This document shows positions 1 through 64,000 of a stretch of DNA of 64,000 nt, piece by piece (the first letter of the stretch is position 1; each line of letters starts with the position of its first letter). The position numbers were made by a program, and so were the translations under genes. Under the pieces are notes generated by a model. It was given only the letters and a program-made list of their open reading frames with translations, was not told the origin of the DNA and did not search any database. Source of the DNA: Gammaproteobacteria bacterium (lineage in GTDB: Bacteria > Pseudomonadota > Gammaproteobacteria > GCA-001735895); the NCBI GenBank assembly GCA_024225395.1, contig JAAEMR010000069.1:1-64000 (forward strand), given 5' to 3'.

Positions 1-63
1 ATAGGTGAGTACAAAAATTCCATGTCTCTGCTGGTGGAACTGGATAAGCTGGAAAAGCTTTAA
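1..63 (+). CDS. C-terminal end of an unidentified protein
   Basis: An open frame runs from the window edge to a TAA at 61-63 and encodes about 20 residues ending in ELDKLEKL. The rest of the gene lies outside the window. The tail looks amphipathic and helical (alternating Leu with Glu/Lys), but it is too short to assign to a family. Confidence 0.4.
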   Translation: MGEYKNSMSLLVELDKLEKL

Positions 64-149
64 ATTTTAAAAGATGTAGATCAATGGATAGCCATACGGA
101 AACTAAGAAACCAACAATATTGTTCAGATACCGGTCAACTATTTATAAT

Positions 150-185
150 CTTGTAACTTGTAACTTGTAACTTGTAACTTGTAAC
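150..185. repeat. Five tandem TTGTAAC heptamers
   Basis: Five perfect head-to-tail copies of TTGTAAC occupy 151-185, preceded by one extra C. They lie about 10 bases past the stop codon of the minus-strand histidine kinase gene. The same heptamer, in three copies, follows the glnA stop codon at 7668-7688. In both cases the array sits directly 3' of a minus-strand gene. The unit is not a multiple of three, so it is unlikely to be coding. Function is unknown. Confidence 0.9.
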
Positions 186-194
186 TGAATTTTA

Positions 195-1877
195 CTAATC
201 CCCCAAATGTTGAAATAAACTAAAACAGACTTTACCTTCCTGGTTGTTGGCGAGTTCCAGTTCGTAGTTAAAAGCCCTGGCCATAAATGCAGACTGATAC
301 AGTCCTATGCCCATACCCTGTCCTGATGATACGGGCTGATTGAACAGTTTGTTTTCAACGTCAACATCCATGCTTTTACCGTCATCACAGACAGTTACAA
401 CAATCATCTCAAGATTTGATATTACATCGACAATAATGTTTTTAGTATCGGTTTTACTCAAAGCGTTTGAAAGTAAATTGTTGATGACGCTTTCAAAAAG
501 CTCAGGGGGTATAGCGTGGCTGACTTTTATATCACTGTGATACTCAACGGAAGACTGACTATTAATCGATTTAAAATTCTCCAGCCATTTCTCAATATCA
601 ACAAATTGATAAGATGTTGAAAGCTCGGGTGCTTTTAATTTTTCAAGAGTAGACTCAAGCCGGTTACTGATCTGATTTAAATTTTGTTGTAATAGTTTAG
701 AGGGAAGTGGCTGATTTTCATCAGGTTTAATCTGAACGATATTGATCGATGTTTTTATTGATTGAAGTATGTTTTTAATATCATGAGTCAGTCTTGCCCC
801 TGTGTGATGAATTGTTTCAAAATGCTCATCGGCACGCATTTTCTCCTGATTCTTCTTGGACAGGTAAAACTGATACGCCATCCGGGTTAGTAGTATGGTG
901 TGCTGTCGTAATGCCTGCCCCGGATTAGATTTAAAGAAAACAGTGACAGTCAAATTATCTGAAAGAGAGTGTTGAAATGAAATACCTTCTTTTCTTCCGG
1001 ATTGAATTGAAAAGGTTGCAAACTGCCATTGGATTGAGTTCAACCACTCATTTTCAACCAGATCATCACAGGCAGCCTGCAAAAACTCATTAGATGAAAT
1101 ATAGGGTTCCTCTATCAGAGTCGTCAGGGTGTTTATCCAGGTTTCAAATGGTCCGCCAATAGTCATCGCATATCGATTCCACAAAACACCTATTCCCGAG
1201 TAGCCTATTCCCGGATTCCAGAACCAGCTGATTCCAAGTGCTAAAGTTGAAACGATAAATACGGTTAATAAAAGTCCATCGATGTAATCCACACCGTATA
1301 AAATACTGATGACTATACCTCCGAGTAATACAAGAAAAACCAGTGTTGTGGTTAACATGCCATGCATTAAGTCAATTTGACTACGAGTTTGATGTGACCG
1401 GTCAGGAACCGGAGCAAAGAAAAATACCAGGATCAGTATTAATACAATTATTTGAATGTAGGTTGCAAAGGGCGCAGGAAGTGAAATCTGTTCGAAGGTC
1501 CGAGGAATAACCCCGACTGACATTTCTATGGTTAAAATTGATAGAGCCAGTAAATCAAAAGCGCGGGTTGTGGTGTAACTAAACAGGCGGCTACCGATTA
1601 ATCCTGCTAATAACAGGCTGAAAAAAAACAAAAATTCAGGAGGGTAAAGATAGCTAAAAAATAATACCAGTAATGCAGGTAGCAAAGTGGTAGCAATTTT
1701 TAGTTCAGTATCTTTATTCCATAAAGGTTGCCACAACAAAAACAAGCCATACAATACAATAGTAAATGAAGTGTGAAGTTCCGGGTTTTTTATTATCCAG
1801 ATCAGGCTGTGCAATAATAGCAATAAGGTAGCCAGAATCTGTTGCTCAAATTGTAGTAATGGTTTAACTAACTTCAT
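195..1877 (-). CDS. Membrane-anchored sensor histidine kinase
   Basis: This is a probable inner-membrane sensor kinase. Its N-terminal half (about residues 10-225) has seven or eight hydrophobic segments. A soluble GAF-like region follows, then an HDIKN phosphoacceptor box near residue 365 and a C-terminal HATPase domain with a CDDGKS box and a GMGIGL glycine box. The architecture resembles the PrsK-type kinases of exosortase systems, but no exosortase gene is visible here. An in-frame ATG lies upstream at 1955. I prefer 1877 because it leaves a 42-base divergent gap to the ABC permease, and the extra 26 residues look non-coding. No partner response regulator is adjacent; the nearest, ntrC, has its own kinase. 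The signal sensed is unknown. Confidence 0.8.
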   Translation of the reverse strand: MKLVKPLLQFEQQILATLLLLLHSLIWIIKNPELHTSFTIVLYGLFLLWQPLWNKDTELKIATTLLPALLVLFFSYLYPPEFLFFFSLLLAGLIGSRLFSYTTTRAFDLLALSILTIEMSVGVIPRTFEQISLPAPFATYIQIIVLILILVFFFAPVPDRSHQTRSQIDLMHGMLTTTLVFLVLLGGIVISILYGVDYIDGLLLTVFIVSTLALGISWFWNPGIGYSGIGVLWNRYAMTIGGPFETWINTLTTLIEEPYISSNEFLQAACDDLVENEWLNSIQWQFATFSIQSGRKEGISFQHSLSDNLTVTVFFKSNPGQALRQHTILLTRMAYQFYLSKKNQEKMRADEHFETIHHTGARLTHDIKNILQSIKTSINIVQIKPDENQPLPSKLLQQNLNQISNRLESTLEKLKAPELSTSYQFVDIEKWLENFKSINSQSSVEYHSDIKVSHAIPPELFESVINNLLSNALSKTDTKNIIVDVISNLEMIVVTVCDDGKSMDVDVENKLFNQPVSSGQGMGIGLYQSAFMARAFNYELELANNQEGKVCFSLFQHLGD

Positions 1878-1919
1878 TGAACTAAAAGTAAAGAGCTGGA
1901 AAGTATTTGGGAGTTTAAA

Positions 1920-2696
1920 TTGATTGGGCAAACTATAGCACTGTTCCGCTATCAACTGCTGGGAATAATTAATACCAGGATCTCTATTTTGTTGTGCCTG
2001 ATATTTACGGTGGCTTTTATCGGGAGTCAGTTTATCGCAGAACTGGCGATATTAAATAGTGATGCCATTGCACTTGCCTCGATGGCCGATTTTCTACGTT
2101 ATAGTCTGGTCATATTTCTGGTCATAAGTCTTTCATTTCAGGTTTCTCAGGATTATGAGTCAGGTCAGTTTGAGCGTTTACTGGTCATGCCGTTGACGCG
2201 GGTTCAATATGTAATTGCACAATTTATTGTGCTGCTTGTTTTAGCTTTTGTGCTGATTTTGCCGCTGTTCTTGCTGGTTATGTTGTTTAGTGATTTTTCC
2301 GTCGCCCTGTACTGGGCTGCTGCAACTTTCCTTGAATTGCTCCTGGTTGGGCAATTTGCCCTGCTGGCGATAATCAGCCTGGAGAAATTACCTTTATCGG
2401 TGATTTTTACTATAGCCATTTACCTATTGTCTAAATCGACTTCTTTAATACAACTGGTGTTGTCCAGATCGACTCCTTTTTATGATGAAGAGAGTGGTTT
2501 TCAATTTGTTTTATTTGTCTTTACGACAATTAGTTATGTATTACCGGATGCCAGCTATTTTGCTCAAAATAATATATTTTTTGGCTCAGCCAGCTATGTT
2601 GAGTTATTGACTGGCCAGTTTGTATCGGTTGTTTTGTATAGCGCTTTTATCCAGTCGATTTTGCTGGTGGATTTTTACCGTAAAGAATTTAATTGA
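1920..2696 (+). CDS. ABC-2 type transporter permease
   Basis: This 258-residue membrane protein has about six hydrophobic segments and a QVSQDYESGQFERLLVMPL stretch. That kind of cytoplasmic loop is typical of ABC-2 exporter permeases (CcmB/NosY-like). The start is TTG at 1920, supported by a GGGAG ribosome site at 1909-1913. The stop overlaps the start of the next gene. It probably pairs with the ATPase at 4262, although a TPR-like gene and a pseudopilin gene lie between them. The substrate is unknown. Family assignment is fairly secure and the pairing is inferred from position. Confidence 0.75.
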   Translation: MIGQTIALFRYQLLGIINTRISILLCLIFTVAFIGSQFIAELAILNSDAIALASMADFLRYSLVIFLVISLSFQVSQDYESGQFERLLVMPLTRVQYVIAQFIVLLVLAFVLILPLFLLVMLFSDFSVALYWAAATFLELLLVGQFALLAIISLEKLPLSVIFTIAIYLLSKSTSLIQLVLSRSTPFYDEESGFQFVLFVFTTISYVLPDASYFAQNNIFFGSASYVELLTGQFVSVVLYSAFIQSILLVDFYRKEFN

Positions 2697-3418
2697 TGAT
2701 GACTGTTCAGCATCGAAATCTCAGGCAAATTCCAGTCCATTTAGTGGTATTTTTTATTCTATTTTTTTGTGCTCAACTAATCTATCACCACAGTAACAGT
2801 GAAGCATCTGACGCTTCTTATAAAAAACTGGAAGTACCTTTAGAGCCTGAGTTTTATCGGTCCATCTCTTTCGGGTCGGATAAATTACTCAGTTACCTGT
2901 TGTTGCTCGGGATTCAATTGCACGACAATCAAAAAGGTTTGCATGTCAGTTATAGTCACCTGGATTATTCCCTGTTAAGCGACTGGTTGTTAACCATTGA
3001 TGAAATAAATCCGGAGTCGGGTTATCCGGCATTTCTTGCGTCTCGGGTTTACAGTCATGTAAATGATAAAGCTAAATTAAGGTTGATGGTGGATGTCATA
3101 CAAAAGCTTTTTAAAAAGAACCCTCAACAGCATTGGCGGCGCATGACAGAGGCCTGTTTATTACTCAAGCATCAGCTGAATGACTTGCCAGCAGCATTAA
3201 AGGTGGCCGAGCAAATATCAAGTTTACCAAAGACTATGAAGCTACCATTCTGGGCAAGGGATATGAAGTTAGTGCTGCTGGATGAACTGAATCAATATGA
3301 GTCGGCACAGATTTTGATATCGTCCATGCTACAAAGTGGCGAGATAACGGATGAGGATGAACTACGGTTTTTGAAGGGGAGACTGTTGAAAATTCAACAG
3401 GCATTGTCGAGAAATTGA
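2696..3418 (+). CDS. Single-pass membrane protein with TPR-like helices
   Basis: This protein of about 240 residues has one N-terminal membrane segment (around residues 15-30), so most of it probably lies in the periplasm. The rest looks helical, with repeats such as YPAFLASRVYSHVNDKAKLR that recall tetratricopeptide repeats. I chose ATG 2696, whose first base is the last base of the upstream TGA, so translation is probably coupled; TTG 2693 and ATG 2699 are also possible. I do not recognise a named family. Its position between an ABC permease and a pseudopilin suggests an accessory or scaffolding role in that locus. Confidence 0.65.
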   Translation: MMTVQHRNLRQIPVHLVVFFILFFCAQLIYHHSNSEASDASYKKLEVPLEPEFYRSISFGSDKLLSYLLLLGIQLHDNQKGLHVSYSHLDYSLLSDWLLTIDEINPESGYPAFLASRVYSHVNDKAKLRLMVDVIQKLFKKNPQQHWRRMTEACLLLKHQLNDLPAALKVAEQISSLPKTMKLPFWARDMKLVLLDELNQYESAQILISSMLQSGEITDEDELRFLKGRLLKIQQALSRN

Positions 3419-3538
3419 CAGGTTGTGATGTCGATAGATATGGAATATGCTAAATCCATTGATTTAATGGCTTTAGTTTAATTTGGCATTATAATTGCAA
3501 TGTTTAACCAAGAGATTATTATAAACAGGAGAAGCAAA

Positions 3539-4198
3539 TTGAAAATTCATGCTAATAAAGGTTTTACACTGGTAGAAATTGCCATTGTACTGGTTATAGT
3601 CGGCCTGCTGATCGGCGGAGTACTGAAAGGTCAGGAAATGATTACAAACGCTAAACTGAAGCGTATTGAATCAGACAATGCTGGTATCGCCGCTGCGATG
3701 TTTTCCTATCAGGATCGTTATTTACAGCTACCCGGTGATGATAGTGGTGCCGGTGGAGATGGAACCGATCCGGGACGATTTAACTTATATGGAACTGCTG
3801 ATGCAAATAATGGTGATGGTGATGGTCTTATCGGTGGAAACTGGACTCCTGCTGCAGCGACAGATGAGTCGGCCATGTTCTGGATGCATTTAAGAGCCGC
3901 AGGTCTGGTACCTGGTGGTGGTACAGATACTACGCAGCCATCAAATGCTTATGGTGGTTTGGTTGGCATACGTGATGGAGCACTAGATATTGCGGGCCAT
4001 GTGACAATATTCGGCCAGATTGAAGGTCCTATCGCAAAGATCATAGAGGCCAGGCTGGATGATGGTGTTCCAGATTCTGGTCGTATACAGGCAGGACAAT
4101 CTTCTGGAGGTTCACCAATCGATATGGATGATGCAACTGCCACCGGTAGTACCAGTTATGATGATGCTGAAAGATACAGCATTGCTTTCCGTCTGTAA
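3539..4198 (+). CDS. Type IV pilin-like / type II secretion pseudopilin
   Basis: The protein has a class III signal: a short basic leader, then KG|FTLVEIAIVLVIVGLL with Glu at position 5 of the mature form, as cut by prepilin peptidase. I place the start at TTG 3539 because AGGAG at 3527-3531 lies seven bases upstream and gives the usual short leader MKIHANKG; the in-frame ATG at 3500 would give a longer leader. The 210-residue mature part is rich in Gly, Asp and Ala, with a GDGTDPGR segment and no obvious C-terminal cysteine pair. No pilus assembly ATPase or secretin is nearby. The gene lies between an ABC permease and an ABC ATPase. Confidence 0.8.
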   Translation: MKIHANKGFTLVEIAIVLVIVGLLIGGVLKGQEMITNAKLKRIESDNAGIAAAMFSYQDRYLQLPGDDSGAGGDGTDPGRFNLYGTADANNGDGDGLIGGNWTPAAATDESAMFWMHLRAAGLVPGGGTDTTQPSNAYGGLVGIRDGALDIAGHVTIFGQIEGPIAKIIEARLDDGVPDSGRIQAGQSSGGSPIDMDDATATGSTSYDDAERYSIAFRL

Positions 4199-4221
4199 TT
4201 CTCTGTTTAAAGCCTAAAAAG

Positions 4222-4248
4222 AGCCTGCCGCTGTGCAGGCTTTTTTTT
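4222..4248 (+). terminator. Rho-independent terminator after the pseudopilin gene
   Basis: AGCCTGC (4222-4228) pairs with GCAGGCT (4235-4241) and is followed directly by a run of T. The hairpin ends 14 bases before the GTG of the ABC ATPase gene. Either the ATPase depends on read-through, or the hairpin reduces its expression relative to the pseudopilin. Confidence 0.8.
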
Positions 4249-4261
4249 GAGGTAAATTTGA

Positions 4262-4984
4262 GTGCTTGAGGTTAAGAATTTACATTATCAGATCGGTAAA
4301 AACTCTGTCCTGCGTGGCATGAATTTATCCATTCAACCGGGTTGTTTTTATGCGCTTGCGGGTGCGAATGGTGCGGGTAAGACTACCTTGATTAAAATCA
4401 CCCTGGATTTGATCCGGAATATTCAACAAGGTGACATTACGATCGGAAGTATCGATCACAAGTTAATGTCTGCACATGATCTGGTTACTTACCTGCCTGA
4501 AAATTTTGATATTAAAAAAGATGTCACGGGCTGGCAATTTATTAAATTTGTGTATGGTGCCTATAGTCAGCCGCTTAACAGGAACCGGGTTGAGCTTCTG
4601 TGTGAGCGACTTGGCCTGGATTACTCCTGTCTTGATGATAAAACCAATAGTTACTCTAAAGGCATGAAGCAAAAGCTGGGGCTGATCAGTTGTTTTATGC
4701 TGGATAAGCCCTTAATTATTCTGGATGAGCCGTTAAGCGGGCTCGACCCCAAAGCTCGTTATCATTTTAAGGAATTATTGAAATCACAGCGCGAAAATAA
4801 TCGTACTATTTTTTACAGTACCCACATGCTGGCGGATGCAGAGGAAATTTGTGATCAGTTTGGAATTCTGCATGATGGTAAAATTGTCTTCGATGGTTCT
4901 CCTGATTCATGTCTAGAGCAATATAAAGCTCAAACTCTTGAGCAGGCTTACATGAACTGTATTACTGGGTATCCTGAGAATTAA
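4262..4984 (+). CDS. ABC transporter ATP-binding protein
   Basis: This 240-residue ATPase has a Walker A motif (GANGAGKTT, near residue 36), a signature-type stretch (SYSKGMKQKLGL), a Walker B motif (PLIILDEPLSGLDP) and an H-loop (YSTHM). This fits the CcmA/NatA group that partners ABC-2 permeases. The start is GTG 4262, with GAGG about nine bases upstream. It probably works with the permease at 1920. Its last 23 bases overlap the convergent end of ntrC. Confidence 0.85.
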   Translation: MLEVKNLHYQIGKNSVLRGMNLSIQPGCFYALAGANGAGKTTLIKITLDLIRNIQQGDITIGSIDHKLMSAHDLVTYLPENFDIKKDVTGWQFIKFVYGAYSQPLNRNRVELLCERLGLDYSCLDDKTNSYSKGMKQKLGLISCFMLDKPLIILDEPLSGLDPKARYHFKELLKSQRENNRTIFYSTHMLADAEEICDQFGILHDGKIVFDGSPDSCLEQYKAQTLEQAYMNCITGYPEN

Positions 4985-6419
4985 GCTCCTTTAGCTTTCG
5001 GGTTAAAGTATTTCGTCCCCAGCCCAGTAGTTTTGCGGCTTCAATTTTACGTCCCCCTGTTTTACTCAGAGCGCAATCAAGTAGTGTTTTCTCAAACATG
5101 GGCTGTGCCCGGGATAATATGTTTTCTTCTCCGGAATTTAACTGACTCAATGTCCATTGACGTAGTAGAGAAGTCCAGTCCAGTTCGTTAGTTTCTACTT
5201 TGTTTTCAATAGTGGCTGAATCCGGCAGATTAGCTTGAGGGTTTTTTAGCTCTTCTGGCATGTCATTCATTTGAATAGTATTGCCAGTGGCCATGACGCT
5301 AAACCAGCGACAGGTATTTTCAATTTGGCGAACGTTGCCGCTCCAGGGCAGTGTGACCAGGTAATTTATAACTTTCTGGCTGATCGTCTTGGTAGTTTCG
5401 TTAAGCTCTATCGCTGCCTGCTGCATGAAGTGATTTAATAATAGCGGGATGTCATCCCGTCGTTCGCGTATTGCCGGCAAGTGTACTTTGATGACGTTTA
5501 GGCGGTGATAAAGGTCTTCACGAAAACGACCCTGGCTGACCAGCTGTTTCAGGTTTTGATGGGTAGCAGCAATTATTCTGACGTCCGATTTTATGGCGGT
5601 AATGCCTCCTACCCGGAAAAACTCTCCTTCAGCCAGAACTCGTAACAGGCGAGTTTGCAGAGCCATTGGCATGTCTCCAATTTCATCCAGAAATAAAGTG
5701 CCGCCATTGGCTTGCTCAAAGCGGCCTTTGTGTTGATTTTGCGCGCCGGTAAATGCGCCTTTTTCGTGGCCGAACAGCTCAGATTCGAGTAATTCACCGG
5801 GAATTGCTGCGGTATTTATGGCGATAAAAGCTTTGTTAACCCGGGGGCTGTGTTTGTGCAGGGCCCGGGCTACCAGCTCCTTTCCGGTTCCTGATTCGCC
5901 GTTAATGAGTACGCTGATATGCGATCGGGACAGGCGACCTATGACTCTGAAAATTTCCTGCATGGCAGGGGAATCCCCAATGATTTCACTGGAGACATCG
6001 GTGCTGACTGTTTTGGGTGTTGTTTCGAATCTTTTTTGTACCGCCCTGGTTGTGAGGTTAGTCGCTTCCGTAATGTCGAAGGGTTTTGACAGGTATTCGA
6101 AAGCACCCTCCTGGTATGCCTGCACGGTGGTGTCCAGATCTGAATAAGCGGTCATGATGATAATCGGCATGTTGGCATCAAAATTGTGTACCTGGTTCAT
6201 GAATTCGAAACCATCAATGCCGGGCATACGCACATCGGTGATGATTGTATCTGGCAGGTCACCATCCTGGCGTTTAAGCTGAGTCAGTGCGACTGAGGCC
6301 GAGTCGAAAGTTTTAGTGTTAAAGTGTGCTTTTTTTAATGCTTTTTCGAGAACCCAGCGTATTGACTGGTCGTCATCAATAATCCAGATGCAAGATGCCG
6401 TTTCCTGTTTGTCATTCAT
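4962..6419 (-). CDS. ntrC: Nitrogen regulation response regulator NtrC
   Basis: This is a sigma-54-dependent activator of nitrogen-limitation genes, phosphorylated by NtrB. At 485 residues it has the usual length. The receiver domain carries the likely phospho-acceptor D62 in ITDVRMPG. The AAA+ domain has Walker A GESGTGK (about 174-180), the sigma-54 contact loop GAFTGA (about 221-226) and a GGTLFLDEIGDM Walker B. A Fis-type helix-turn-helix ends the protein (KIEAAKLLGWGRNTL). The start overlaps the ntrB stop by four bases (ATGA), so the two are translationally coupled. The matching kinase and glnA lie next to it. Confidence 0.96.
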   Translation of the reverse strand: MNDKQETASCIWIIDDDQSIRWVLEKALKKAHFNTKTFDSASVALTQLKRQDGDLPDTIITDVRMPGIDGFEFMNQVHNFDANMPIIIMTAYSDLDTTVQAYQEGAFEYLSKPFDITEATNLTTRAVQKRFETTPKTVSTDVSSEIIGDSPAMQEIFRVIGRLSRSHISVLINGESGTGKELVARALHKHSPRVNKAFIAINTAAIPGELLESELFGHEKGAFTGAQNQHKGRFEQANGGTLFLDEIGDMPMALQTRLLRVLAEGEFFRVGGITAIKSDVRIIAATHQNLKQLVSQGRFREDLYHRLNVIKVHLPAIRERRDDIPLLLNHFMQQAAIELNETTKTISQKVINYLVTLPWSGNVRQIENTCRWFSVMATGNTIQMNDMPEELKNPQANLPDSATIENKVETNELDWTSLLRQWTLSQLNSGEENILSRAQPMFEKTLLDCALSKTGGRKIEAAKLLGWGRNTLTRKLKELNSQDTQ

Positions 6420-7486
6420 TGTTCATCCTCAAGTGGTAGCAACGTGGTAAATATTGTGTGTTGGTGACCGTTCTGGCACTGGATGATTCCGTGATGCCCG
6501 ACGATAATTTGTTGTGCTATGGGTAAACCAAGACCGGTTCCATCGGGTTTATTGGTTACCATGGGCAGGAATAAATTCTCCAGTAACTCTTCTGCGATAC
6601 CGGGTCCGTTATCGATGATGTCGATTTGAATGACATGTTTATAACGTTGATTGCTCACCGTGTGCTGTCGGTTAATGCGTGTTTTAAAAGTAATCTCGGC
6701 ACTTCTATTTTTATTTAATATCACTGACTGTGCAGAATTTCTGGCGACATTTAAAAAGGCCTGGATCAGCTGGTTTTTGTCAGCCATGAGTTCTGGGATG
6801 CTGGGATCGTAATCTCTAACTATTTTAAGACTTGGGAATTCAGCCAGTATCAGGCTGCGAACATGTTCCAGAACTTCAAGAATATTGATTTGTTCTTTTT
6901 CTATTTTTCGATTTGGACCTAACATACTGTTGAGTAATCTTTGTAGCCTGTCAGCCTCACGGATGATGACATCGGTATATTCTTTTAATTCTGGGCTGGT
7001 GATTTCACCTTCCAGCAATTGAGCGGCACCACGAATGCCTCCTAGTGGATTTTTAATCTCATGCGCCATACCTCGTGCCAACTGTTGACTGGCTGTTTGC
7101 TGGTTTATTCTTTGTCCATCTTTGGCAATTTCCAGGTGCCGGTCTATGGGAAGTAACTCCACCAGCAGGTTGAGTTGGTCGACCTCGATAATTGGGTGTA
7201 TTGAATAATCGGCAATGATGGCTTTTCCGTTTGCCAGTGTCAGAGAGGCTTCATGTTCGGTAATTTGATGGTTATGACCCAGGCTAAATTGTAAAGAAGA
7301 CAGGATGGAGTTGTCGCCATTTGGATCGAACAGGGAGGCAAAAGGTTTATGAAGTAAAACCTTTTCACTGGTATCAAAAAATACTTCTGCGGTTGCATTG
7401 ACCTGTTTAATAGTCAGGTCCTCGCTCAGGCAGATGATACTGCTGTTCAGGTAATCAAGTATTTTGCTGGCATCAATATAGGGCAT
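6416..7486 (-). CDS. ntrB: Nitrogen regulation sensor kinase NtrB (GlnL)
   Basis: This is the cytosolic kinase/phosphatase for NtrC. From ATG 7486 it is 356 residues. It has a PAS-like domain (LNSSIICLSEDLTIKQVN), the H-box GMAHEIKNPLGGIRGAAQLL typical of NtrB, and a HATPase domain with DNGPGI and GTGLGL. The open frame extends upstream to 7756, but those 90 residues cross the glnA terminator and do not resemble NtrB. A sigma-54-like element at 7498-7513 lies so close that its transcript would begin at about the start codon. Function is clear; the start is probable. Confidence 0.94.
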   Translation of the reverse strand: MPYIDASKILDYLNSSIICLSEDLTIKQVNATAEVFFDTSEKVLLHKPFASLFDPNGDNSILSSLQFSLGHNHQITEHEASLTLANGKAIIADYSIHPIIEVDQLNLLVELLPIDRHLEIAKDGQRINQQTASQQLARGMAHEIKNPLGGIRGAAQLLEGEITSPELKEYTDVIIREADRLQRLLNSMLGPNRKIEKEQINILEVLEHVRSLILAEFPSLKIVRDYDPSIPELMADKNQLIQAFLNVARNSAQSVILNKNRSAEITFKTRINRQHTVSNQRYKHVIQIDIIDNGPGIAEELLENLFLPMVTNKPDGTGLGLPIAQQIIVGHHGIIQCQNGHQHTIFTTLLPLEDEQ

Positions 7487-7497
7487 GAAAGTTTGGT

Positions 7498-7513
7498 AGC
7501 AATAAAAATGCCA
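7498..7513 (-). promoter_or_regulatory. Sigma-54 (-24/-12) promoter before ntrB
   Basis: Read on the minus strand, this is TGGCATT-TTTA-TTGCT. It matches the RpoN consensus TGGCACG-N4-TTGCW at the invariant GG and GC with the right spacing. An NtrC-type dyad lies about 75-90 bases upstream (7587-7603). Transcription would start about 12 bases past the GC, within a base or two of the ntrB ATG. Confidence 0.65.
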
Positions 7514-7586
7514 ATATTTGAAAAGCTCATTAGGGCATGGTGTTGCAAAAAATGAGGGTTTGGGCTGGTATTGGCAAGGATTATTA

Positions 7587-7603
7587 TGCACTATAATGGT
7601 GCG
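7587..7603. promoter_or_regulatory. NtrC binding site upstream of ntrB
   Basis: TGCACTA-TAA-TGGTGCG closely matches the known NtrC dyad TGCACCA-N3-TGGTGCA. It lies upstream of a sigma-54-like element and ntrB, as expected for nitrogen autoregulation. A sister site precedes glnA. Confidence 0.75.
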
Positions 7604-7634
7604 AAATAATAAGTATTTTGTCTTAAGGAAGAAA

Positions 7635-7658
7635 AAAGCCCCTGATTCCAGGGGCTTT
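7635..7658 (-). terminator. Rho-independent terminator after glnA
   Basis: AAAGCCCCTG and CAGGGGCTTT form a perfect 10-bp stem with a 4-base loop. On the minus strand it is followed by a T run. It separates glnA from ntrBC, so ntrBC needs its own promoter or read-through. Confidence 0.9.
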
Positions 7659-7667
7659 AATATAATT

Positions 7668-7688
7668 TTGTAACTTGTAACTTGTAAC
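7668..7688. repeat. Three tandem TTGTAAC heptamers after glnA
   Basis: Three perfect copies of TTGTAAC lie between the glnA stop codon (7689-7691) and its terminator. The unit is identical to the array at 151-185. In both places it directly follows a minus-strand gene, so the transcript carries GUUACAA repeats in its 3' untranslated region. Confidence 0.9.
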
Positions 7689-9098
7689 TTAAAGACTGTA
7701 ATACATGTCAAATTCAACAGGATTAGTTGCAAGGCGTAAACGCTGAACTTCTTCATCCTTCAGTTCCAGGTATGCATCAATAACATCATCCGTAAAAACA
7801 CCGCCTTCAGTCAGGAAGTCACGGTCTGCATCCAGTGCTGCGAGCGCTTCATCAAAAGAAAATGCAACCTGTGGTATTGCGGCTTCTTCTTCGGCTGGTA
7901 GATCGTATAAATCCTTATCCATGGCTTCACCCGGGTGTATGCGGTTTTTGATGCCATCAATTCCAGCCATCAGCATGGCTGAGAATGCCAGATACGGGTT
8001 AGCAGTCGAATCCGGGAAACGAATTTCAACCCGACGCGCTTTTGGGTTGGTGACATAAGGGATACGAATAGATGCGGAACGGTTACGCGCAGAGTAAGCC
8101 AGCATAACAGGGGCTTCAAAGCCCGGAACTAAACGCTTGTAACTGTTGGTGGATGCGTTGGCAAAGGCATTGATTGCTTTCGCATGTTTGATGATCCCGC
8201 CAATATAGAACAGAGCCATTTCTGATAACCCGCCGTAGCCATCACCGGAAAACAGGTTTTCACCGTCTTTTACAAGGGACTGATGAACATGCATGCCGTT
8301 GCCATTGTCACCGACCATAGGTTTTGGCATAAATGTCGCTGTTTTGCCGTAGCTGTGAGCAACGTTGTGAATGCAGTACTTCAATATTTGTACTTCGTCA
8401 GCTTTCTGCACCAGGGTATTGAAAGCTACGCCAATTTCACACTGACCGGCGGTAGCGACTTCGTGATGATGAACTTCAACCTTTTGCCCCATTTCTTCGA
8501 TAGCAAGGCACATGGCTCCACGCAGGTCATGTAATGAATCAACAGGGGGTACTGGAAAATAACCACCTTTTATTCCGGGACGGTGTCCCATGTTGCCATC
8601 TTCGTAGTGCTTGGATGAGTTCCATTCGGATTCTTCAGAGTCAATCTGGTAAAACGAATGCCCCATGGTATTGCTCCATTTAACATCGTCGAAGACGAAA
8701 AATTCATTCTCTGGGCCGAAATAAGCAGTATCCGCGATGCCGGTAGAGTTCAAATAGGCTTCAGCGCGTTTGGCGATAGAGCGAGGATCGCGTTCATAAC
8801 CTTCGCCGGAAGCGGGTTCGATAATATCGCAACGAATATTGACCGTTGGCTCGTCGGTAAAAGGGTCCAGTACCGCAGAATCAGCATCTAACATCATGAT
8901 CATGTCTGATTCGTTGATGCCTTTCCATCCTGAGATAGAAGAGCCGTCGAACATTTTTCCTTCAGTGAATACGTCCTCATCCAGCGTGCTGGCGGGGATC
9001 GAAACATGTTGCTCTTTTCCGATTGTGTCGGTGAAGCGTAAGTCAACAAATTTTACGCCATGGTCGTTAATCAGGTCTATTACATCGGCTGCGGTCAT
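7689..9098 (-). CDS. glnA: Glutamine synthetase, type I
   Basis: This enzyme forms glutamine from glutamate, ammonia and ATP in the cytosol. It is 469 residues, exactly the usual GSI-beta length. Visible hallmarks are the DGSS-W segment near residue 50, the metal-site stretch [14 protein letters not shown], the glutamate-site region MHVHQSL, and the adenylylation loop LYDLP with its tyrosine near residue 398. A strong ribosome site (GGAGG) precedes ATG 9098. An NtrC-type dyad lies about 110 bases upstream, and a terminator and heptamer repeats follow the gene. Confidence 0.97.
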
Positions 9099-9210
9099 AT
9101 TTCTATCCTCCTTACAGATAGGTGATGAGTTGAAAGTTATAAAGCTTCAGGTATTGTACAGATTATTCTTAACTAGCCAATTAATGCGGGTAAATTAGTG
9201 TGAATTTTAA

Positions 9211-9227
9211 CGCACCAGAATGGTGCG
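9211..9227. promoter_or_regulatory. NtrC binding site upstream of glnA
   Basis: CGCACCA-GAA-TGGTGCG is a near-perfect NtrC dyad about 115 bases upstream of the glnA ATG, in the usual enhancer range. I could not find a convincing -24/-12 element between it and glnA; the best candidate (TGGCTAG-TTAA-GAATA on the minus strand) lacks the -12 GC. Confidence 0.75.
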
Positions 9228-9247
9228 AAATATAAGGGTCAGGATGG

Positions 9248-10378
9248 CTACGGCACGTAATAGATATTTATATCGCCCACAAAGGGAATGCTGCGTGCTT
9301 TTTGGTATAACTCTGATGCCAGTTTGTTTTCCTTATCGCAACCAAATTCAAGCGGTAAAATAATATCAACTTCAATTTGTCGGGTCAGATAGTGAAGGTG
9401 AATATTTTTAATTTTTTCCGAGTTTTCGAGGCTTTCCCAGGCCGAGTACAGATTAAATAAAAGTTCTGATCTTCTGGGTAACTGTAAAATATATTCATGT
9501 TCGGTTTCGGCAACCGGGTCAATATGCACGGTGATGTCTGAGATTTCAGAAAATTTCTTTTTTACAGTTTTCTCAATATGTAAAGAAATATAATGAGCCT
9601 CAGAAACACTCAGGCGGGGATTAACCCTGATTTCAGTGTCGATAAAACCCATTCCTCCCATGGAGCGTGATCGCAGGCTGTGAACAGTGATGACGCCACT
9701 CATTTTGTTGATATGATCTTTAATCTTTTCGACCAGATGCTGGTCAAGACTGGTATCGATTAATTCTTCGAAGGCTTTTTTAACCAGGTGTATACCCATT
9801 AATGAAATCATCACGGATATGATGATCGCAGCCAGGGCATCCATGTGCTCAATTCCTGCAACCTGCGCACCTACGCCTATGACAACGATGATCGATGAGA
9901 ACACATCAGACCTATGGTGTAATGCATTGCTTTCAAGCAGTGTTGATTTAATTTTACGTGCGGCATGGATGGTGTAGCGATACAGGAACTCTTTGCTGAA
10001 AATAGCAATAAAAGCAAACACCAGGGCGTAGCTTTCAGTTTGAACGGTTTCTGTTTGTGCAAATGTCTGGATGCCCTTATAGCCCATGCCCAGTGCCACG
10101 GCTATCAGCGCGAGACCCAGAAAAATAGAAGACAGTGTTTCGATCCGGGCATGTCCGTAAGGGTGGTCATCATCGGCTGCTTTGGCGGAATGGTGAGCGG
10201 TAATTAAAACTATAAAATCACTGATCAGGTCAGCAAGCGTGTGCAGACCATCGGCGAGTAATGCCTGGGAATGAGCTATCAAACCGGAAATGATTTGAGC
10301 CAGGGCAAGCAGTGTATTGACCAGGATGCCGGTATAGGTGACTTTCTGGATAACTTTTTTACGTGGATCAGTCATCAT
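9248..10378 (-). CDS. Cation diffusion facilitator (FieF/CzcD family) with extended C-terminus
   Basis: This is an inner-membrane divalent metal/proton antiporter. Its six-helix core carries the metal-site motifs ADGLHTLADLISD (TM2) and HHRSDVFSS (TM5). The cytosolic domain contains the HSLRSRSMGGMGFIDTEIRV region. At 376 residues it is about 75 longer than E. coli FieF. The extra C-terminus looks like a second copy of the beta-rich dimer domain, with alternating strands such as IKNIHLHYLTRQIEVDI. The start overlaps the end of the tusA-like gene by 11 bases. Which metal it moves cannot be told. Confidence 0.85.
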   Translation of the reverse strand: MMTDPRKKVIQKVTYTGILVNTLLALAQIISGLIAHSQALLADGLHTLADLISDFIVLITAHHSAKAADDDHPYGHARIETLSSIFLGLALIAVALGMGYKGIQTFAQTETVQTESYALVFAFIAIFSKEFLYRYTIHAARKIKSTLLESNALHHRSDVFSSIIVVIGVGAQVAGIEHMDALAAIIISVMISLMGIHLVKKAFEELIDTSLDQHLVEKIKDHINKMSGVITVHSLRSRSMGGMGFIDTEIRVNPRLSVSEAHYISLHIEKTVKKKFSEISDITVHIDPVAETEHEYILQLPRRSELLFNLYSAWESLENSEKIKNIHLHYLTRQIEVDIILPLEFGCDKENKLASELYQKARSIPFVGDINIYYVP

Positions 10379-10613
10379 TTTCCTTGCGTACGGTAATGAT
10401 TATTTCGTATTGCTGATCTTCTATATTCAAGAGTGAGTGTTTATTGATATTGCACCAGGCAGGAATATCACTTTTTACCCCAGGATCGGTACAGGTTATT
10501 TTGACCATATCTCCGATGGTCAGCTCACTGATGGCATCCTGCAGCCTGATGACGGGCATGGGGCATAGCAGACGTCTGGCATCGACTTCAACAGTTTGGC
10601 TTTGTTCAGCCAT
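10368..10613 (-). CDS. tusA: TusA-family sulfur carrier protein
   Basis: This small cytosolic carrier binds a persulfide on one cysteine and relays sulfur in tRNA thiolation and, in sulfur oxidisers, in the sulfur oxidation pathway. It is 81 residues with the signature LLCPMPVIRLQ, so the active cysteine is C17. The gene lies between a PP-loop ATPase (stop/start overlap TAATG at 10613) and a CDF transporter. This points to tRNA or cofactor sulfuration with the PP-loop enzyme. A role in sulfur oxidation is possible, but no dsr or sox genes are visible here. Confidence 0.9.
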   Translation of the reverse strand: MAEQSQTVEVDARRLLCPMPVIRLQDAISELTIGDMVKITCTDPGVKSDIPAWCNINKHSLLNIEDQQYEIIITVRKENDD

Positions 10614-11656
10614 TACACCAGGTACCAGCTTTCAGGTATTTCATGTGCGGCAAGAGGCTTTACATGTTTGGTTTGCGGCTCACCACCGGCGCGACTGAAT
10701 GTCAGCTCAATCGAGTCTTCATTTTTGCCCTTACTGAATCGGGCGATAATGGCACAGGCTAATTGTATCTGTTCATCATTGAGTTCCGCGCCTTCAATCA
10801 ATGCTAGCGGGCCGGCGTGGCTGATGGTTTTAATTGACTGAAACTGTTTTTTGTATCCGCTTAGAAACCGGTTTTCACCTTCTTCACGAGCGATAATTAT
10901 TTTATAGGATTTTTCAGGGCGAATATGACGGCCCACTTTAAGCAGCATGATGTCATCCAGGTCATATTTTTTCTCGCCCCGGTTTGCCCATAAATCCTGT
11001 AACTTTACAGAATAGTTTTCATCGGTCAGAAAACAGCAACCACCGGCAGGTTGGGCATAGTCTTCAAAGCCGAATTGTTTTGCCAGTGCCATTTGAGGTT
11101 TGCGTGATCTTCCGGATAATCCGTGTAGTTCATCTCGGTTAACCCAGCCTTCAATTTCAGCTTTAGTGGGTGGCAGGTTTTTTGCGCACAATGGGCGCAG
11201 TAACAGATCGTCAGCTCCTGACTCATCAGAGATGATGGGCATGGTTTCCTTACGTTGGGACATGGGTCTCTGCCCGATGACTTCACCGGTAATCAGGAAG
11301 TCAAAACCCTTTTTCTGAATCCATTCATGGGCTTTTTGCACCATGAAAATTTTACAGTCCAGGCAGGGGTTTAAATTGGCCCCATAACCATGTTTGGGGT
11401 TAATAACGATGTCTTTATAACCTTCGACGATGTCTATGATGTGCAGTTTTATGCCCAGCTGTTCTGCAACCCACAGAGCGTTATTACGTTTCGGTTTAGC
11501 CTTATCTTTTTTCCGAATGGCGTGAGTATGCCCTTCTACACAAAAACCGGTAAAAAAGTTGATGCCTTCAACGTGTATGCCCTGCTGCTGAATGACCTTG
11601 GCGGCGAGCAGGGAGTCCAGTCCTCCGGAAATTAAAGCAGCAGCTTTGCGAGTCAT
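10613..11656 (-). CDS. PP-loop ATPase, MnmA/ThiI-like tRNA thiolation family
   Basis: The 347-residue protein begins with the PP-loop ISGGLDSLLAAKV (about residues 9-21), used to adenylate substrates for thiolation. Paired cysteines occur in NPCLDCKIF, and a CC pair in PAGGCCFLTDENY. It resembles proteins annotated as tRNA (5-methylaminomethyl-2-thiouridylate)-methyltransferase-like, which are distinct from true MnmA. The C-terminal 120 residues look like the NFACT-R-like extension of that group. Its stop codon overlaps the start of tusA, so a sulfur hand-off between the two is likely. The substrate is inferred, not shown. Confidence 0.75.
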   Translation of the reverse strand: MTRKAAALISGGLDSLLAAKVIQQQGIHVEGINFFTGFCVEGHTHAIRKKDKAKPKRNNALWVAEQLGIKLHIIDIVEGYKDIVINPKHGYGANLNPCLDCKIFMVQKAHEWIQKKGFDFLITGEVIGQRPMSQRKETMPIISDESGADDLLLRPLCAKNLPPTKAEIEGWVNRDELHGLSGRSRKPQMALAKQFGFEDYAQPAGGCCFLTDENYSVKLQDLWANRGEKKYDLDDIMLLKVGRHIRPEKSYKIIIAREEGENRFLSGYKKQFQSIKTISHAGPLALIEGAELNDEQIQLACAIIARFSKGKNEDSIELTFSRAGGEPQTKHVKPLAAHEIPESWYLV

Positions 11657-11805
11657 AATCGAGCAACATAAAAAAAGGGCGATGATTATATCAGAGCGGG
11701 GTAAAAAGTGTGAGTGAGCTTAGGATCCGCAATACGATATAGTTTGTTCGTGGGTTAATAGTGTAATATCTCAAACCAGATATTATCAGTGGAGATTTTA
11801 AAACG

Positions 11806-12504
11806 ATGAGTGCAAATGACGAGCTTTGCAATCGTGCTATTCGTAGTTTTGTCAAACGAACCGGTCGAAAAACAGTGAGTCAGAGAAATGCCCTGGAACT
11901 GTACTGGCCAAAATATGGGATTGAATTCCAGGCCGATACTCTGCTGGATTTTGAGCAATTATTTCCTGCTCAACAAGGTATCAAGCTGGAAATTGGATTT
12001 GGCAATGGGGAAACACTGGCGCAAATGGCAGAACAGGATGAGGCTCATGGTTATGTTGGTATCGAAGTGCATACTCCGGGAGTAGGGCAGTGTCTTAATC
12101 ATATTCATGACGCGGATCTGGATAATTTAAGGCTTATTTCTCACGATGCGATCGAAGTACTTAAATCGATGATCCCTGATGAGTCGATTGATAGAGTCTT
12201 TCTTTTCTTCCCTGATCCATGGCATAAAACGCGTCATAATAAACGTCGAATTGTGAACAATGTTTTTAGAGATTTGCTGATTAAAGTGATGAAACCTGGC
12301 GCTGTATTGCACATGGCGACTGACTGGGAGGATTATGCAAAGCATATGGCAAAGGAAATGTTAGCTGATTCCAGGTTTGAAAACCTGGGAAATGATCTGG
12401 GGTTTAGTGTAAAGCCTGATTATCGACCCGAAACAAAATTTGAACGCCGTGGCCTGAGACTGGGGCATGGTGTGTGGGACTTGTTGTTTAAAAAGATTGA
12501 ATAA
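11806..12504 (+). CDS. trmB: tRNA (guanine-N7-)-methyltransferase TrmB
   Basis: This enzyme methylates G46 of tRNA with S-adenosylmethionine. At 232 residues it matches the family. Diagnostic motifs are the SAM-binding LEIGFGNGETL, GIEVHTPGVGQC, and FLFFPDPWHKTRHNKRR with the catalytic Asp and basic tRNA-binding residues. ATG 11806 follows a GGAG-like site. It is transcribed alone, divergent from the PP-loop/tusA operon. Confidence 0.95.
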   Translation: MSANDELCNRAIRSFVKRTGRKTVSQRNALELYWPKYGIEFQADTLLDFEQLFPAQQGIKLEIGFGNGETLAQMAEQDEAHGYVGIEVHTPGVGQCLNHIHDADLDNLRLISHDAIEVLKSMIPDESIDRVFLFFPDPWHKTRHNKRRIVNNVFRDLLIKVMKPGAVLHMATDWEDYAKHMAKEMLADSRFENLGNDLGFSVKPDYRPETKFERRGLRLGHGVWDLLFKKIE

Positions 12505-12589
12505 AATAAAATTCAGGCTTATTTTATCATCAATACTTAAGTGTTTCCCCTGTCTTAAATAGTAAACAATAAATAATAGAGAGTGAGTC

Positions 12590-13702
12590 ATGCCCCAGTC
12601 TAATTTCCATAATTTTCAGGTAGATAACGTAGCCATGCGCTACAGTAATTTTGCTCCACGCCTGTTTAATTTTTGCCTTTCTCTGGGCATGAGCCCTGAC
12701 TGTATTATGCCCTCACGAGCTTTTTGTTCGGATGAAAACCAGGGTTATCCGATGATTTTACTGGCCAAGCACTTTGGTATATTTCCTTTTGATCATGGTC
12801 GTGTTGGCGGCATCATGGCACCAGACAGGCATGGTCCTCATGCACATCATGGCAAGGATTCAGTCATTATTCAGGCCAGCCATGTGGGCTATGATCCTGA
12901 CACGCAATCATTTGGCAGCTATCGAAGGTTGCAGACTCATAATCAGGGTATGTCTTCTGACTGTGGTGCTATCTGTGGAGTTTTAGACTGGCATCAACAG
13001 GAGTATTCATATGCCTGCCAGCAAATATTCCTGGATAATGACTCTGGTAGACCTGTTGTTGTGATTGATAATCAGTTGCTCATGCAAGATAGAGAAGAAG
13101 GTTTAATGCTTCATGTTGAAAAGCTTGTGGAAAATACCGAAGTTGTCAGAACCTATAGCACTGCTAAATCCTTTCGAGCTTCTGCTCAACTGATTAAAGA
13201 CGTCGGTATTCACTGGCCGGAAAAGAAAACTGCGATTGACAAGCATCTGTTTCCGAGTTCTTTTTATTTTCGTAAAGAGCAGGATACGCAGTTGGCTAGC
13301 GGCTTGTTGACACGGAACTTACTTGAAATAATGCCGTATATATTAACCAGTTCAGCGCCCCCTTTATCTGCTGCAAAGGTAAATGCCCAGGTAGAATTTG
13401 ACAGAACATTTCGTACCATTGTAAAAGAGGAATCATACCGTGGTAAAAAGGTTGTTTATATTTCTGGAATACATATCGATATTTCTCCCAGAGAAGGGCA
13501 GTTATTTCCATTAACCAAGTTCGTACCCTGGGCCGCTTATATTCAGAATGAAAATGGAGAGGGTTATACCCTGGAACAGGAAGAGCTTTTTGCAGCCTTA
13601 CGGAAGCAAAGTACTGAAAACCCCTACAAAATAGATTTAACTGAAGCGATCCATCTTATGGAGAAAGAGCCAGAGGTCATGCTTCATGTGGATGAAAGTT
13701 AA
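12590..13702 (+). CDS. Putative LCIB-like beta-type carbonic anhydrase
   Basis: This 370-residue protein shows the pattern I associate with the LCIB family, a beta-CA-like fold known from algal carbon concentration: C46 in CSDE, a glycine-rich HGRVGGI segment, H98 in SHVGY, and C125 in SSDCGAICG. The spacing of Cys, His and Cys would give the zinc site, and D48 with R72 or a nearby arginine could form the Asp-Arg pair. A histidine-rich HGPHAHHG lies between. The C-terminal 150 residues extend beyond the core. The gene converges on a BicA-like transporter. Its start, ATG 12590, follows GAGAGTG. No signal peptide is visible, so it is probably cytosolic. The family call comes from motif memory and needs a profile search. 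Confidence 0.65.
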   Translation: MPQSNFHNFQVDNVAMRYSNFAPRLFNFCLSLGMSPDCIMPSRAFCSDENQGYPMILLAKHFGIFPFDHGRVGGIMAPDRHGPHAHHGKDSVIIQASHVGYDPDTQSFGSYRRLQTHNQGMSSDCGAICGVLDWHQQEYSYACQQIFLDNDSGRPVVVIDNQLLMQDREEGLMLHVEKLVENTEVVRTYSTAKSFRASAQLIKDVGIHWPEKKTAIDKHLFPSSFYFRKEQDTQLASGLLTRNLLEIMPYILTSSAPPLSAAKVNAQVEFDRTFRTIVKEESYRGKKVVYISGIHIDISPREGQLFPLTKFVPWAAYIQNENGEGYTLEQEELFAALRKQSTENPYKIDLTEAIHLMEKEPEVMLHVDES

Positions 13703-13727
13703 CAAAAATAATTTGAAGAAAGTTAAT

Positions 13728-13761
13728 AAAACCACCATGTCGTCTAGAGCATGATGGTTTT
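13728..13761. terminator. Bidirectional terminator between the LCIB-like and BicA-like genes
   Basis: AAAACCACCATG (13728-13739) pairs with CATGATGGTTTT (13750-13761) with one mismatch. A/T runs on both sides suit termination from both converging genes. Confidence 0.75.
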
Positions 13762-13793
13762 ATATTAAGCTTTATTTTGTAGCCTGCTTTAAC

Positions 13794-15458
13794 CTAGCCT
13801 TCCTTCAATATTTTTTGTGCATGTAGCAGGGCATCCAGGCGTTTGTGGTAAAGCTTACCCGTTTTAAAATGCGCTGTTACACCCTGTTTTTCCAGCATGT
13901 CACAAACCTGTTTTTGAGCACCCACCAGAAATATTCGGCGACCTGCATCTAAAGTATCGAGCAAAATATCTTCCAGTGCACGCGAGGTGGTAAAGTCAAT
14001 GGATGGCACATGAGTCAGATCCAGTAACATGATTTCATAACCTGCTGTAGAAGCATGCCTGCGAACCACTGCTTTGGCAGATGAAAAACTCATTGGGCCA
14101 GTCAGGTGAAACAGCATGATTTTACCATCAGCTTGATCGAGAATTTCAGATTCTTCATCAGTCAGATGGTAGGCTTCTTCGGAGTTGGTGATTGTTTTGA
14201 TGCCATCAACCTGCATTTGTGTCATGCGATGCATGAATAGAAAGCTTGCCATTACCATGCCTATGCCTACTGCCAGTAACAGGTCAATAGTGACTGTAAC
14301 AATCATTACTATAAGCATGATGGCTATGCCTGCTTTGGGTGCGTGTTTCATGCGTTTCAGGTAATCCCAGTCAATAATATCAGTACCAACCTTGATTAAA
14401 ATACCGGCCAGAACTGCTTTAGGAATATCGCTGGCCAGGCTGCCTGCTCCAAGCACGATGGCTAATAATACGACGGCGTGTAAAGCCCCCGAGATTGGAG
14501 TGCGTCCACCTGCATTGACATTTACCACGGTACGCATGGTGGCACCGGCTCCGGGTAATCCACCAAAAAAACCGGCTACTGTATTTCCGATACCCTGACC
14601 GATAAGTTCACGATCAGATTTGTGCTGTGTTCTGGTGATGTTGTCAGCAACCAGTGAAGTCAGCAGTGAGTCGATAGCGCCTAGGCCAGCCAGTGTCAGA
14701 CCTGAAGCAATCATTTGTAACATTAATGAAGGTTCAATGACCGGCATTCTAAACTCGGGAAATCCTGTTGGAATATCGCCAATGATGGGGGTTGCACCCG
14801 GTTCAATAAACATTAGATAGCTGAATGTACCGACAAACAGTGCGATTAACGGTGAGGGTACCAGGCGGTTGATTGCCGGCAGGAATTTTGGAACCCCGTA
14901 AACAATAGCCAGCACGATCACTCCAAGAAATAATGCGCTACTGTTGATGTTGCTCAGATAATTTGGAATTTCCTGTGCAGCTGCCAGAGGTTTTGAATTG
15001 GCAGTCTGGCCTAATAGTGGCCCTAGTTGCAATAAGATGATGATGACACCAATGCCGCTCATAAAACCAGAAACGACAGGGTGTGGAACCAGCTCGATGT
15101 ATTTTCCCAGCTTTAACATGCCAAAAGCAATTTGAAACAGGCCGCCGAGTATCACGACGGTAAAGGCCAGTGCTGCCCCCTGAGCCGGGTCATCAGGATA
15201 CATGCCGGTGTACTGAATAAAAATAGCTGCCATAACTACAGTCATGGGGCCTGTTGGTCCAGAGACCTGAGCGGGTGTTCCACCGATTAATGCCGCAAAA
15301 AAACCAACAAAAATTGCTCCGTACATGCCGGCGATAGGACCAACACCTGATGCTACGCCCATGGCCATGGCAAGAGGTAGTGCGACGACTGCCGCTGTTA
15401 AACCGCCATAGATATCTCCACGGATATTATTAAAATGTAAACCGTTAATGTAATTCAT
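13794..15458 (-). CDS. SulP/SLC26 anion transporter, BicA-like
   Basis: This is an inner-membrane anion transporter of 554 residues with 12-14 hydrophobic segments and a C-terminal STAS domain (about 440-550). It closely follows cyanobacterial BicA, a sodium-dependent bicarbonate transporter: GDIYGGLTAAVVALPLAMA, GGTPAQVSGPTGPMTVV, GQGIGNTVAGFFGGLPGAGA and TVVNVNAGGRTPISG. Neighbours support bicarbonate uptake: an LCIB-like gene converges on it, and NhaD and RuBisCO lie within 10 kb. Its start is three bases from the stop of the LysR gene on the same strand, so the two form one operon. Sulfate transport is the main alternative. Confidence 0.85.
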   Translation of the reverse strand: MNYINGLHFNNIRGDIYGGLTAAVVALPLAMAMGVASGVGPIAGMYGAIFVGFFAALIGGTPAQVSGPTGPMTVVMAAIFIQYTGMYPDDPAQGAALAFTVVILGGLFQIAFGMLKLGKYIELVPHPVVSGFMSGIGVIIILLQLGPLLGQTANSKPLAAAQEIPNYLSNINSSALFLGVIVLAIVYGVPKFLPAINRLVPSPLIALFVGTFSYLMFIEPGATPIIGDIPTGFPEFRMPVIEPSLMLQMIASGLTLAGLGAIDSLLTSLVADNITRTQHKSDRELIGQGIGNTVAGFFGGLPGAGATMRTVVNVNAGGRTPISGALHAVVLLAIVLGAGSLASDIPKAVLAGILIKVGTDIIDWDYLKRMKHAPKAGIAIMLIVMIVTVTIDLLLAVGIGMVMASFLFMHRMTQMQVDGIKTITNSEEAYHLTDEESEILDQADGKIMLFHLTGPMSFSSAKAVVRRHASTAGYEIMLLDLTHVPSIDFTTSRALEDILLDTLDAGRRIFLVGAQKQVCDMLEKQGVTAHFKTGKLYHKRLDALLHAQKILKEG

Positions 15459-15461
15459 GAG

Positions 15462-16364
15462 TTAGGTCGATTGTTTCCTGAGTAGTTGAATGAATGCTTC
15501 AGCGACGGGATTGTTGATACTGGATCGGTTGAGGGCAATCCACAATGTTACTTTAATTTTTAGCTGATCAACATTGATATGCCGCAATAAATTGTTTTTT
15601 AATGCATCTTTTACCGTAAATTTGGGTAAAAAACTCAAGTGTTGTCCACGACTTATGATTTCCACAATGGCCTCAGTAGAGCCAACTTCCAGCGAAATGG
15701 GGAGCTGATTTATCCCTGCATCAGAAAGTTTTTGATCGAGAATTAAGCGCATGGACGATTGAGGTTCTCTCAATACAAATTTTTGCCGGGTTAATTTTTT
15801 GATGGGGATGATGTGTTCACTGCTTAAGGCATGGTTGGGTGAGCACACCAGGATCAATTCATCTTCGAACCATTTCTGCACCAGTATATCGGGATGATCC
15901 GGCGCTTGTTCTATCAGAGCCAGGTCGGACAGGCCGGTGGCCAGGCGAGTTTGTATTCGACGTGAGTATCCCGTTCGACTCTGTAAATGATATTCGGGGT
16001 GTTTTTCAGAAAAATTCCATAACAGATCCGGTAATAATTTTTCACCGATGGCAGAGGTAACTTCCAGGCGTAACAGGTTTTTACCCTGGCGTAAACTGCT
16101 CAAATCTTCAATAAGCGTGGTCTGATGATCAAGCGCCAGGCGGGCATAGGCATATACTTTTTCACCGGCAGTTGTCAGCTCCAGTTTTCGACCTTTACGT
16201 TGCATTAACGGAGTGCCATAGCATTCATCCAGCGAGCGTAGTCGTTTGGTGATAGCAGGTTGACCTATGTGTAAAAATTTGCCGGCATGGCTTACGCCAC
16301 CGAGTTCAACGACGGCGCGCAATGCAGCAAGGCCTTTCAGATCTGGCAAGGTTATATATTCCAT
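15462..16364 (-). CDS. LysR-type transcriptional regulator
   Basis: A 300-residue LysR protein with an N-terminal winged helix-turn-helix (GGVSHAGKFLHIGQPAITKRLRSLDE) and a substrate-binding domain. It is co-transcribed with the BicA-like gene and divergent from the SLC13 gene, so it probably controls both. A dyad TATTCC-N5-GGAATA overlaps its start codon. It is distinct from the cbbR-like gene at 23079. Its effector is unknown; a Calvin-cycle metabolite, bicarbonate or a sulfur compound would all be plausible. Confidence 0.9.
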   Translation of the reverse strand: MEYITLPDLKGLAALRAVVELGGVSHAGKFLHIGQPAITKRLRSLDECYGTPLMQRKGRKLELTTAGEKVYAYARLALDHQTTLIEDLSSLRQGKNLLRLEVTSAIGEKLLPDLLWNFSEKHPEYHLQSRTGYSRRIQTRLATGLSDLALIEQAPDHPDILVQKWFEDELILVCSPNHALSSEHIIPIKKLTRQKFVLREPQSSMRLILDQKLSDAGINQLPISLEVGSTEAIVEIISRGQHLSFLPKFTVKDALKNNLLRHINVDQLKIKVTLWIALNRSSINNPVAEAFIQLLRKQST

Positions 16365-16373
16365 ATGGGAATA
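16357..16373. promoter_or_regulatory. Palindromic operator over the LysR start codon
   Basis: TATTCC (16357-16362), five bases, then GGAATA (16368-16373) form a perfect dyad that contains the LysR start codon (16362-16364). A related partial dyad (ATTCCA...TGAAT) follows at about 16380-16398. The arrangement fits LysR autoregulation and control of the divergent transporter. Confidence 0.6.
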
Positions 16374-16574
16374 TTAGTTTATTCCAATTCATTTGAATAG
16401 TCGATAAAAAAAGAACATCATATTAAAACTTTTTATTGTGTGGCTGAGAAGCGCAAGGCTTTTCTTCTGTCCCTTAACATTCCCAAGTCGGATGTAATTC
16501 AATAGATCAACCTTTTTCAGTATTCTGGTTTAAACCCGAATGCTGCTGTTTTTTATTTTTCGGAGTTTAGTTGT

Positions 16575-18581
16575 ATGAGTTCAGCAGTTAAGTCTGCGGG
16601 CACACCGGCAGGTGAAGATTCTGCCGCCCCCAAAGTGAGTTACCTTTCCACCAAACAAATTATTGCAGGCGTGATTTTCTCCATCATGGCTTTTGCACTG
16701 GCAGCGATTGTTCCAACAATTGAAATTGCCTGGGTGACCGCTGTTTTGATATTGACTATTTACCTGTTTGCATTTGAAGTGGTTGGTGTCGATGTGGCTG
16801 CCGTTTCTGTAATGGTGCTCCTTGGGTTGACTACTTTACTGGCACCTCTTATGGGGCTGCAACAGGGACTGGTTGATACGCAGCAAATCTTTAACGGTTT
16901 TAGCTCCAATGCAGTGATGTCAATTATTGCGGTAATGATTATCGGCGCAGGGCTGGATAGAACGGGTTTGATGAGTAAAGTGGCGTCGTTTATTCTCAAA
17001 ATAGGCGGTACCACGGAAGGTCGGATTATCCCGATTATTTCCAGCACGGTGGGCATTATTTCATCATTCATGCAAAATGTTGGGGCCGCTGCTTTATTTC
17101 TGCCCGTTGTTGGTCGAATTTCTGTCCGTTCAGGAATTCCGATGTCACGTTTATTGATGCCTATGGGTTTTACCGCAATTCTGGGCGGTACCGTAACGAT
17201 GGTGGGTTCCAGTCCATTAATACTGCTTAATGATTTAATCCTGGCGTCCAACCAGGCACTTCCGGCTGATCAGCAAATGGATACCTGGGGGCTGTTTTCC
17301 GTAACACCGGTAGGTTTGGCGTTGATGGCTACCGGCATTTTGTACTTCGTTATTGCCGGTCATTTTGTTCTGCCGGTTTCAAAGGTCGAAAAAGGCAAGA
17401 CATCTGATCCTATGCAGTATTTCAAGGAAGTTTACAACATGGATTATGCGTTGAATGAAATTGTCGTCCCGGATTCAAGTAATTTGATTGGTAAAAAGCT
17501 GGATGATGTTGAGACAACCTATCGTATTCGTATTATTGCCAACAAGATGAGTGGTGAGGCTGGTCAGGTGGGTCCCGGTACACTGGCTCGAGATATCGAA
17601 TTTCAGGCAGGCATGGTTTTAGGTGTGATTGCCGCACCGGGTCATCTTAATCACTTCGTTGAAAAACATGAGTTGAAAAAGCGCGATGCATTGCGCACGT
17701 TTGTCGATGCGCTATCACGCAATAAAGCGGGTATTGCCGAAGTGGTTATACCTCCCGGATCTTCTCTGGTAGGCAAAACCGCACGTGATGTCTGGATGCG
17801 TAAGACTTATGGCCTGGCCATGATCAGTCTACATCGAGGTGGTGACACGCTGCAGGAAGGTGACGATATTCGTAATATGCCTTTGCAGGCTGGTGATACA
17901 CTGGTTGTACATACTACCTGGGTGGCACTTTCACGTATCAGTAAAGATCGCAATTTTGTGGTGATTACCACGGAATATCCACAGGAGGAAAAACTGCGTC
18001 CGGAAAAACTGAAATGGGCCGGCCTGTTTTTTTCTATTGCTTTGGGCCTGGTATTGTTTTCTGACTTACGCCTTTCTATTGCGCTGTTAACCGGTGCTGT
18101 CGGTATGATTCTTTCTGGCGTATTAAAAATTGAAGAAGCATATGAAGCGGTTAGCTGGAAAACTGTTTTTCTGCTGGCTTCTCTTATTCCGTTAGGCCTG
18201 GCCGTTGAAACCAGTGGCACGGCGAAATGGATCGCAGAACAGGTTCTATTTGTTGTGGGTGATGCACCAGGCTGGGTGATTCAGGCTTCGGTAGCAATAT
18301 TGGCGACTTTCTTTACGCTGGTGATGTCTAACGTCGGGGCAACAGTGTTACTGGTTCCTCTGGCGGTGAATATTGCTATTGGTGTAGGGGCTAGCCCGGC
18401 GGTTTATGCGTTAACGGTTGCTCTTGCAACGTCTAATTCATTCCTCATTCCGACGCATCAGGTGAATGCTTTAATCATGGGGCCTGGTGGTTATCGCGTG
18501 CCTGATTTCATGAGAGCGGGTGGCATCATGACTATTCTGTTTCTGATCGTATTGATCCTGATGATGGGAATTATCTTCTAG
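16575..18581 (+). CDS. SLC13-family transporter with two RCK-C (TrkA-C) domains
   Basis: This 668-residue inner-membrane transporter has two blocks of hydrophobic helices separated by a soluble stretch (about 290-470). That stretch carries two TrkA-C-type modules (IVVPDSSNLIGKKLDDVET and VVIPPGSSLVGKTARDV). The helices contain family-like motifs such as FMQNVGAAALFLPV and TLVMSNVGATVLLVPL. Members are annotated as sodium-coupled sulfate, thiosulfate or dicarboxylate carriers. The gene is divergent from the LysR-BicA-like operon, so bicarbonate or sulfur anions are plausible cargo. An AGGAGGGG site after its stop once served a downstream gene that has decayed. Confidence 0.82.
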   Translation: MSSAVKSAGTPAGEDSAAPKVSYLSTKQIIAGVIFSIMAFALAAIVPTIEIAWVTAVLILTIYLFAFEVVGVDVAAVSVMVLLGLTTLLAPLMGLQQGLVDTQQIFNGFSSNAVMSIIAVMIIGAGLDRTGLMSKVASFILKIGGTTEGRIIPIISSTVGIISSFMQNVGAAALFLPVVGRISVRSGIPMSRLLMPMGFTAILGGTVTMVGSSPLILLNDLILASNQALPADQQMDTWGLFSVTPVGLALMATGILYFVIAGHFVLPVSKVEKGKTSDPMQYFKEVYNMDYALNEIVVPDSSNLIGKKLDDVETTYRIRIIANKMSGEAGQVGPGTLARDIEFQAGMVLGVIAAPGHLNHFVEKHELKKRDALRTFVDALSRNKAGIAEVVIPPGSSLVGKTARDVWMRKTYGLAMISLHRGGDTLQEGDDIRNMPLQAGDTLVVHTTWVALSRISKDRNFVVITTEYPQEEKLRPEKLKWAGLFFSIALGLVLFSDLRLSIALLTGAVGMILSGVLKIEEAYEAVSWKTVFLLASLIPLGLAVETSGTAKWIAEQVLFVVGDAPGWVIQASVAILATFFTLVMSNVGATVLLVPLAVNIAIGVGASPAVYALTVALATSNSFLIPTHQVNALIMGPGGYRVPDFMRAGGIMTILFLIVLILMMGIIF

Positions 18582-18593
18582 GAGGGGAAATTG

Positions 18594-18715
18594 ATGATAA
18601 AAAAAATTTTGGCCGCGGCTTTTGTATCTCTGCTAGTCGCTTGATTACCTGCTATGAGCTGGGCCGCTGATGCTAAGTCGATGGATTTACCAATACTTCG
18701 GCCAGCATGGATTTT
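18594..18715 (+). pseudogene. Remnant of an exported protein gene
   Basis: ATG 18594 follows a strong AGGAGGGGA site and opens a perfect signal-peptide core (MIKKILAAAFVSLLVA), but TGA at 18642-18644 stops the frame. The same frame resumes as LPAMSWAADAKSMD, which looks like the signal cleavage site and mature start. Homology then appears to end, and a fragment of another gene follows on the opposite strand. I cannot name the original product. Confidence 0.6.
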
Positions 18716-18724
18716 AACTGATGC

Positions 18725-18966
18725 CAACAGACTGATGAAACGATTTGCTGTGAGCTTTGCCGGGATATCCTTCATGCGATCACCGGTAACAGCCTTTAAG
18801 GAGTCAGGCATTTGCTCCATGCCAAATAAAATAGAGCGAGTCCTCCGTACAGCTTCATGCCCATCAAACCCCATTTCATTTCAGTACCACCTTCTCCTCC
18901 AGCGGCAAGAGCCGGAAGGGCAATCATCAGAGAGAATCCGGCCAGAAGTAGAAACAGCAGCTTTCC
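18725..18966 (-). pseudogene. Remnant of a Na/Pi cotransporter-family gene
   Basis: The minus strand encodes, in one frame, an N-terminus like LAGFSLMIALPALAAGGEGG then MKWGLMGMKLYGGLALF. After a shift to a second frame it continues as LFGMEQMPDSLKAVTGDRMK and DIPAKLTANRFISLL. Joined, these match the start of Na+/phosphate cotransporter (NptA/YjbB-type) proteins. The rest of the roughly 550-residue family is missing, so the gene is truncated as well as frameshifted. Confidence 0.75.
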
Positions 18967-19050
18967 ATTAAAGTGTTTTGTGTTGATCAGGTTGCTTATT
19001 GATATACAAGATTTCCTCGTATGAAAATTATTGTAGGTTTTGATTATCGC

Positions 19051-19433
19051 TTAACTTGCTTTAACGATGGTGACAGGAATGGGAGATAAATGAACCACCT
19101 GTTCGGCCCTGGATCCCAGCATGATGTGTTCAAGACCTGTACGGCCCTGACTGCCCATGATAATCATGCCGGCACTGACTATTTCAGCGACTTCCAGAAT
19201 GCGTGTTACTGGTAATCCGCTGACCAGGCTGGTTTTTGACCTGCCAGGACATTTTATTTCGGGACTGGATTTTACTAACCTGGTCATGAATTCATTTAGC
19301 ATTTCTGTTGCTACGTCTTCAATTCTGAACAGTGTTTTCATTTTGTTATTTTAGTTTAGTAACCCGGTAGATCGGTAGGGTCATGTACCGCATGAAGTAC
19401 GACAACCAATATTCTGATGTCAGAAACTGGCAT
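19051..19433 (-). pseudogene. Frameshifted universal stress protein (UspA family) remnant
   Basis: The downstream frame (96 residues from 19341) ends with typical UspA motifs: AEIVSAGMIIMGSQGRTG, LGSRAEQVVH and PIPVTIVKAS. The usual N-terminal half appears only as a short piece in another frame from ATG 19433 (LVVVLHAVHDPTDLPGY), cut off by TAA at 19356-19358. It shares strand and order with the decayed Na/Pi cotransporter, so the two were probably one operon. A shortened but working 96-residue protein is less likely, because the nucleotide-binding N-terminus is lost. Confidence 0.65.
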
Positions 19434-19696
19434 GTTATTGACATGGAGCAATTATCTAAACAGGTTATTTCTGGACTAAATGTTGTTAATTCTATACGGT
19501 AACCTGATCGTCCTAATTTATTCTAAAATCTTTTTGATTTTATAACAGCTCACTCCCTGGTACTGATATTTTTTTATTTTATTCAGGGTTATATATTTTC
19601 AGTTTAATCAATTAATTTGTTCAATATATAACGTGACTTAAAGTTGTGTAGAAATAATATTAGATTGAATTTAATTTTTTAACATACTGGATTAGA
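19434..19696. other. Intergenic region, AT-rich, no gene seen
   Basis: This 263-base stretch between the Usp remnant and the second SulP gene is AT-rich, most strongly at 19560-19690. I see no open frame of interest, no clear hairpin and no RNA gene. It should hold the SulP promoter. Confidence 0.5.
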
Positions 19697-21496
19697 ATGC
19701 GGCTGGCTGTTTTTTTTAAGAAATATTGTAATTTTGGATATTGTTTTTTTCCTTTCATGGGCTGGATTAAAGAATTAAAAAATCCGGCTGTACTTAAAGC
19801 GGATCTAATTGCCGGTATTACCGTTGCTCTGGTGCTGATTCCACAGTCTATGGCTTATGCCCAGTTGGCAGGCTTACCTCCCTATTATGGTTTATATGCA
19901 TCTTTCCTTCCTGGAATGGTTGCAGCACTTTTCGGATCATCAAGACAGCTTGCCACAGGGCCTGTCGCTGTTGTTTCATTGTTAACCGCTTCTGCGCTTG
20001 AGCCTATTGCTGCTTCCGGTTCAGACGCTTATCTCGCTTATGCCATTATTCTGGCTTTATTCGTCGGTGTTTTTCAGTTGCTATTAGGCCTGTTAAGGCT
20101 GGGAGTTCTGGTTAACTTTTTATCCCATCCAGTTGTAGTCGGATTTACAAATGCGGCTGCGATTATTATTGCGACTTCTCAGATAAGTAAGATTTTTGGT
20201 GTGACTGTCGAGAAGGCTGCGCATCACTATGAAACAGTTTGGCGAGTGATGATGGCTGCGTTTGATCATACGCATTATCCAACCCTGGCTATGGGGGTTT
20301 TGTCCCTGGCTATTCTGATAGTGTTTAAACAGTTTTTACCAAAATGGCCTAACGTGTTAATTGCAGTTGCAGTGGCAACAATTGTTTCATGGGCGTTCGA
20401 TTTTGCAGGCAAAGGAGGGGCTGTTATCGGCAGTATTCCTGAAGGGTTACCGGGGTTTAGTTTTCCAGAAGCTAGCTGGTCTGAAGTATCTGGTTTAATG
20501 GGAACTGCTATTGCAATCGGTCTGATTGGTTTTATGGAGGCCATCTCAATTGCCAAAGCGATGGCGGCGAGAACACAGCAAAAACTCGATCCCAATCAGG
20601 AGCTTGTGGGACAGGGGCTGAGTAACCTGGTTTCCGGTATGTTTTCCGGTTATGCGGTTTCCGGTTCTTTTTCTCGTTCTGCGGTGAATATCAATGCCGG
20701 TGCTATTACCGGATTTTCTTCTATTGTTACCGGTGTGGTTGTGGGTATAACGCTGCTCTGGTTAACGCCATTACTGTATCACCTGCCACAGGCAACTCTG
20801 GCATCGGTAATCGTCATGGCGGTTGTTAACCTGGTGAAAATTGAACCCATCAAGTATGCCTGGAAAGTGCAAAAGCATGATGGCATCGTTTCAATTGTGA
20901 CTTTTGGTTTGACCTTATTACTGGCTCCTCATCTGGAAAATGGCATTATTGTAGGAGTACTTTTATCACTGGGCCTGTTTTTGCACCGCACTATGCGTCC
21001 ACGTATTGCGCTTCTGTCAAGACATCCTGATGGCACCTTGCGCGATGCCAAAGTGCATGATCTGGAGCTTTGCCCTCATATCAGCATGATCCGTTTTGAT
21101 ATGTCTCTCTATTTTGCCAATACCGGTTATTTTGAAGATACTATTCTTGAACAGGTAGCGGCTCACCCCGAGGTTCGATATATCATTATTGATGCAGAGT
21201 CGATTAATCATATCGATGCGACGGGTGAAGAAATGCTGCATTCATTGGCTAAAGCACTGGATGAATCTGGAGTTGAGTTTCTGTTTGCGCGAACTAAATT
21301 GCAGGTTCTGGCTGTTTTTATCCGTACTGGTTTTATCAAGACCCTGGGTGAAGATCACTTTCATAGAACTCGTTCTGAGGCACTTAAATATGCCTGGGAT
21401 CGTACCTATTGTGAGCATGAAGGTTGTACCGCTAACTGTTACCTCGCCCGTGGTAAAGTTGCTGAAGTAGAAGTGCCAGTACCAGCTTCTTCCTGA
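19697..21496 (+). CDS. SulP/SLC26 anion permease with STAS domain
   Basis: A 599-residue inner-membrane anion transporter with the classical SulP stretch DLIAGITVALVLIPQSMAYA, the PPYYGLYAS motif, about 12 membrane segments and a C-terminal STAS domain (roughly residues 450-560). It is closer to sulfate-permease-type members than to the BicA-like gene at 13794. A cysteine-rich tail (CEHEGCTANC) follows the STAS domain. The start may lie at ATG 19757 (MGWIKELKNP), where family similarity begins, rather than ATG 19697. NhaD follows on the same strand. Cargo could be sulfate or bicarbonate. Confidence 0.88.
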   Translation: MRLAVFFKKYCNFGYCFFPFMGWIKELKNPAVLKADLIAGITVALVLIPQSMAYAQLAGLPPYYGLYASFLPGMVAALFGSSRQLATGPVAVVSLLTASALEPIAASGSDAYLAYAIILALFVGVFQLLLGLLRLGVLVNFLSHPVVVGFTNAAAIIIATSQISKIFGVTVEKAAHHYETVWRVMMAAFDHTHYPTLAMGVLSLAILIVFKQFLPKWPNVLIAVAVATIVSWAFDFAGKGGAVIGSIPEGLPGFSFPEASWSEVSGLMGTAIAIGLIGFMEAISIAKAMAARTQQKLDPNQELVGQGLSNLVSGMFSGYAVSGSFSRSAVNINAGAITGFSSIVTGVVVGITLLWLTPLLYHLPQATLASVIVMAVVNLVKIEPIKYAWKVQKHDGIVSIVTFGLTLLLAPHLENGIIVGVLLSLGLFLHRTMRPRIALLSRHPDGTLRDAKVHDLELCPHISMIRFDMSLYFANTGYFEDTILEQVAAHPEVRYIIIDAESINHIDATGEEMLHSLAKALDESGVEFLFARTKLQVLAVFIRTGFIKTLGEDHFHRTRSEALKYAWDRTYCEHEGCTANCYLARGKVAEVEVPVPASS

Positions 21497-21506
21497 TATC
21501 GTCCTC

Positions 21507-21542
21507 AATCTGAGCCTGTCCTGTAAATGCCAGGTTCAGATT
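21507..21542 (+). terminator. Hairpin after the second SulP gene
   Basis: AATCTGAGCCTG (21507-21518) and CAGGTTCAGATT (21531-21542) form a 12-bp stem with one mismatch. The T run after it is weak, so termination may be partial, which would allow co-expression with nhaD. Confidence 0.5.
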
Positions 21543-21643
21543 ATTTGTTACTGTTTCCCGTTTACCTTTAAGGTCTTAATTTCTTGACAGTAAAGCTGTG
21601 AATGTTAATCATTCGTCAACTTCCAATTTTCAAAATAATAAAG

Positions 21644-23065
21644 ATGAAAGTGCTATCGATCATTATATTTAGTGTAATTAGTTTGCTACTACCCCAGACA
21701 AGCTTTGCTACAACTGTTTATCAGCCGCTAGATTTAACATCCAGTAATATTGGTTTCATCGCTATCATCATCTTTGTTGTGGCTTACCTGTTGGTCATGG
21801 CTGAAGAATTTACCCACCTGAGAAAATCCAAACCCGTCATTATTGCTGCTGGAGTTATCTGGGCATTGATTGCGTTTGTGTACCAGTCCCATCCGGGTAT
21901 GGAAGGAATGCCGGGTCAGGCAGTGAGGCATAGTTTGCTGGAATATGCTGAATTAATGCTGTTCCTGCTTGCTGCGATGACCTATATCAATGCGATGGAA
22001 GACCGCCAGGTTTTTGAAGCCCTTCGCTCAAAGCTGGTCAGTTCCGGTTTAGGCTTTCGAGCATTATTCTGGATTACAGGCTTGCTATCTTTTGTGATTT
22101 CACCGGTGGCTGATAATTTGACCACGGCTTTATTGATGTGCGCCGTGGTGTTAGCAGTGGGAGGACATAATGCCAAATTCGTTATGATTGGTTGTATTAA
22201 TATCGTAGTAGCTGCTAATGCGGGTGGAGCTTTTTCACCTTTTGGTGACATCACGACCTTGATGGTGTGGCAGAAAGGAATTGTTCAGTTCTGGGACTTC
22301 TTTGCATTATTTATTCCATCAGCAGTCAATTATCTGGTGCCTGCCGCAATAATGCACTTTGCAGTACCGGATGAAAAGCCTGAAGCTTCTGATGAGATTG
22401 TCATCATGAAGCGCGGTGCCAGGCGAATTATGTTTTTGTTTTTATGTACCATCATTACTGCTGTCAGCTTTCATAACTTTCTTCACTTACCCCCTGTAAT
22501 AGGTATGTTGACTGGACTGGGGTATCTCAAGGTATTTGGCTATTACCTGAAGATAACCCATGATTTTGATAAAGTCCCTTATGATGCATTAAAGGGGAGT
22601 GAATCCGTAGGTGATATTGTACCGTTTGATGTTTTCAAGGGGGTGGCGCGTGCAGAATGGGATACATTGTTATTTTTCTATGGAGTTGTTCTGTGTGTTG
22701 GTGGTCTTGGCTTTTTAGGTTATTTAAGTCTGGCATCAGAATTAATGTATACACAATGGGGCGCAACCAATGCGAATATTGCTGTAGGTGTGTTATCTGC
22801 TATTGTGGATAATATTCCAGTGATGTTTGCGGTGTTAACCATGCTACCGGATATGTCACAGGGGCAGTGGTTGCTGGTAACCTTAACAGCCGGTGTTGGT
22901 GGCTCGATGTTATCTATTGGTTCGGCTGCGGGTGTGGCTCTGATGGGGCAGGCAAGGGGTAAATATACTTTTTTCGGGCATTTGAAATGGACCCCCGTCA
23001 TTGCATTAGGGTATATAGCCAGTATTGCTACTCATTTATGGCTTAATGCATCTTTGTTTAACTGA
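21644..23065 (+). CDS. nhaD: Sodium:proton antiporter NhaD
   Basis: An inner-membrane Na+/H+ antiporter of about 473 residues with 11-12 membrane segments. Family-like stretches include SPVADNLTTALLMCAVVLA, NAGGAFSPFGDITTLMVW and GVLSAIVDNIPVMFAVLTM. I prefer ATG 21644, which opens a clean signal-like helix (MKVLSIIIFSVISLLLPQTS); ATG 21602 would add 14 residues. The Na+ gradient it maintains could power a BicA-like bicarbonate carrier. The order SulP-nhaD upstream of the RuBisCO locus supports that link by inference. Confidence 0.9.
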   Translation: MKVLSIIIFSVISLLLPQTSFATTVYQPLDLTSSNIGFIAIIIFVVAYLLVMAEEFTHLRKSKPVIIAAGVIWALIAFVYQSHPGMEGMPGQAVRHSLLEYAELMLFLLAAMTYINAMEDRQVFEALRSKLVSSGLGFRALFWITGLLSFVISPVADNLTTALLMCAVVLAVGGHNAKFVMIGCINIVVAANAGGAFSPFGDITTLMVWQKGIVQFWDFFALFIPSAVNYLVPAAIMHFAVPDEKPEASDEIVIMKRGARRIMFLFLCTIITAVSFHNFLHLPPVIGMLTGLGYLKVFGYYLKITHDFDKVPYDALKGSESVGDIVPFDVFKGVARAEWDTLLFFYGVVLCVGGLGFLGYLSLASELMYTQWGATNANIAVGVLSAIVDNIPVMFAVLTMLPDMSQGQWLLVTLTAGVGGSMLSIGSAAGVALMGQARGKYTFFGHLKWTPVIALGYIASIATHLWLNASLFN

Positions 23066-23078
23066 CCATCTATTCCGG

Positions 23079-23987
23079 TTAAATTGTGAGCGCTATTTTA
23101 CCGGCCTGTTGCAGCACGTAATCACGAAATTTTTCAGCTAACGGCGACAGGCGTTTATCTTTACGTTGTACCAGGTACCATGAGCGGCGCAATGGAAAGC
23201 CTTCGGCATTGATAATTTTCAGTCGTTTTTCTTTTAACTCGTGTTCCAGTGTATGGATGGAAGCCACACCTAGTCCAAGTCCTGCTTCGACTGATTGCTT
23301 GATAGCATCATTACTATTCATTTCCATGTTGGTGATAAGCGTTTTGTTATGTTCATTAAAAAACCTTTCCATCGCCAACCGGGTACCTGATCCGGATTCT
23401 CTAACCACAAAACCATGCTCCAGTAGTTGATTGATAGAGACAGATTGCTGCTGTTTTGCCAGTGGGTGTGATTGAGAGGCAATCACGACTAATGGATTAT
23501 CCATAAAAGCAATAGTATTTAAGTTCATGTTTTCAGGCGGTAAACCCATCAGCACAATATCAGCCTCACTGTTTTCCAGTTGCTCAATCAGGCCTTCCCT
23601 GTTGGTCACATCAAAACTGATGTGCATGCCGGGGTATAACTCATTAAAGGTTGCGAGCATTTTGGTGGCGACTGCTGAAACCGTTGAGGCAACTACAAGC
23701 TTGAGACGGCCAAGGTGACCTTCGGTGATTTGCTTCAAGTGCTGTTCAGTTTGATCAATCTGTTGCAAGACATTACGGCTTAAAATGAGCATTTCATGAC
23801 CTGCGTCAGTTAACTGGATTTTTCTACCGGCTTTGGTTAGTAGAGAAGTGCCTGTTACTTCTTCTAACTGCTTGATTTGCATAGAAACGGCGGGTTGTGT
23901 GAGGTGTAAAACCTTAGCCGCCTGGGTAAAATTTTGATGAGTTGCAACCTCTAAAAAGACCTTTAGCTGCCTAATGGTGATATTCAT
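23079..23987 (-). CDS. cbbR: LysR-type regulator of the Calvin cycle, CbbR
   Basis: This 302-residue LysR protein has the N-terminal pattern typical of CbbR (RQLKVFLEVATHQNFTQAAK, LHLTQPAVSMQIKQLE) and the GSGTRLAMERFF segment in its effector domain. It is transcribed divergently from cbbM with 196 bases between the two starts. This is the classical arrangement in which CbbR senses RuBP, NADPH or related signals and activates RuBisCO. A TTA-N7-TAA site lies between them at 24020-24032. Confidence 0.93.
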   Translation of the reverse strand: MNITIRQLKVFLEVATHQNFTQAAKVLHLTQPAVSMQIKQLEEVTGTSLLTKAGRKIQLTDAGHEMLILSRNVLQQIDQTEQHLKQITEGHLGRLKLVVASTVSAVATKMLATFNELYPGMHISFDVTNREGLIEQLENSEADIVLMGLPPENMNLNTIAFMDNPLVVIASQSHPLAKQQQSVSINQLLEHGFVVRESGSGTRLAMERFFNEHNKTLITNMEMNSNDAIKQSVEAGLGLGVASIHTLEHELKEKRLKIINAEGFPLRRSWYLVQRKDKRLSPLAEKFRDYVLQQAGKIALTI

Positions 23988-24019
23988 TTTGGGGTTACCT
24001 GTCCAAAGGTGATATGAAT

Positions 24020-24044
24020 TTATTAATTATAAGGTTTTACTTAT
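24020..24044. promoter_or_regulatory. Putative CbbR operators before cbbM
   Basis: TTA-N7-TAA at 24020-24032 fits the LysR/CbbR consensus. It overlaps a second dyad, ATAAG-N6-CTTAT (24029-24044). Both lie 30-60 bases from the cbbR start and 140-165 bases from the cbbM start. The match is to the consensus only; binding is not shown. Confidence 0.5.
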
Positions 24045-24183
24045 GGAAGTCATCAAAAACTATGAATAGTGTTTATAAAAGTAAAGGATTATATTGCCCG
24101 TCCAGTTGAGCGGGAAGCCCCGTAAAACAACCAATTTTTTATGAGCATTTGCTCATTTCATTCTGACTGAGGAGACCATATAA

Positions 24184-25572
24184 ATGGCTTTATTAGATCA
24201 AACAGGTCGTTATTCTGACCTAAGCCTGGACGAAGACAAGTTGTTGGCTGATGGTGGCCACATTCTAGTTGCTTACACCATGACACCTGCTGAAGGTTAC
24301 GGTTACCTGGAAGCTGCTGCTCACTTTGCGGCTGAATCTTCAACCGGTACTAACGTAGAAGTTTCTACGACTGATGACTTTACTAAAGGTGTTGATGCAC
24401 TGGTTTACCATATCGATGAAGCTGAAGGCAAAATGAAGATTGCCTATCCTATCGATCTGTTTGACCGTAACGTGATTGACGGCCGTACCATGATCGTTTC
24501 ATTCCTGACACTGGCTATTGGTAACAACCAGGGCATGGGTGATATCAAGAACTCTCAAATGTATGATTTCTACATTCCACCTAAACTACTGCGTTTGTTT
24601 GATGGTCCTTCTGTCGATATTTCTGATCTGTGGTTCCAGTTGGGTCGTCCTCGTGAGAATGGTGGTTACATCGCTGGTACTATCATCAAGCCAAAGCTTG
24701 GTTTACGTCCAGAGCCATTTGCACATGCTGCATACCAGTTCTGGTTAGGTGGCGATTTCATCAAGAATGACGAGCCCCAGGGAAACCAGGTTTTCTGCCC
24801 AATGAAGAAGGTATTGCCTTTAGTTCATGACGCCATGAAGCGTGCACAGGATGAAACTGGTGAGCCAAAGATCTTCTCTATGAATATCACAGCTGACGAT
24901 CACCACGAAATGTGTGCTCGTGCTGACTACGGTCTAGAGTTATTCGGTGAAGATGCTCCTCGTTTAGCATTCCTGGTTGACGGTTATGTGGGTGGCCCAG
25001 GTATGGTTACAACCGCACGTCGTAACTATCCTTCACAATACTTGCACTATCATCGTGCAGGCCATGGTGCGGTTACTTCTCCTTCTTCAAAGCGTGGTTA
25101 CACTGCGTTTATCCTGGCCAAAATGTCACGTCTGATGGGTGCTTCTGGTATCCACGTAGGTACAATGGGTTACGGTAAGATGGAAGGTGATGCTTCTGAT
25201 AAGATCATCGCATACATGATCGAGCGTGATGAGTGTCAAGGGCCTGAGTACTTCCAGAAATGGGAAGGTATGAAGCCAACAACTCCAATCATCTCTGGTG
25301 GCATGAACGCACTGCGTCTACCTGGTTTCTTTGAGAACCTGGGACACGGTAACCTGATCAACACTTCTGGTGGTGGTTCTTACGGTCACATCGATTCTCC
25401 TGCGGCGGGTGCGATTTCTTTACGTCAGGCTTATAACTGCTGGAAAGAAGGTGCAGACCCAATCGAATACGCGAAAGAGCATAAAGAATTTGCTCGTGCA
25501 TTCGAGTCATTCGAGCATGACGCTGACGCGTTATACCCTGGATGGAGAGACAAGCTGGGCGTTCACAAGTAA
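24184..25572 (+). CDS. cbbM: Form II RuBisCO large subunit
   Basis: This enzyme fixes CO2 onto ribulose 1,5-bisphosphate. The 462-residue length, absence of a small-subunit gene, and sequence ([20 protein letters not shown]) mark it as form II. Key residues are the catalytic K169 in [12 protein letters not shown] and the carbamylated K194 with D196 and E197 in [11 protein letters not shown]. Loop 6 lies around [13 protein letters not shown] 24184 follows GAGGAGA. A strong terminator ends the unit. The GxxExxY remnant, cbbQ and cbbO follow. Form II enzymes have low CO2 specificity, which fits the bicarbonate transport genes nearby. Confidence 0.98.
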
Positions 25573-25592
25573 GTCGAACGTATTAGTTAAAG

Positions 25593-25618
25593 AAGCCCCG
25601 CATGTCGGGGCTTTTTTT
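25593..25618 (+). terminator. Rho-independent terminator after cbbM
   Basis: AAGCCCCG (25593-25600) pairs with CGGGGCTT (25606-25613), followed by a T run. It should limit read-through into cbbQ/cbbO, so cbbM would be made in large excess over its activase. Confidence 0.9.
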
Positions 25619-25656
25619 CTATAGAAATTTTTTGTAAGTTTTTATAGAAAAAACAA

Positions 25657-26082
25657 TTAACCGCAGAGGATAGCACTTAATAATATAAGTGGAATTATTA
25701 TAGATTCTGCTATGAAAGTGCATACTTTTTTAGGTTCAGGAGTGTTAGAAAGTGCTTATGAAGCATGCTTAAAACATGAATTATCTAAAATAGGGATTAA
25801 GGTGAAAACACAGGTAAGCCTTCCGGTGTTTTATGATAATGTAACCATCGATGTTGGTTATAGAATAGATTTGTTGGTAGAAGATTCAGTTATTGTCGAG
25901 TTAAAAGCAGTAGATAAGCTAAATTCGGTTCACGTTGCTCAGCTACTAACCTACTTAAAGCTTAGTAATAAAAAAGCTTGGTTTATTAATTAACTTTAAT
26001 GTCCAGAGACTTAAGCAAGGTATTAAACGATTAGTAAATAACATATAAAGCCCTGCGAACCTCTGCGTTCTCTGCGGTTAAA
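25657..26082. repeat. Inverted-repeat element enclosing the GxxExxY gene
   Basis: The left end TTAACCGCAGAGGA (25657-25670) is the inverted copy of the right end TCTCTGCGGTTAA (about 26070-26082). The right arm is longer (from about 26055, GCGAACCTCTGCGTTC). Between them lies a frameshifted GxxExxY-family gene. The same arm sequence bounds the gene-less element at 26919-27016. It looks like a mobile or formerly mobile cassette dropped between cbbM and cbbQ. No target duplication was obvious to me. Confidence 0.65.
25712..26048 (+). pseudogene. GxxExxY-family (PDDEXK_3) protein, frameshifted
   Basis: GxxExxY proteins are small, of unknown role, with a PD-(D/E)XK nuclease-like fold. The signature GSGVLESAYE is present, as are the nuclease-like D and E-x-K of YRIDLLVEDSVIVELKAV. 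Reading stops early at 25991-25993 (WFIN then TAA). Shifting frame in the A run near 25970-25976 (one A too many) restores a normal tail, LGLLINFNVQRLKQGIKRLV, ending at TAA 26046-26048. Upstream, family-like residues (ISGIIIDSA) continue in frame before ATG 25712 without a standard start. It is probably a pseudogene; a sequencing error in the A run is the alternative. Confidence 0.75.
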
Positions 26083-26102
26083 TATTTTTAAGGTATTAGA
26101 AA

Positions 26103-26912
26103 ATGACTGACATAGATATCGAACAATATAATATTAGTGAAGAGCCTTATTACGAGGCGCTGGGTGATGAAGTCGAACTGTATACAGCGGCTTATAATCG
26201 ACGTCTACCGGTTATGGTCAAAGGGCCGACCGGTTGTGGTAAGTCGCGTTTTATTGAACATATGGCGTGGAAACTGCAAAAGCCACTGATTACGGTTGCC
26301 TGTAATGAGGATATGACTGCCTCTGATCTGGTGGGTCGCTACCTACTGGATGCCGATGGTACTCGCTGGCTGGATGGTCCTCTAACCATAGCTGCTCGCA
26401 TGGGTGCGATCTGTTACCTGGATGAAATTGTGGAAGCACGTCAGGATACTACTGTTATCATCCATCCTCTGACCGACCATAGACGCACCATGCCACTGGA
26501 TAAAAAAGGTGAATTGATTGAAGCTCACCCGGATTTTCAACTGGTCATTTCCTATAACCCTGGTTACCAAAGCTTGATGAAAGACTTGAAACAGTCCACC
26601 AAGCAGCGTTTTGTGGGCATGGATTTTGAGTACCCTGAAACTAAAGTTGAAGTAGAGATTGTTACCAAAGAAGCGAATATCGATACTGAAACTGCTGCCA
26701 AGCTGGTTAAAATTGGTCAAACTGCCAGAAACCTGAAAGGTCATGGTCTGGATGAAGGTATCTCAACCCGGCTGCTGGTTTATGCCGCCAATCTGATGGC
26801 TGAAGGCATAGAAGCAAGGGCCGCCTGCCGCATGGCTCTGGTACGTCCAATTACCGATGATGTGGATATACGCAGTACGCTGGATCACTCTATAGACAGT
26901 GTTTTTGGTTGA
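26103..26912 (+). CDS. cbbQ: RuBisCO activase AAA+ ATPase CbbQ
   Basis: CbbQ is a MoxR-group AAA+ ATPase that, with CbbO, strips inhibitory sugar phosphates from RuBisCO. It is 269 residues with Walker A GPTGCGKSRF (about 41-50), Walker B-like AICYLDEIVEAR near residue 100, and FVGMDFEYPETKVEVEIV further on. It follows cbbM and the GxxExxY element on the same strand. The spacer to cbbO is entirely a small inverted-repeat element. Its distance from cbbM and the cbbM terminator suggest an independent promoter. Confidence 0.95.
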   Translation: MTDIDIEQYNISEEPYYEALGDEVELYTAAYNRRLPVMVKGPTGCGKSRFIEHMAWKLQKPLITVACNEDMTASDLVGRYLLDADGTRWLDGPLTIAARMGAICYLDEIVEARQDTTVIIHPLTDHRRTMPLDKKGELIEAHPDFQLVISYNPGYQSLMKDLKQSTKQRFVGMDFEYPETKVEVEIVTKEANIDTETAAKLVKIGQTARNLKGHGLDEGISTRLLVYAANLMAEGIEARAACRMALVRPITDDVDIRSTLDHSIDSVFG

Positions 26913-26918
26913 TAAAAT

Positions 26919-27016
26919 TTTAACCGCAGAGGACGCAGAGGTTCGTAAAGGAAGCCTTTAAGGCTGAGTACAATTCTTTAAGATCTCTGCTTATCTTCGC
27001 GTTCTCTGAGCGGTGA
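26919..27016. repeat. Short inverted-repeat element between cbbQ and cbbO
   Basis: The left arm TTAACCGCAGAGGACGCAGA (about 26919-26938, continuing GGTTCGT) and the right arm CTTCGCGTTCTCTGAGCGGT (about 26995-27014) are imperfect inverted copies about 45 bases apart. Inside is a small hairpin, CCTTTAAGG. The arms match the ends of the GxxExxY element at 25657-26082, so this looks like a gene-less (MITE-like) version. It ends about 10 bases before the cbbO start, so it must be co-transcribed with the activase genes. Confidence 0.75.
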
Positions 27017-27025
27017 GTAAAAATC

Positions 27026-29278
27026 ATGAATGAAACAGAGCTTCAGAAATTCCGGGATCAACTCAAGTGCAGCTTCAGCCAGCTTGAGGATGTGTTTGAA
27101 GATTGTATTCAGGATGCCCTGCGTCAGTTAACCAACAAGGGTGTCAAGGCTTACCTCAAGGGAGCTTCGCAGGTTTGTATGATTGGCCGGGGCTTTGACC
27201 CGGTTCTTGTTTATCTGGAAGAAATGCCCACGGTTGCCCATCGTGTGGGCGAATCATCGTTAAGCCTGGTGGCAGAAACTGTGTGGAATATGTCTCGTTC
27301 GCCTAATGGCAAAGCGATTCCCCCATTTGTCGATACTATTGCCGAGGCTGCACGGCGTACCGGATCTGAAGACAGTTTTAAGCATTATGTTGAACTGATT
27401 GTCGATATGATGGATCAAACCAGTCGTTCAATTCATGATAATCAGGGGTCGGTATACCCAAGTCCCGGGTTACCTGAAATTCTCAAGCAAATGCCTTACC
27501 TGTTAAACCAGCTATCGCTGGAAGGTCTGAAAAACTGGATCGAATATGGGGTGCGAAATTACCGTATGCGCCCGGATTATCAAAAAGCTTATTTCTCCAT
27601 GCAATCTGCAGACAGCAAAGCCATGCTTCAGCGTGAACGTCATGGAACGCTGTTCATGGATAGCGAACGAAAACTGGATACTTATTTAAGAGCTCTATGG
27701 GATGAAGATGAGCACTTTGTCCCTTATTCTCTGGGGTTTGATGAATTACGCAAACCACGTCCCTATTACGATAACCTTGGTATTCGTGTTCCCGATGTTT
27801 ATGATGATAAAAATGGTGTTTCAGGCATCAACCGATACCGCGCGACGATTGCACACATGGCTGCACACCGGCGTTGGACTTCAACAATTGTTGCCGATAA
27901 CTTTAGTCCATTTCAGCGTGTAGGAGTCGAATTACTGGAAGACTCCCGCGTAGAGTATCTCACCATGCTGGAATACCCGGGTTTAAGAAGTATCCTGAAA
28001 GCCCTGCACCCGTTTCCGGTGGAAGGCGATTGTGACCCGGAAAAAGAGTCCTGCATACTGCACCGTCTGGCCATGCTGTCACGCGCTATTCTTGATGAGG
28101 ATCATGGTTACCAAAACCCGGTGATCCATGAATTTGTAGATCGTTTTTATGATGCCATGAAAGACGGTGAGTCCAGTACTAAAGCCATGTCAAATATTGC
28201 GATCTCCTTTGTGGCAAAAACCCGTTTGCAATCGGACCAGTCACCGAATATCCGTTTTGTAAATACCGAAGTCGATTACCGTGATGATAATCGTCACATG
28301 TGGGTGTTTATTGAAGAAAACGATGAAGCTGAAGATTACGATGCAACTCGTGAAATAGAAAATGAAGAGGTTGAAGTGGATGGACTACCGCCTCGTCATT
28401 ATAAGGAGTGGGATTATCGTTCGTTAACTTATCGTCCGGACTGGGTCAGCCTGTATGAATCACTGCACCCATCAGGTTCTGCTGCTGATATTGATAACCT
28501 GCTGGAAAAACACAGTGCGCTGGCAAAACGACTCAAGCAGATTCTGGATACGCTGAAACCGCAACAGTATGTGCGCGTACGTTATCAGGAAGAGGGCAGT
28601 GAGCTGGATCTGGATGTAGCCATTCGTTCACTGATTGATTTCAAGGCCGGTTCACAGCCTGATCCACGTATCAACATGAGCCATAAGCACGATGGTCGAG
28701 ACATTGCCGTTATGTTGTTACTGGATTTATCGCAATCGCTGAATGATATTCCCGATGGTTGTGATCAGTCTATTCTTGAGCTGAGCAAAGAAGCGGTATC
28801 ATTGCTAGCCTGGGCCATTGAACATCTGGGCGATAAATTTGCCATTTCCGGTTTTTCATCGAATACCCGTCATGAAGTACGTTATCAGCACATCAAGGGT
28901 TTTAGCGAGCACTGGGATGATACGGTTAAATCACGACTGGCTGCCATTCAGGCCGGATATTCAACTCGCATGGGTGCAGCCATGCGCCATGCTGCTCACT
29001 ATCTGGGGGCCCAGAAAGCTGATAAAAAGTTGCTGTTGATTCTAACCGATGGTGAACCGTCGGATATTGATGCTGAAGATGATAAGCTGTTGATTCAGGA
29101 TACGCATAAAGCGGTTCAGGAGCTGGATCAGGATGGAATCTTTACTTATTGTATTAATCTTGATCCGCATGCAGATGACTATGTTGAGGAAATTTTTGGA
29201 GGTCAGTTCTCGGTTATCGATCATGTCGATCGACTGCCGGAAAAGTTGCCAAAACTGTTCATGAGTTTGACCAGGTAA
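27026..29278 (+). CDS. cbbO: RuBisCO activase subunit CbbO (vWA protein)
   Basis: CbbO is the adaptor that links the CbbQ ring to RuBisCO. At 750 residues it has the expected long N-terminal region, with an acidic linker (EENDEAEDYDATREIENEE). A C-terminal von Willebrand A domain carries the MIDAS motif LLLDLSQSLND and ILTDGEPSD. The start, ATG 27026, lies just past the repeat element. One base separates its stop from the start of an unknown 136-residue gene. Confidence 0.94.
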   Translation: MNETELQKFRDQLKCSFSQLEDVFEDCIQDALRQLTNKGVKAYLKGASQVCMIGRGFDPVLVYLEEMPTVAHRVGESSLSLVAETVWNMSRSPNGKAIPPFVDTIAEAARRTGSEDSFKHYVELIVDMMDQTSRSIHDNQGSVYPSPGLPEILKQMPYLLNQLSLEGLKNWIEYGVRNYRMRPDYQKAYFSMQSADSKAMLQRERHGTLFMDSERKLDTYLRALWDEDEHFVPYSLGFDELRKPRPYYDNLGIRVPDVYDDKNGVSGINRYRATIAHMAAHRRWTSTIVADNFSPFQRVGVELLEDSRVEYLTMLEYPGLRSILKALHPFPVEGDCDPEKESCILHRLAMLSRAILDEDHGYQNPVIHEFVDRFYDAMKDGESSTKAMSNIAISFVAKTRLQSDQSPNIRFVNTEVDYRDDNRHMWVFIEENDEAEDYDATREIENEEVEVDGLPPRHYKEWDYRSLTYRPDWVSLYESLHPSGSAADIDNLLEKHSALAKRLKQILDTLKPQQYVRVRYQEEGSELDLDVAIRSLIDFKAGSQPDPRINMSHKHDGRDIAVMLLLDLSQSLNDIPDGCDQSILELSKEAVSLLAWAIEHLGDKFAISGFSSNTRHEVRYQHIKGFSEHWDDTVKSRLAAIQAGYSTRMGAAMRHAAHYLGAQKADKKLLLILTDGEPSDIDAEDDKLLIQDTHKAVQELDQDGIFTYCINLDPHADDYVEEIFGGQFSVIDHVDRLPEKLPKLFMSLTR

Positions 29279-29279
29279 G

Positions 29280-29690
29280 ATGCAAAAAAGCAGTATCAAA
29301 GTTGAAATTCTGTTTTCCTTTAAGGGGGCGACTTTTACTCCTTCTGCGGTGATAGAATTTGATCAATACCTGGAAAAGAATCAACCAGTTCCCGAATTTT
29401 TCCAGCAGGTTGCCAGGGAAAATAATATTGGTGTGTATTCCTATGAATACGAAGTGATGGAAATGGGGCATTTCAAATATTCAGAAGCTCAGGGATTAGC
29501 GGCCGAATTTTGTCAGCAGGATAATTTTGATCTGGAAGGTTTTGTCGATAAATGGAAAGAAGAGTATGTATTGCATCTGTTGTCTGATATCGCCAAAAAA
29601 TATCTGGATATTGACGATCTGGATGAAAATGAAGCGATAAAAAATGCCCTGTATCAGGCGCATCAACTGGGATATCGTAGTAATAGTTAG
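29280..29690 (+). CDS. Unknown acidic protein coupled to cbbO
   Basis: I do not recognise this 136-residue protein. It begins one base after the cbbO stop codon, so translation is probably coupled. It has no signal peptide or membrane segment and is acidic (IDDLDENEAIK, EVMEMGHF), with a two-part look: a beta-like start (IKVEILFSFKGATFTPSAVI) and a helical second half. The context suggests a third component or regulator of the CbbQO activase, or of RuBisCO form II assembly. That is inference from position only. Confidence 0.6.
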   Translation: MQKSSIKVEILFSFKGATFTPSAVIEFDQYLEKNQPVPEFFQQVARENNIGVYSYEYEVMEMGHFKYSEAQGLAAEFCQQDNFDLEGFVDKWKEEYVLHLLSDIAKKYLDIDDLDENEAIKNALYQAHQLGYRSNS

Positions 29691-29969
29691 AGAGCAGAGA
29701 TAGGCGCCAAAGAGATTTTTTGAGTGTATTCCCAGTCCGTATTAAGTGGTGTATATCTTTTCAGAGTGTCTCTAACTGATTAGAATTCATCGTACCTGAT
29801 TAAAATTATTTTTCCTGTCTTGCTGGTTCTGTAAGAGATCAATCGATCAAGTTCATGATTTGCTCACTTATCAGTTAATTTCGTCCCAGTTTTTGATTCT
29901 AATCAACAGTAACCCCGAAACTATCTGCCAGAATGTAAGGTATCGATTAATCATGTGGATGAGAGAAAA

Positions 29970-30449
29970 ATGATAACTATAGATGAACTCATGACACCTA
30001 ATCCTTTTACGTTGTCAGAGAATGATTCGCTTGATGATGCCAGAAATATTATGACTGAGAAGCATATTCGTCATATTCCTGTTGTAAGTAGCGATAAACA
30101 ATTAATCGGACTGGTTACTCAAAGAGATGTGCTTGAAGCAACGGTTCCCGGTTCGGAGCAGCAGGGCAATAGAGGTGACATTAAGCTATCAGAAATCATG
30201 ATTCGAAATGTAAGTGTCTTGCATCAAACTGATTCTGTTCGGCAGGCAGCTATCTATCTACAGACGCATAAATTCGGCTGCTTACCCGTCGTTTCAGATG
30301 ATGCTCTTGTGGGCATTATTACCGACAGTGATTTTATAGATATTGCCATCAACCTGCTAGAACAGGTGGAAATATCAGAAGATATTCCCGATATCGAAGA
30401 GGATATGATGGATGATGTCGAGCTGCCTGTGCTTGAAGAAGTCCTGTAA
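29970..30449 (+). CDS. Protein with two CBS domains
   Basis: This is a 159-residue cytosolic protein made of a CBS pair, which commonly binds adenine nucleotides. Repeats are MTPNPFTLSENDSLDDARNI...GLVTQRDVLEAT and MIRNVSVLHQTDSVRQAAIY...GIITDSDFIDIA. An acidic tail of about 25 residues follows. I prefer ATG 29970, preceded by GAGAGA; GTG 29955 is the other option. The upstream 279 bases (29691-29969) hold no other feature I can see. Its target is unknown. Confidence 0.85.
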   Translation: MITIDELMTPNPFTLSENDSLDDARNIMTEKHIRHIPVVSSDKQLIGLVTQRDVLEATVPGSEQQGNRGDIKLSEIMIRNVSVLHQTDSVRQAAIYLQTHKFGCLPVVSDDALVGIITDSDFIDIAINLLEQVEISEDIPDIEEDMMDDVELPVLEEVL

Positions 30450-30500
30450 AAAGGAAATTTTTTATCCTGTTGAGTCGTTGCATTAATTATTGTTTTTTTA

Positions 30501-30956
30501 TTATGTAAGCATTCGAAAACTAATAGCATCCCAATTTGAACGGGTAATTTTATTGATGGCAGTCTGGAATGGGGCTGCATTTGAAGGCGTCACTGAGTTG
30601 CCCATTCCCATCACATTTCCGGCATTATTTCTTCCATGCGAAGTGCCGTAACAGTTGGCATTGTTACTGTTACATTCGATATGAGGTAACCCTGACCTAT
30701 GACTAGATTCATGTTCGACCGGGTGTTGGGTCGTTGTTCTTGTTACTCCGCCAAAAGTATTGTTGAAGTTACGTGTGTTTGTATCCAGTGCATCCAGAGT
30801 GGCCACGTTTGAATTTACATTAACGCTGCTACCCATAAAACTGTCGGCCCATCTCACGTTAATCTGGTAATGCGGATTGGTATTACTGTTGAAAATATTA
30901 ATATTGGTGCCATAGTAATGCAGGTACTTTCGATGACGTCGTTGTTGGCGTTTCAT
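30501..30956 (-). CDS. Small protein with metzincin zinc-protease motif
   Basis: This 151-residue protein carries HESSHRSGLPH (82-92), an exact HExxHxxGxxH metzincin zinc motif with H82, H86 and H92 as ligands and E83 as the catalytic base. Further on, GNVMGMGN (about 113-120) could be the Met-turn. Cysteines at 95 and 102 could pair. It is Asn/Thr-rich with few hydrophobic residues and a basic start (MKRQQRRHRK), and has no clear signal peptide. It is shorter than most metzincin catalytic domains, so it may be a minimal form or a fragment. Confidence 0.5.
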   Translation of the reverse strand: MKRQQRRHRKYLHYYGTNINIFNSNTNPHYQINVRWADSFMGSSVNVNSNVATLDALDTNTRNFNNTFGGVTRTTTQHPVEHESSHRSGLPHIECNSNNANCYGTSHGRNNAGNVMGMGNSVTPSNAAPFQTAINKITRSNWDAISFRMLT

Positions 30957-31026
30957 TAATAGTTTCCAGCTCCATCTTGATTCAACGCGTCTTTCAAAGT
31001 TTCTTGACCATGACTGTTTTCTTGCT

Positions 31027-31058
31027 AAGCTGCTTTGCCATGGATGGCAGCTTTTTTA
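31027..31058 (+). terminator. Hairpin between the metzincin-like and DyP genes
   Basis: AAGCTGC (31027-31033) pairs with GCAGCTT (31047-31053), followed by T residues on the plus strand. The loop carries the nested palindrome GCCATGGATGGC. No plus-strand gene ends just upstream, so its role is uncertain. Confidence 0.4.
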
Positions 31059-31090
31059 AGCCTGTAAGCTTTTAGATAAGGCAGGAATTT

Positions 31091-31978
31091 TTAAATCTTA
31101 AGCTTGATCGCGGATAAATCCAGTGCTCCATCTTTCATCGGTGGGCACCAGAAGTAACTGCCTGTCAAAGGCCGGGTAAAGCTAAATAAAGCGTCAGGAA
31201 TACCGTCTTCTTTTCCTGACATTCTGTTCAGCACCGCCTCGAAAGCATCAAATGTCTTTCCAAACGCTACAAAATTCAAACCACCAGAAAGACCTTCTGC
31301 CCATGGCATGGATCTTCTTAACATGAAAGCTTCCGGGTCGAAATTTTCCTGTGCACTGCGTTTTACATGAGCGGATTCAGGTGCTTCATCAAACTCTTCG
31401 TTATCACTGACATGTCGCCCAATGACATTATCCTGTGTTTCAGTACTCATGGCATCGAAAGTGTCAAAGTCATGTGACCATTTTTGAACCGCCACGAAAC
31501 TTGAACCATCCAGACCGGTTCCCCGGTTGTGCACAAGGGCGGTGCTGATTGCTTCATCACCCTGTGGATTTTCGGTGCCATCTTCATAGCCGCTTAAATC
31601 CCGGTTTTGATCAAATTTAAAACTATCGATGCAGTCCATCAGCTGAAAAGTGGGTTCCAGTAGTAACTCCAGTAACCGGCTCTGATGGAACATCTCTCCA
31701 CGATCACTGCCGCGGATCCAGCACCATAAAGCCGTGGGGGTGGAAGGAATGTCGAGGCCTTTCGTGGTCATGGCTGGAAATTGACGCAAACCTTCAATGT
31801 CACTATTTAATTCTAGCACCAGAGAAAGACCCAACCCGATGACCAGGTTTTCTCCATCAACCATATTGGCTAACTCTCTTAAGCATTGATCCAGTTCGTC
31901 GCTGGATTGAAGCGAAAAGGTGAGATAGCGAGAAAATGCGGGTAGGTCAGCAAGAATGCCAGATTGTGTTGTATCCAT
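31091..31978 (-). CDS. Dye-decolorizing (DyP-type) heme peroxidase
   Basis: This is a 295-residue heme peroxidase. It contains the family motif GYEDGTENP (GXXDG with the distal catalytic Asp), a conserved IGRHVSDNEEFDEAP region and a SGGLNFVAF segment before the C-terminal GSYFWCPP. No signal peptide is seen, so it is likely cytosolic. It lies divergent from prkB. A role in peroxide defence is plausible. Confidence 0.92.
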   Translation of the reverse strand: MDTTQSGILADLPAFSRYLTFSLQSSDELDQCLRELANMVDGENLVIGLGLSLVLELNSDIEGLRQFPAMTTKGLDIPSTPTALWCWIRGSDRGEMFHQSRLLELLLEPTFQLMDCIDSFKFDQNRDLSGYEDGTENPQGDEAISTALVHNRGTGLDGSSFVAVQKWSHDFDTFDAMSTETQDNVIGRHVSDNEEFDEAPESAHVKRSAQENFDPEAFMLRRSMPWAEGLSGGLNFVAFGKTFDAFEAVLNRMSGKEDGIPDALFSFTRPLTGSYFWCPPMKDGALDLSAIKLKI

Positions 31979-32227
31979 ATTATTAGTTCTCAGACAGGTG
32001 AAAATTGTCGCGGTAAGAATAATTCGAATTCTTAAGGTTCTCCGAAAACACCTGCTTTGGCAAGTTGTTTAAGTAAATAATGAGTTTGTAAGGCCATTAA
32101 CTGATCGGTATCAGGCTATTAATAGAATCTGTTAGCACCTTAGCCCAGGAATCGTTAAAATAATTGATCAAATTTAATCGGTTGTCCTTCAAAAGGGCAC
32201 TAACTCATTTTATATTGAGGAATTTCT

Positions 32228-33115
32228 ATGTCTAAAAAGCACCCTGTCGTTGTAGTAACAGGCTCTTCCGGAGCTGGTACTTCTACTGTAAAGAAAGCAT
32301 TCGAGCATATTTTTGAGCGTGAAAGCATAACCCCGGTTGTCGTTGAAGGCGATAGTTTTCATCGTTATGATCGTGCAGCCATGAAAATTAAAATGGATGA
32401 GGCGAGTGCAGCCGGTCTTGATTACAGTCATTTTGGGGCGGATGCAAATGAGTTTGATGCGCTTTCAGAGCTGTTCAAGTCATATTCTGAAAATGGTACG
32501 GGTAAAAAGCGTTATTACCTGCACAGTGATGCTGAAGCTGCTGAACATAATGCTCGTCTGGGTGTTGATAAAAAACCGGGTGAATTTACACCCTGGGAAG
32601 ATATTCCTGCCGGAAGTGATTTAATGTTCTACGAAGGTTTACACGGTTGTGTCAAGAATGATGAAGTTGATATGACCAGCAATGTTGACCTGAAAGTAGG
32701 TGTTGTGCCGATTGTTAACCTGGAATGGATCCAGAAGATTCATCGTGATAGTGCAGAGCGTGGTTATAGTGCAGATGTTATCGTTGATACAATTTTGCGT
32801 CGTATGCCTGATTACATCAAGTACATCACTCCTCAGTTTTCTGAAACTGATATTAACTTTCAGCGAGTTTCTACGGTTGATACGTCAAACCCGTTTATCG
32901 CTCGTGATATCCCGACTCCTGATGAAAGTTTTGTGGTTATTCGTTTTAAGGATCCGAAAAAATTCGGAACAGATTTTCCTTTCCTGTTAAACATGATTCA
33001 CGATTCATTCATGTCTCGCCGTAATTCTATCGTGGTTCCCGGTGGAAAGATGGGATTGGCAATGGAAGTTATCCTGACCCCGATTATCCATCAGATGCTT
33101 GAACAAAGAAGCTAA
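32228..33115 (+). CDS. prkB: Phosphoribulokinase
   Basis: This enzyme phosphorylates ribulose 5-phosphate to RuBP, the RuBisCO substrate. The 295-residue proteobacterial class has the P-loop GSSGAGTSTV (about residues 12-21), VVVEGDSFHRYDR with catalytic Asp and RuBP-binding residues, and FYEGLHGCV. It lies 8 kb from cbbM in the same direction and is closed by a strong terminator. No other Calvin-cycle genes adjoin it. Confidence 0.95.
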   Translation: MSKKHPVVVVTGSSGAGTSTVKKAFEHIFERESITPVVVEGDSFHRYDRAAMKIKMDEASAAGLDYSHFGADANEFDALSELFKSYSENGTGKKRYYLHSDAEAAEHNARLGVDKKPGEFTPWEDIPAGSDLMFYEGLHGCVKNDEVDMTSNVDLKVGVVPIVNLEWIQKIHRDSAERGYSADVIVDTILRRMPDYIKYITPQFSETDINFQRVSTVDTSNPFIARDIPTPDESFVVIRFKDPKKFGTDFPFLLNMIHDSFMSRRNSIVVPGGKMGLAMEVILTPIIHQMLEQRS

Positions 33116-33138
33116 GCCAAGTTTGTTAGCTTGACTAA

Positions 33139-33176
33139 AAACCCGGTAGCTGGGATTCTGGCTACCGGGTTTTTTT
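33139..33176 (+). terminator. Rho-independent terminator after prkB
   Basis: AAACCCGGTAGC (33139-33150) and GCTACCGGGTTT (33161-33172) form a perfect 12-bp stem followed by a T run. Confidence 0.92.
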
Positions 33177-33225
33177 GTTTATGACTCTGGAACAATTGGC
33201 ACAACATTGAATCAGATCACCTTTA

Positions 33226-33747
33226 ATGCTAATGAGTAAATACATGATTGCAATAATTGATAAATTTTCCAGGTTTACTTTAGTTTCATTGCTGCTGATT
33301 TTTCAAAGTTCGGTTTATGCCTCGGACTATTCAAACCTTTCGGTCAATAAAATACTTCAGTCAACAGAGGAGCCTGCCGGGGTGGTGTTTGAACTGGTGA
33401 GCTGGGATGAAAATACCTGGCAATGGGCTTCACCGATGATTAATGGTTTAACAAACCAGCTAAAAACTAAATTTCCTGAAATAGACATTGCGGTTGTGTC
33501 TCATGGTGCTGAGCAATTCCAGTTAACCAAAGATAAACAGCATAAACAGGCTGAAGCTATTGCTCAATTATCTGAACTGGTTGAAGCTGGGGTGGATCTT
33601 CATGTGTGTGGAGCACATTCATTCTGGCGAGATGTCCCGAATTCTGCTTATATCGACATAGCTGATGTAGCGCCCAGTGGTCCTGCACAAATTAATGATT
33701 ACGTTAAGCTCGGTTATGAACATGTGCTTTTGCAGAAGCTGCTTTAA
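33226..33747 (+). CDS. Exported DsrE/DsrF-like protein
   Basis: This protein of up to 173 residues has a membrane-targeting N-terminus (FTLVSLLLIFQSSVYA), so it is probably periplasmic. The mature part recalls the DsrE/F/H fold: a start such as VFELVSW, and a single cysteine in DLHVCGAHSFWRD at the usual position for the persulfide carrier. DsrE-fold proteins move sulfane sulfur in many sulfur oxidisers. Start codon choice is uncertain (ATG 33226, 33232 or 33244). TatD follows by about 18 bases. Confidence 0.65.
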   Translation: MLMSKYMIAIIDKFSRFTLVSLLLIFQSSVYASDYSNLSVNKILQSTEEPAGVVFELVSWDENTWQWASPMINGLTNQLKTKFPEIDIAVVSHGAEQFQLTKDKQHKQAEAIAQLSELVEAGVDLHVCGAHSFWRDVPNSAYIDIADVAPSGPAQINDYVKLGYEHVLLQKLL

Positions 33748-33765
33748 AGGTTCCCCGGGATAGTG

Positions 33766-34536
33766 ATGACTCTGATTGATTCACATTGCCACCTGGATGA
33801 TGATCGTTTTGATGAAGATAGAGACGATGTTATTCGACGAGCACATAATAAGGGGGTTCAACAGTTTATCATACCGGCGACTACTGCAATCCGCTGGTCT
33901 AAAGTTAAAAAGGTAAGTCAGCAATATAAAGGCGTTTATGCCAGTTATGGGCTTCATCCGATGTTCATGCAGGATCATAAGAGTGATGATATTTCTGCGC
34001 TGGAAGCCTGGCTGGATACAGAACAAGCGGTTGCGGTTGGAGAGTGCGGGCTGGATTTTTATCAGGGAAATAGTGATGAAAAGCAGCAGCTGAATTTATT
34101 CAGGGGGCAACTACAAGTGGCTATAAATCACCGTAAACCGGTGATTATTCATGCACGTAAAGCACTGGATATGATTCTGCGGGAAATTCGTCAGTGTGGC
34201 ATCGATCGTGGCGTGATTCATAGTTTTAGCGGCAGCCTGCAACAGGCTGAGCAACTGGTTGATCTCGGGTTCAAGCTGGGTATCGCGGCAACGGTAAGTT
34301 TTGAAAGGGCCAGGAAGCTTCGGGAAATAGTCTCCAAAATAGACATTAATGCCCTGTTGATTGAGACCGATGCACCGGATCAATCAGGTGTTAAATATAG
34401 AGGCTTAAGAAATGAGCCTGCCTATATAGTTGAGCATTTACGGGTTATGGCTGATTTAAGAGATATGCCGGTTGTTGATCTGGGTAGGGCGTTATCAAAA
34501 AACTGTCAGCAGCTTTTTGGATTAGCTAATGTTTAA
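33766..34536 (+). CDS. tatD: TatD-family metal-dependent hydrolase
   Basis: A TIM-barrel deoxyribonuclease/hydrolase with LIDSHCHLDDDRF for metal binding, VGECGLDF in mid sequence, IHSFSG and LIETDAP. The length of about 256 residues is normal. GTG 33763 is the alternative start. Members act on DNA ends and chiral D-amino acids; the exact role here is not known. Confidence 0.92.
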   Translation: MTLIDSHCHLDDDRFDEDRDDVIRRAHNKGVQQFIIPATTAIRWSKVKKVSQQYKGVYASYGLHPMFMQDHKSDDISALEAWLDTEQAVAVGECGLDFYQGNSDEKQQLNLFRGQLQVAINHRKPVIIHARKALDMILREIRQCGIDRGVIHSFSGSLQQAEQLVDLGFKLGIAATVSFERARKLREIVSKIDINALLIETDAPDQSGVKYRGLRNEPAYIVEHLRVMADLRDMPVVDLGRALSKNCQQLFGLANV

Positions 34537-34638
34537 ATGTTACAACATGTTTCTAATATCGAATACTTAGGATAAAGTGGTGGCATTTATCAGGGATGAC
34601 ATTATTAAAAGTCAGTAAAGCATCCTGAGGTTATTAAT

Positions 34639-35259
34639 ATGTATGACAACAAAGCACATTGGGATAATATTTATAAGCAAAAAAATGCAGAAGAAGTGAG
34701 CTGGTTTCAACCGAAACCAGGTTTATCGTTAGAGTTAATTAGCAAAACGAATATAGCCCCCGCTGAACCTGTTATCGATGTAGGCGGTGGATATTCTCAG
34801 TTGGTTGATTATTTGTATGACGATGGTTATAGCAAACTGGCAGTATTAGACATATCGGCAAATGCACTTTCACTGACCCGGCAGAGGTTGGGAGACAAAG
34901 CACTTCAAATAGACTGGTTTGTGCAGGATATTCTACAGTTTAAAACAGATCAAACATTTGCACTGTGGCATGATCGTGCTGTATTTCATTTTTTGACGCG
35001 TAGGGCTGACAGAGAACAATACGTTAATGTGTTGAAACGGTCATTAAAAAATAATGGACATCTGATCATTGCAGCTTTTGCTATTGGTGGGCCTGAAAAA
35101 TGCAGTGGTCTGGACATTGTTCAATATGATTCAGAAAAACTTCAGTCAGAACTGGGTGATAATTTCGTTTTAGTCGGGCAACAAAGTGAAGTTCATATTA
35201 CGCCATCAAATGTGGAGCAGCAGTTTACTTATTATCGCTTTATGCATAATTTAAAATAA
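34639..35259 (+). CDS. Class I SAM-dependent methyltransferase
   Basis: This 206-residue protein has the SAM-binding signature VIDVGGGYSQLVDYL, an acidic second motif LAVLDIS, and WHDRAVFHFLTR. The W-F start (VSWFQPKP) is seen in a group of small methyltransferases of unknown substrate. No operon partner is evident beyond the following DUF4282 gene. Confidence 0.8.
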   Translation: MYDNKAHWDNIYKQKNAEEVSWFQPKPGLSLELISKTNIAPAEPVIDVGGGYSQLVDYLYDDGYSKLAVLDISANALSLTRQRLGDKALQIDWFVQDILQFKTDQTFALWHDRAVFHFLTRRADREQYVNVLKRSLKNNGHLIIAAFAIGGPEKCSGLDIVQYDSEKLQSELGDNFVLVGQQSEVHITPSNVEQQFTYYRFMHNLK

Positions 35260-35275
35260 AAATAGATGAGTTTGT

Positions 35276-35629
35276 ATGCAAAGTATTTTTGATTTTCTGG
35301 ATTTCAGGTTATTTATCAGCCCGGTTTTTTTATTTGTTTTTTATTATCTGGGTGCTTTAGTTATGCCTTTAGCGGGGTGGAAGCTGGCGATCAGGGTAAA
35401 GCAAAAATATTGGCTAGTGACTGATGCTGTTGAATCGGGGAAAAATGCTATTCATGAAATTGACTCAGTTGATCCAAGAACTTTTGATATGAAGGTTTTA
35501 TCATTCTCCGAAAAGCTCCGTTTCTCGGTTGTTGCGGTTATATTTTTTGTGCTATTAGAAATTATGTGGCGAATGATGTTTGAGTTTTTAATGGCTTATT
35601 TTCAAATACGTGATGCGTTAGTCGGGTAA
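35276..35629 (+). CDS. Small membrane protein, DUF4282-like
   Basis: A 117-residue inner-membrane protein with two hydrophobic segments (around 11-34 and 82-100). The terminal WRMMFEFLMAYFQIRDAL recalls the WR-x5-F-E pattern of DUF4282 proteins. It begins 16 bases after the methyltransferase stop and may be co-transcribed. Function is unknown. Confidence 0.6.
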   Translation: MQSIFDFLDFRLFISPVFLFVFYYLGALVMPLAGWKLAIRVKQKYWLVTDAVESGKNAIHEIDSVDPRTFDMKVLSFSEKLRFSVVAVIFFVLLEIMWRMMFEFLMAYFQIRDALVG

Positions 35630-35645
35630 ATGTCACCGTAATATT

Positions 35646-36611
35646 TTATAAATAAGGTTTCACGAGCTCCGCCATCATCGTTATATGGTCATCACGATCA
35701 TTCAAACAGGGAATGTAATAGTATTGCTCTCCACCATGCTGCAGGAATATTTCCTTATTTTGCATCTGTATTTCTTCCAGTGTTTCCAGGCAATCCACGG
35801 AAAAGCCGGGGCAAATAACATCGATTTCTTTTAATCCGTTAGTGGCCCGGGTTTGAAGGGTTTCAGAAGTATAGGGTTTTATCCATTCCTGCTTGCCGAA
35901 GCGGGATTGAAAACTCATTTCCCACTGGTCTTTTGTTAGCCCTAGTATGGTCGCTAGCAGATTGGCTGTTCCAGTGCACTGATCGAAATAAGGATCTCCC
36001 TGATCAATATTTCGTTGCGGTAATCCGTGAAATGACATCAGCAGGAAGCGTTGACGTTTTTGCTGTTGCCAGTGTTGCTGGATGGATGCAGCTAATGCAT
36101 GTATATAATCTGGATTACCATGGTAATCACTGATGAAGTTGATATCGGGAACGTTACGCACTGGTTGTAATACTTCAGCAATATGATCAAAAGTTGTTGC
36201 TGTTGTAGTGGCTGAATTTTGAGGGTAAAGAGGCAGAATAATCAGTTTTTGAATATCATTTTTGAGCAGAGTATTGATGACCGTGCTGAAAGACGGATCT
36301 CCATAACGCATCATCAATTCGACTTTTACATTGTCTCCCAGTTTTTGTTGCAGGGCCTGCTGTTGTTTGAGACTGATTGACATCAGTGGGCTGCCTTCAT
36401 CTGTCCAGATTTTATTATAAGCTTCAAGAGCCGTTTTTGAGCGGAAAGGCAGAATGATCAGGTTGAGAATAAACCACCAGATCAATCGGGGGATTTCAAC
36501 AACACGGGAGTCAGACAGGAACTGTTTCAGGAATTTTTTAACTGCCGGTATGCTATTCGTTGCAGGTGTCCCGAGGTTGGTCAGGATAACAGCCGTTTTT
36601 TGCTGGCTCAT
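35646..36611 (-). CDS. hemH: Ferrochelatase
   Basis: HemH inserts iron into protoporphyrin IX to make heme. It is 321 residues with typical regions: LTNLGTPATNSIPAVKKFL at the start, MRYGDPS, MSFHGLPQRNIDQGDPYF with the catalytic His, and CPGFSVDCLETLEEI. It is transcribed toward the DUF4282 gene, with a 16-base convergent gap. Confidence 0.95.
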   Translation of the reverse strand: MSQQKTAVILTNLGTPATNSIPAVKKFLKQFLSDSRVVEIPRLIWWFILNLIILPFRSKTALEAYNKIWTDEGSPLMSISLKQQQALQQKLGDNVKVELMMRYGDPSFSTVINTLLKNDIQKLIILPLYPQNSATTTATTFDHIAEVLQPVRNVPDINFISDYHGNPDYIHALAASIQQHWQQQKRQRFLLMSFHGLPQRNIDQGDPYFDQCTGTANLLATILGLTKDQWEMSFQSRFGKQEWIKPYTSETLQTRATNGLKEIDVICPGFSVDCLETLEEIQMQNKEIFLQHGGEQYYYIPCLNDRDDHITMMAELVKPYL

Positions 36612-37295
36612 ACGTTATTAGTCTGTAAAAAGTTTGATTAGGTGGCTCAGTTTGTCAGAATGTTGCAACAAGTCAAACAGAGACAGCAGTATTTATATTT
36701 TTCACATTAAGCTAATACAAAAAATTAATACATAAATAAGTAAAGTTGATGAAAAAAGGTCAAAATGCCCCTTGACAGAAGAAAAGATATACACATTTTC
36801 GAGTGCTTCTTCAGGATCATTATAAATCGCCAGTATTCTATAATAAAAAACGATTGCATTATGTAAGTCATTGATTTTAAACAGGTTAAAAAAGTGTTCG
36901 GAAATTAACCATTTTAACTTAAAGGCTATCATACTGCGGCTTTTGAGTGCTTATAAGCAGACTATCCACAGACTTATCCACAGGATATGTGGATAACAAA
37001 ATATCTTTCGATTACACAGTGAGTTAGCTGTTTTTAGGTAGAATTTACTTTAACAAGTATCGCTAAATATTTTACTCTGCTCCCGATTTTTTTAAAAAAA
37101 ACAAAAAATATTTTCATCACAAAGCTCTCGGTCAGCACCAGGAAAAATATTTTGAGGCATAATGTATTTATATAAACTTTTATCGCATAAGTGGGATCTT
37201 ATTTGCTTCACTTTATGTGTCTTGTGCCCGTCTTAGTGATTTTGTTTAATTTTGCCCGGTAACTAACTAAAAAATTCATATAACGATTTAATTAC
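36612..37295. other. AT-rich intergenic region with DnaA-box-like cluster
   Basis: About 680 bases lie between hemH and priA with no convincing gene. A 76-residue frame on the minus strand (36702-36932) lacks homology I recognise and looks like chance. Three copies of the DnaA box lie within 35 bases: CTATCCACA (36962-36970, one mismatch), TTATCCACA (36974-36982) and TGTGGATAA (36988-36996, reversed). An AT-rich tract with A and T runs follows (about 37085-37120). The priA promoter should lie here. See findings. Confidence 0.6.
36962..36996. promoter_or_regulatory. Cluster of DnaA boxes upstream of priA
   Basis: One perfect TTATCCACA, one perfect inverted copy and one copy with a single mismatch occur within 35 bases, followed by AT-rich DNA. 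The arrangement fits DnaA binding, either for local gene control or for DnaA titration. An origin is possible but unproven. Confidence 0.55.
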
Positions 37296-39497
37296 ATGTC
37301 GCAACCCTCTTCCATTTGTTCTTTTGCGCTGTCGCTACCGGTCTATCATTTATTTGATTATGAGCTGGATGGTGCTAATGAATGCCAGGCGGGAAATCGC
37401 TTTTTACTCCCTTTCGGGCGAGGGCAAAAACTGGGTATCCTGGTTTCCTGTGATAAACAGCAGCTTTCAACGCATAAAAATATTAAAGCGGTTGTGAAAT
37501 CGCTGGATGACAGTCCGCTGTTGTCCAGTCATTTAATGCTATTGGCAGCCTGGCTGGCAGATTATTATTGCCAGCCTTTGGGTGAAGTCCTGTTCCAGTT
37601 TTTACCTCGACTGGCCAGAAAAGCAGAAATCATGCCTGGAACCCGGGTTCAATTCTGGTCAATTAATGCCGTGGATGATGAACTGTTGTTATCCATCAAA
37701 AGCAAAGCTCCGCGTCAGTACGATATTTTAAGTGCTTTAAAACAAAGTGAAAATGGTCTGGATGCCGTTGAATTACGGCAAATACATGACTCCTGGCATC
37801 AACCGGTTAAGACTTTGTTAGACAGGGGGCTAGTAACTAAGGGGTGGAGAGAAAATTTACCAAAAATAGTTGCAACCCGGTTGCCAAATTTTGATTTGAC
37901 GTCCGATCAGCAGAAAATTTGTGATGATATCGCCCCGTTGCTTAATCAATTTCTGGTGCATCTAATTCAGGGGGTGACCGGAAGCGGTAAAACCGAGGTT
38001 TACCTGGAATTGATGGAGCAGGTGATCCGTGAAGGTAAACAGGTTATTTACCTGGTGCCCGAAATTGGACTGACACCGCAATTGTTGCAGCGCCTACAGA
38101 GTCGCCTTGGGCAGGCCGTTGTTTCCTCTCACTCTGCCATGACGAGTTTGCAGCGTTATCAAAGTTGGGATCAATTCAAACGTGGTGTTGCACAGGTCAT
38201 TATTGGCACGCGCTCGGCACTATTTTCAGAAACTGAAAAGCTGGGACTGATTATTATTGATGAAGAGCATGATGCCTCTTTTCGGCAACAGGATGGCGTT
38301 CGCTATCATGCACGTGATGTTGCGATTAAACGTGCTCAAATGCTCAATATTCCTATTATTCTTGGGTCTGCCACGCCTTCGGTGGAATCAATACATAATG
38401 TGCAAAAGACCCACTTTCGCTTATACAGGCTCGATCAGCGTGTTAGTCAGTCCTTGCCGCCCAGGATAGAGTTGCTTGATTGCAGTCAGATTCCACTCAA
38501 TACCGGCTGTTCACCACAACTGTTACAGGCGATAAAACAGCATTTATCGGCACAGGGGCAGGTGCTGCTCTTCCTCAATCGTCGTGGCTTTGCCCCGGTG
38601 GTGATGTGTCATGAGTGTGGCTGGCAATCTTCCTGTTATCAATGTGATGCAAGAATGACGCTGCATCAGTCGGTGAACAAACTGATTTGTCATCATTGCG
38701 GATTTTCAGTGATGCTTCCTCATAAGTGCCCTGATTGTGGCGCTAGGAAAATTCGCCACTATGGCGTTGGAACTCAACAACTTGAAGAGTTTTTACAGCT
38801 TCAGTTTCCGCAAATAGATGTGATTCGTATCGACCGTGATAGCGTCAAATCTGCAAAGCACTTTGAAGCCAGGATGCAGCCGGTACGCGATGCAAAACCC
38901 TGTATTCTGGTGGGTACGCAAATGCTTGCCAAAGGGCATGATTATCCGCATATCTCGCTGGTTGGCATGCTGGATTCTGATCAGGCTCTTTTCAGCAGTT
39001 TTTATCGAGCCAGTGAACGTTTGATTCAAACGGTATTACAGGTGTCCGGTCGAGCCGGTCGTGCGGAGAAAAAAGGTCAGGCTTTGTTGCAAACGGCGTT
39101 TCCTAAGCATCCACTGATGTTGAATCTTTGCAGGCAAAGTTACTCTGAGCTGGTTGAGGAAATTTTGCAGGAAAGAAAAATGGTGGGCTTTCCACCGTTT
39201 TCACGAGTTGTGACGTTTCAGGTGGATGCTGTCGAATTGACGCTGGCAATGCAGCAACTGGATAAAGTTAAAAGCTTTCTGTCTGAGATTGATGGCGCTT
39301 CATCGGTTAAAGTCATAGGCCCGATACCGGCATTAATGACGCGTAGAATTGGCCGCTACAGAGCTCAGTTATCAATTCTGGCGAATGAAATTAAGTCCAT
39401 TAGAAGCGTTTTACAGCAACTTATGCCGAAGGTTCAGGGTTTACGAAATACACAGAAATCCCGTTTGACCATAGAAGTAGACCCCCTGGACCTGTAA
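37296..39497 (+). CDS. priA: Primosomal replication restart helicase PriA
   Basis: PriA reloads the replisome at stalled forks. At 733 residues it has a normal length. It shows the N-terminal 3'-end-binding domain, Walker A GVTGSGKTEVY, the DEEH box IIDEEHDASFRQQ, and eight zinc-binding cysteines spread over CHECGWQSSCYQC and HHCGFSVMLPHKCPDCG. Helicase motifs LVGTQMLAKGHDYP and QVSGRAGRAEK follow. argS is next on the same strand. Confidence 0.97.
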   Translation: MSQPSSICSFALSLPVYHLFDYELDGANECQAGNRFLLPFGRGQKLGILVSCDKQQLSTHKNIKAVVKSLDDSPLLSSHLMLLAAWLADYYCQPLGEVLFQFLPRLARKAEIMPGTRVQFWSINAVDDELLLSIKSKAPRQYDILSALKQSENGLDAVELRQIHDSWHQPVKTLLDRGLVTKGWRENLPKIVATRLPNFDLTSDQQKICDDIAPLLNQFLVHLIQGVTGSGKTEVYLELMEQVIREGKQVIYLVPEIGLTPQLLQRLQSRLGQAVVSSHSAMTSLQRYQSWDQFKRGVAQVIIGTRSALFSETEKLGLIIIDEEHDASFRQQDGVRYHARDVAIKRAQMLNIPIILGSATPSVESIHNVQKTHFRLYRLDQRVSQSLPPRIELLDCSQIPLNTGCSPQLLQAIKQHLSAQGQVLLFLNRRGFAPVVMCHECGWQSSCYQCDARMTLHQSVNKLICHHCGFSVMLPHKCPDCGARKIRHYGVGTQQLEEFLQLQFPQIDVIRIDRDSVKSAKHFEARMQPVRDAKPCILVGTQMLAKGHDYPHISLVGMLDSDQALFSSFYRASERLIQTVLQVSGRAGRAEKKGQALLQTAFPKHPLMLNLCRQSYSELVEEILQERKMVGFPPFSRVVTFQVDAVELTLAMQQLDKVKSFLSEIDGASSVKVIGPIPALMTRRIGRYRAQLSILANEIKSIRSVLQQLMPKVQGLRNTQKSRLTIEVDPLDL

Positions 39498-39581
39498 TTC
39501 TGTGTAAATTTAGGCCGATCAACCCTCTATTTTCTTTAGTCTGGCTGTACATCCATGTAGAATCCCCTTTTTTGATCCCCA

Positions 39582-41345
39582 GTGGAAGCCGAATTGAAGC
39601 AGCAACTTGAACAACTCCTATCTCAGTCAATCGAACAACTCATCAAACAGGGTGATCTGGCTGAAGATTTTACCGCTAAAATACTCATTACGGCCAGTAA
39701 AGATACGGCTCAGGGTGATTTCGCCAGTAATGTCTGTCTGGCTAGCGCTAAGCAGGCGGGTATGCCTCCACGACAATTAGCTGAAAAAATTGTGCCGTTA
39801 CTCGAGTCACAGGACTGGCTGGAAAAAGTGGAAATAGCCGGCCCCGGGTTTATTAACTTCTTTTTGCGCACGGGTTTTAATCTGTCCATCGTGCAAACCG
39901 TATTAAAGCAGGGTGATGAGTTCGGACTAAGTGATATCGGTAACAATAAAAAAATCCAGATCGAATTTGTGTCGGCTAACCCGACCGGCCCTCTGCATGT
40001 GGGACATGGAAGAGGAGCAGCTTATGGCGCTACACTTGCCAATTTACTCAAGGCGACCGGGCATAATGTTGAATGTGAATATTATGTTAATGATGCCGGG
40101 CGCCAGATGGATATTCTGGGGGCTTCAGTCTGGTTGCGTTACCTTGATCTTGCCGGTGAAACTTTTCAGTTTCCATCGAATGGTTATCAGGGTGACTATA
40201 TCTGGGATATTGCCGCGACATTGCATCGTGAAAATGGTGATGAGTATCGCCAGGAAGCACTGCAAGTGTTCAAGGGTGTGCATGCCGATCATCCTGAAGG
40301 AGACAAGGAAAAACATATTGATGACCTGATTGAAAATGCGAAAAGTTTGCTCGGAGCTGAAAAGTATCGAGAAGTATTTGACCTGGCATTAAACACCCTG
40401 GTTGATGTCATTAAAAAAGACTTGCAACAATTTGGTGTGAATTTTGATGTGTGGTTTTCTGAGCGACAGTTGACTGAAAAAGGCCTGGTGGATAAAGCTA
40501 TTCAGACGCTTCAGGACAAAGGCCGGGTTTACGAATCCCATGGAGCCCTGTGGTTTAAATCGACCGATTTTGGTGATGAAAAAGACCGGGTTGTAAAACG
40601 GGATAATGGTCAGACTACATATTTCGCTTCTGATATTGCCTACCACATGAATAAGTTTGATCGTGGATTTGATGAAGTGATAAATATCTGGGGATCAGAC
40701 CATCATGGTTATATTGCCCGGGTAAAAGCGGCGTTGACAGCCATGGATTATCCTGCAGACAAACTGGAAATTTTACTGGTACAGTTTGCCAATCTTTATG
40801 AAGATGGCGAAATGATGTCGATGTCTACACGCTCGGGTGAATTTGTACCGTTGCGTACACTGCGTGAAGATGTCGGTAATGATGCGGCACGCTTTTTTTA
40901 TGTGATGCGTAAGGTTGATCAGCATATGGATTTTGATTTAAACCTGGCCAGGGAGCAGTCTTCTGATAATCCTGTTTTTTATGTGCAATATGCTCATGCA
41001 CGCATCTGTAGTGTGGAAAGGTTGTGTAAAGAGCAATCCTTAAATATTGATTTTGAAAATGTAAAACTGGATAAATTAAGTAACAAACACGAACAGGATT
41101 TGCTCAAGCAACTGGTGCTTTATCCGGAACGTTTAGTAACGGCTGCAAAACGAAGAGAGCCGCATATTGTGGTTAATTACTTACGTGAACTGTCGCAGCT
41201 ATTTCACTCCTGGTATAACGCGCATAAATTTATAGTAGATGACAATGAGTTACGTGATGCCCGTGTTACGCTGGCATTTGCAACACGGCAGGTGTTGAAA
41301 AATGGATTGCTGTTAATGGGTGTTAGTGCCCCAGAAAAAATGTAG
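39582..41345 (+). CDS. argS: Arginyl-tRNA synthetase
   Basis: ArgS charges tRNA-Arg. It is 587 residues with the HIGH-type motif PTGPLHVGHGRG, SGSVWLRYL-like core segments and a MSMSTRSGEF loop in place of KMSKS. The start is GTG 39582; TTG 39594, which would give MKQQLEQLL, is an alternative. A gene for a SPOR-domain protein begins nine bases after its stop. Confidence 0.97.
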   Translation: MEAELKQQLEQLLSQSIEQLIKQGDLAEDFTAKILITASKDTAQGDFASNVCLASAKQAGMPPRQLAEKIVPLLESQDWLEKVEIAGPGFINFFLRTGFNLSIVQTVLKQGDEFGLSDIGNNKKIQIEFVSANPTGPLHVGHGRGAAYGATLANLLKATGHNVECEYYVNDAGRQMDILGASVWLRYLDLAGETFQFPSNGYQGDYIWDIAATLHRENGDEYRQEALQVFKGVHADHPEGDKEKHIDDLIENAKSLLGAEKYREVFDLALNTLVDVIKKDLQQFGVNFDVWFSERQLTEKGLVDKAIQTLQDKGRVYESHGALWFKSTDFGDEKDRVVKRDNGQTTYFASDIAYHMNKFDRGFDEVINIWGSDHHGYIARVKAALTAMDYPADKLEILLVQFANLYEDGEMMSMSTRSGEFVPLRTLREDVGNDAARFFYVMRKVDQHMDFDLNLAREQSSDNPVFYVQYAHARICSVERLCKEQSLNIDFENVKLDKLSNKHEQDLLKQLVLYPERLVTAAKRREPHIVVNYLRELSQLFHSWYNAHKFIVDDNELRDARVTLAFATRQVLKNGLLLMGVSAPEKM

Positions 41346-41354
41346 AACGACGCT

Positions 41355-41849
41355 GTGAGTGAATCAACTAAATCATCACCCTGGGTATGGATTTCTCTGG
41401 GTTTAATCATTGGCCTGTTCGTTGCCTTTATTATTTTTCTGGATCAGAATATTGTTAAAAATAGCAGACAGGAAAGCAAGGCGCTAGAAGGTACGGGTAT
41501 CAATACAAAACCGGTGTTTGATTTTTATACCGTGTTACCCGAAAGAAAAATTGATATTCAGGAAATTCCAGATGATAAACCTGATGTTCCGAATGTTTCT
41601 AATAGAAAAAAAGCATCATCAGGCAGGTATATAATTCAGGCGGGTTCTTTTCAAAGAATGCAGGATGCGGACAGGCGCAAAGCTGAGCTGGCATTCCTGG
41701 GGCTGGAATCTGCTATCAAAAAAGCAACAGTCAAAGGTGCCGATTATTTCCGAGTAGAAATGGGACCGTTGAATGAAACGCAATATTCTAAAATTCAGAA
41801 AAGCCTGATTGCCAATGACATGGATTTTTTTGCTAAGAGTATTCCCTGA
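41355..41849 (+). CDS. SPOR-domain membrane protein
   Basis: A 164-residue FtsN-like protein with one membrane segment (WVWISLGLIIGLFVAFIIFL, about residues 10-29), a linker and a C-terminal SPOR domain (about 90-164: YIIQAGSFQRMQDADRRKAE). SPOR domains bind denuded septal peptidoglycan, so a cell-division role is likely. The start is GTG 41355. It follows argS directly, a common gene pair in gammaproteobacteria. Confidence 0.85.
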   Translation: MSESTKSSPWVWISLGLIIGLFVAFIIFLDQNIVKNSRQESKALEGTGINTKPVFDFYTVLPERKIDIQEIPDDKPDVPNVSNRKKASSGRYIIQAGSFQRMQDADRRKAELAFLGLESAIKKATVKGADYFRVEMGPLNETQYSKIQKSLIANDMDFFAKSIP

Positions 41850-41871
41850 TAAGCCATCACGAGAAAATTTA

Positions 41872-42068
41872 TTCACCACGAAGAGTACGAAGGACACGAA
41901 AAATCAAGATGGAAAGTTGATGGTTTTTCATTGTCACCATAAGTTTTTATTTAGTGCTGCCTGTAGTGGTTCTAGATCATATCAAAAGGTAATGCCAGGC
42001 TTTTCAGTTAGCTTCTTTTCAACAACGAATTCACTCGTAAAACTTTTGTGCTCTTCGTGGCTAAAAAG
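41872..42068. repeat. Inverted-repeat element (CACGAAG type)
   Basis: The left arm (from 41872, TTCACCACGAAGAGTACGAA) and the right arm (CTCTTCGTGGCTAAAAAG, about 42051-42068) are imperfect inverted copies. The 130-base interior has no convincing gene. It is related in design to the elements at 25657, 26919, 51081 and 58691. Confidence 0.7.
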
Positions 42069-42240
42069 TTTTAAAGTTAAATTGGATTAATTTGATAATG
42101 ATTAGTTTTTCAATATGGGTATAAAAATATTCAGGGAAAAACTGCTTTTTATTACTGGCTTTAAAAGCCTATATCATTAAAAATAATAAGCTCAAAATAA
42201 CTGAGTCTTTTGTTGTGCTCTGAGTGTGATGAGTTGCAAA

Positions 42241-42325
42241 GTCACATTTTTCCTGAGCTTATCTGGAATGAAATGTATATTTACTGTGTGCATTGAAACT
42301 TTAGATAAGCTCAGGGGGGATGTGA
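42241..42325. repeat. Large inverted repeat upstream of the SCP2 gene
   Basis: CCTGAGCTTATCT (42252-42264) and AGATAAGCTCAGG (42303-42315) are perfect inverted copies of 13 bases, 38 bases apart. The pairing extends to 23 bases per arm (TCACAT...) with four mismatches. The stem lies in the leader of the SCP2 gene, about 60 bases before its start, so it could act as a 5' RNA structure or be a remnant of a mobile palindrome. The region 42069-42240 holds nothing else I can see. Confidence 0.75.
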
Positions 42326-42386
42326 AAAAGCAGGTCGCCATTCATGAGCTTTGCAAAAGACTCAACTAATCAACAGGAATAAAATT

Positions 42387-42782
42387 ATGTCAGATTTATT
42401 TAGTGATGAATGGATGAAAAAATTTCAACAGGAATGGAACAATGAGCCGGAATTAGCAGACGCTCTAGAAAAAATCGAATTCAGTTCGGTTATCGGTTAT
42501 GGCTTTAAAGGTGATGATAATGCAACGGGTTATATCACTGTTGAGAATGGAAAAGTTACTGATGCTGGTGCTTTTGATGGTCAGGAGCTAAATTGGGATA
42601 TGCGTGCCGATGCAGGAAACTGGGGCAAGTGGTTAAGTAAAGAATTAGGTATGGCTGGCCTTGGCATGGCTGTTACTACCGGTAAAATGAAATTTAACGC
42701 AGGTGATTTTAAAGCAATGGTAAAAGATCCTCGTATGGCGACACCTTTTGTAAAAAGCTTTGCTGTAATGGGTAAAGTTTAG
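42387..42782 (+). CDS. SCP2 sterol-carrier-domain protein
   Basis: This 131-residue cytosolic protein has an SCP2-like lipid-binding fold: WDMRADAGNWGKWL, then GKMKFNAGDFKAMVKD near the C-terminus. I chose ATG 42387 (MSDLFSDEWM), preceded by CAGGA; the open frame continues 12 codons upstream. A long inverted repeat lies in its leader. Similar bacterial proteins are of unknown role, and the ligand cannot be predicted. Confidence 0.7.
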   Translation: MSDLFSDEWMKKFQQEWNNEPELADALEKIEFSSVIGYGFKGDDNATGYITVENGKVTDAGAFDGQELNWDMRADAGNWGKWLSKELGMAGLGMAVTTGKMKFNAGDFKAMVKDPRMATPFVKSFAVMGKV

Positions 42783-42836
42783 TCGGTTGATTTTTAAAAA
42801 GCCGATTTAATAAAGGGGGCATAGCGCCAACTTTTT

Positions 42837-42874
42837 GTACATGGATGTACTTATGCTGCGAGGCCATGGATGGC
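42837..42874. repeat. Two CATGGATG-centred palindromes
   Basis: GTACATGGATGTAC (42837-42850) and GCCATGGATGGC (42863-42874) share the core CATGGATG with different flanking arms. The same design occurs at 31037-31048 (GCCATGGATGGC) and 39548-39559 (TACATCCATGTA). All are intergenic or close to gene ends. Confidence 0.6.
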
Positions 42875-42934
42875 TACGAGCAGTATTCGAACAAATAAAA
42901 CAGTAGAGTGTACCAGGGCTACCCTGCAAGTTAA

Positions 42935-43381
42935 TCAGTGATACAGTAACCTTAGTTTTTCTACTCGCTTTCTATTCTGGCCAAGGTCGGACTTTCCTGC
43001 CCGGGATGCCGATCTAATTTCGATCTGGCTGTCATTTAAAACTATTTCAAGATCATCTTTAAAACGAAATAGTGTTGATGTAAATACAGCATGGCAATAT
43101 TTCCCGTCATTGACCAGTATTTCTCCCTCGCTTTTTTTGATAGCACTGATTAATTTTTCCCAACTGAGTTTTTTATTATTGTCAATTAACGGGAAAGCTT
43201 TAATAGATTGAGATTTTTTATTCGATAGACTGAGTACACAGTTAGGTTTATTGGGGCAGGGTGTTAAATCCCGTTTATTTTCTGCTTTTAATTGATGATG
43301 CCTGGTTAAAAATGACAGGCTTGCCAGATAAATTATGACAATAAAAATTAAGGCAACAGGGATTATTTTTAAGCTAATCAT
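42935..43381 (-). CDS. DUF1499 membrane-anchored protein
   Basis: A 148-residue protein with one N-terminal membrane segment (IIPVALIFIVIIYLASLSFL) followed by the DUF1499 hallmark CPNKPNCVLSL. The body is beta-rich (GEILVNDGKYCHAVFTSTLF). It overlaps the YajD-like gene by four bases (ATGA), so the two are co-translated. Function is unknown. Confidence 0.8.
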   Translation of the reverse strand: MISLKIIPVALIFIVIIYLASLSFLTRHHQLKAENKRDLTPCPNKPNCVLSLSNKKSQSIKAFPLIDNNKKLSWEKLISAIKKSEGEILVNDGKYCHAVFTSTLFRFKDDLEIVLNDSQIEIRSASRAGKSDLGQNRKRVEKLRLLYH

Positions 43382-43749
43382 TTTTTATTAAGTAATGATT
43401 TTAAATCGGCAAAAGGATTGTGTGTGGCTTCATCGGCCTGAGATTTTCCGTGACCATATTGCCCGCCTTTTACATAATCTTCATAGCGGGAATGTTCATT
43501 GTCATGGCAGAACAGGCACAACAGTTCCCAGTTACTTCCATCAGAAGGATTGTTGTCATGATCATGGTCGCGATGGTGGACCGTTAGTTCAGTTAAGTTT
43601 GTGCGTGTAAATTCTCTGGCACAACGACCGCAAATCCAGGGGTATAACTTTAAAGCCTGCTCGCGGTATCCCATGCTTCTCTTGTCACGATTAGCGTGGG
43701 CATTGGCAACTATTTTGTCGAGTTTATCGTGGTCGAATCTATCACTCAT
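43378..43749 (-). CDS. yajD: HNH endonuclease-family protein, YajD-like
   Basis: This 123-residue protein has an HNH nuclease core with two zinc-type CxxC pairs (CGRC and CLFCH) around TVHHRDHDHDN and GSNWELLCLFCHDNEH. It matches the small YajD family, which is widespread and of unknown role. The C-terminal ADLKSLLNKK is typical. It is translationally coupled to the DUF1499 gene. Confidence 0.85.
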   Translation of the reverse strand: MSDRFDHDKLDKIVANAHANRDKRSMGYREQALKLYPWICGRCAREFTRTNLTELTVHHRDHDHDNNPSDGSNWELLCLFCHDNEHSRYEDYVKGGQYGHGKSQADEATHNPFADLKSLLNKK

Positions 43750-43858
43750 GATTTTAATGGTTTGTTATCAGGGCAGTTAATTATAGATGAAAATTGTATA
43801 CATCTGCGAAACACTATATAGTTTTCTATCAGATTGCTAGCGGTTAAGTCTTTTCGAC

Positions 43859-44119
43859 ATGATAAAAACTCTATTATTAAGTTTCACTATAGCGTGCGCA
43901 ATTTTTTCCTCTTTAGCTTACAGTTTTAGATTTCCCGAAATAGGTTTTTGTCCGGCCGGTGGTCCACCGGGATGGTTTAACCGCATGACGGGACAAAATA
44001 ATCGTTATTATGGTCCACCACCTCCTGCTATGTATAGACCTGTAAATCCCGTATCTTCTCCTAACTGGCTGGTTCCAGTGAGGCAGCAGGCCCCACTGTA
44101 TTACCCACAAAAAAAATAG
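43859..44119 (+). CDS. Small exported Pro/Tyr-rich protein
   Basis: An 86-residue protein with a clear signal peptide (MIKTLLLSFTIACAIFSSLA, cut near residue 22). The mature part is about 65 residues, rich in Pro, Gly, Tyr, Asn and Trp (GPPGWFNRM, YYGPPPPAMYRP). Its small size and composition recall the sulfur-globule envelope proteins of sulfur oxidisers, but sequence identity to them is not evident to me. One cysteine remains after cleavage. Confidence 0.55.
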   Translation: MIKTLLLSFTIACAIFSSLAYSFRFPEIGFCPAGGPPGWFNRMTGQNNRYYGPPPPAMYRPVNPVSSPNWLVPVRQQAPLYYPQKK

Positions 44120-44137
44120 GCTGATCGAAACAGGGTG

Positions 44138-44659
44138 TTACTTCTGGATGTCTCTTACCAGCTTCAAAATTATATCAGAGTCCCATTCCCGGCCTCCAAT
44201 GGCGCGATAATATAAATGCCCTTTGGGATCTAATACAAAAGTTGTCGGCAAACCTTTAATTGGCCATTGATTAATAACGTCTCCAGATTGGTCCAGTAAT
44301 ACCTGAAAATCAATTGGATAATTACCCATGAAACTGAAAATTGTGTCTTCATCTTCACCCACGTTGATGGCGACCATGGCTATATTTTGATCTTTAATTT
44401 TATGCCAGGCCCTGTTCATCGATGGTAGTTCTTCCCGACAGGGCGGGCACCAGGTAGCCCAGAAATTAATAATGACGGTTTTACCTTTATAGCTTGAAAG
44501 CGAGAACATTTCGCCATCCATATCCGGTAAATTAAAATCAGCTGCGGGAGGATTTTGTTTGATCAGGCTTAATGATTCTTGCGCGTAACTGACGGTGAAT
44601 AAACTACTGAAAATAAAATAAACAGATAGCAGGAAAGTTATTGGTTTAAGTTTTATCAC
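44138..44659 (-). CDS. TlpA/ResA-like thioredoxin-fold protein
   Basis: A periplasmic thiol-disulfide protein with a signal segment (FLLSVYFIFSSLFTVSYA) and the active site WATWCPPCREELP, the standard WCxxC. I chose GTG 44659, which overlaps the upstream TGA (GTGA) and gives a clean signal peptide; ATG 44692 would add 11 residues. It is the last gene of a six-gene operon with DUF1538 genes. TlpA-like proteins often reduce cytochrome c apoproteins or metal-site cysteines. Confidence 0.85.
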   Translation of the reverse strand: MIKLKPITFLLSVYFIFSSLFTVSYAQESLSLIKQNPPAADFNLPDMDGEMFSLSSYKGKTVIINFWATWCPPCREELPSMNRAWHKIKDQNIAMVAINVGEDEDTIFSFMGNYPIDFQVLLDQSGDVINQWPIKGLPTTFVLDPKGHLYYRAIGGREWDSDIILKLVRDIQK

Positions 44660-45237
44660 TGGTCTGCAGGGCATTCGATTTGTTTTATCCATTGAGAATG
44701 GGTTTTGTTATTATGTTTCCACACCACTTTCAGGTCAAATTTGCTGCCGGGTGGTAAACCGAAGCTAATCATGCCCCAGTTGAAGTCACCGCCGGGATCG
44801 AAACTCTGCTGAGTGGGAAAGGTGGCCCAGCGAAAGGCAATTCTGGAGGCTGTACTCACTCCATCTTCTGCCCATTCTTTATCCCATGTTTCTTTGAATT
44901 TAATACGCTGAGCCTTTGTAGTCACGTAAATTTTCCAGTCATACAGATTGTAGGAAATGGATTTTGACTGAGGCGACCGGGAAGTGTTTTTACCGATGGT
45001 CTGTAAGACACATTGTGTTGCTATGTCATTGGCGATGTCGCTGGAAAAACCTCTGCCCTGAAAAAAAGCACGTGTCTGATCGGGCAGGCGCTGTATGAGT
45101 TCCAGCGAAAAAGGTGCTTCGGTTAATTTCCAGCTTTTTAACTGTGTTTGTACATCAACGGTTTGTTCTACCCGTGCTATTGATTGAACGCTGACAATAC
45201 CTAGCAGCAAGGCAAATTTAGGGTTGAGCAGAAACAC
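44656..45237 (-). CDS. Unknown exported protein next to TlpA
   Basis: I do not recognise this 193-residue protein. The N-terminus (LNPKFALLLGIVSVQSIARV) looks like a signal peptide, so it is probably periplasmic. The body is rich in Trp and aromatic residues, with two conserved-looking cysteines (QCVLQTIG and IECPADQ near the end) that the adjacent TlpA could reduce. Its stop overlaps the TlpA start, and it lies eight bases after the CBS gene. Confidence 0.55.
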   Translation of the reverse strand: MFLLNPKFALLLGIVSVQSIARVEQTVDVQTQLKSWKLTEAPFSLELIQRLPDQTRAFFQGRGFSSDIANDIATQCVLQTIGKNTSRSPQSKSISYNLYDWKIYVTTKAQRIKFKETWDKEWAEDGVSTASRIAFRWATFPTQQSFDPGGDFNWGMISFGLPPGSKFDLKVVWKHNNKTHSQWIKQIECPADQ

Positions 45238-45245
45238 TGGGGCAG

Positions 45246-45653
45246 CTAAACAAGCCTGTCTCTGATCCCGCGTAACACAATGTCGGTATAGCCTACGATG
45301 CCGAGGATTTTTCTATCCTCAACGACGGGGGCACGACCCAGGCCGAAGTTTTCAAACAACCTGGCGCAGTATCGAATGTCCATATCAGGGGCCACGCTAA
45401 TCACCGGCTTTGACATGATTTCATAAATGTTGACGCGTTCTGGTGACTTATCACGAGCCAGCACCTTCTTGGCTATGTCCGATAGCATCACCAGGCCGTA
45501 TTCATCGTCGTCATGTCGTTTATCGACAATAATGCATTTAGTCTCGGTAAATTCGCCTTTTTTTAACACCTCGGCCACGGTTTCCATGCTATTGACCAGT
45601 TCGTAATCCTTTTTCATTACGTCTCTTACACGTATCAGAGTTTTGTTGTTCAT
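45246..45653 (-). CDS. CBS-domain protein of the DUF1538 operon
   Basis: A 135-residue cytosolic CBS pair (ELVNSMETVAEVLKKGEF; KPVISVAPDMDIRYCARLFE). CBS pairs bind adenosine nucleotides and often gate transporters. It overlaps the PII-like gene by four bases (ATGA), and the two probably work together as sensors for the DUF1538 membrane proteins. Confidence 0.85.
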   Translation of the reverse strand: MNNKTLIRVRDVMKKDYELVNSMETVAEVLKKGEFTETKCIIVDKRHDDDEYGLVMLSDIAKKVLARDKSPERVNIYEIMSKPVISVAPDMDIRYCARLFENFGLGRAPVVEDRKILGIVGYTDIVLRGIRDRLV

Positions 45654-46000
45654 AATTCTTCCTCTACAATTTCTGTTAATTCGTCAACCTGATGAGAGAT
45701 GCCAACGGCATCATCGACATCAATGCTAAATGCGATACCAGTGCCCGGGCTATTATCAAATTCACCTGTCCTGGCAATGGTTTCCAGAATTTCCCTGGTC
45801 AGGTGTTCTTCAACAAGCAGTAATACAACATCTCGTTGGGTTTCCAGGTTTAAGCCGAAGAATGTTTTTGAGGCTTTTATGCCTTCACCTTTGGCATTAG
45901 TAATGACGGTAGAACCGGTAGCGCCTTTTTCTTTTGCAGCATCTACGATCTTGTCGGTTATCCCGTCCTCGGTAAGAGCAATTATCAATTTGAAATGCAT
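45650..46000 (-). CDS. PII-like signalling protein
   Basis: This 116-residue protein has the ferredoxin-like PII core (MHFKLIIALTEDGITDKIVD; RDVVLLLVEEHLTREILETI) but lacks the T-loop tyrosine region of GlnB/GlnK. I chose ATG 46000; the open frame runs upstream, but that part overlaps the DUF1538 gene. PII-like proteins bind nucleotides and regulate membrane transporters, as SbtB does SbtA. It lies directly between DUF1538 genes and a CBS gene. Confidence 0.8.
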   Translation of the reverse strand: MHFKLIIALTEDGITDKIVDAAKEKGATGSTVITNAKGEGIKASKTFFGLNLETQRDVVLLLVEEHLTREILETIARTGEFDNSPGTGIAFSIDVDDAVGISHQVDELTEIVEEEL

Positions 46001-46010
46001 AGCTAGTTTC

Positions 46011-46793
46011 TCATTGGGTTGGTTTATCTTTGTTGCGTTTGGATACCCACTCGGAAATTTGAGCGTAAACCATAACGGACATAATGGGGAAAAGGCTGGC
46101 AAAGGCTATCAGGCCAAAACCATCCAGTAACGGACTGCGGCCGGGAACTGTGGTAGAAAGCCCGAGACCCAGGGCGGCGACCAGCGGAACTGTAACCGTA
46201 GAAGTGGTTACACCGCCAGAATCATAGGCAAGTGCAATGATTAATCGAGGTGCAAAAAAGGTCTGTATGACGACAAAAACATAACCGGTGATGATGTACC
46301 AGTATAACGGCGTGCCGGTGACAATCCGGAAGACACCCAGTGCGATTCCAATGGCTACGCCGATAGCAACCGCTATTCTCAGTCCCCAGATGCTGATACT
46401 GCCTGCAGAAACCTGGTTAGCTTTAATGGCAACGGCGAGTAAGGATGGTTCTGCAATGGTAGTGGCAAAACCAATCGCAAAAGCAAACAGGTAAACCCAT
46501 TTGTAATGCCACCAGTTGAGAGTAGATTCTGCAGCGCCCTGTAAAATGAAATCAAGATTGGTTAACTGTGTCGCCATCAATTTGCCTAATGGAAACAGGG
46601 CTGCTTCCAGTCCTTCCAGGAAAAAAGCCAGGCCAAGCAAGACCAGTAGAAAACCCATCAGAATTTTTTTCAGATTGGGCATGGCTTTTCTTAATACAAA
46701 AAGCTGAAATCCAAAAATGATGGCAGCTATCGGTAATACATCCCAGATGGTCGCCAGAATAACGTGGAACAGATCCGTGAAAATATGCATCAC
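46011..46793 (-). CDS. DUF1538 integral membrane protein (second copy)
   Basis: A 260-residue inner-membrane protein with about seven hydrophobic segments and the DUF1538 signature [20 protein letters not shown], shared almost word for word with its neighbour. Start and stop overlap with the upstream copy (ATGA). The pair may form a heterodimer. DUF1538 has no established function; the PII and CBS partners suggest a regulated transporter. Confidence 0.85.
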
Positions 46794-47521
46794 ACCACCA
46801 TCCCGTAACCCATGACAAAAATCATCGGGGTTAAAGAAGCGAAAGCAATAAGTCCAAATCCGTCAATCATCGGGTTACGTCCCTTGATGGAGCTTGCAAG
46901 GCCGACACCCAGAGCGGTTACCAGGGGAACGGTAATCGTTGACGTGGTGACGCCACCGGAATCATAAGCAATGCCGATAATTTCTTCCGGGGCAAAAAAG
47001 GTCATGATGACGACCCCGATATAGCCGGTAATAATAAGGTATTGTATTGGCCAGCCTTTGATGATTCTTAGAACGCCGACTAAAATAGCAAAACCAACCG
47101 ATACGGCGACAGTAATTCGCAGGCCAAATGCATAAGACATCCTGGACTCATCGGTATCTAAAATCATGCCGCCAACGGCAGCAACATGAGAAGCTTCCTT
47201 GGCAACTGCAATTAAAGCGGGTTCTGCCACAGTGGTGCCAAAACCCAGAGAAAAGGCAAACACCAGTAACCAGAACAGGCTGCCTTTTTTAGCAAAGGCA
47301 TAAGCCATGTTTTCCCCGACCGGAAACAGTCCCATATTAAGACCATGCACAAACAGGGTTAAACCCATGACGACAAACAGGATTCCAATAGCAATTTCAG
47401 TGAAATTAGGAATGGGTTGTTGTAACACGAAAAGCTGGAAAAAAGTAATGACGCCGATTATGGGCAAAAGATCACGCAGGCTATCCAGTAAAGATTTGAT
47501 AATGGCCTTGAATGAATTCAT
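46790..47521 (-). CDS. DUF1538 integral membrane protein (first copy)
   Basis: A 243-residue inner-membrane protein with about seven hydrophobic segments and [20 protein letters not shown] near residue 185. It is paralogous to the 46011 gene: both carry FATTVAEP- or FATTIAEP-like stretches ([15 protein letters not shown] here). It is the first gene of the operon. The upstream 295 bases (47522-47816) show no gene or clear hairpin; the promoter should lie there. Confidence 0.85.
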
Positions 47522-47816
47522 ATAGAGTAAGAGCTAGAGTTATTATTGTTTGAGATTATTTATAGCAGCTTAAAATTAAAACACATGATAAAGCTGAATA
47601 ACAGAGTCGAAGTGAAAATTTAATGATGATGTTGATTTTATTTGTTATTGAGTAATTTTTCCTGCATCGATCTGCTGTTTGCTGTACCAGCGTTCCACCG
47701 GTTCTGCAAAAAGTGAGCAAGTGGTGATATAAACGATGCTAAAAAGGACTGCTTTTTATACCCTGTATTATCTCCACGTTTGTGAGTAAGGGTAGTGCTT
47801 AACCAGTATAACTTGT
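47522..47816. other. Intergenic region, no gene seen
   Basis: About 295 bases separate the DUF1538 operon from the OsmC-like gene. I find no open frame, hairpin or repeat of interest. It should contain the DUF1538 promoter on the minus strand. Confidence 0.5.
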
Positions 47817-48233
47817 TTAAGAAAATATGACAGAAATATCCATCTTCAAATTTTCAGGAAGGTTGCTGGAAACCGGACAATGTGTCATTCGTTCACTAAT
47901 GTACCCAATATTTTTTTCGGTTGGTGTGCCGGATTTTAATTTGGCATTAAACGAGACGCTCACATCTTTTAAATTCCAGAATTCTCCCGCATTGACGACT
48001 AACTCTCCTGTGGATGATTCCAGTATCAGGTTACATTCTGCACTATTGGCTCTCATGTAAAGATGCTGGCAGGAAAATAAAGCGTTGATGTAGAGCAGGA
48101 AGCCGGGTGACCGAATATCGAGATCAAGTGCTTCCCATTTATCATCATGCAATACTTCAATGGCTAAATCCTGGATATCATTTTTATCCGTTTGATAGCT
48201 GCTTTTGAGTTTTAAATGGAAATGTCTATTCAT
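47817..48233 (-). CDS. OsmC-family-like protein
   Basis: This 138-residue protein has the two cysteine regions typical of the OsmC/Ohr fold: NALFSCQHLYM in the helix that carries the peroxidatic cysteine, and MTHCPVSSNLP near the C-terminus. Sequence similarity outside them is weak, so function (peroxide or other thiol chemistry) is uncertain. I chose ATG 48233 over ATG 48272. It lies 45 bases after the ABC ATPase gene on the same strand. Confidence 0.6.
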   Translation of the reverse strand: MNRHFHLKLKSSYQTDKNDIQDLAIEVLHDDKWEALDLDIRSPGFLLYINALFSCQHLYMRANSAECNLILESSTGELVVNAGEFWNLKDVSVSFNAKLKSGTPTEKNIGYISERMTHCPVSSNLPENLKMDISVIFS

Positions 48234-48278
48234 AATACTTTTATTATTTCGTAAACAGGCATTAAAGCACAAATATCG

Positions 48279-49349
48279 TTACATGATAATGACATGATCA
48301 GTATCCATGGATAAACCCACTTGCGCACCTTCTTCGGCAGGTTGTTTACCCCGGCCATATATTTCATCAACTAGAATGCTCTGTTGATTAACCTGAATCT
48401 CATAACGTACAAGATTGCCGAGGAATTCACGTTTTTGAACAAGGCCGTTTAAATCAGCACTATTGCTGGCCTGGTCACATATAGAAATATTTTGTGGACG
48501 AAAGATGATGGATTTACTACCTTCTATATCGCAGTTGTGAAGTGATATTTTCAACCCTTTTTCATCTTTAAAGATAGTTTCATTGTCTTCTGTTGTAATA
48601 TTTCCATTTAACACATTGGCACTTCCCAGAAATTTAGCGACAAACAGGTTTTCAGGTTTGTCATATAACTCCATTGGAGAGCCTACCTGTTGAACAATGC
48701 CATCCTGCAAAACGGCGATACGATCAGAAGTGGTATTGGCTTCCTCCTGATCATGGGTCACGAATATGGTCGTGAGTCCCAGTTTGCGCTGCAAGTCCAA
48801 TAATTCCTGACGCATGTGAACACGTAGTTTTGCATCCAGATTAGAAAGAGGTTCATCAAGTAGGAGCACCCTGGGTTCAATGACAATGGTACGGGCAAGT
48901 GCTACACGTTGTTGCTGCCCACCCGATAATTGATTAGGACGGCGTTGCGCATAATCCTGTAACCCCACCAGTTCCAGTGCATCGTTGACTCGCTGGTCGA
49001 TTTCATGGTGAGGTAACTTCCGTTCTTCCAGTCCGAATGCTACGTTTTTCCAGATGGTCATATGGGGCCATAGTGCGTAATTCTGGAACACCATGCCAAC
49101 ATTACGTTTCCATGGTGGTAATCGGGAAACTTCTTCACCCCCTAAAAAAACTTCTCCGCGCTGGCAATGCTCAAATCCGGCGATGAGCCTTAATAGAGTA
49201 GATTTTCCGCAACCTGAAGGACCGAGGAAAGCAAAAAATTCACCTTTATTTATTTTCAGGCTGACATTTTTTATGACCTGAGTATCGTCATAGGATAGAT
49301 CTATATTTTTTAGCTCTATGCCTACGGACTGTATTTTTTGAAGTGACAT
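48279..49349 (-). CDS. ABC transporter ATPase, FbpC/PotA-like
   Basis: A 356-residue ATPase with Walker A GPSGCGKSTL, signature LSGGQQQRVALARTI, Walker B LLLDEPLSNLDAKL and a C-terminal TOBE region. It belongs to the iron/polyamine/sulfate importer class. It lies 15 bases after the permease gene. The operon order is binding protein, permease, ATPase. The substrate is discussed under the binding protein. Confidence 0.92.
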   Translation of the reverse strand: MSLQKIQSVGIELKNIDLSYDDTQVIKNVSLKINKGEFFAFLGPSGCGKSTLLRLIAGFEHCQRGEVFLGGEEVSRLPPWKRNVGMVFQNYALWPHMTIWKNVAFGLEERKLPHHEIDQRVNDALELVGLQDYAQRRPNQLSGGQQQRVALARTIVIEPRVLLLDEPLSNLDAKLRVHMRQELLDLQRKLGLTTIFVTHDQEEANTTSDRIAVLQDGIVQQVGSPMELYDKPENLFVAKFLGSANVLNGNITTEDNETIFKDEKGLKISLHNCDIEGSKSIIFRPQNISICDQASNSADLNGLVQKREFLGNLVRYEIQVNQQSILVDEIYGRGKQPAEEGAQVGLSMDTDHVIIM

Positions 49350-49364
49350 AATTTTTCCTGATGA

Positions 49365-51068
49365 TTATTTCTGGTTATTGTTCTCAATGCTGCGTTCACG
49401 GCGGCCTTTTTCAATGATTCGATGTGAAAAATAGGTGCCCAACCCAACGATAAGAACGGCAACCATACCCAGTGCAGCACCCGGTCCTCTGCCAGCTGCC
49501 GATTGCATGAAAACATAAATACCGTAAGCCAAAGGTGCATCTGACTCTGTCGATACCAGCATGATGGTGGCTGAAAGTTCTACCGCAGCAGTGGCAAAAC
49601 TGGTGACAAAACCTGCCAGTAATCCCCCGGACATAAGCGGTAATACGATACGCTGGATGGTTTTTGCTTTATTCGCCCCGAGGTTTTCTGCGGCTTCTTC
49701 CAGCGAGCGGCTAACCTGTTGCAGGGCAGATGTGCAGGCTCTAAGTGCATAAGGCAGGCGCCGAATGGACAGGGCGATAACCAGCATGACCCACCAGGTG
49801 GCCAGAGGCGCATCTCCGAATGGAATGCTGGCACCCAGAAAGGTTCTTAAATAACCTATACCTAGTACCAGGCCGGGCACTGCCAGTGCGGCCATGGCGG
49901 CATAATCCAGCCAGTAACGAAAGCGAATTTTTGTGCGTAACACCAGATAGGCTATTGAAGTGCCCAGAATAATATCGATGGTGGCTGCGAGTGAGGCATA
50001 CAGCAGGGTATTCATCATGAATTCAGGCGTTTCAGCAAATATTTCAACATAATGATCGGGCGTAAAGCCGTCTGGTAACACGCTGTACGACCAGATGGTT
50101 CCAAATGACAACAGCGTCAGGCCGAAGTGAGGTGATAACACCGTGAGTAAAATGAGGATAACAATGAAGTAGGCCACTATGCGTTCGAAAGGTCGCATTT
50201 TCCTTTTAGCCAGGCCACCGCCACCTTTTTGCACGGTCGAATAATCTTTTCCTTTGAGTGCCAGTGATGCAATCCACATTGCGAACAATGAAAAGATAAC
50301 CAGAATAACGGCGATGACATAACCCATCGGGTCATCGATGCCGATAGATGAAATTCTTAAGTATGCCTGTGGGGCCAGCATATTATTGACATTGAGTAAT
50401 AGTGGTGTGCCCAGATCATCAAAAACCTTGATGAATACCAGTGATGCACCGGCGACATAACCGGGCATGGCTAATGGGAAAACGATGCGTCTGAATAAGC
50501 GCATGCCTGAGCTTCCCAGATTTTGCGCCGACTCTTCCATTGAGCGGTCAATGTTGTTCAGTGAGGCTGACAGATTAATTAATATGAAGGGGAAGTAGTG
50601 CAGACTTTGTACAAAAATAACCCCGTTAAGCCCCTCCATGAACGGAATGGTAAACCCAAAATATTCATCCATCAGCAAGTTAATGCTGCCATTTGAACCA
50701 AACAGCAATTGCATTGCAACAGCACCCACAAAAGGGGGCATGATTAATGGAACAAAGCCCAGGCTCTGGATAATGATAGCGCCTTTGAATTCAAATCGGG
50801 TTGTAAAATAAGCCAGCGGTAATGAAATTAACGTGGCCAGTAAAACAGACATGGTTGCCACGTAAAAGGAGTTATTAAATGACTCTATAAACAGCGATGT
50901 ATTGAAGAAATCTTTAAAATTGATTAGCGTCAGACTACCCGAATTGACATCAATAAAGGCAACATAAAAAACCTTGACGACGGGAATAATTAAAAAAGAA
51001 AGCAGGAACAGTGCGATAAAAAGAAATAACGCTATCTGACCGGGATTTTTATGGGTTTTGGAGGTCAT
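49365..51068 (-). CDS. ABC transporter permease with two fused domains, FbpB-like
   Basis: A 567-residue inner-membrane permease with about 12 hydrophobic segments. It contains two binding-protein-dependent transport domains, each with an EAA loop (EESAQNLGSSGMRLFRRIVFP and EEAAENLGANKAKTIQRIV). Fused permeases of this type serve iron(III), thiamine and 2-aminoethylphosphonate importers. A repeat element and a terminator lie between it and the binding-protein gene. Confidence 0.92.
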   Translation of the reverse strand: MTSKTHKNPGQIALFLFIALFLLSFLIIPVVKVFYVAFIDVNSGSLTLINFKDFFNTSLFIESFNNSFYVATMSVLLATLISLPLAYFTTRFEFKGAIIIQSLGFVPLIMPPFVGAVAMQLLFGSNGSINLLMDEYFGFTIPFMEGLNGVIFVQSLHYFPFILINLSASLNNIDRSMEESAQNLGSSGMRLFRRIVFPLAMPGYVAGASLVFIKVFDDLGTPLLLNVNNMLAPQAYLRISSIGIDDPMGYVIAVILVIFSLFAMWIASLALKGKDYSTVQKGGGGLAKRKMRPFERIVAYFIVILILLTVLSPHFGLTLLSFGTIWSYSVLPDGFTPDHYVEIFAETPEFMMNTLLYASLAATIDIILGTSIAYLVLRTKIRFRYWLDYAAMAALAVPGLVLGIGYLRTFLGASIPFGDAPLATWWVMLVIALSIRRLPYALRACTSALQQVSRSLEEAAENLGANKAKTIQRIVLPLMSGGLLAGFVTSFATAAVELSATIMLVSTESDAPLAYGIYVFMQSAAGRGPGAALGMVAVLIVGLGTYFSHRIIEKGRRERSIENNNQK

Positions 51069-51080
51069 AAAAAATTTATT

Positions 51081-51188
51081 ACCACAGAGGACACAGAGGA
51101 GACGGAGAAAAGAATAAAGGTTTAAATGCTTTATTTAATTGACAGCTAAAGCTCGAAAACCTCGTATTTTCCATGTATTCTGTGGTTC
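51081..51188. repeat. Inverted-repeat element (CCACAGAGGACAC type)
   Basis: The left arm ACCACAGAGGACACAGAGGA (51081-51100) and the right arm (CCATGTATTCTGTGGTTC, about 51171-51188) are imperfect inverted copies about 70 bases apart. It sits between the ABC permease start and the terminator of the binding-protein gene, inside the transcript. It resembles the GxxExxY-linked elements in design. Confidence 0.6.
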
Positions 51189-51191
51189 AAA

Positions 51192-51218
51192 TAAAAAGTC
51201 CCGAGTTGCCTCGGGACT
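51192..51218 (-). terminator. Terminator after the solute-binding protein gene
   Basis: AGTCCCGAG (51197-51205) and CTCGGGACT (51210-51218) form a perfect 9-bp stem with a TTGC loop, and on the minus strand a T run follows. It separates the binding protein from its permease, so it probably gives excess binding protein. Confidence 0.88.
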
Positions 51219-51227
51219 AAAGATTTA

Positions 51228-52535
51228 CTAATGAGCTTTGTTAGCAACTTCAATAGCTTTAGCATAATTAGCTTTAACCATCGTATCCCACTGTTGCTCT
51301 ACTTCAGCCTGACGCCCGGTCACTTTATCAGTGGCTTTCTTACGCTTTTTCTTGAAGATGCCAGAGAAAGCGGGGTCAGCTGCCTGAGCCTCAGTGATAG
51401 GTAGTGCGGCAACCAGAGCCCTGGCTTCAGCAATCATTTCTTTATTACCGTTTGCGGCTTCTGCATCCTGGATGGCTTTAGTAGCTGCGCGTAAATCATC
51501 CATGCGATAGGTGATCATGACATCAAACATAGAGTTAACCAGGTTGTAGCGTGACTTCGACAGTTTTACGTCAAAATTTACCGCGGCACCGATGGTGGAA
51601 TCGGCCTTGAAAGGATTAGGGAAGTTAGCCGGTGCGTTTGCGTATGTAGCAGGATTGACCGGTAAACGACGAATCTTCTTGTTTAGTAAAATTGACTGAC
51701 CCTGATCAGACAGTAAGAAGTCAATAAAAGCTTTAGCTGCCTGTGGGTGAGGCGCATTGTTTAAAACGCCGATATTGGCAGGAACCAGAGCGGTTGTTGT
51801 CGGGTAAACGAAATCAACCGGGAAGCCGCTACCTTTAGAAGACAGACCAAAGAAGTCAATAACAATACCAACACCAAATGAACCACTGTTTACGCCATCA
51901 GGAACGCCAAAGCTACGAGCTGTTACAGTTTTGAAGTTACCCGCAATCTGCTTCCACCTGGCCCAGCCTTTATCCCAGCCATTACCCTGTAATAATGTTT
52001 CAACGGTCAGGTGAGTGGTGCCGGAACGTGAAGGAGCCGACATGCCAACATGATTATGATAAACGGCATCCGTTAAATCAGCCCATTGAGCTGGAACCGG
52101 AAGTTTTTTTGCGCTCAGGTAACGCGTATTCCACATGATGCCGTAACCGGCTGCAGCAAAACCCGTGTAATATCCATCGGGGTCATTAATAGGGTAAGAA
52201 CCTACATTTTTTGGGATACCTTTGGCGGGTGAAGTGTATTTTGCCAGCAGGCTATCACCTTTTAATACTTCAAAAGCATCAGGTGCTGATGCCCAGAATA
52301 AATCAGAACTGTTGTTGCTGGCCGTTTCCTGAATGTATTTAATGCCGGCGGTTGTTTTCTTTTTCAGCATTTCAATCTTCAGTCCGGGGTTCTTCTTTTC
52401 AAAAGCGGACTTAAATTCCTTGGTCAGATCTTTAGGAAAAGATGTGACGATGACAAGTTTATTTTCCATCGCTTGCAACGACATGCTGGCAGCGATGACG
52501 GACACAGCAAGCAGCGACTTGAAAGGTAGTTTCAT
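51228..52535 (-). CDS. Iron-type ABC transporter solute-binding protein
   Basis: A 435-residue periplasmic binding protein of the FbpA/AfuA-like family. The signal peptide (MKLPFKSLLAVSVIAASM) is cut near SLQA|MENK. ATG 52535 follows GGAGAT. The body has typical stretches (NKLVIVTSFPKDLTKEF; YGIMWNTRYLSAKKL). An unusual Lys-rich C-terminal extension (FKKKRKKATDKVTGRQ) follows the core. Cargo is unclear: its shared operator with the glycine cleavage operon suggests a glycine- or serine-related compound rather than iron. Confidence 0.85.
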   Translation of the reverse strand: MKLPFKSLLAVSVIAASMSLQAMENKLVIVTSFPKDLTKEFKSAFEKKNPGLKIEMLKKKTTAGIKYIQETASNNSSDLFWASAPDAFEVLKGDSLLAKYTSPAKGIPKNVGSYPINDPDGYYTGFAAAGYGIMWNTRYLSAKKLPVPAQWADLTDAVYHNHVGMSAPSRSGTTHLTVETLLQGNGWDKGWARWKQIAGNFKTVTARSFGVPDGVNSGSFGVGIVIDFFGLSSKGSGFPVDFVYPTTTALVPANIGVLNNAPHPQAAKAFIDFLLSDQGQSILLNKKIRRLPVNPATYANAPANFPNPFKADSTIGAAVNFDVKLSKSRYNLVNSMFDVMITYRMDDLRAATKAIQDAEAANGNKEMIAEARALVAALPITEAQAADPAFSGIFKKKRKKATDKVTGRQAEVEQQWDTMVKANYAKAIEVANKAH

Positions 52536-52715
52536 GGGTATCTCCTTTTGATTTATGGGGGTGCTTTTAATTATATTTGTGCCATCGGATAATCTCAGAT
52601 AAAGCAAACTGTATCAAAGTATAGAAATTTCTATTGTTAGAGCATTCATTTATATGGTTATAAGAATTGTTAAGCATTGATTCTAAATTAACCATAGGGT
52701 GTCGATGATTGATTT

Positions 52716-52749
52716 GGAAACTTAAGAAATATTGTTTCCAATAAGAAAC
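52716..52749. promoter_or_regulatory. Operator for the XRE-cupin regulator (near the ABC/regulator genes)
   Basis: GTTTCC-AATA-AGAAAC (52734-52749) is one mismatch from the perfect palindrome found before gcvT. An extra half-site GGAAAC lies at 52716-52721. It lies between the divergent binding-protein gene (start 52535) and the regulator gene (start 52819), so one regulator could control both. Confidence 0.65.
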
Positions 52750-52818
52750 TTTTGCGTTTAGAATACCCTCAAAGTTGATTCTGAAGTCATATTTCTCAAT
52801 GGTAATCGTATAAATTTA

Positions 52819-53412
52819 ATGAAAACGGGTGCAATCTTTCAACCTCTTAAACTTGGCGAAAAGGTTCGCCAGATAAGACTGCAACACAAGTGGACGCTGG
52901 ATGAAGCAGGAAAGCGTACGGGGCTTGCCAAGTCAACATTGTCCAAGATAGAAAATGAACAGGTCTCTCCTTCATTTGATGTTGTACAGAAACTCGCTGC
53001 CGGTCTCGGTATTGATGTTCCCCAGCTTTTTGTTTCAAGTGCTGAGTCATTAGTTTCAGGTAGGCGCAGTATGACTACCAAAGGTCAGGGAAAACCCCAT
53101 CCCACTGGTACCTATGAGCACGAATTACTGGCTTCAGAGCTGTCCAATAAAAAAATGGTGCCCTTTAAATCGATGGTGCATGCACGTTCATTTGATGATT
53201 TTAATGACTGGGTCAGGCATTCCGGTGAAGAATTTTTACTGGTTTTGTCTGGAGCTATCGTGTTTTTTAGTGAATTCTATGAACCGGTAAAGCTGCAGCA
53301 GGGTGATTCTATTTATTATGATGCTGGCATGGGGCATGTGTGTGTTTCGGAGAGTATTGAAGATGCGCAAATTCTGTGGGTTTGCACGGCTTCAGATGAC
53401 TTAACCATATAA
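52819..53412 (+). CDS. XRE-family regulator with cupin domain
   Basis: A 197-residue regulator: an N-terminal helix-turn-helix (GEKVRQIRLQHKWTLDEAGK, ...GLAKSTLSKIENEQVSP) and a C-terminal cupin (about 115-190, HSGEEFLLVLSGAIVFFS and GDSIYYDAGMGHVCVS) that would bind a small effector. It lies between the ABC operon (divergent) and gcvT. Palindromes before both suggest it controls them. Effector could be glycine, serine or a related compound. Confidence 0.9.
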   Translation: MKTGAIFQPLKLGEKVRQIRLQHKWTLDEAGKRTGLAKSTLSKIENEQVSPSFDVVQKLAAGLGIDVPQLFVSSAESLVSGRRSMTTKGQGKPHPTGTYEHELLASELSNKKMVPFKSMVHARSFDDFNDWVRHSGEEFLLVLSGAIVFFSEFYEPVKLQQGDSIYYDAGMGHVCVSESIEDAQILWVCTASDDLTI

Positions 53413-53493
53413 ATAACCTTTTCAGTCTTGTTTTAGAGTTTAAATATCTAATAAATGGGTTGACTGGTCGATTTTAAATGGTAAATTGCCAGT

Positions 53494-53513
53494 TTGTTTC
53501 CAATAGGAAACAA
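53494..53513. promoter_or_regulatory. Operator for the XRE-cupin regulator before gcvT
   Basis: TTGTTTCC-AATA-GGAAACAA (53494-53513) is a perfect inverted repeat, about 60 bases before the gcvT start at 53572. A near-identical site lies at 52734-52749. Two matching sites flanking the regulator gene argue for direct control. Confidence 0.7.
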
Positions 53514-53571
53514 GCTGGGTTATTTAATACCTGAGATTTTTAAAACTGCTTCATCGGTATGAGGGTTTCAT

Positions 53572-54696
53572 ATGAGTGATACGAACGAACAAATTCAACA
53601 GACCGCTTTGCATGATTTGCACGTAGAGCTGGGTGCAAAAATGGTGCCTTTTGCCGGCTACTCAATGCCTGTCCAATACCCCATGGGTTTAGCCAAAGAG
53701 CATTTGCATACCCGTGCACAGGCGGGCTTATTTGATGTTTCTCATATGGGACAGGTGAAGTTAACAGGTGAAAAGGCAGCCGAAGCGCTGGAAACTCTGG
53801 TGCCTGTTGATATTGCGGGCCTTCAACCGATGAAGCAACGTTACGCGCTGTTTACGAATGATCAGGGCGGTGTCATGGATGATTTGATGGTAACCAATGC
53901 AGGAGATCATCTTTTCGTGGTGGTCAATGCGGCCTGTAAAGATCAGGATATCAATCATATGCGTGAACATATCGGTAATGATTGTGAAATAAAAGTTATG
54001 GAAGATTACGCATTGCTGGCATTACAGGGGCCAATGGCAGGGGCTGTAATGAACCGGTTAAGTGCTGGAACTGATGAGCTGGTATTCATGACGGCAGCAA
54101 ATATTGAAATCGACGGTATGGATTGTTTTGTCACTCGTTCTGGCTACTCTGGAGAAGATGGCTTTGAAATCTCAGTGCATAATAATGATGCACAACAACT
54201 GGCCAGAACTCTGTTGGCTCAGCCCGAAGTTGAAGCTATTGGTCTCGGAGCACGTGACTCTCTAAGGTTAGAGTGTGGCCTGTGTCTATATGGACACGAC
54301 CTGGATACAGAAACCACTCCTGTTGAATCCAGCCTGTTATGGGCTCTGACAAAATCACGTCGTGCTGACGGCGCCAGACCCGGTGGCTATCCGGGAGCAG
54401 ATATCATCATGGGGCAAATGGCGAATGGTGTTGAGAAGAAACGAGTTGGCATCCAGGCTGAAGGACGTATGCCGGTTCGTGATGGTGCAGTGCTGGTTGA
54501 TGCTGATGGAAATGAAATTGGGGTGGTAACCAGTGGTGGTTTTGGACCTACGGTTAATGGTCCGATTGCGATGGGTTATGTAAAAACACAATTTGCGACA
54601 CCCGATACTGAATTATTTGCAATTGTTCGAGACAAACAGGTGTCGGTAAAGGTTGTAAAGTTACCCTTTGTTAAGCAAAATTATTACCGGGGCTGA
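53572..54696 (+). CDS. gcvT: Glycine cleavage system T protein (aminomethyltransferase)
   Basis: GcvT transfers the methylene group to tetrahydrofolate. It is 374 residues with family features: LHDLHVELGAKMVPFAGYSM, VPVDIAGLQPMKQRYALF, GYSGEDGFEIS and LGARDSLRLECGLCLYGHDL. It opens the gcvT-gcvH-gcvP-ACT-glyA-sdaA series. A perfect palindrome for the XRE-cupin regulator lies 60 bases upstream. Confidence 0.97.
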   Translation: MSDTNEQIQQTALHDLHVELGAKMVPFAGYSMPVQYPMGLAKEHLHTRAQAGLFDVSHMGQVKLTGEKAAEALETLVPVDIAGLQPMKQRYALFTNDQGGVMDDLMVTNAGDHLFVVVNAACKDQDINHMREHIGNDCEIKVMEDYALLALQGPMAGAVMNRLSAGTDELVFMTAANIEIDGMDCFVTRSGYSGEDGFEISVHNNDAQQLARTLLAQPEVEAIGLGARDSLRLECGLCLYGHDLDTETTPVESSLLWALTKSRRADGARPGGYPGADIIMGQMANGVEKKRVGIQAEGRMPVRDGAVLVDADGNEIGVVTSGGFGPTVNGPIAMGYVKTQFATPDTELFAIVRDKQVSVKVVKLPFVKQNYYRG

Positions 54697-54878
54697 TGCT
54701 TATTACTCAGCTCACGTCCGAAAGCGCTCATTTCTGTGTTCAAAAATGGTCATTTACATGCGTAAACTCACATTTTTTGCCTTGAACTGACCGCTATCAG
54801 AAGCAATCTGAGTAATAACCTGGCAGTAAAGATACCTGGAAAAGCAAAAGATAAATTTAAACATTTGAGGAAAATTAA

Positions 54879-55259
54879 GTGAGCACTTTAAAATATACAG
54901 AAGACCATGAATGGGTACTGACAGCAGGTGACGGGACATGTTTGATTGGTATTACCGATTTTGCACAGGAACAACTTGGAGAGCTTGTATTTATCGAGTT
55001 ACCTGCAGTGGGTGATGAAGTTGAAAAGGAAGATGCTGTTGCCGTTATTGAATCGGTTAAATCAGCCAGTGATTTATTGATGCCGGTATCCGGTGAAATC
55101 ATTGAAGTCAACGAAGAACTGGACTCTGATCCTGGCATAGTGAATGAAGATGCCATGGGTGCAGGCTGGTTTATCAAGGTGAAACTATACGATGAATCAG
55201 AGCTTGATGAGCTGATGGATGAAGATAAATATATGGAAGGCCTGGACGATTCTGAGTAA
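54879..55259 (+). CDS. gcvH: Glycine cleavage system H protein
   Basis: GcvH carries the aminomethyl group on lipoate. The 126-residue protein has the lipoylation lysine K61 in [17 protein letters not shown]. The start is a GTG, with GAGGA upstream, and the normal start sequence [12 protein letters not shown]. It lies between gcvT and gcvP, about 180 bases after gcvT. Confidence 0.97.
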
Positions 55260-55264
55260 AAGAT

Positions 55265-58153
55265 ATGAGTAATACCCTTAATAAACTGTCTATCGATCAG
55301 CTTCAACAGGATGATGATTTTAAAAGTCGCCATATCGGACCGGATGCCATTGAACAGAATGCCATGCTCGATTTGCTGGGTTTGTCATCTCTGGATGCAT
55401 TGATTGATAAAATAGTGCCTGAGTCGATTCGTCGACAGGATGTAATGTCAATACAGCCGGGTTTGACGGAGCAACAATCACTGGCAATGTTGAAAAAAAT
55501 GGCATCAAAAAACAGGGTTTTAAAATCCTGTATTGGCATGGGGTATTACAATACATTTACACCACCGACTATCCAGCGAAACATTCTCGAAAATCCTGCA
55601 TGGTACACGGCCTATACGCCGTATCAGGCTGAAATTTCTCAGGGACGTATGGAAGCGATGTTGAATTTTCAAACCATGGTTGCTGATCTATCCGGTCTTG
55701 AATTGGCCAATGCTTCAATGCTGGATGAAGCCACTGCCTGTGCCGAAGCCATGACGCTCTGTCAGCGCATGAGTAAAAGCAGGGGAAAGGTATTTTTTGT
55801 TGCCGAAGATTGTCATCCACAAAATATTGCAGTGGTTAAAACAAGAGCAGCAACTTTAGATATTGAGTTGGTGATTGGTGACCCGTTAAAAGGATTCGAT
55901 GAACTTGATATTTTTGGAGTTTTACTGCAATACCCTGCAACCACCGGTGAAGTTAAAGATTACCGCGCTGTGTGTGATCAGGCACATGAGAAAAAAGCAC
56001 TGGTTGCTGTTGCGGCAGATTTGTTAAGCCTGACATTGTTAACACCTCCTGGTGATTTCGGTGCCGATGTGGCTGTCGGAAATACTCAACGCTTCGGTGT
56101 GCCGCTTGGATATGGCGGCCCACATGCTGCCTACATGGCGACTCGTGATGCTTACAAACGTTCGATGCCTGGACGTTTGATTGGTCTGTCTATCGATAGT
56201 CATGGTAACCCTGCATATCGACTGGCCCTGCAAACACGAGAGCAACATATTCGTCGTGAAAAAGCCACCAGTAATATTTGTACTGCTCAGGCTTTACTGG
56301 CTGTTATGGCGAGCATGTATGCGGTTTATCATGGCCCCAGGGGTTTAACCCGGATCGCTCAAAGAGTTCAGCGCTTAACCGCTATTCTTGCGGCAGGTCT
56401 GCAGCAATCAGGTTTTACTCTTGTTACTGAAAATTACTTTGACACCATTACTTTTGAAACGAATGAGAAAACAGATGAGTTCATGCAACTTGCTGTTGAA
56501 AATGGCTTTAATTTACGCAAGCTGAATGACAATCTACTGTCGGTAGCACTCGATGAAACGATAACAGCGGAAGATGTCGAAACATTATGGACAGTTCTTG
56601 CTGGCGAAGGCTGTGTACTCAAGGTAAGTGATGTTGATGAAACAGTGAACCCTGAGCTACCAGAAGAATTTAATCGTCAAAGTGATTTCCTGACCAATCA
56701 GGTGTTCAACTCGCATCATTCCGAAACAGATATGATGCGTTATATGCGTCACCTGGCCGATAAAGATCTGGCACTGGATCGAGCGATGATTCCTCTTGGC
56801 TCGTGTACCATGAAACTGAATGCGGTATCCGAGTTAATGCCTGTCAGCTGGGCGGAATTTGGCGGTTTACATCCTTATGTACCTTTAAATCAGGCTGAAG
56901 GTTATCAGCAATTAACACAGGAACTGGAACAGATGTTATGTTCTGCAACCGGGTATGATGCTGTTTCCTTGCAGCCGAATTCTGGTGCGCAGGGTGAATA
57001 TGCCGGGTTGTTAGCAATTCGTGCCTATCACGATAGTCGTGGTGAAGGTTTTCGTAATATTTGTCTTATACCTGCATCAGCACATGGCACCAACCCGGCT
57101 TCTGCTCACATGGCAGGGATGAAAGTTGTTGTGGTTGCGACGGATGAAGGCGGTAATATCAGCCTCGAGGACTTAACAGCCAAGCTTGAAAAATACGGTG
57201 AAAATCTGGCCGCTATCATGATTACCTATCCATCGACTCATGGTGTATTTGAAGCCAGTGTGGTTGAAGTTTGTGAGCTGGTTCATCAACATGGTGGTCA
57301 GGTATATATCGATGGTGCAAACATGAATGCGATGGTTGGTGTCTGTTCGCCGGGCAAGTTTGGTGGTGATGTCTCTCACTTAAATTTACATAAGACCTTT
57401 GCCATTCCACATGGTGGTGGTGGCCCTGGTGTTGGACCGATTGGTGTTGGTGAACATCTAAAACCATTTCTACCGGGATATGCTGTTGTAGATAATGGGC
57501 CAGAGCAAGTAGGTCCGGTTGCTGGAGCCCCCTGGGGTAGTGCAGGTATTCTGCCAATCAGTTGGGCATATATCGCGATGATGGGTAGAGAAGGTTTAAT
57601 TAAAGCTACTCAGCTTGCAATCCTGAATGCTAATTACCTGGCACAGCGTTTGAAAGATTTTTACCCGATTTTATACACTGATCCAAATGGTATGGTAGCG
57701 CATGAGTGCATACTTGATTTGCGTCCAATTAAAGATCAAACGGGAATCACAGTAGATGATATTGCAAAACGCTTGATCGATTATGGGTTTCACGCACCGA
57801 CCATGTCATTTCCAGTGCCGGGCACGTTGATGGTTGAACCGACTGAAAGTGAATCGAAAGTTGAGATAGATCGTTTCTGTGATGCCATGATTGCGATCAA
57901 AAAAGAAATCGATGATGTTGATTCAGGTACTCTGGATAAAGATGATAATCCGTTAAAATCTGCACCACATACCGTCGTATCAGTCAGTGGAAATAAATGG
58001 GGTCATAGCTATAGCCGTGAACTTGCCGGCTATCCTGTTGAGTCTCTAAAAGTATCGAAATACTGGCCACCCGTAGGCCGGGTCGATAATGTTTATGGTG
58101 ATAAAAACCTGGTGTGCTCGTGTCCTGCTATTAGCGAATATGAGGAGGAATGA
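55265..58153 (+). CDS. gcvP: Glycine dehydrogenase (decarboxylating), P protein
   Basis: GcvP decarboxylates glycine with pyridoxal phosphate. At 962 residues it is the fused, single-chain form. The PLP lysine is in [18 protein letters not shown] in the C-terminal half, and the N-terminal half carries the degenerate second domain ([20 protein letters not shown]). It starts five bases after the gcvH stop. Confidence 0.97.
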
Positions 58154-58154
58154 A

Positions 58155-58670
58155 ATGACAAAATCATTAGTGATTACATTTGTGGGCGATGACCGTCCGG
58201 GTATAGTTGAATCAATTTCTAAAATTATTGTGCAATATGACGGGGAATGGATTGAAAGCCGGTTGGCAAATCTGTCAGGTAAATTTGCCGGGATATTGAG
58301 AGTTAATATTCCCGAAGCAAAGTGTGAAGACTTTACTGCTGCTCTAAAGTCCAGCGCTAAAGGTTTGAATATCAACATTGAACAGGTTGTTAAGGAACAA
58401 TCTTCAGAAGGTCATACTCAATGTTATAAACTGGAACTGCTCGGTCAGGATCAACCTGGTATTATTCATCGAATTTCATCGGTACTGGCTAATAATGGTG
58501 CAACGGTAGAAGATCTGGAAAGTGAAGTGATCGAAGCATCAATGTCCGGAGAAAAGCTTTTTAAAGCCAGTATTACACTCTGCCTGGCTGAAGGTTATTC
58601 TGCAGATACCTTAAGCGAAGTCCTGGAAGATCTCGCAAATGAGTTGATTGTTGATATTGAACTCGGATAA
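58155..58670 (+). CDS. ACT-domain protein, GcvR-like
   Basis: A 171-residue protein with two ACT-like modules (LVITFVGDDRPGIVESISKI and LELLGQDQPGIIHRISSVL). It matches the GcvR family, which binds glycine and restrains GcvA in E. coli. Here it is embedded in the gcv operon, immediately after gcvP (start ATG 58155 overlaps gcvP's end region). No gcvA-type LysR gene is adjacent, so its partner may be the XRE-cupin protein or another regulator. Confidence 0.8.
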   Translation: MTKSLVITFVGDDRPGIVESISKIIVQYDGEWIESRLANLSGKFAGILRVNIPEAKCEDFTAALKSSAKGLNINIEQVVKEQSSEGHTQCYKLELLGQDQPGIIHRISSVLANNGATVEDLESEVIEASMSGEKLFKASITLCLAEGYSADTLSEVLEDLANELIVDIELG

Positions 58671-58690
58671 TACCTCTTTTTTTAAATAAT

Positions 58691-58828
58691 TTTTCACCGC
58701 GAAGGCACGAAGAACACGAAGAAGATTGTTAATTTTGATAGGCTACTCGGTATTGGTGAATTAATTTTCTTTTATACTGCTTGCTCTAACAAAAAACCTT
58801 CGTGTTCTTCGCTCCTTCGTGGTAAATG
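58691..58828. repeat. Inverted-repeat element between the ACT gene and glyA
   Basis: The left arm (CACCGCGAAGGCACGAAGAA, about 58695-58714) and the right arm (CTTCGTGTTCTTCGCTCC, about 58798-58815, continuing TTCGTGGTA) are imperfect inverted copies about 80 bases apart. The interior has no gene. The arms match the CACGAAG-type element at 41872. It lies within the gcv-glyA transcript. Confidence 0.75.
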
Positions 58829-58863
58829 CTTTTCCAGACATAATTATATTTAGGTGATAAAAC

Positions 58864-60120
58864 ATGTTTAGTAAAAATGATAAAATTCAAGGCTATGACG
58901 ATGAACTCTGGGCCGCCATAGAGTCTGAAAATCAGCGACAGGAAGAGCATATTGAGCTGATTGCTTCAGAAAACTATACCAGCCCCCGTGTTATGGAAGC
59001 GCAGGGTTCTCAACTGACCAACAAGTATGCCGAAGGTTATCCGTCAAAGCGTTATTACGGCGGTTGTGAGTTTGTTGATAATGCTGAAACTCTGGCTATC
59101 AATCGTGCTAAAGAATTGTTTGGAGCCGATTATGCTAACGTGCAGCCTCACTCAGGCTCTCAGGCCAATACGGCAGTTTATATGGCTTTGGTTCAACCGG
59201 GTGATACTGTTCTCGGCATGAGCCTGGCACATGGTGGTCATTTAACACACGGTGCCAAACCTAACTTCTCAGGCAAAATTTACAACGCTATCCAGTATGG
59301 ATTAGATGAGACGACCGGTGAAATTGATTATGATCAGGTAGAAGCGCTGGCTAAAGAACACAAGCCAAAAATGATCGTGGCTGGCTTCTCTGCCTATTCA
59401 CGCATCATAGACTGGCAGCGTTTTCGTGATATCGCAGATTCAGTAGGCGCCTATTTATTTGTCGATATGGCCCATGTTGCAGGATTGATTGCCGCTGGTG
59501 TATATCCTAATCCAGTGCCGATTGCTGATGTGGTCACCACAACAACTCATAAAACTTTAAGAGGTCCACGTGGTGGACTGATTCTTTGCAAAGCCAATGA
59601 AGAGCTGCAAAAGAAATTTAACTCGATCGTATTTCCCGGCATTCAGGGTGGTCCGTTGATGCATGTTATCGCGGCCAAAGCGGTTGCCTTTAAAGAAGCC
59701 CTGGAGCCTGATTTTAAAGTCTACCAGCAGCAGGTTGTTGATAATGCCCGGGCGATGGTTGCGGTGTTCCTGGAGCGTGGCTTTGATATTGTATCCGGTG
59801 GTACTGACGATCATCTATTCCTGGTGGATTTTATTAAACGTGGCATTACCGGTAAAGCGGCCGATGCGGCTTTAGGTGCAGCTAATATCACTGTGAATAT
59901 GAATGCGGTTCCTAATGATCCACAGTCACCATTTGTGACCAGTGGTATTCGAGTCGGTACACCTGCTATTACTACTCGTGGTATGGGCGTAGATGAATCT
60001 GCAGAACTGGCAGGCTGGATGTGTGACATTCTGGATGACCTTGAAAACCAGCAAGTGATCGAACAGGTTAAGCAGAAAGTTTTAGAAATATGTTCAAGAT
60101 TTCCTGTTTATCTGGATTAA
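58864..60120 (+). CDS. glyA: Serine hydroxymethyltransferase
   Basis: GlyA interconverts serine and glycine with tetrahydrofolate. It is 418 residues with the PLP lysine in [16 protein letters not shown] and other typical segments ([39 protein letters not shown]). It lies between the gcv genes and sdaA, so glycine can be turned into serine and then pyruvate. ATG 58864 follows TTAGGTGA. Confidence 0.97.
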
Positions 60121-60175
60121 CCATTAAGCTGTGGTGCTGCGTTATGCGCACCACTTTTAACTGTAAAGGTGCGAA

Positions 60176-61558
60176 ATGGCCATCAGCGTTTTTGATCTTT
60201 TCAAAATAGGTATAGGCCCTTCCAGTTCACATACTGTGGGGCCAATGCGTGCAGCTAAGAAGTTTGTCGATAGCCTTAATGATAAGCAGTTACTGGAACA
60301 GGTTGATTCATTAAAGGTTGTTTTATACGGTTCTCTCGGGGCAACCGGAAAAGGTCACGGAAGTGACAAGGCTATTCTTCTTGGTCTTGAAGGTCATTTG
60401 CCGGAAACTGTTGACCCTTCAATTATCGACCAATGCCTGTCTACAATCAGAGAACAGCAAAGCCTTAATTTACTGTCTCAACAGCGTATTGTTTTCGATG
60501 AACAGCAACACCTTGTTCTGCATACAACCAAAAGCTTGCCCTATCATTCAAATGGAATGAAATTAACCGCTAAGGGTAATGATGGGTCAATCTTATATAA
60601 AAATATCTACTACTCAATTGGTGGTGGATTTGTCGTTGAGCAGGCCGATGCCGAGAAGGACCATCTACATGCATCTGATCAAACTAATATTCCTTTTCAT
60701 TTTAACTCGATGCGGGAATTATTACTGATCTGTAAAGAAAATGATTTAAGCATCAGCCAGGTGATGCTGGAAAATGAAAAGTGCTGGAGAACTGAAGCCG
60801 AGATAAATCATCAGTTGCTGACAATATGGCAGGTCATGCAATCCTGCATTAAAAATGGATGTGAGCATGAAGGTATTCTACCGGGAGGACTGAATGTAAA
60901 ACGTCGTGCCCCTGAGATGTATAAAAAACTTAAAAACCAGTTTGAACAGGCTTTGACCGATCCGCTAACTACCATGGACTGGGTAAATTTATATGCCATA
61001 GCGGTCAATGAAGAAAATGCTGCGGGGGGCAGAGTGGTGACGGCACCCACTAATGGCGCTGCAGGCATTATTCCGGCAGTGCTTAAATTTTATGAACGCT
61101 TTTCCTCAAGCTCAAATGAGCAAGGTATTATCAGGTTTTTACTGACGGCTGGTGCAATTGGAATTTTATACAAAGAAAATGCTTCAATTTCAGGTGCAGA
61201 AGTGGGCTGTCAGGGAGAAGTAGGTTCAGCCTGTTCGATGGCTGCGGCAGGTTTAACAGAAGTTTCGGGTGGAACGCCGGAGCAGGTAGAAAATGCAGCT
61301 GAAATAGCGATGGAACACAACCTGGGTTTAACCTGTGATCCGATCAGTGGCCTGGTTCAAGTTCCCTGTATCGAACGTAACGCCATGGCAGCAATAAAAG
61401 CTATCAATGCAAAGCGCATGGCGATGAGTGGTGATGGAGAGCACTTTGTATCATTGGATAAAGTGATAACGACAATGCGGAACACCGGCATGGATATGAA
61501 AAAGAAATATAAGGAAACCGCTCGCGGTGGTCTGGCTGTCAATGTGATTGAGTGCTGA
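60176..61558 (+). CDS. sdaA: L-serine ammonia-lyase (iron-sulfur type)
   Basis: SdaA converts serine to pyruvate and ammonia using a [4Fe-4S] cluster. The 460-residue single-chain form starts with the motif [20 protein letters not shown], and cysteine-bearing regions lie in [20 protein letters not shown] and [19 protein letters not shown]. Position after glyA suggests catabolism of glycine/serine as carbon and nitrogen sources. Confidence 0.96.
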
Positions 61559-61565
61559 ATAGCTT

Positions 61566-61967
61566 TTAATAGGCCTCCTGATTGATTTCACTAACCTGTT
61601 CATTAAGGGTCCATAGGTCATAAAGCCACCCCAGTAGAAATAGTCCCCCGGTCAATAACCAGATCAAACCGGTTAACCATTTTTCCATATAAAATCGGTG
61701 AATACCGAAAATACCCAGAAAGGTCAGTAAAATCCAGCTAATCGTATAGTCCTTTTTGCCGCCTCTGTATTTCATATCCGCATCTTCATCCATGCCTGGA
61801 ATTAAAAATAAATCTACAATCCATCCGATTAGAAAAAGGCCCAGAGTGAAAAAATAAATGGTTCCTGATATCGGTCGGCCAAAATAAAACCGATGAGCAC
61901 CCATGAAACCAAATATCCACAGGATGTATCCAATTATTTTGCTGTGAGTGTTGTCTGTGTATGTCAT
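61566..61967 (-). CDS. Protein with two TM2 domains
   Basis: A 133-residue inner-membrane protein built of two similar TM2 units, each a pair of membrane segments with the motif (F/I)G-HRFY between strands: GAHRFYFGRPISGTIYF and GIHRFYMEKWLTGLIWLL. TM2 proteins are common in bacteria and of unknown role. Its end is eight bases from the convergent sdaA stop. Confidence 0.85.
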   Translation of the reverse strand: MTYTDNTHSKIIGYILWIFGFMGAHRFYFGRPISGTIYFFTLGLFLIGWIVDLFLIPGMDEDADMKYRGGKKDYTISWILLTFLGIFGIHRFYMEKWLTGLIWLLTGGLFLLGWLYDLWTLNEQVSEINQEAY

Positions 61968-62149
61968 GTCTTTATTAAAATGATATGTTAGTTTTATGGT
62001 TTAACATCGACTTTCTTTTTTCGAGCGCATAACCCCTGTTATTCTATTGTAATGCAAAGCAAGCTTCAGTGTTGTTTTAAAAAACTTAATGGTTTTTATA
62101 AATGCACCAGTGTGCTTCCCTAATATTTATTTTGGATAAGCGGTTATGT

Positions 62150-62368
62150 AAGAATGAACTGCTTTTTGAGAATAAAGCCTGCAATCCGATCCTCAGCAGG
62201 TATGCAGCACCAACCGGTTTCACAATAGTAAAGGCCAGCGCCGAAGTAGCGGGTATGACCGATAGTCCGGCTGCGGCCATCATCACATGCAGAAAAGCAC
62301 CGGTCCAGGTTCAATAATACAGCCGTTGCCAGCAAGGTAAGCCAGTGGGCTAAAGTGTAATCAAACAT
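62150..62368 (-). pseudogene. Remnant of a LysE-family amino acid exporter
   Basis: One minus-strand frame from ATG 62368 starts MFDYTLAHWLTLLATAVLLN, the usual LysE/RhtB-family start. A second frame continues TGAFLHVMMAAAGLS then ATSALAFTIVKPVGAAYLL. Between the two parts about 33 family residues (the PGP region) are deleted and the frame shifts. The C-terminal half is missing. The gene is decayed. Confidence 0.75.
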
Positions 62369-62449
62369 GTTGAAGTGACTGGTTATTCAAATAACTACTT
62401 CTGCAGTATATTCTGGCTTCTACCAAACACATTAGCCCATCATGTCATT

Positions 62450-63607
62450 CTATTTACTAAATAATGTCAGGTATTGACCGTAACCTTTTTGTTTCAGCTT
62501 TTCTTTTGGAATAAAGTTTAATGCTGCCGAATTTATGCAATAGCGTAAACCGGTCGGATTCGGCCCATCTTCAAATACATGACCCAGATGAGAATCCGCA
62601 CCGGCACTGCGAACTTCGGTGCGGGGCATGAATAACAGGTAGTCAGTTTTTTTAGTGATATTTTTACTGCTGATAGGGCGAGTGAAACTCGGCCAGCCGG
62701 TGCCTGAATCAAACTTGTCGGTGGATGAAAATAAAGGTTCACCGGAAACAATATCAACATAGATACCCGCTTTTTTATTATTGTTGTAGGCGTTTTTAAA
62801 AGCAGGTTCCGTGCCTTCGTGTTGTGTTACCCGGTATTGCATGTCGGTCAGTTTAGCTTTTAAAACAGCATCATCCGGTTTGCTATATTTATTACCCGTG
62901 GTCATATCCCCGGACATATCACTGGCACTGTCGGCTACAGGTTTGGTACTCAGGACAAATTTCAGGTCATCTCCCCAGGTTTTTTCCAGGTACTGATCCC
63001 GCCCCGAGTTGTAGCGATAATACTTATAACGAATGGGATTTTTTTTGTAATAATCCTGATGGTAATCTTCTGCGTTGTAGTAAGCCCCTAGTGGAGTGAC
63101 TTCAACGGCAATGGGTTTATCGTATCGTCCCGAAGCGGCGAGTTTTTTAATGCTTTGTTCGGCCAGCATCTTTTCCTGTTCATTGTTGTAAAAAATTCCG
63201 GGGCGATACTGTGTACCACGGTCAGAAAAAGAACCGCTGCCATCTGTTGGATCGAACTGTCTCCAGAAGCCTTCCAGTAAATCATCATAGGAAATAACTT
63301 TCGGGTCATAAAATACCTGCACTGCTTCGGTATGCCCTGTGGTGCCGGCAGAAACCTGTTTATAGCCAGGGTTTTCGACATGACCTCCGGTATAACCCGA
63401 AACAGCGTCAGCTACCCCGGGTAGCTTCTCAAAACCTGATTCTATACACCAGAAACAACCTCCGGCAAAAGTAGCGACTTTAAGGCCTGAAGTGAGCTCG
63501 GTTGCCTGCATAGATGGAGATTTCTGCTCTGCATTTAACTGCATTATGGTAAATCCGGTCACTATTGAAGCAGCAAGTAGCAGACTGATCTTTGAATTTA
63601 GTTTCAT
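62450..63607 (-). CDS. msrAB: Exported MsrA-MsrB fusion peptide methionine sulfoxide reductase
   Basis: A 385-residue fusion with a signal peptide ([20 protein letters not shown]). The MsrA domain follows (about 40-200) with catalytic GGCFWC (C51, C54), then the MsrB domain (about 240-380) with [11 protein letters not shown] and [11 protein letters not shown]. The order MsrA then MsrB and export to the periplasm fit repair of oxidised surface methionines. No methionine sulfoxide cytochrome partner is visible. Confidence 0.95.
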
Positions 63608-63749
63608 GTTTTATCCTGTTTAATTAACACCTGATGCTTTGGACAGAGGATTTGGCTAAACATTTTCTGAATTTGATAAAAAAAATCACGAAACTATAAC
63701 ATTTCAAAAAATAGTTGTTTTTTTGATTAGTTTTGGTGCGTGAGGCAGG

Positions 63750-64000: not shown

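Follow-up and report, generated by a model that had tools for sequence, protein, structure and literature searches.

Both the LCIB family and its fold have already been described in algae. In a review from 2020, diatoms and green algae are the only organisms given for the LCIB class of carbonic anhydrases (PMC7215798), and we found no account of LCIB proteins from bacteria in the literature that we searched. Bacterial members may be in the databases already, and PDB entries 9vzj, 9w00 and 9w05, which are named LCIB/C domain-containing proteins, might be bacterial. Here we describe a 370-residue LCIB-like protein encoded in a window of 64,000 nucleotides from a gammaproteobacterial draft genome (265 contigs, 98.85% complete). 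Its nearest counterpart, PtLCIB4 (PDB entries 5b5y, 5b5z and 5b60, also 6kfs), has the same fold, the same CSDE / SHVG / CG order and a serine after the first cysteine. Identity over the aligned core is 15%, and the window protein differs in being bacterial, in carrying an insertion of about 80 residues and in adjoining a gene for a bicarbonate-transporter-like protein. LCIB and LCIC of Chlamydomonas (5k5w, 5b5x), which are chloroplast proteins of the pyrenoid system, share the fold and the Cys-x-Asp-Glu, His, Arg and Cys positions, but have CRDE where the window protein has CSDE. The E. coli beta-carbonic anhydrase (1i6o, 9eat) has the same core fold (Z 11), with Cys-x-Asp after the first core strand; the Pro_CA profile of the classical enzymes, however, does not match the LCIB-like gene. 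The DabA/DabB complex likewise involves a beta-carbonic-anhydrase-like protein working with carbon uptake (PMC13144422), whereas the window locus has no DabA-type sequence and its membrane neighbour is a SulP transporter.

The genes of the locus are as follows:

12590..13702, plus strand: LCIB-family beta-carbonic-anhydrase-like protein, 370 residues (profile, alignment and predicted structure)
13726..13763, no strand: inverted repeat between the convergent genes, with 14-nucleotide arms that are 93% complementary
13794..15458, minus strand: BicA-like SulP transporter with a STAS domain, 554 residues (Pfam, NCBIfam and PDB matches)
15462..16364, minus strand: LysR regulator, on the same strand as the BicA-like gene and 3 bp upstream of it
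16575..18581, plus strand: CitMHS/DASS-type transporter with TrkA_C domains (profile matches)
19697..21496, plus strand: second SulP/STAS transporter, of generic SulP type (profile matches)
21602..23065, plus strand: NhaD Na+/H+ antiporter (632.9 bits, cut-off 80)
23079..23987, minus strand: LysR regulator, with CbbR as its top NCBIfam match, under that model's cut-off
24184..25572, plus strand: form II-type RuBisCO, 462 residues (NF010002, 872.9 bits, cut-off 489)
26103..26912, plus strand: CbbQ-type AAA ATPase (CbbQ_C, 112.7 bits)
27026..29278, plus strand: VWA protein in the CbbO position, from which the name CbbO is taken
32228..33115, plus strand: phosphoribulokinase (484.6 bits, cut-off 362)

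The LCIB-like gene, whose product has no apparent signal peptide, and the BicA-like gene converge across a gap of 91 bases and are not co-transcribed; the inverted repeat between them is possibly a two-way terminator. The form II RuBisCO gene starts 8.7 kb beyond the BicA-like gene. As a separate observation, the second SulP protein ends in a tail rich in Cys and His (CEHEGCTANC, window 21390-21496).

Does the protein belong to the LCIB family? An initial annotation of the locus had proposed an LCIB-like carbonic anhydrase, to be checked against profile PF18599 (LCIB_C_CA), and this check gave a divided answer. The intact window protein has no match to PF18599, nor to any Pfam or NCBIfam model, an outcome that the initial annotation would have taken as refutation, whereas the profile matches 22 of 24 homologues (best E 1.8e-7) and also the window protein itself once residues 166-245 are removed. 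The homologues were collected from two named metagenome-assembled genomes (MAGs), from the genus and family, and then from the class, and were aligned. Among ten listed individually, four exceed the PF18599 cut-off of 25 bits (L047 with 29.1, L034 with 28.3-28.6, L010 with 27.2 and L045 with 26.0 bits), each over approximately its first 150 residues; L010 comes from the window protein's own genus and is 69% identical to it.

The feature that separates the window protein from the profile lies in its C-terminal half:

13085..13324, plus strand: insertion of about 80 residues (residues ~166-245) splitting the LCIB domain, delimited by the PF18599 score after excision

Excision takes the window protein from no match to 27.8 bits, L034 from 28.3 to 36.9 bits and L047 from 29.1 to 38.3 bits, and without the insertion the match covers almost the entire profile. 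Control constructs, in which the C-terminal part was replaced by shuffled letters or by the insertion itself, scored 26.8-27.8 bits and showed no gain. Since excision raises the score and the controls do not, the sequence of the window protein is that of an LCIB domain interrupted by about 80 inserted residues, an insertion that its bacterial branch probably shares. The insertion hides the window protein from the standard PF18599 profile. A PF18599 search of 398 sampled genomes of the organism's phylum returned no match at E 1e-4, and the profile therefore underestimates the family.

Kinship could also be traced to solved structures. A sequence search of the PDB with the window protein gave nothing useful, and both a 24-member profile and a 7-member profile of the N-terminal part missed the LCIB entries. 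A profile to which distant bacterial homologues had been added (A3) finds PtLCIB4 by sequence alone with an E-value of 1.3e-4, followed by LCIB and LCIC, with CSDE, SHVG and CCG in register.

The predicted structure agrees with this assignment. In a first model (pLDDT 81), the strong fold matches were LCIB entries only; a deeper alignment produced a model with pLDDT 92 and pTM 0.90. This model aligns to PtLCIB4 with a Z-score of 24.0 (224 residues, 2.7 Å) and to LCIB and LCIC with 19, against 8.0-11.5 for classical beta-carbonic anhydrases (Sordaria 11.5, E. coli 11.2), 7.7 for the CS2 hydrolase 3teo, about 6 for CsoSCA and just under 6 for unrelated chains; no viral fold match was found for the model. 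The structure prediction suggested in the initial annotation thus gives the window protein the LCIB fold. The alignment with 9eat begins by pairing residue 36 of the model with residue 32 of the chain, and from these start positions C46 may fall on Cys 42, which we take to be a zinc ligand of the E. coli enzyme.

The conserved positions of the window protein are as follows:

12725..12736, plus strand: C46-S47-D48-E49, the predicted zinc cysteine and the aspartate of the presumed dyad; C, D and E are invariant, and PtLCIB4 has CSDE
12788..12853, plus strand: histidine-rich conserved loop or helix, residues 67-88, with H87 invariant (alignment and model)
12881..12883, plus strand: H98, predicted zinc ligand, invariant and aligned to SHVG of PtLCIB4
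12926..12928, plus strand: R113, invariant arginine, aligned to an arginine in PtLCIB4, LCIB and LCIC
12962..12967, plus strand: C125-G126, the predicted second zinc cysteine, invariant and sensitive in the profile probe

The motifs FCSDE (C46), SHVGY (H98) and SSDCGAICG (C125), from which an LCIB-like enzyme was first suspected, are all present in the open reading frame, and the Cys-His-Cys order read as a zinc site aligns to PtLCIB4 and is invariant in 34 homologues. Residues C46, D48, E49, H87, H98, R113 and C125 do not vary in these homologues down to 19% identity, and the invariance of C46, D48, E49, H98 and C125 over this distance argues that the motifs are more than chance. Homologues from a second phylum, 19-24% identical, retain C-x-D-E, H-x-G and C-G. 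We replaced residues one at a time in the N-terminal part of L034 and rescored it with PF18599: the losses were 7.1 bits for C46A, 5.9 for H98A, 5.7 for D48A, 4.6 for C125A, 3.8 for E49A and 3.0 for G126A; substitutions at R43, S47, R80 and histidines 69, 81, 84, 86 and 87 changed the score by -0.6 to +0.5 bits. R113 is a candidate partner of D48, a role that we infer. The residue after the first cysteine is Ser in 27 homologues, Ala in five and Pro in two; it is S47 in PtLCIB4 as well, as an S47R mutant entry of that protein indicates.

One element of the initial annotation does not hold. The histidine-rich stretch (about 66-88) had been described as an insert, but the Pfam alignment passes through it at near-equal length (L036 residues 28-141 against profile positions 7-121), which rules out an insertion relative to LCIB; the real one is that at ~166-245. 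Within this stretch, the counterpart of PtLCIB4 H88 may be H84 or H87, an assignment of which we are not confident.

The convergent neighbour was likewise expected to resemble BicA. Its best NCBIfam model is BicA (NF050096), which scores 622.7 bits where generic SulP reaches 294, but since the BicA score does not reach the equivalog cut-off of 880 bits, we name the protein BicA-like rather than BicA. Among solved structures, 6ki1 chain A is closest to it, with 391 bits across the membrane domain, and its STAS half matches 6ki2; both entries bear the title low affinity sulfate transporter and are, we assume, cyanobacterial BicA.

The form II RuBisCO suspected nearby is present at 24184-25572: NF010002, presumably the form II model, scores it far above two other RuBisCO models (872.9 bits versus 243 and 232). 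The genome also encodes a second, form I-like RuBisCO (contig C105) and an ordinary beta-carbonic anhydrase (contig C129), so that the LCIB-type enzyme need be neither the sole supplier nor a servant of the form II enzyme alone. The suggestion that carboxysomes are missing fits the genome: neither the BMC shell domain (positive in two control genomes) nor CsoS2 (positive in 71 genomes of the class) was found in it.

We consider that the locus probably encodes a supply module in which a cytosolic LCIB-type zinc carbonic anhydrase works with the BicA-like transporter and NhaD to turn bicarbonate into CO2 for an unpackaged RuBisCO. C46, H98 and C125 would hold zinc, and D48, probably with R113, would orient the zinc-bound water. 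Bicarbonate would enter with Na+ through the BicA-like protein acting as a Na+/HCO3- symporter, the Na+ gradient being restored by NhaD in exchange for protons, and the enzyme would equilibrate bicarbonate with CO2 near RuBisCO, outside carboxysomes. Zinc binding, activity, direction and coupling to RuBisCO are what we infer in this proposal.

Gene contexts elsewhere bear on this reading. Of the 369 Gammaproteobacteria sampled, 25 have a homologue, as do 12 of 395 genomes of the second phylum (the one to which a Desulfobacterales MAG belongs); no relatives were found in plasmids or viral contigs. With neighbours identified by BLAST and clustering, approximately half of the gammaproteobacterial loci lie near BicA-like, DabA/B, Mrp, NhaD or cbb/cso genes. 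A BicA-like gene stands beside the homologue in four families (f1, f43, f95 and f135) and three layouts: in the window genus, in L032 (convergent), in L041 (tandem) and in L084 (divergent). A convergent SulP gene in L075 was discarded as a BicA candidate, as it scores higher as DauA or generic SulP. Mrp-type subunits are found by L032, L039 and L041, with Mrp subunit E adjoining the homologue in L032 and L039; NhaD adjoins it in L038, CbbQ/O genes lie near it in L045 and L051, and a cso operon is near in L083 and L084 and within ~10 kb in genomes G342 and G376. In L035 (4528-13628), a run on one strand comprises dabA, a dabB-like gene, two large open reading frames (the last Mrp/NuoM-like) and then the LCIB-like gene. 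In the second phylum (L072-L078), the LCIB-like gene often precedes hydrogenase-4/NuoL-like membrane subunits, which argues against a fixed link between the family and RuBisCO.

RuBisCO-family genes are carried by 20 of the 25 gammaproteobacterial holders against 162 of 344 other genomes (odds ratio 4.5, p 0.0012, a trend, as related genomes count as independent), and three of the five holders lacking them are drafts of 72-77% completeness. Among RuBisCO-bearing genomes, CsoS2 is found in 3 of 20 holders against 68 of 162 others (p 0.015; by family p 0.049), likewise a trend, relatedness being controlled only through the family count. We considered whether LCIB-like enzyme and carboxysomes might be mutually exclusive; three genomes (G188, G342 and G376) are exceptions, and the relation is a trend only. 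The notion that the LCIB-like protein stands in for CsoSCA in these three finds no support, as all of them have CsoSCA. Together with the second-phylum homologues, these exceptions point to a wider role in inorganic-carbon handling. Within a single genus (G323, G077 and G217), one genome holds an LCIB-like gene without CsoS2 and two non-holders have CsoS2.

Could the enzyme be active but mainly hydrating, trapping entering or leaking CO2 as bicarbonate, feeding carboxylases (PEP or acetyl-CoA carboxylase, for example) or aiding CO2 uptake? This would resemble the role proposed for LCIB/LCIC in the chloroplast stroma (PMC10096703), and would suit the DabA/B operon of L035, the other neighbours seen in the second phylum, and the carboxysome-bearing G342 and G376, where it would be wasteful to have a dehydrating enzyme in the cytosol. 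We regard it as possible but unlikely for the window genome, given that CsoS2 is rarer in RuBisCO-bearing holders and that, with no carboxysome genes found, the net demand should be for CO2 at RuBisCO. Where PMC9164163 discusses Price and Badger (1989), a cytosolic carbonic anhydrase is described as harmful in carboxysome-concentrating cells, which fits both the CsoS2 trend and the absent shell genes.

The fold alone is no proof of catalysis, since LCIB and LCIC share it and their activity is unconfirmed (PMC10096703). A silent structural or regulatory protein, as LCIB or LCIC may be when alone, is nevertheless improbable here, because the presumed catalytic residues are all invariant to 19% identity and Ser, Ala or Pro takes the place of Arg at position 47. 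That the protein hydrolyses a sulfur analogue, COS or CS2, is less probable still: 3teo is among the fold matches and TusA-like and thiouridylase-like genes lie nearby, but LCIB is far closer in fold, and the genes that recur in the neighbourhood code for carbon transporters or belong to the Calvin cycle. That short motifs resemble LCIB by chance in an unrelated protein, as the lack of any Pfam or NCBIfam match for the intact protein might suggest, is refuted by the match of profile A3 to PtLCIB4 and by the fold match, with which motif conservation agrees.

Beyond the window, we tentatively propose, and hold somewhat doubtful, that LCIB-type carbonic anhydrases form a widespread branch in bacteria that has had little recognition and whose members act as exchangeable enzyme partners of various membrane systems for inorganic carbon or ion translocation (BicA-like, DabA/B, Mrp and hydrogenase-4-like), including RuBisCO supply without carboxysomes. 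Such a branch, in autotrophs and beside transporters, would connect carbon acquisition in algae with that in bacteria, would bear on the origin of LCIB and would supply one more carbonic anhydrase candidate for autotrophs without carboxysomes.

Several further elements were noticed. In two second-phylum loci (L073 and L077), a helix-turn-helix gene and a PtsN-like gene lie between the LCIB-like gene and the hydrogenase-4/NuoL-like subunits. A distant LCIB-like subfamily, 19% identical, is encoded at L079:8355-9527 and L080:3547-4695, with small CBS-like proteins and a DASS-type transporter, the latter scored in L079, as neighbours. Another genome of the window organism's family has an LCIB-like remnant that lacks all of the zinc site (L009:2767-3297); cbbR flanks it on one side and a cbbL-cbbS-csoS2-csoSCA operon on the other. 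Finally, in the window itself (45650-47521), a P-II-like gene overlaps the end of two adjacent genes for DUF1538 membrane proteins, possibly forming a PII-regulated transporter.
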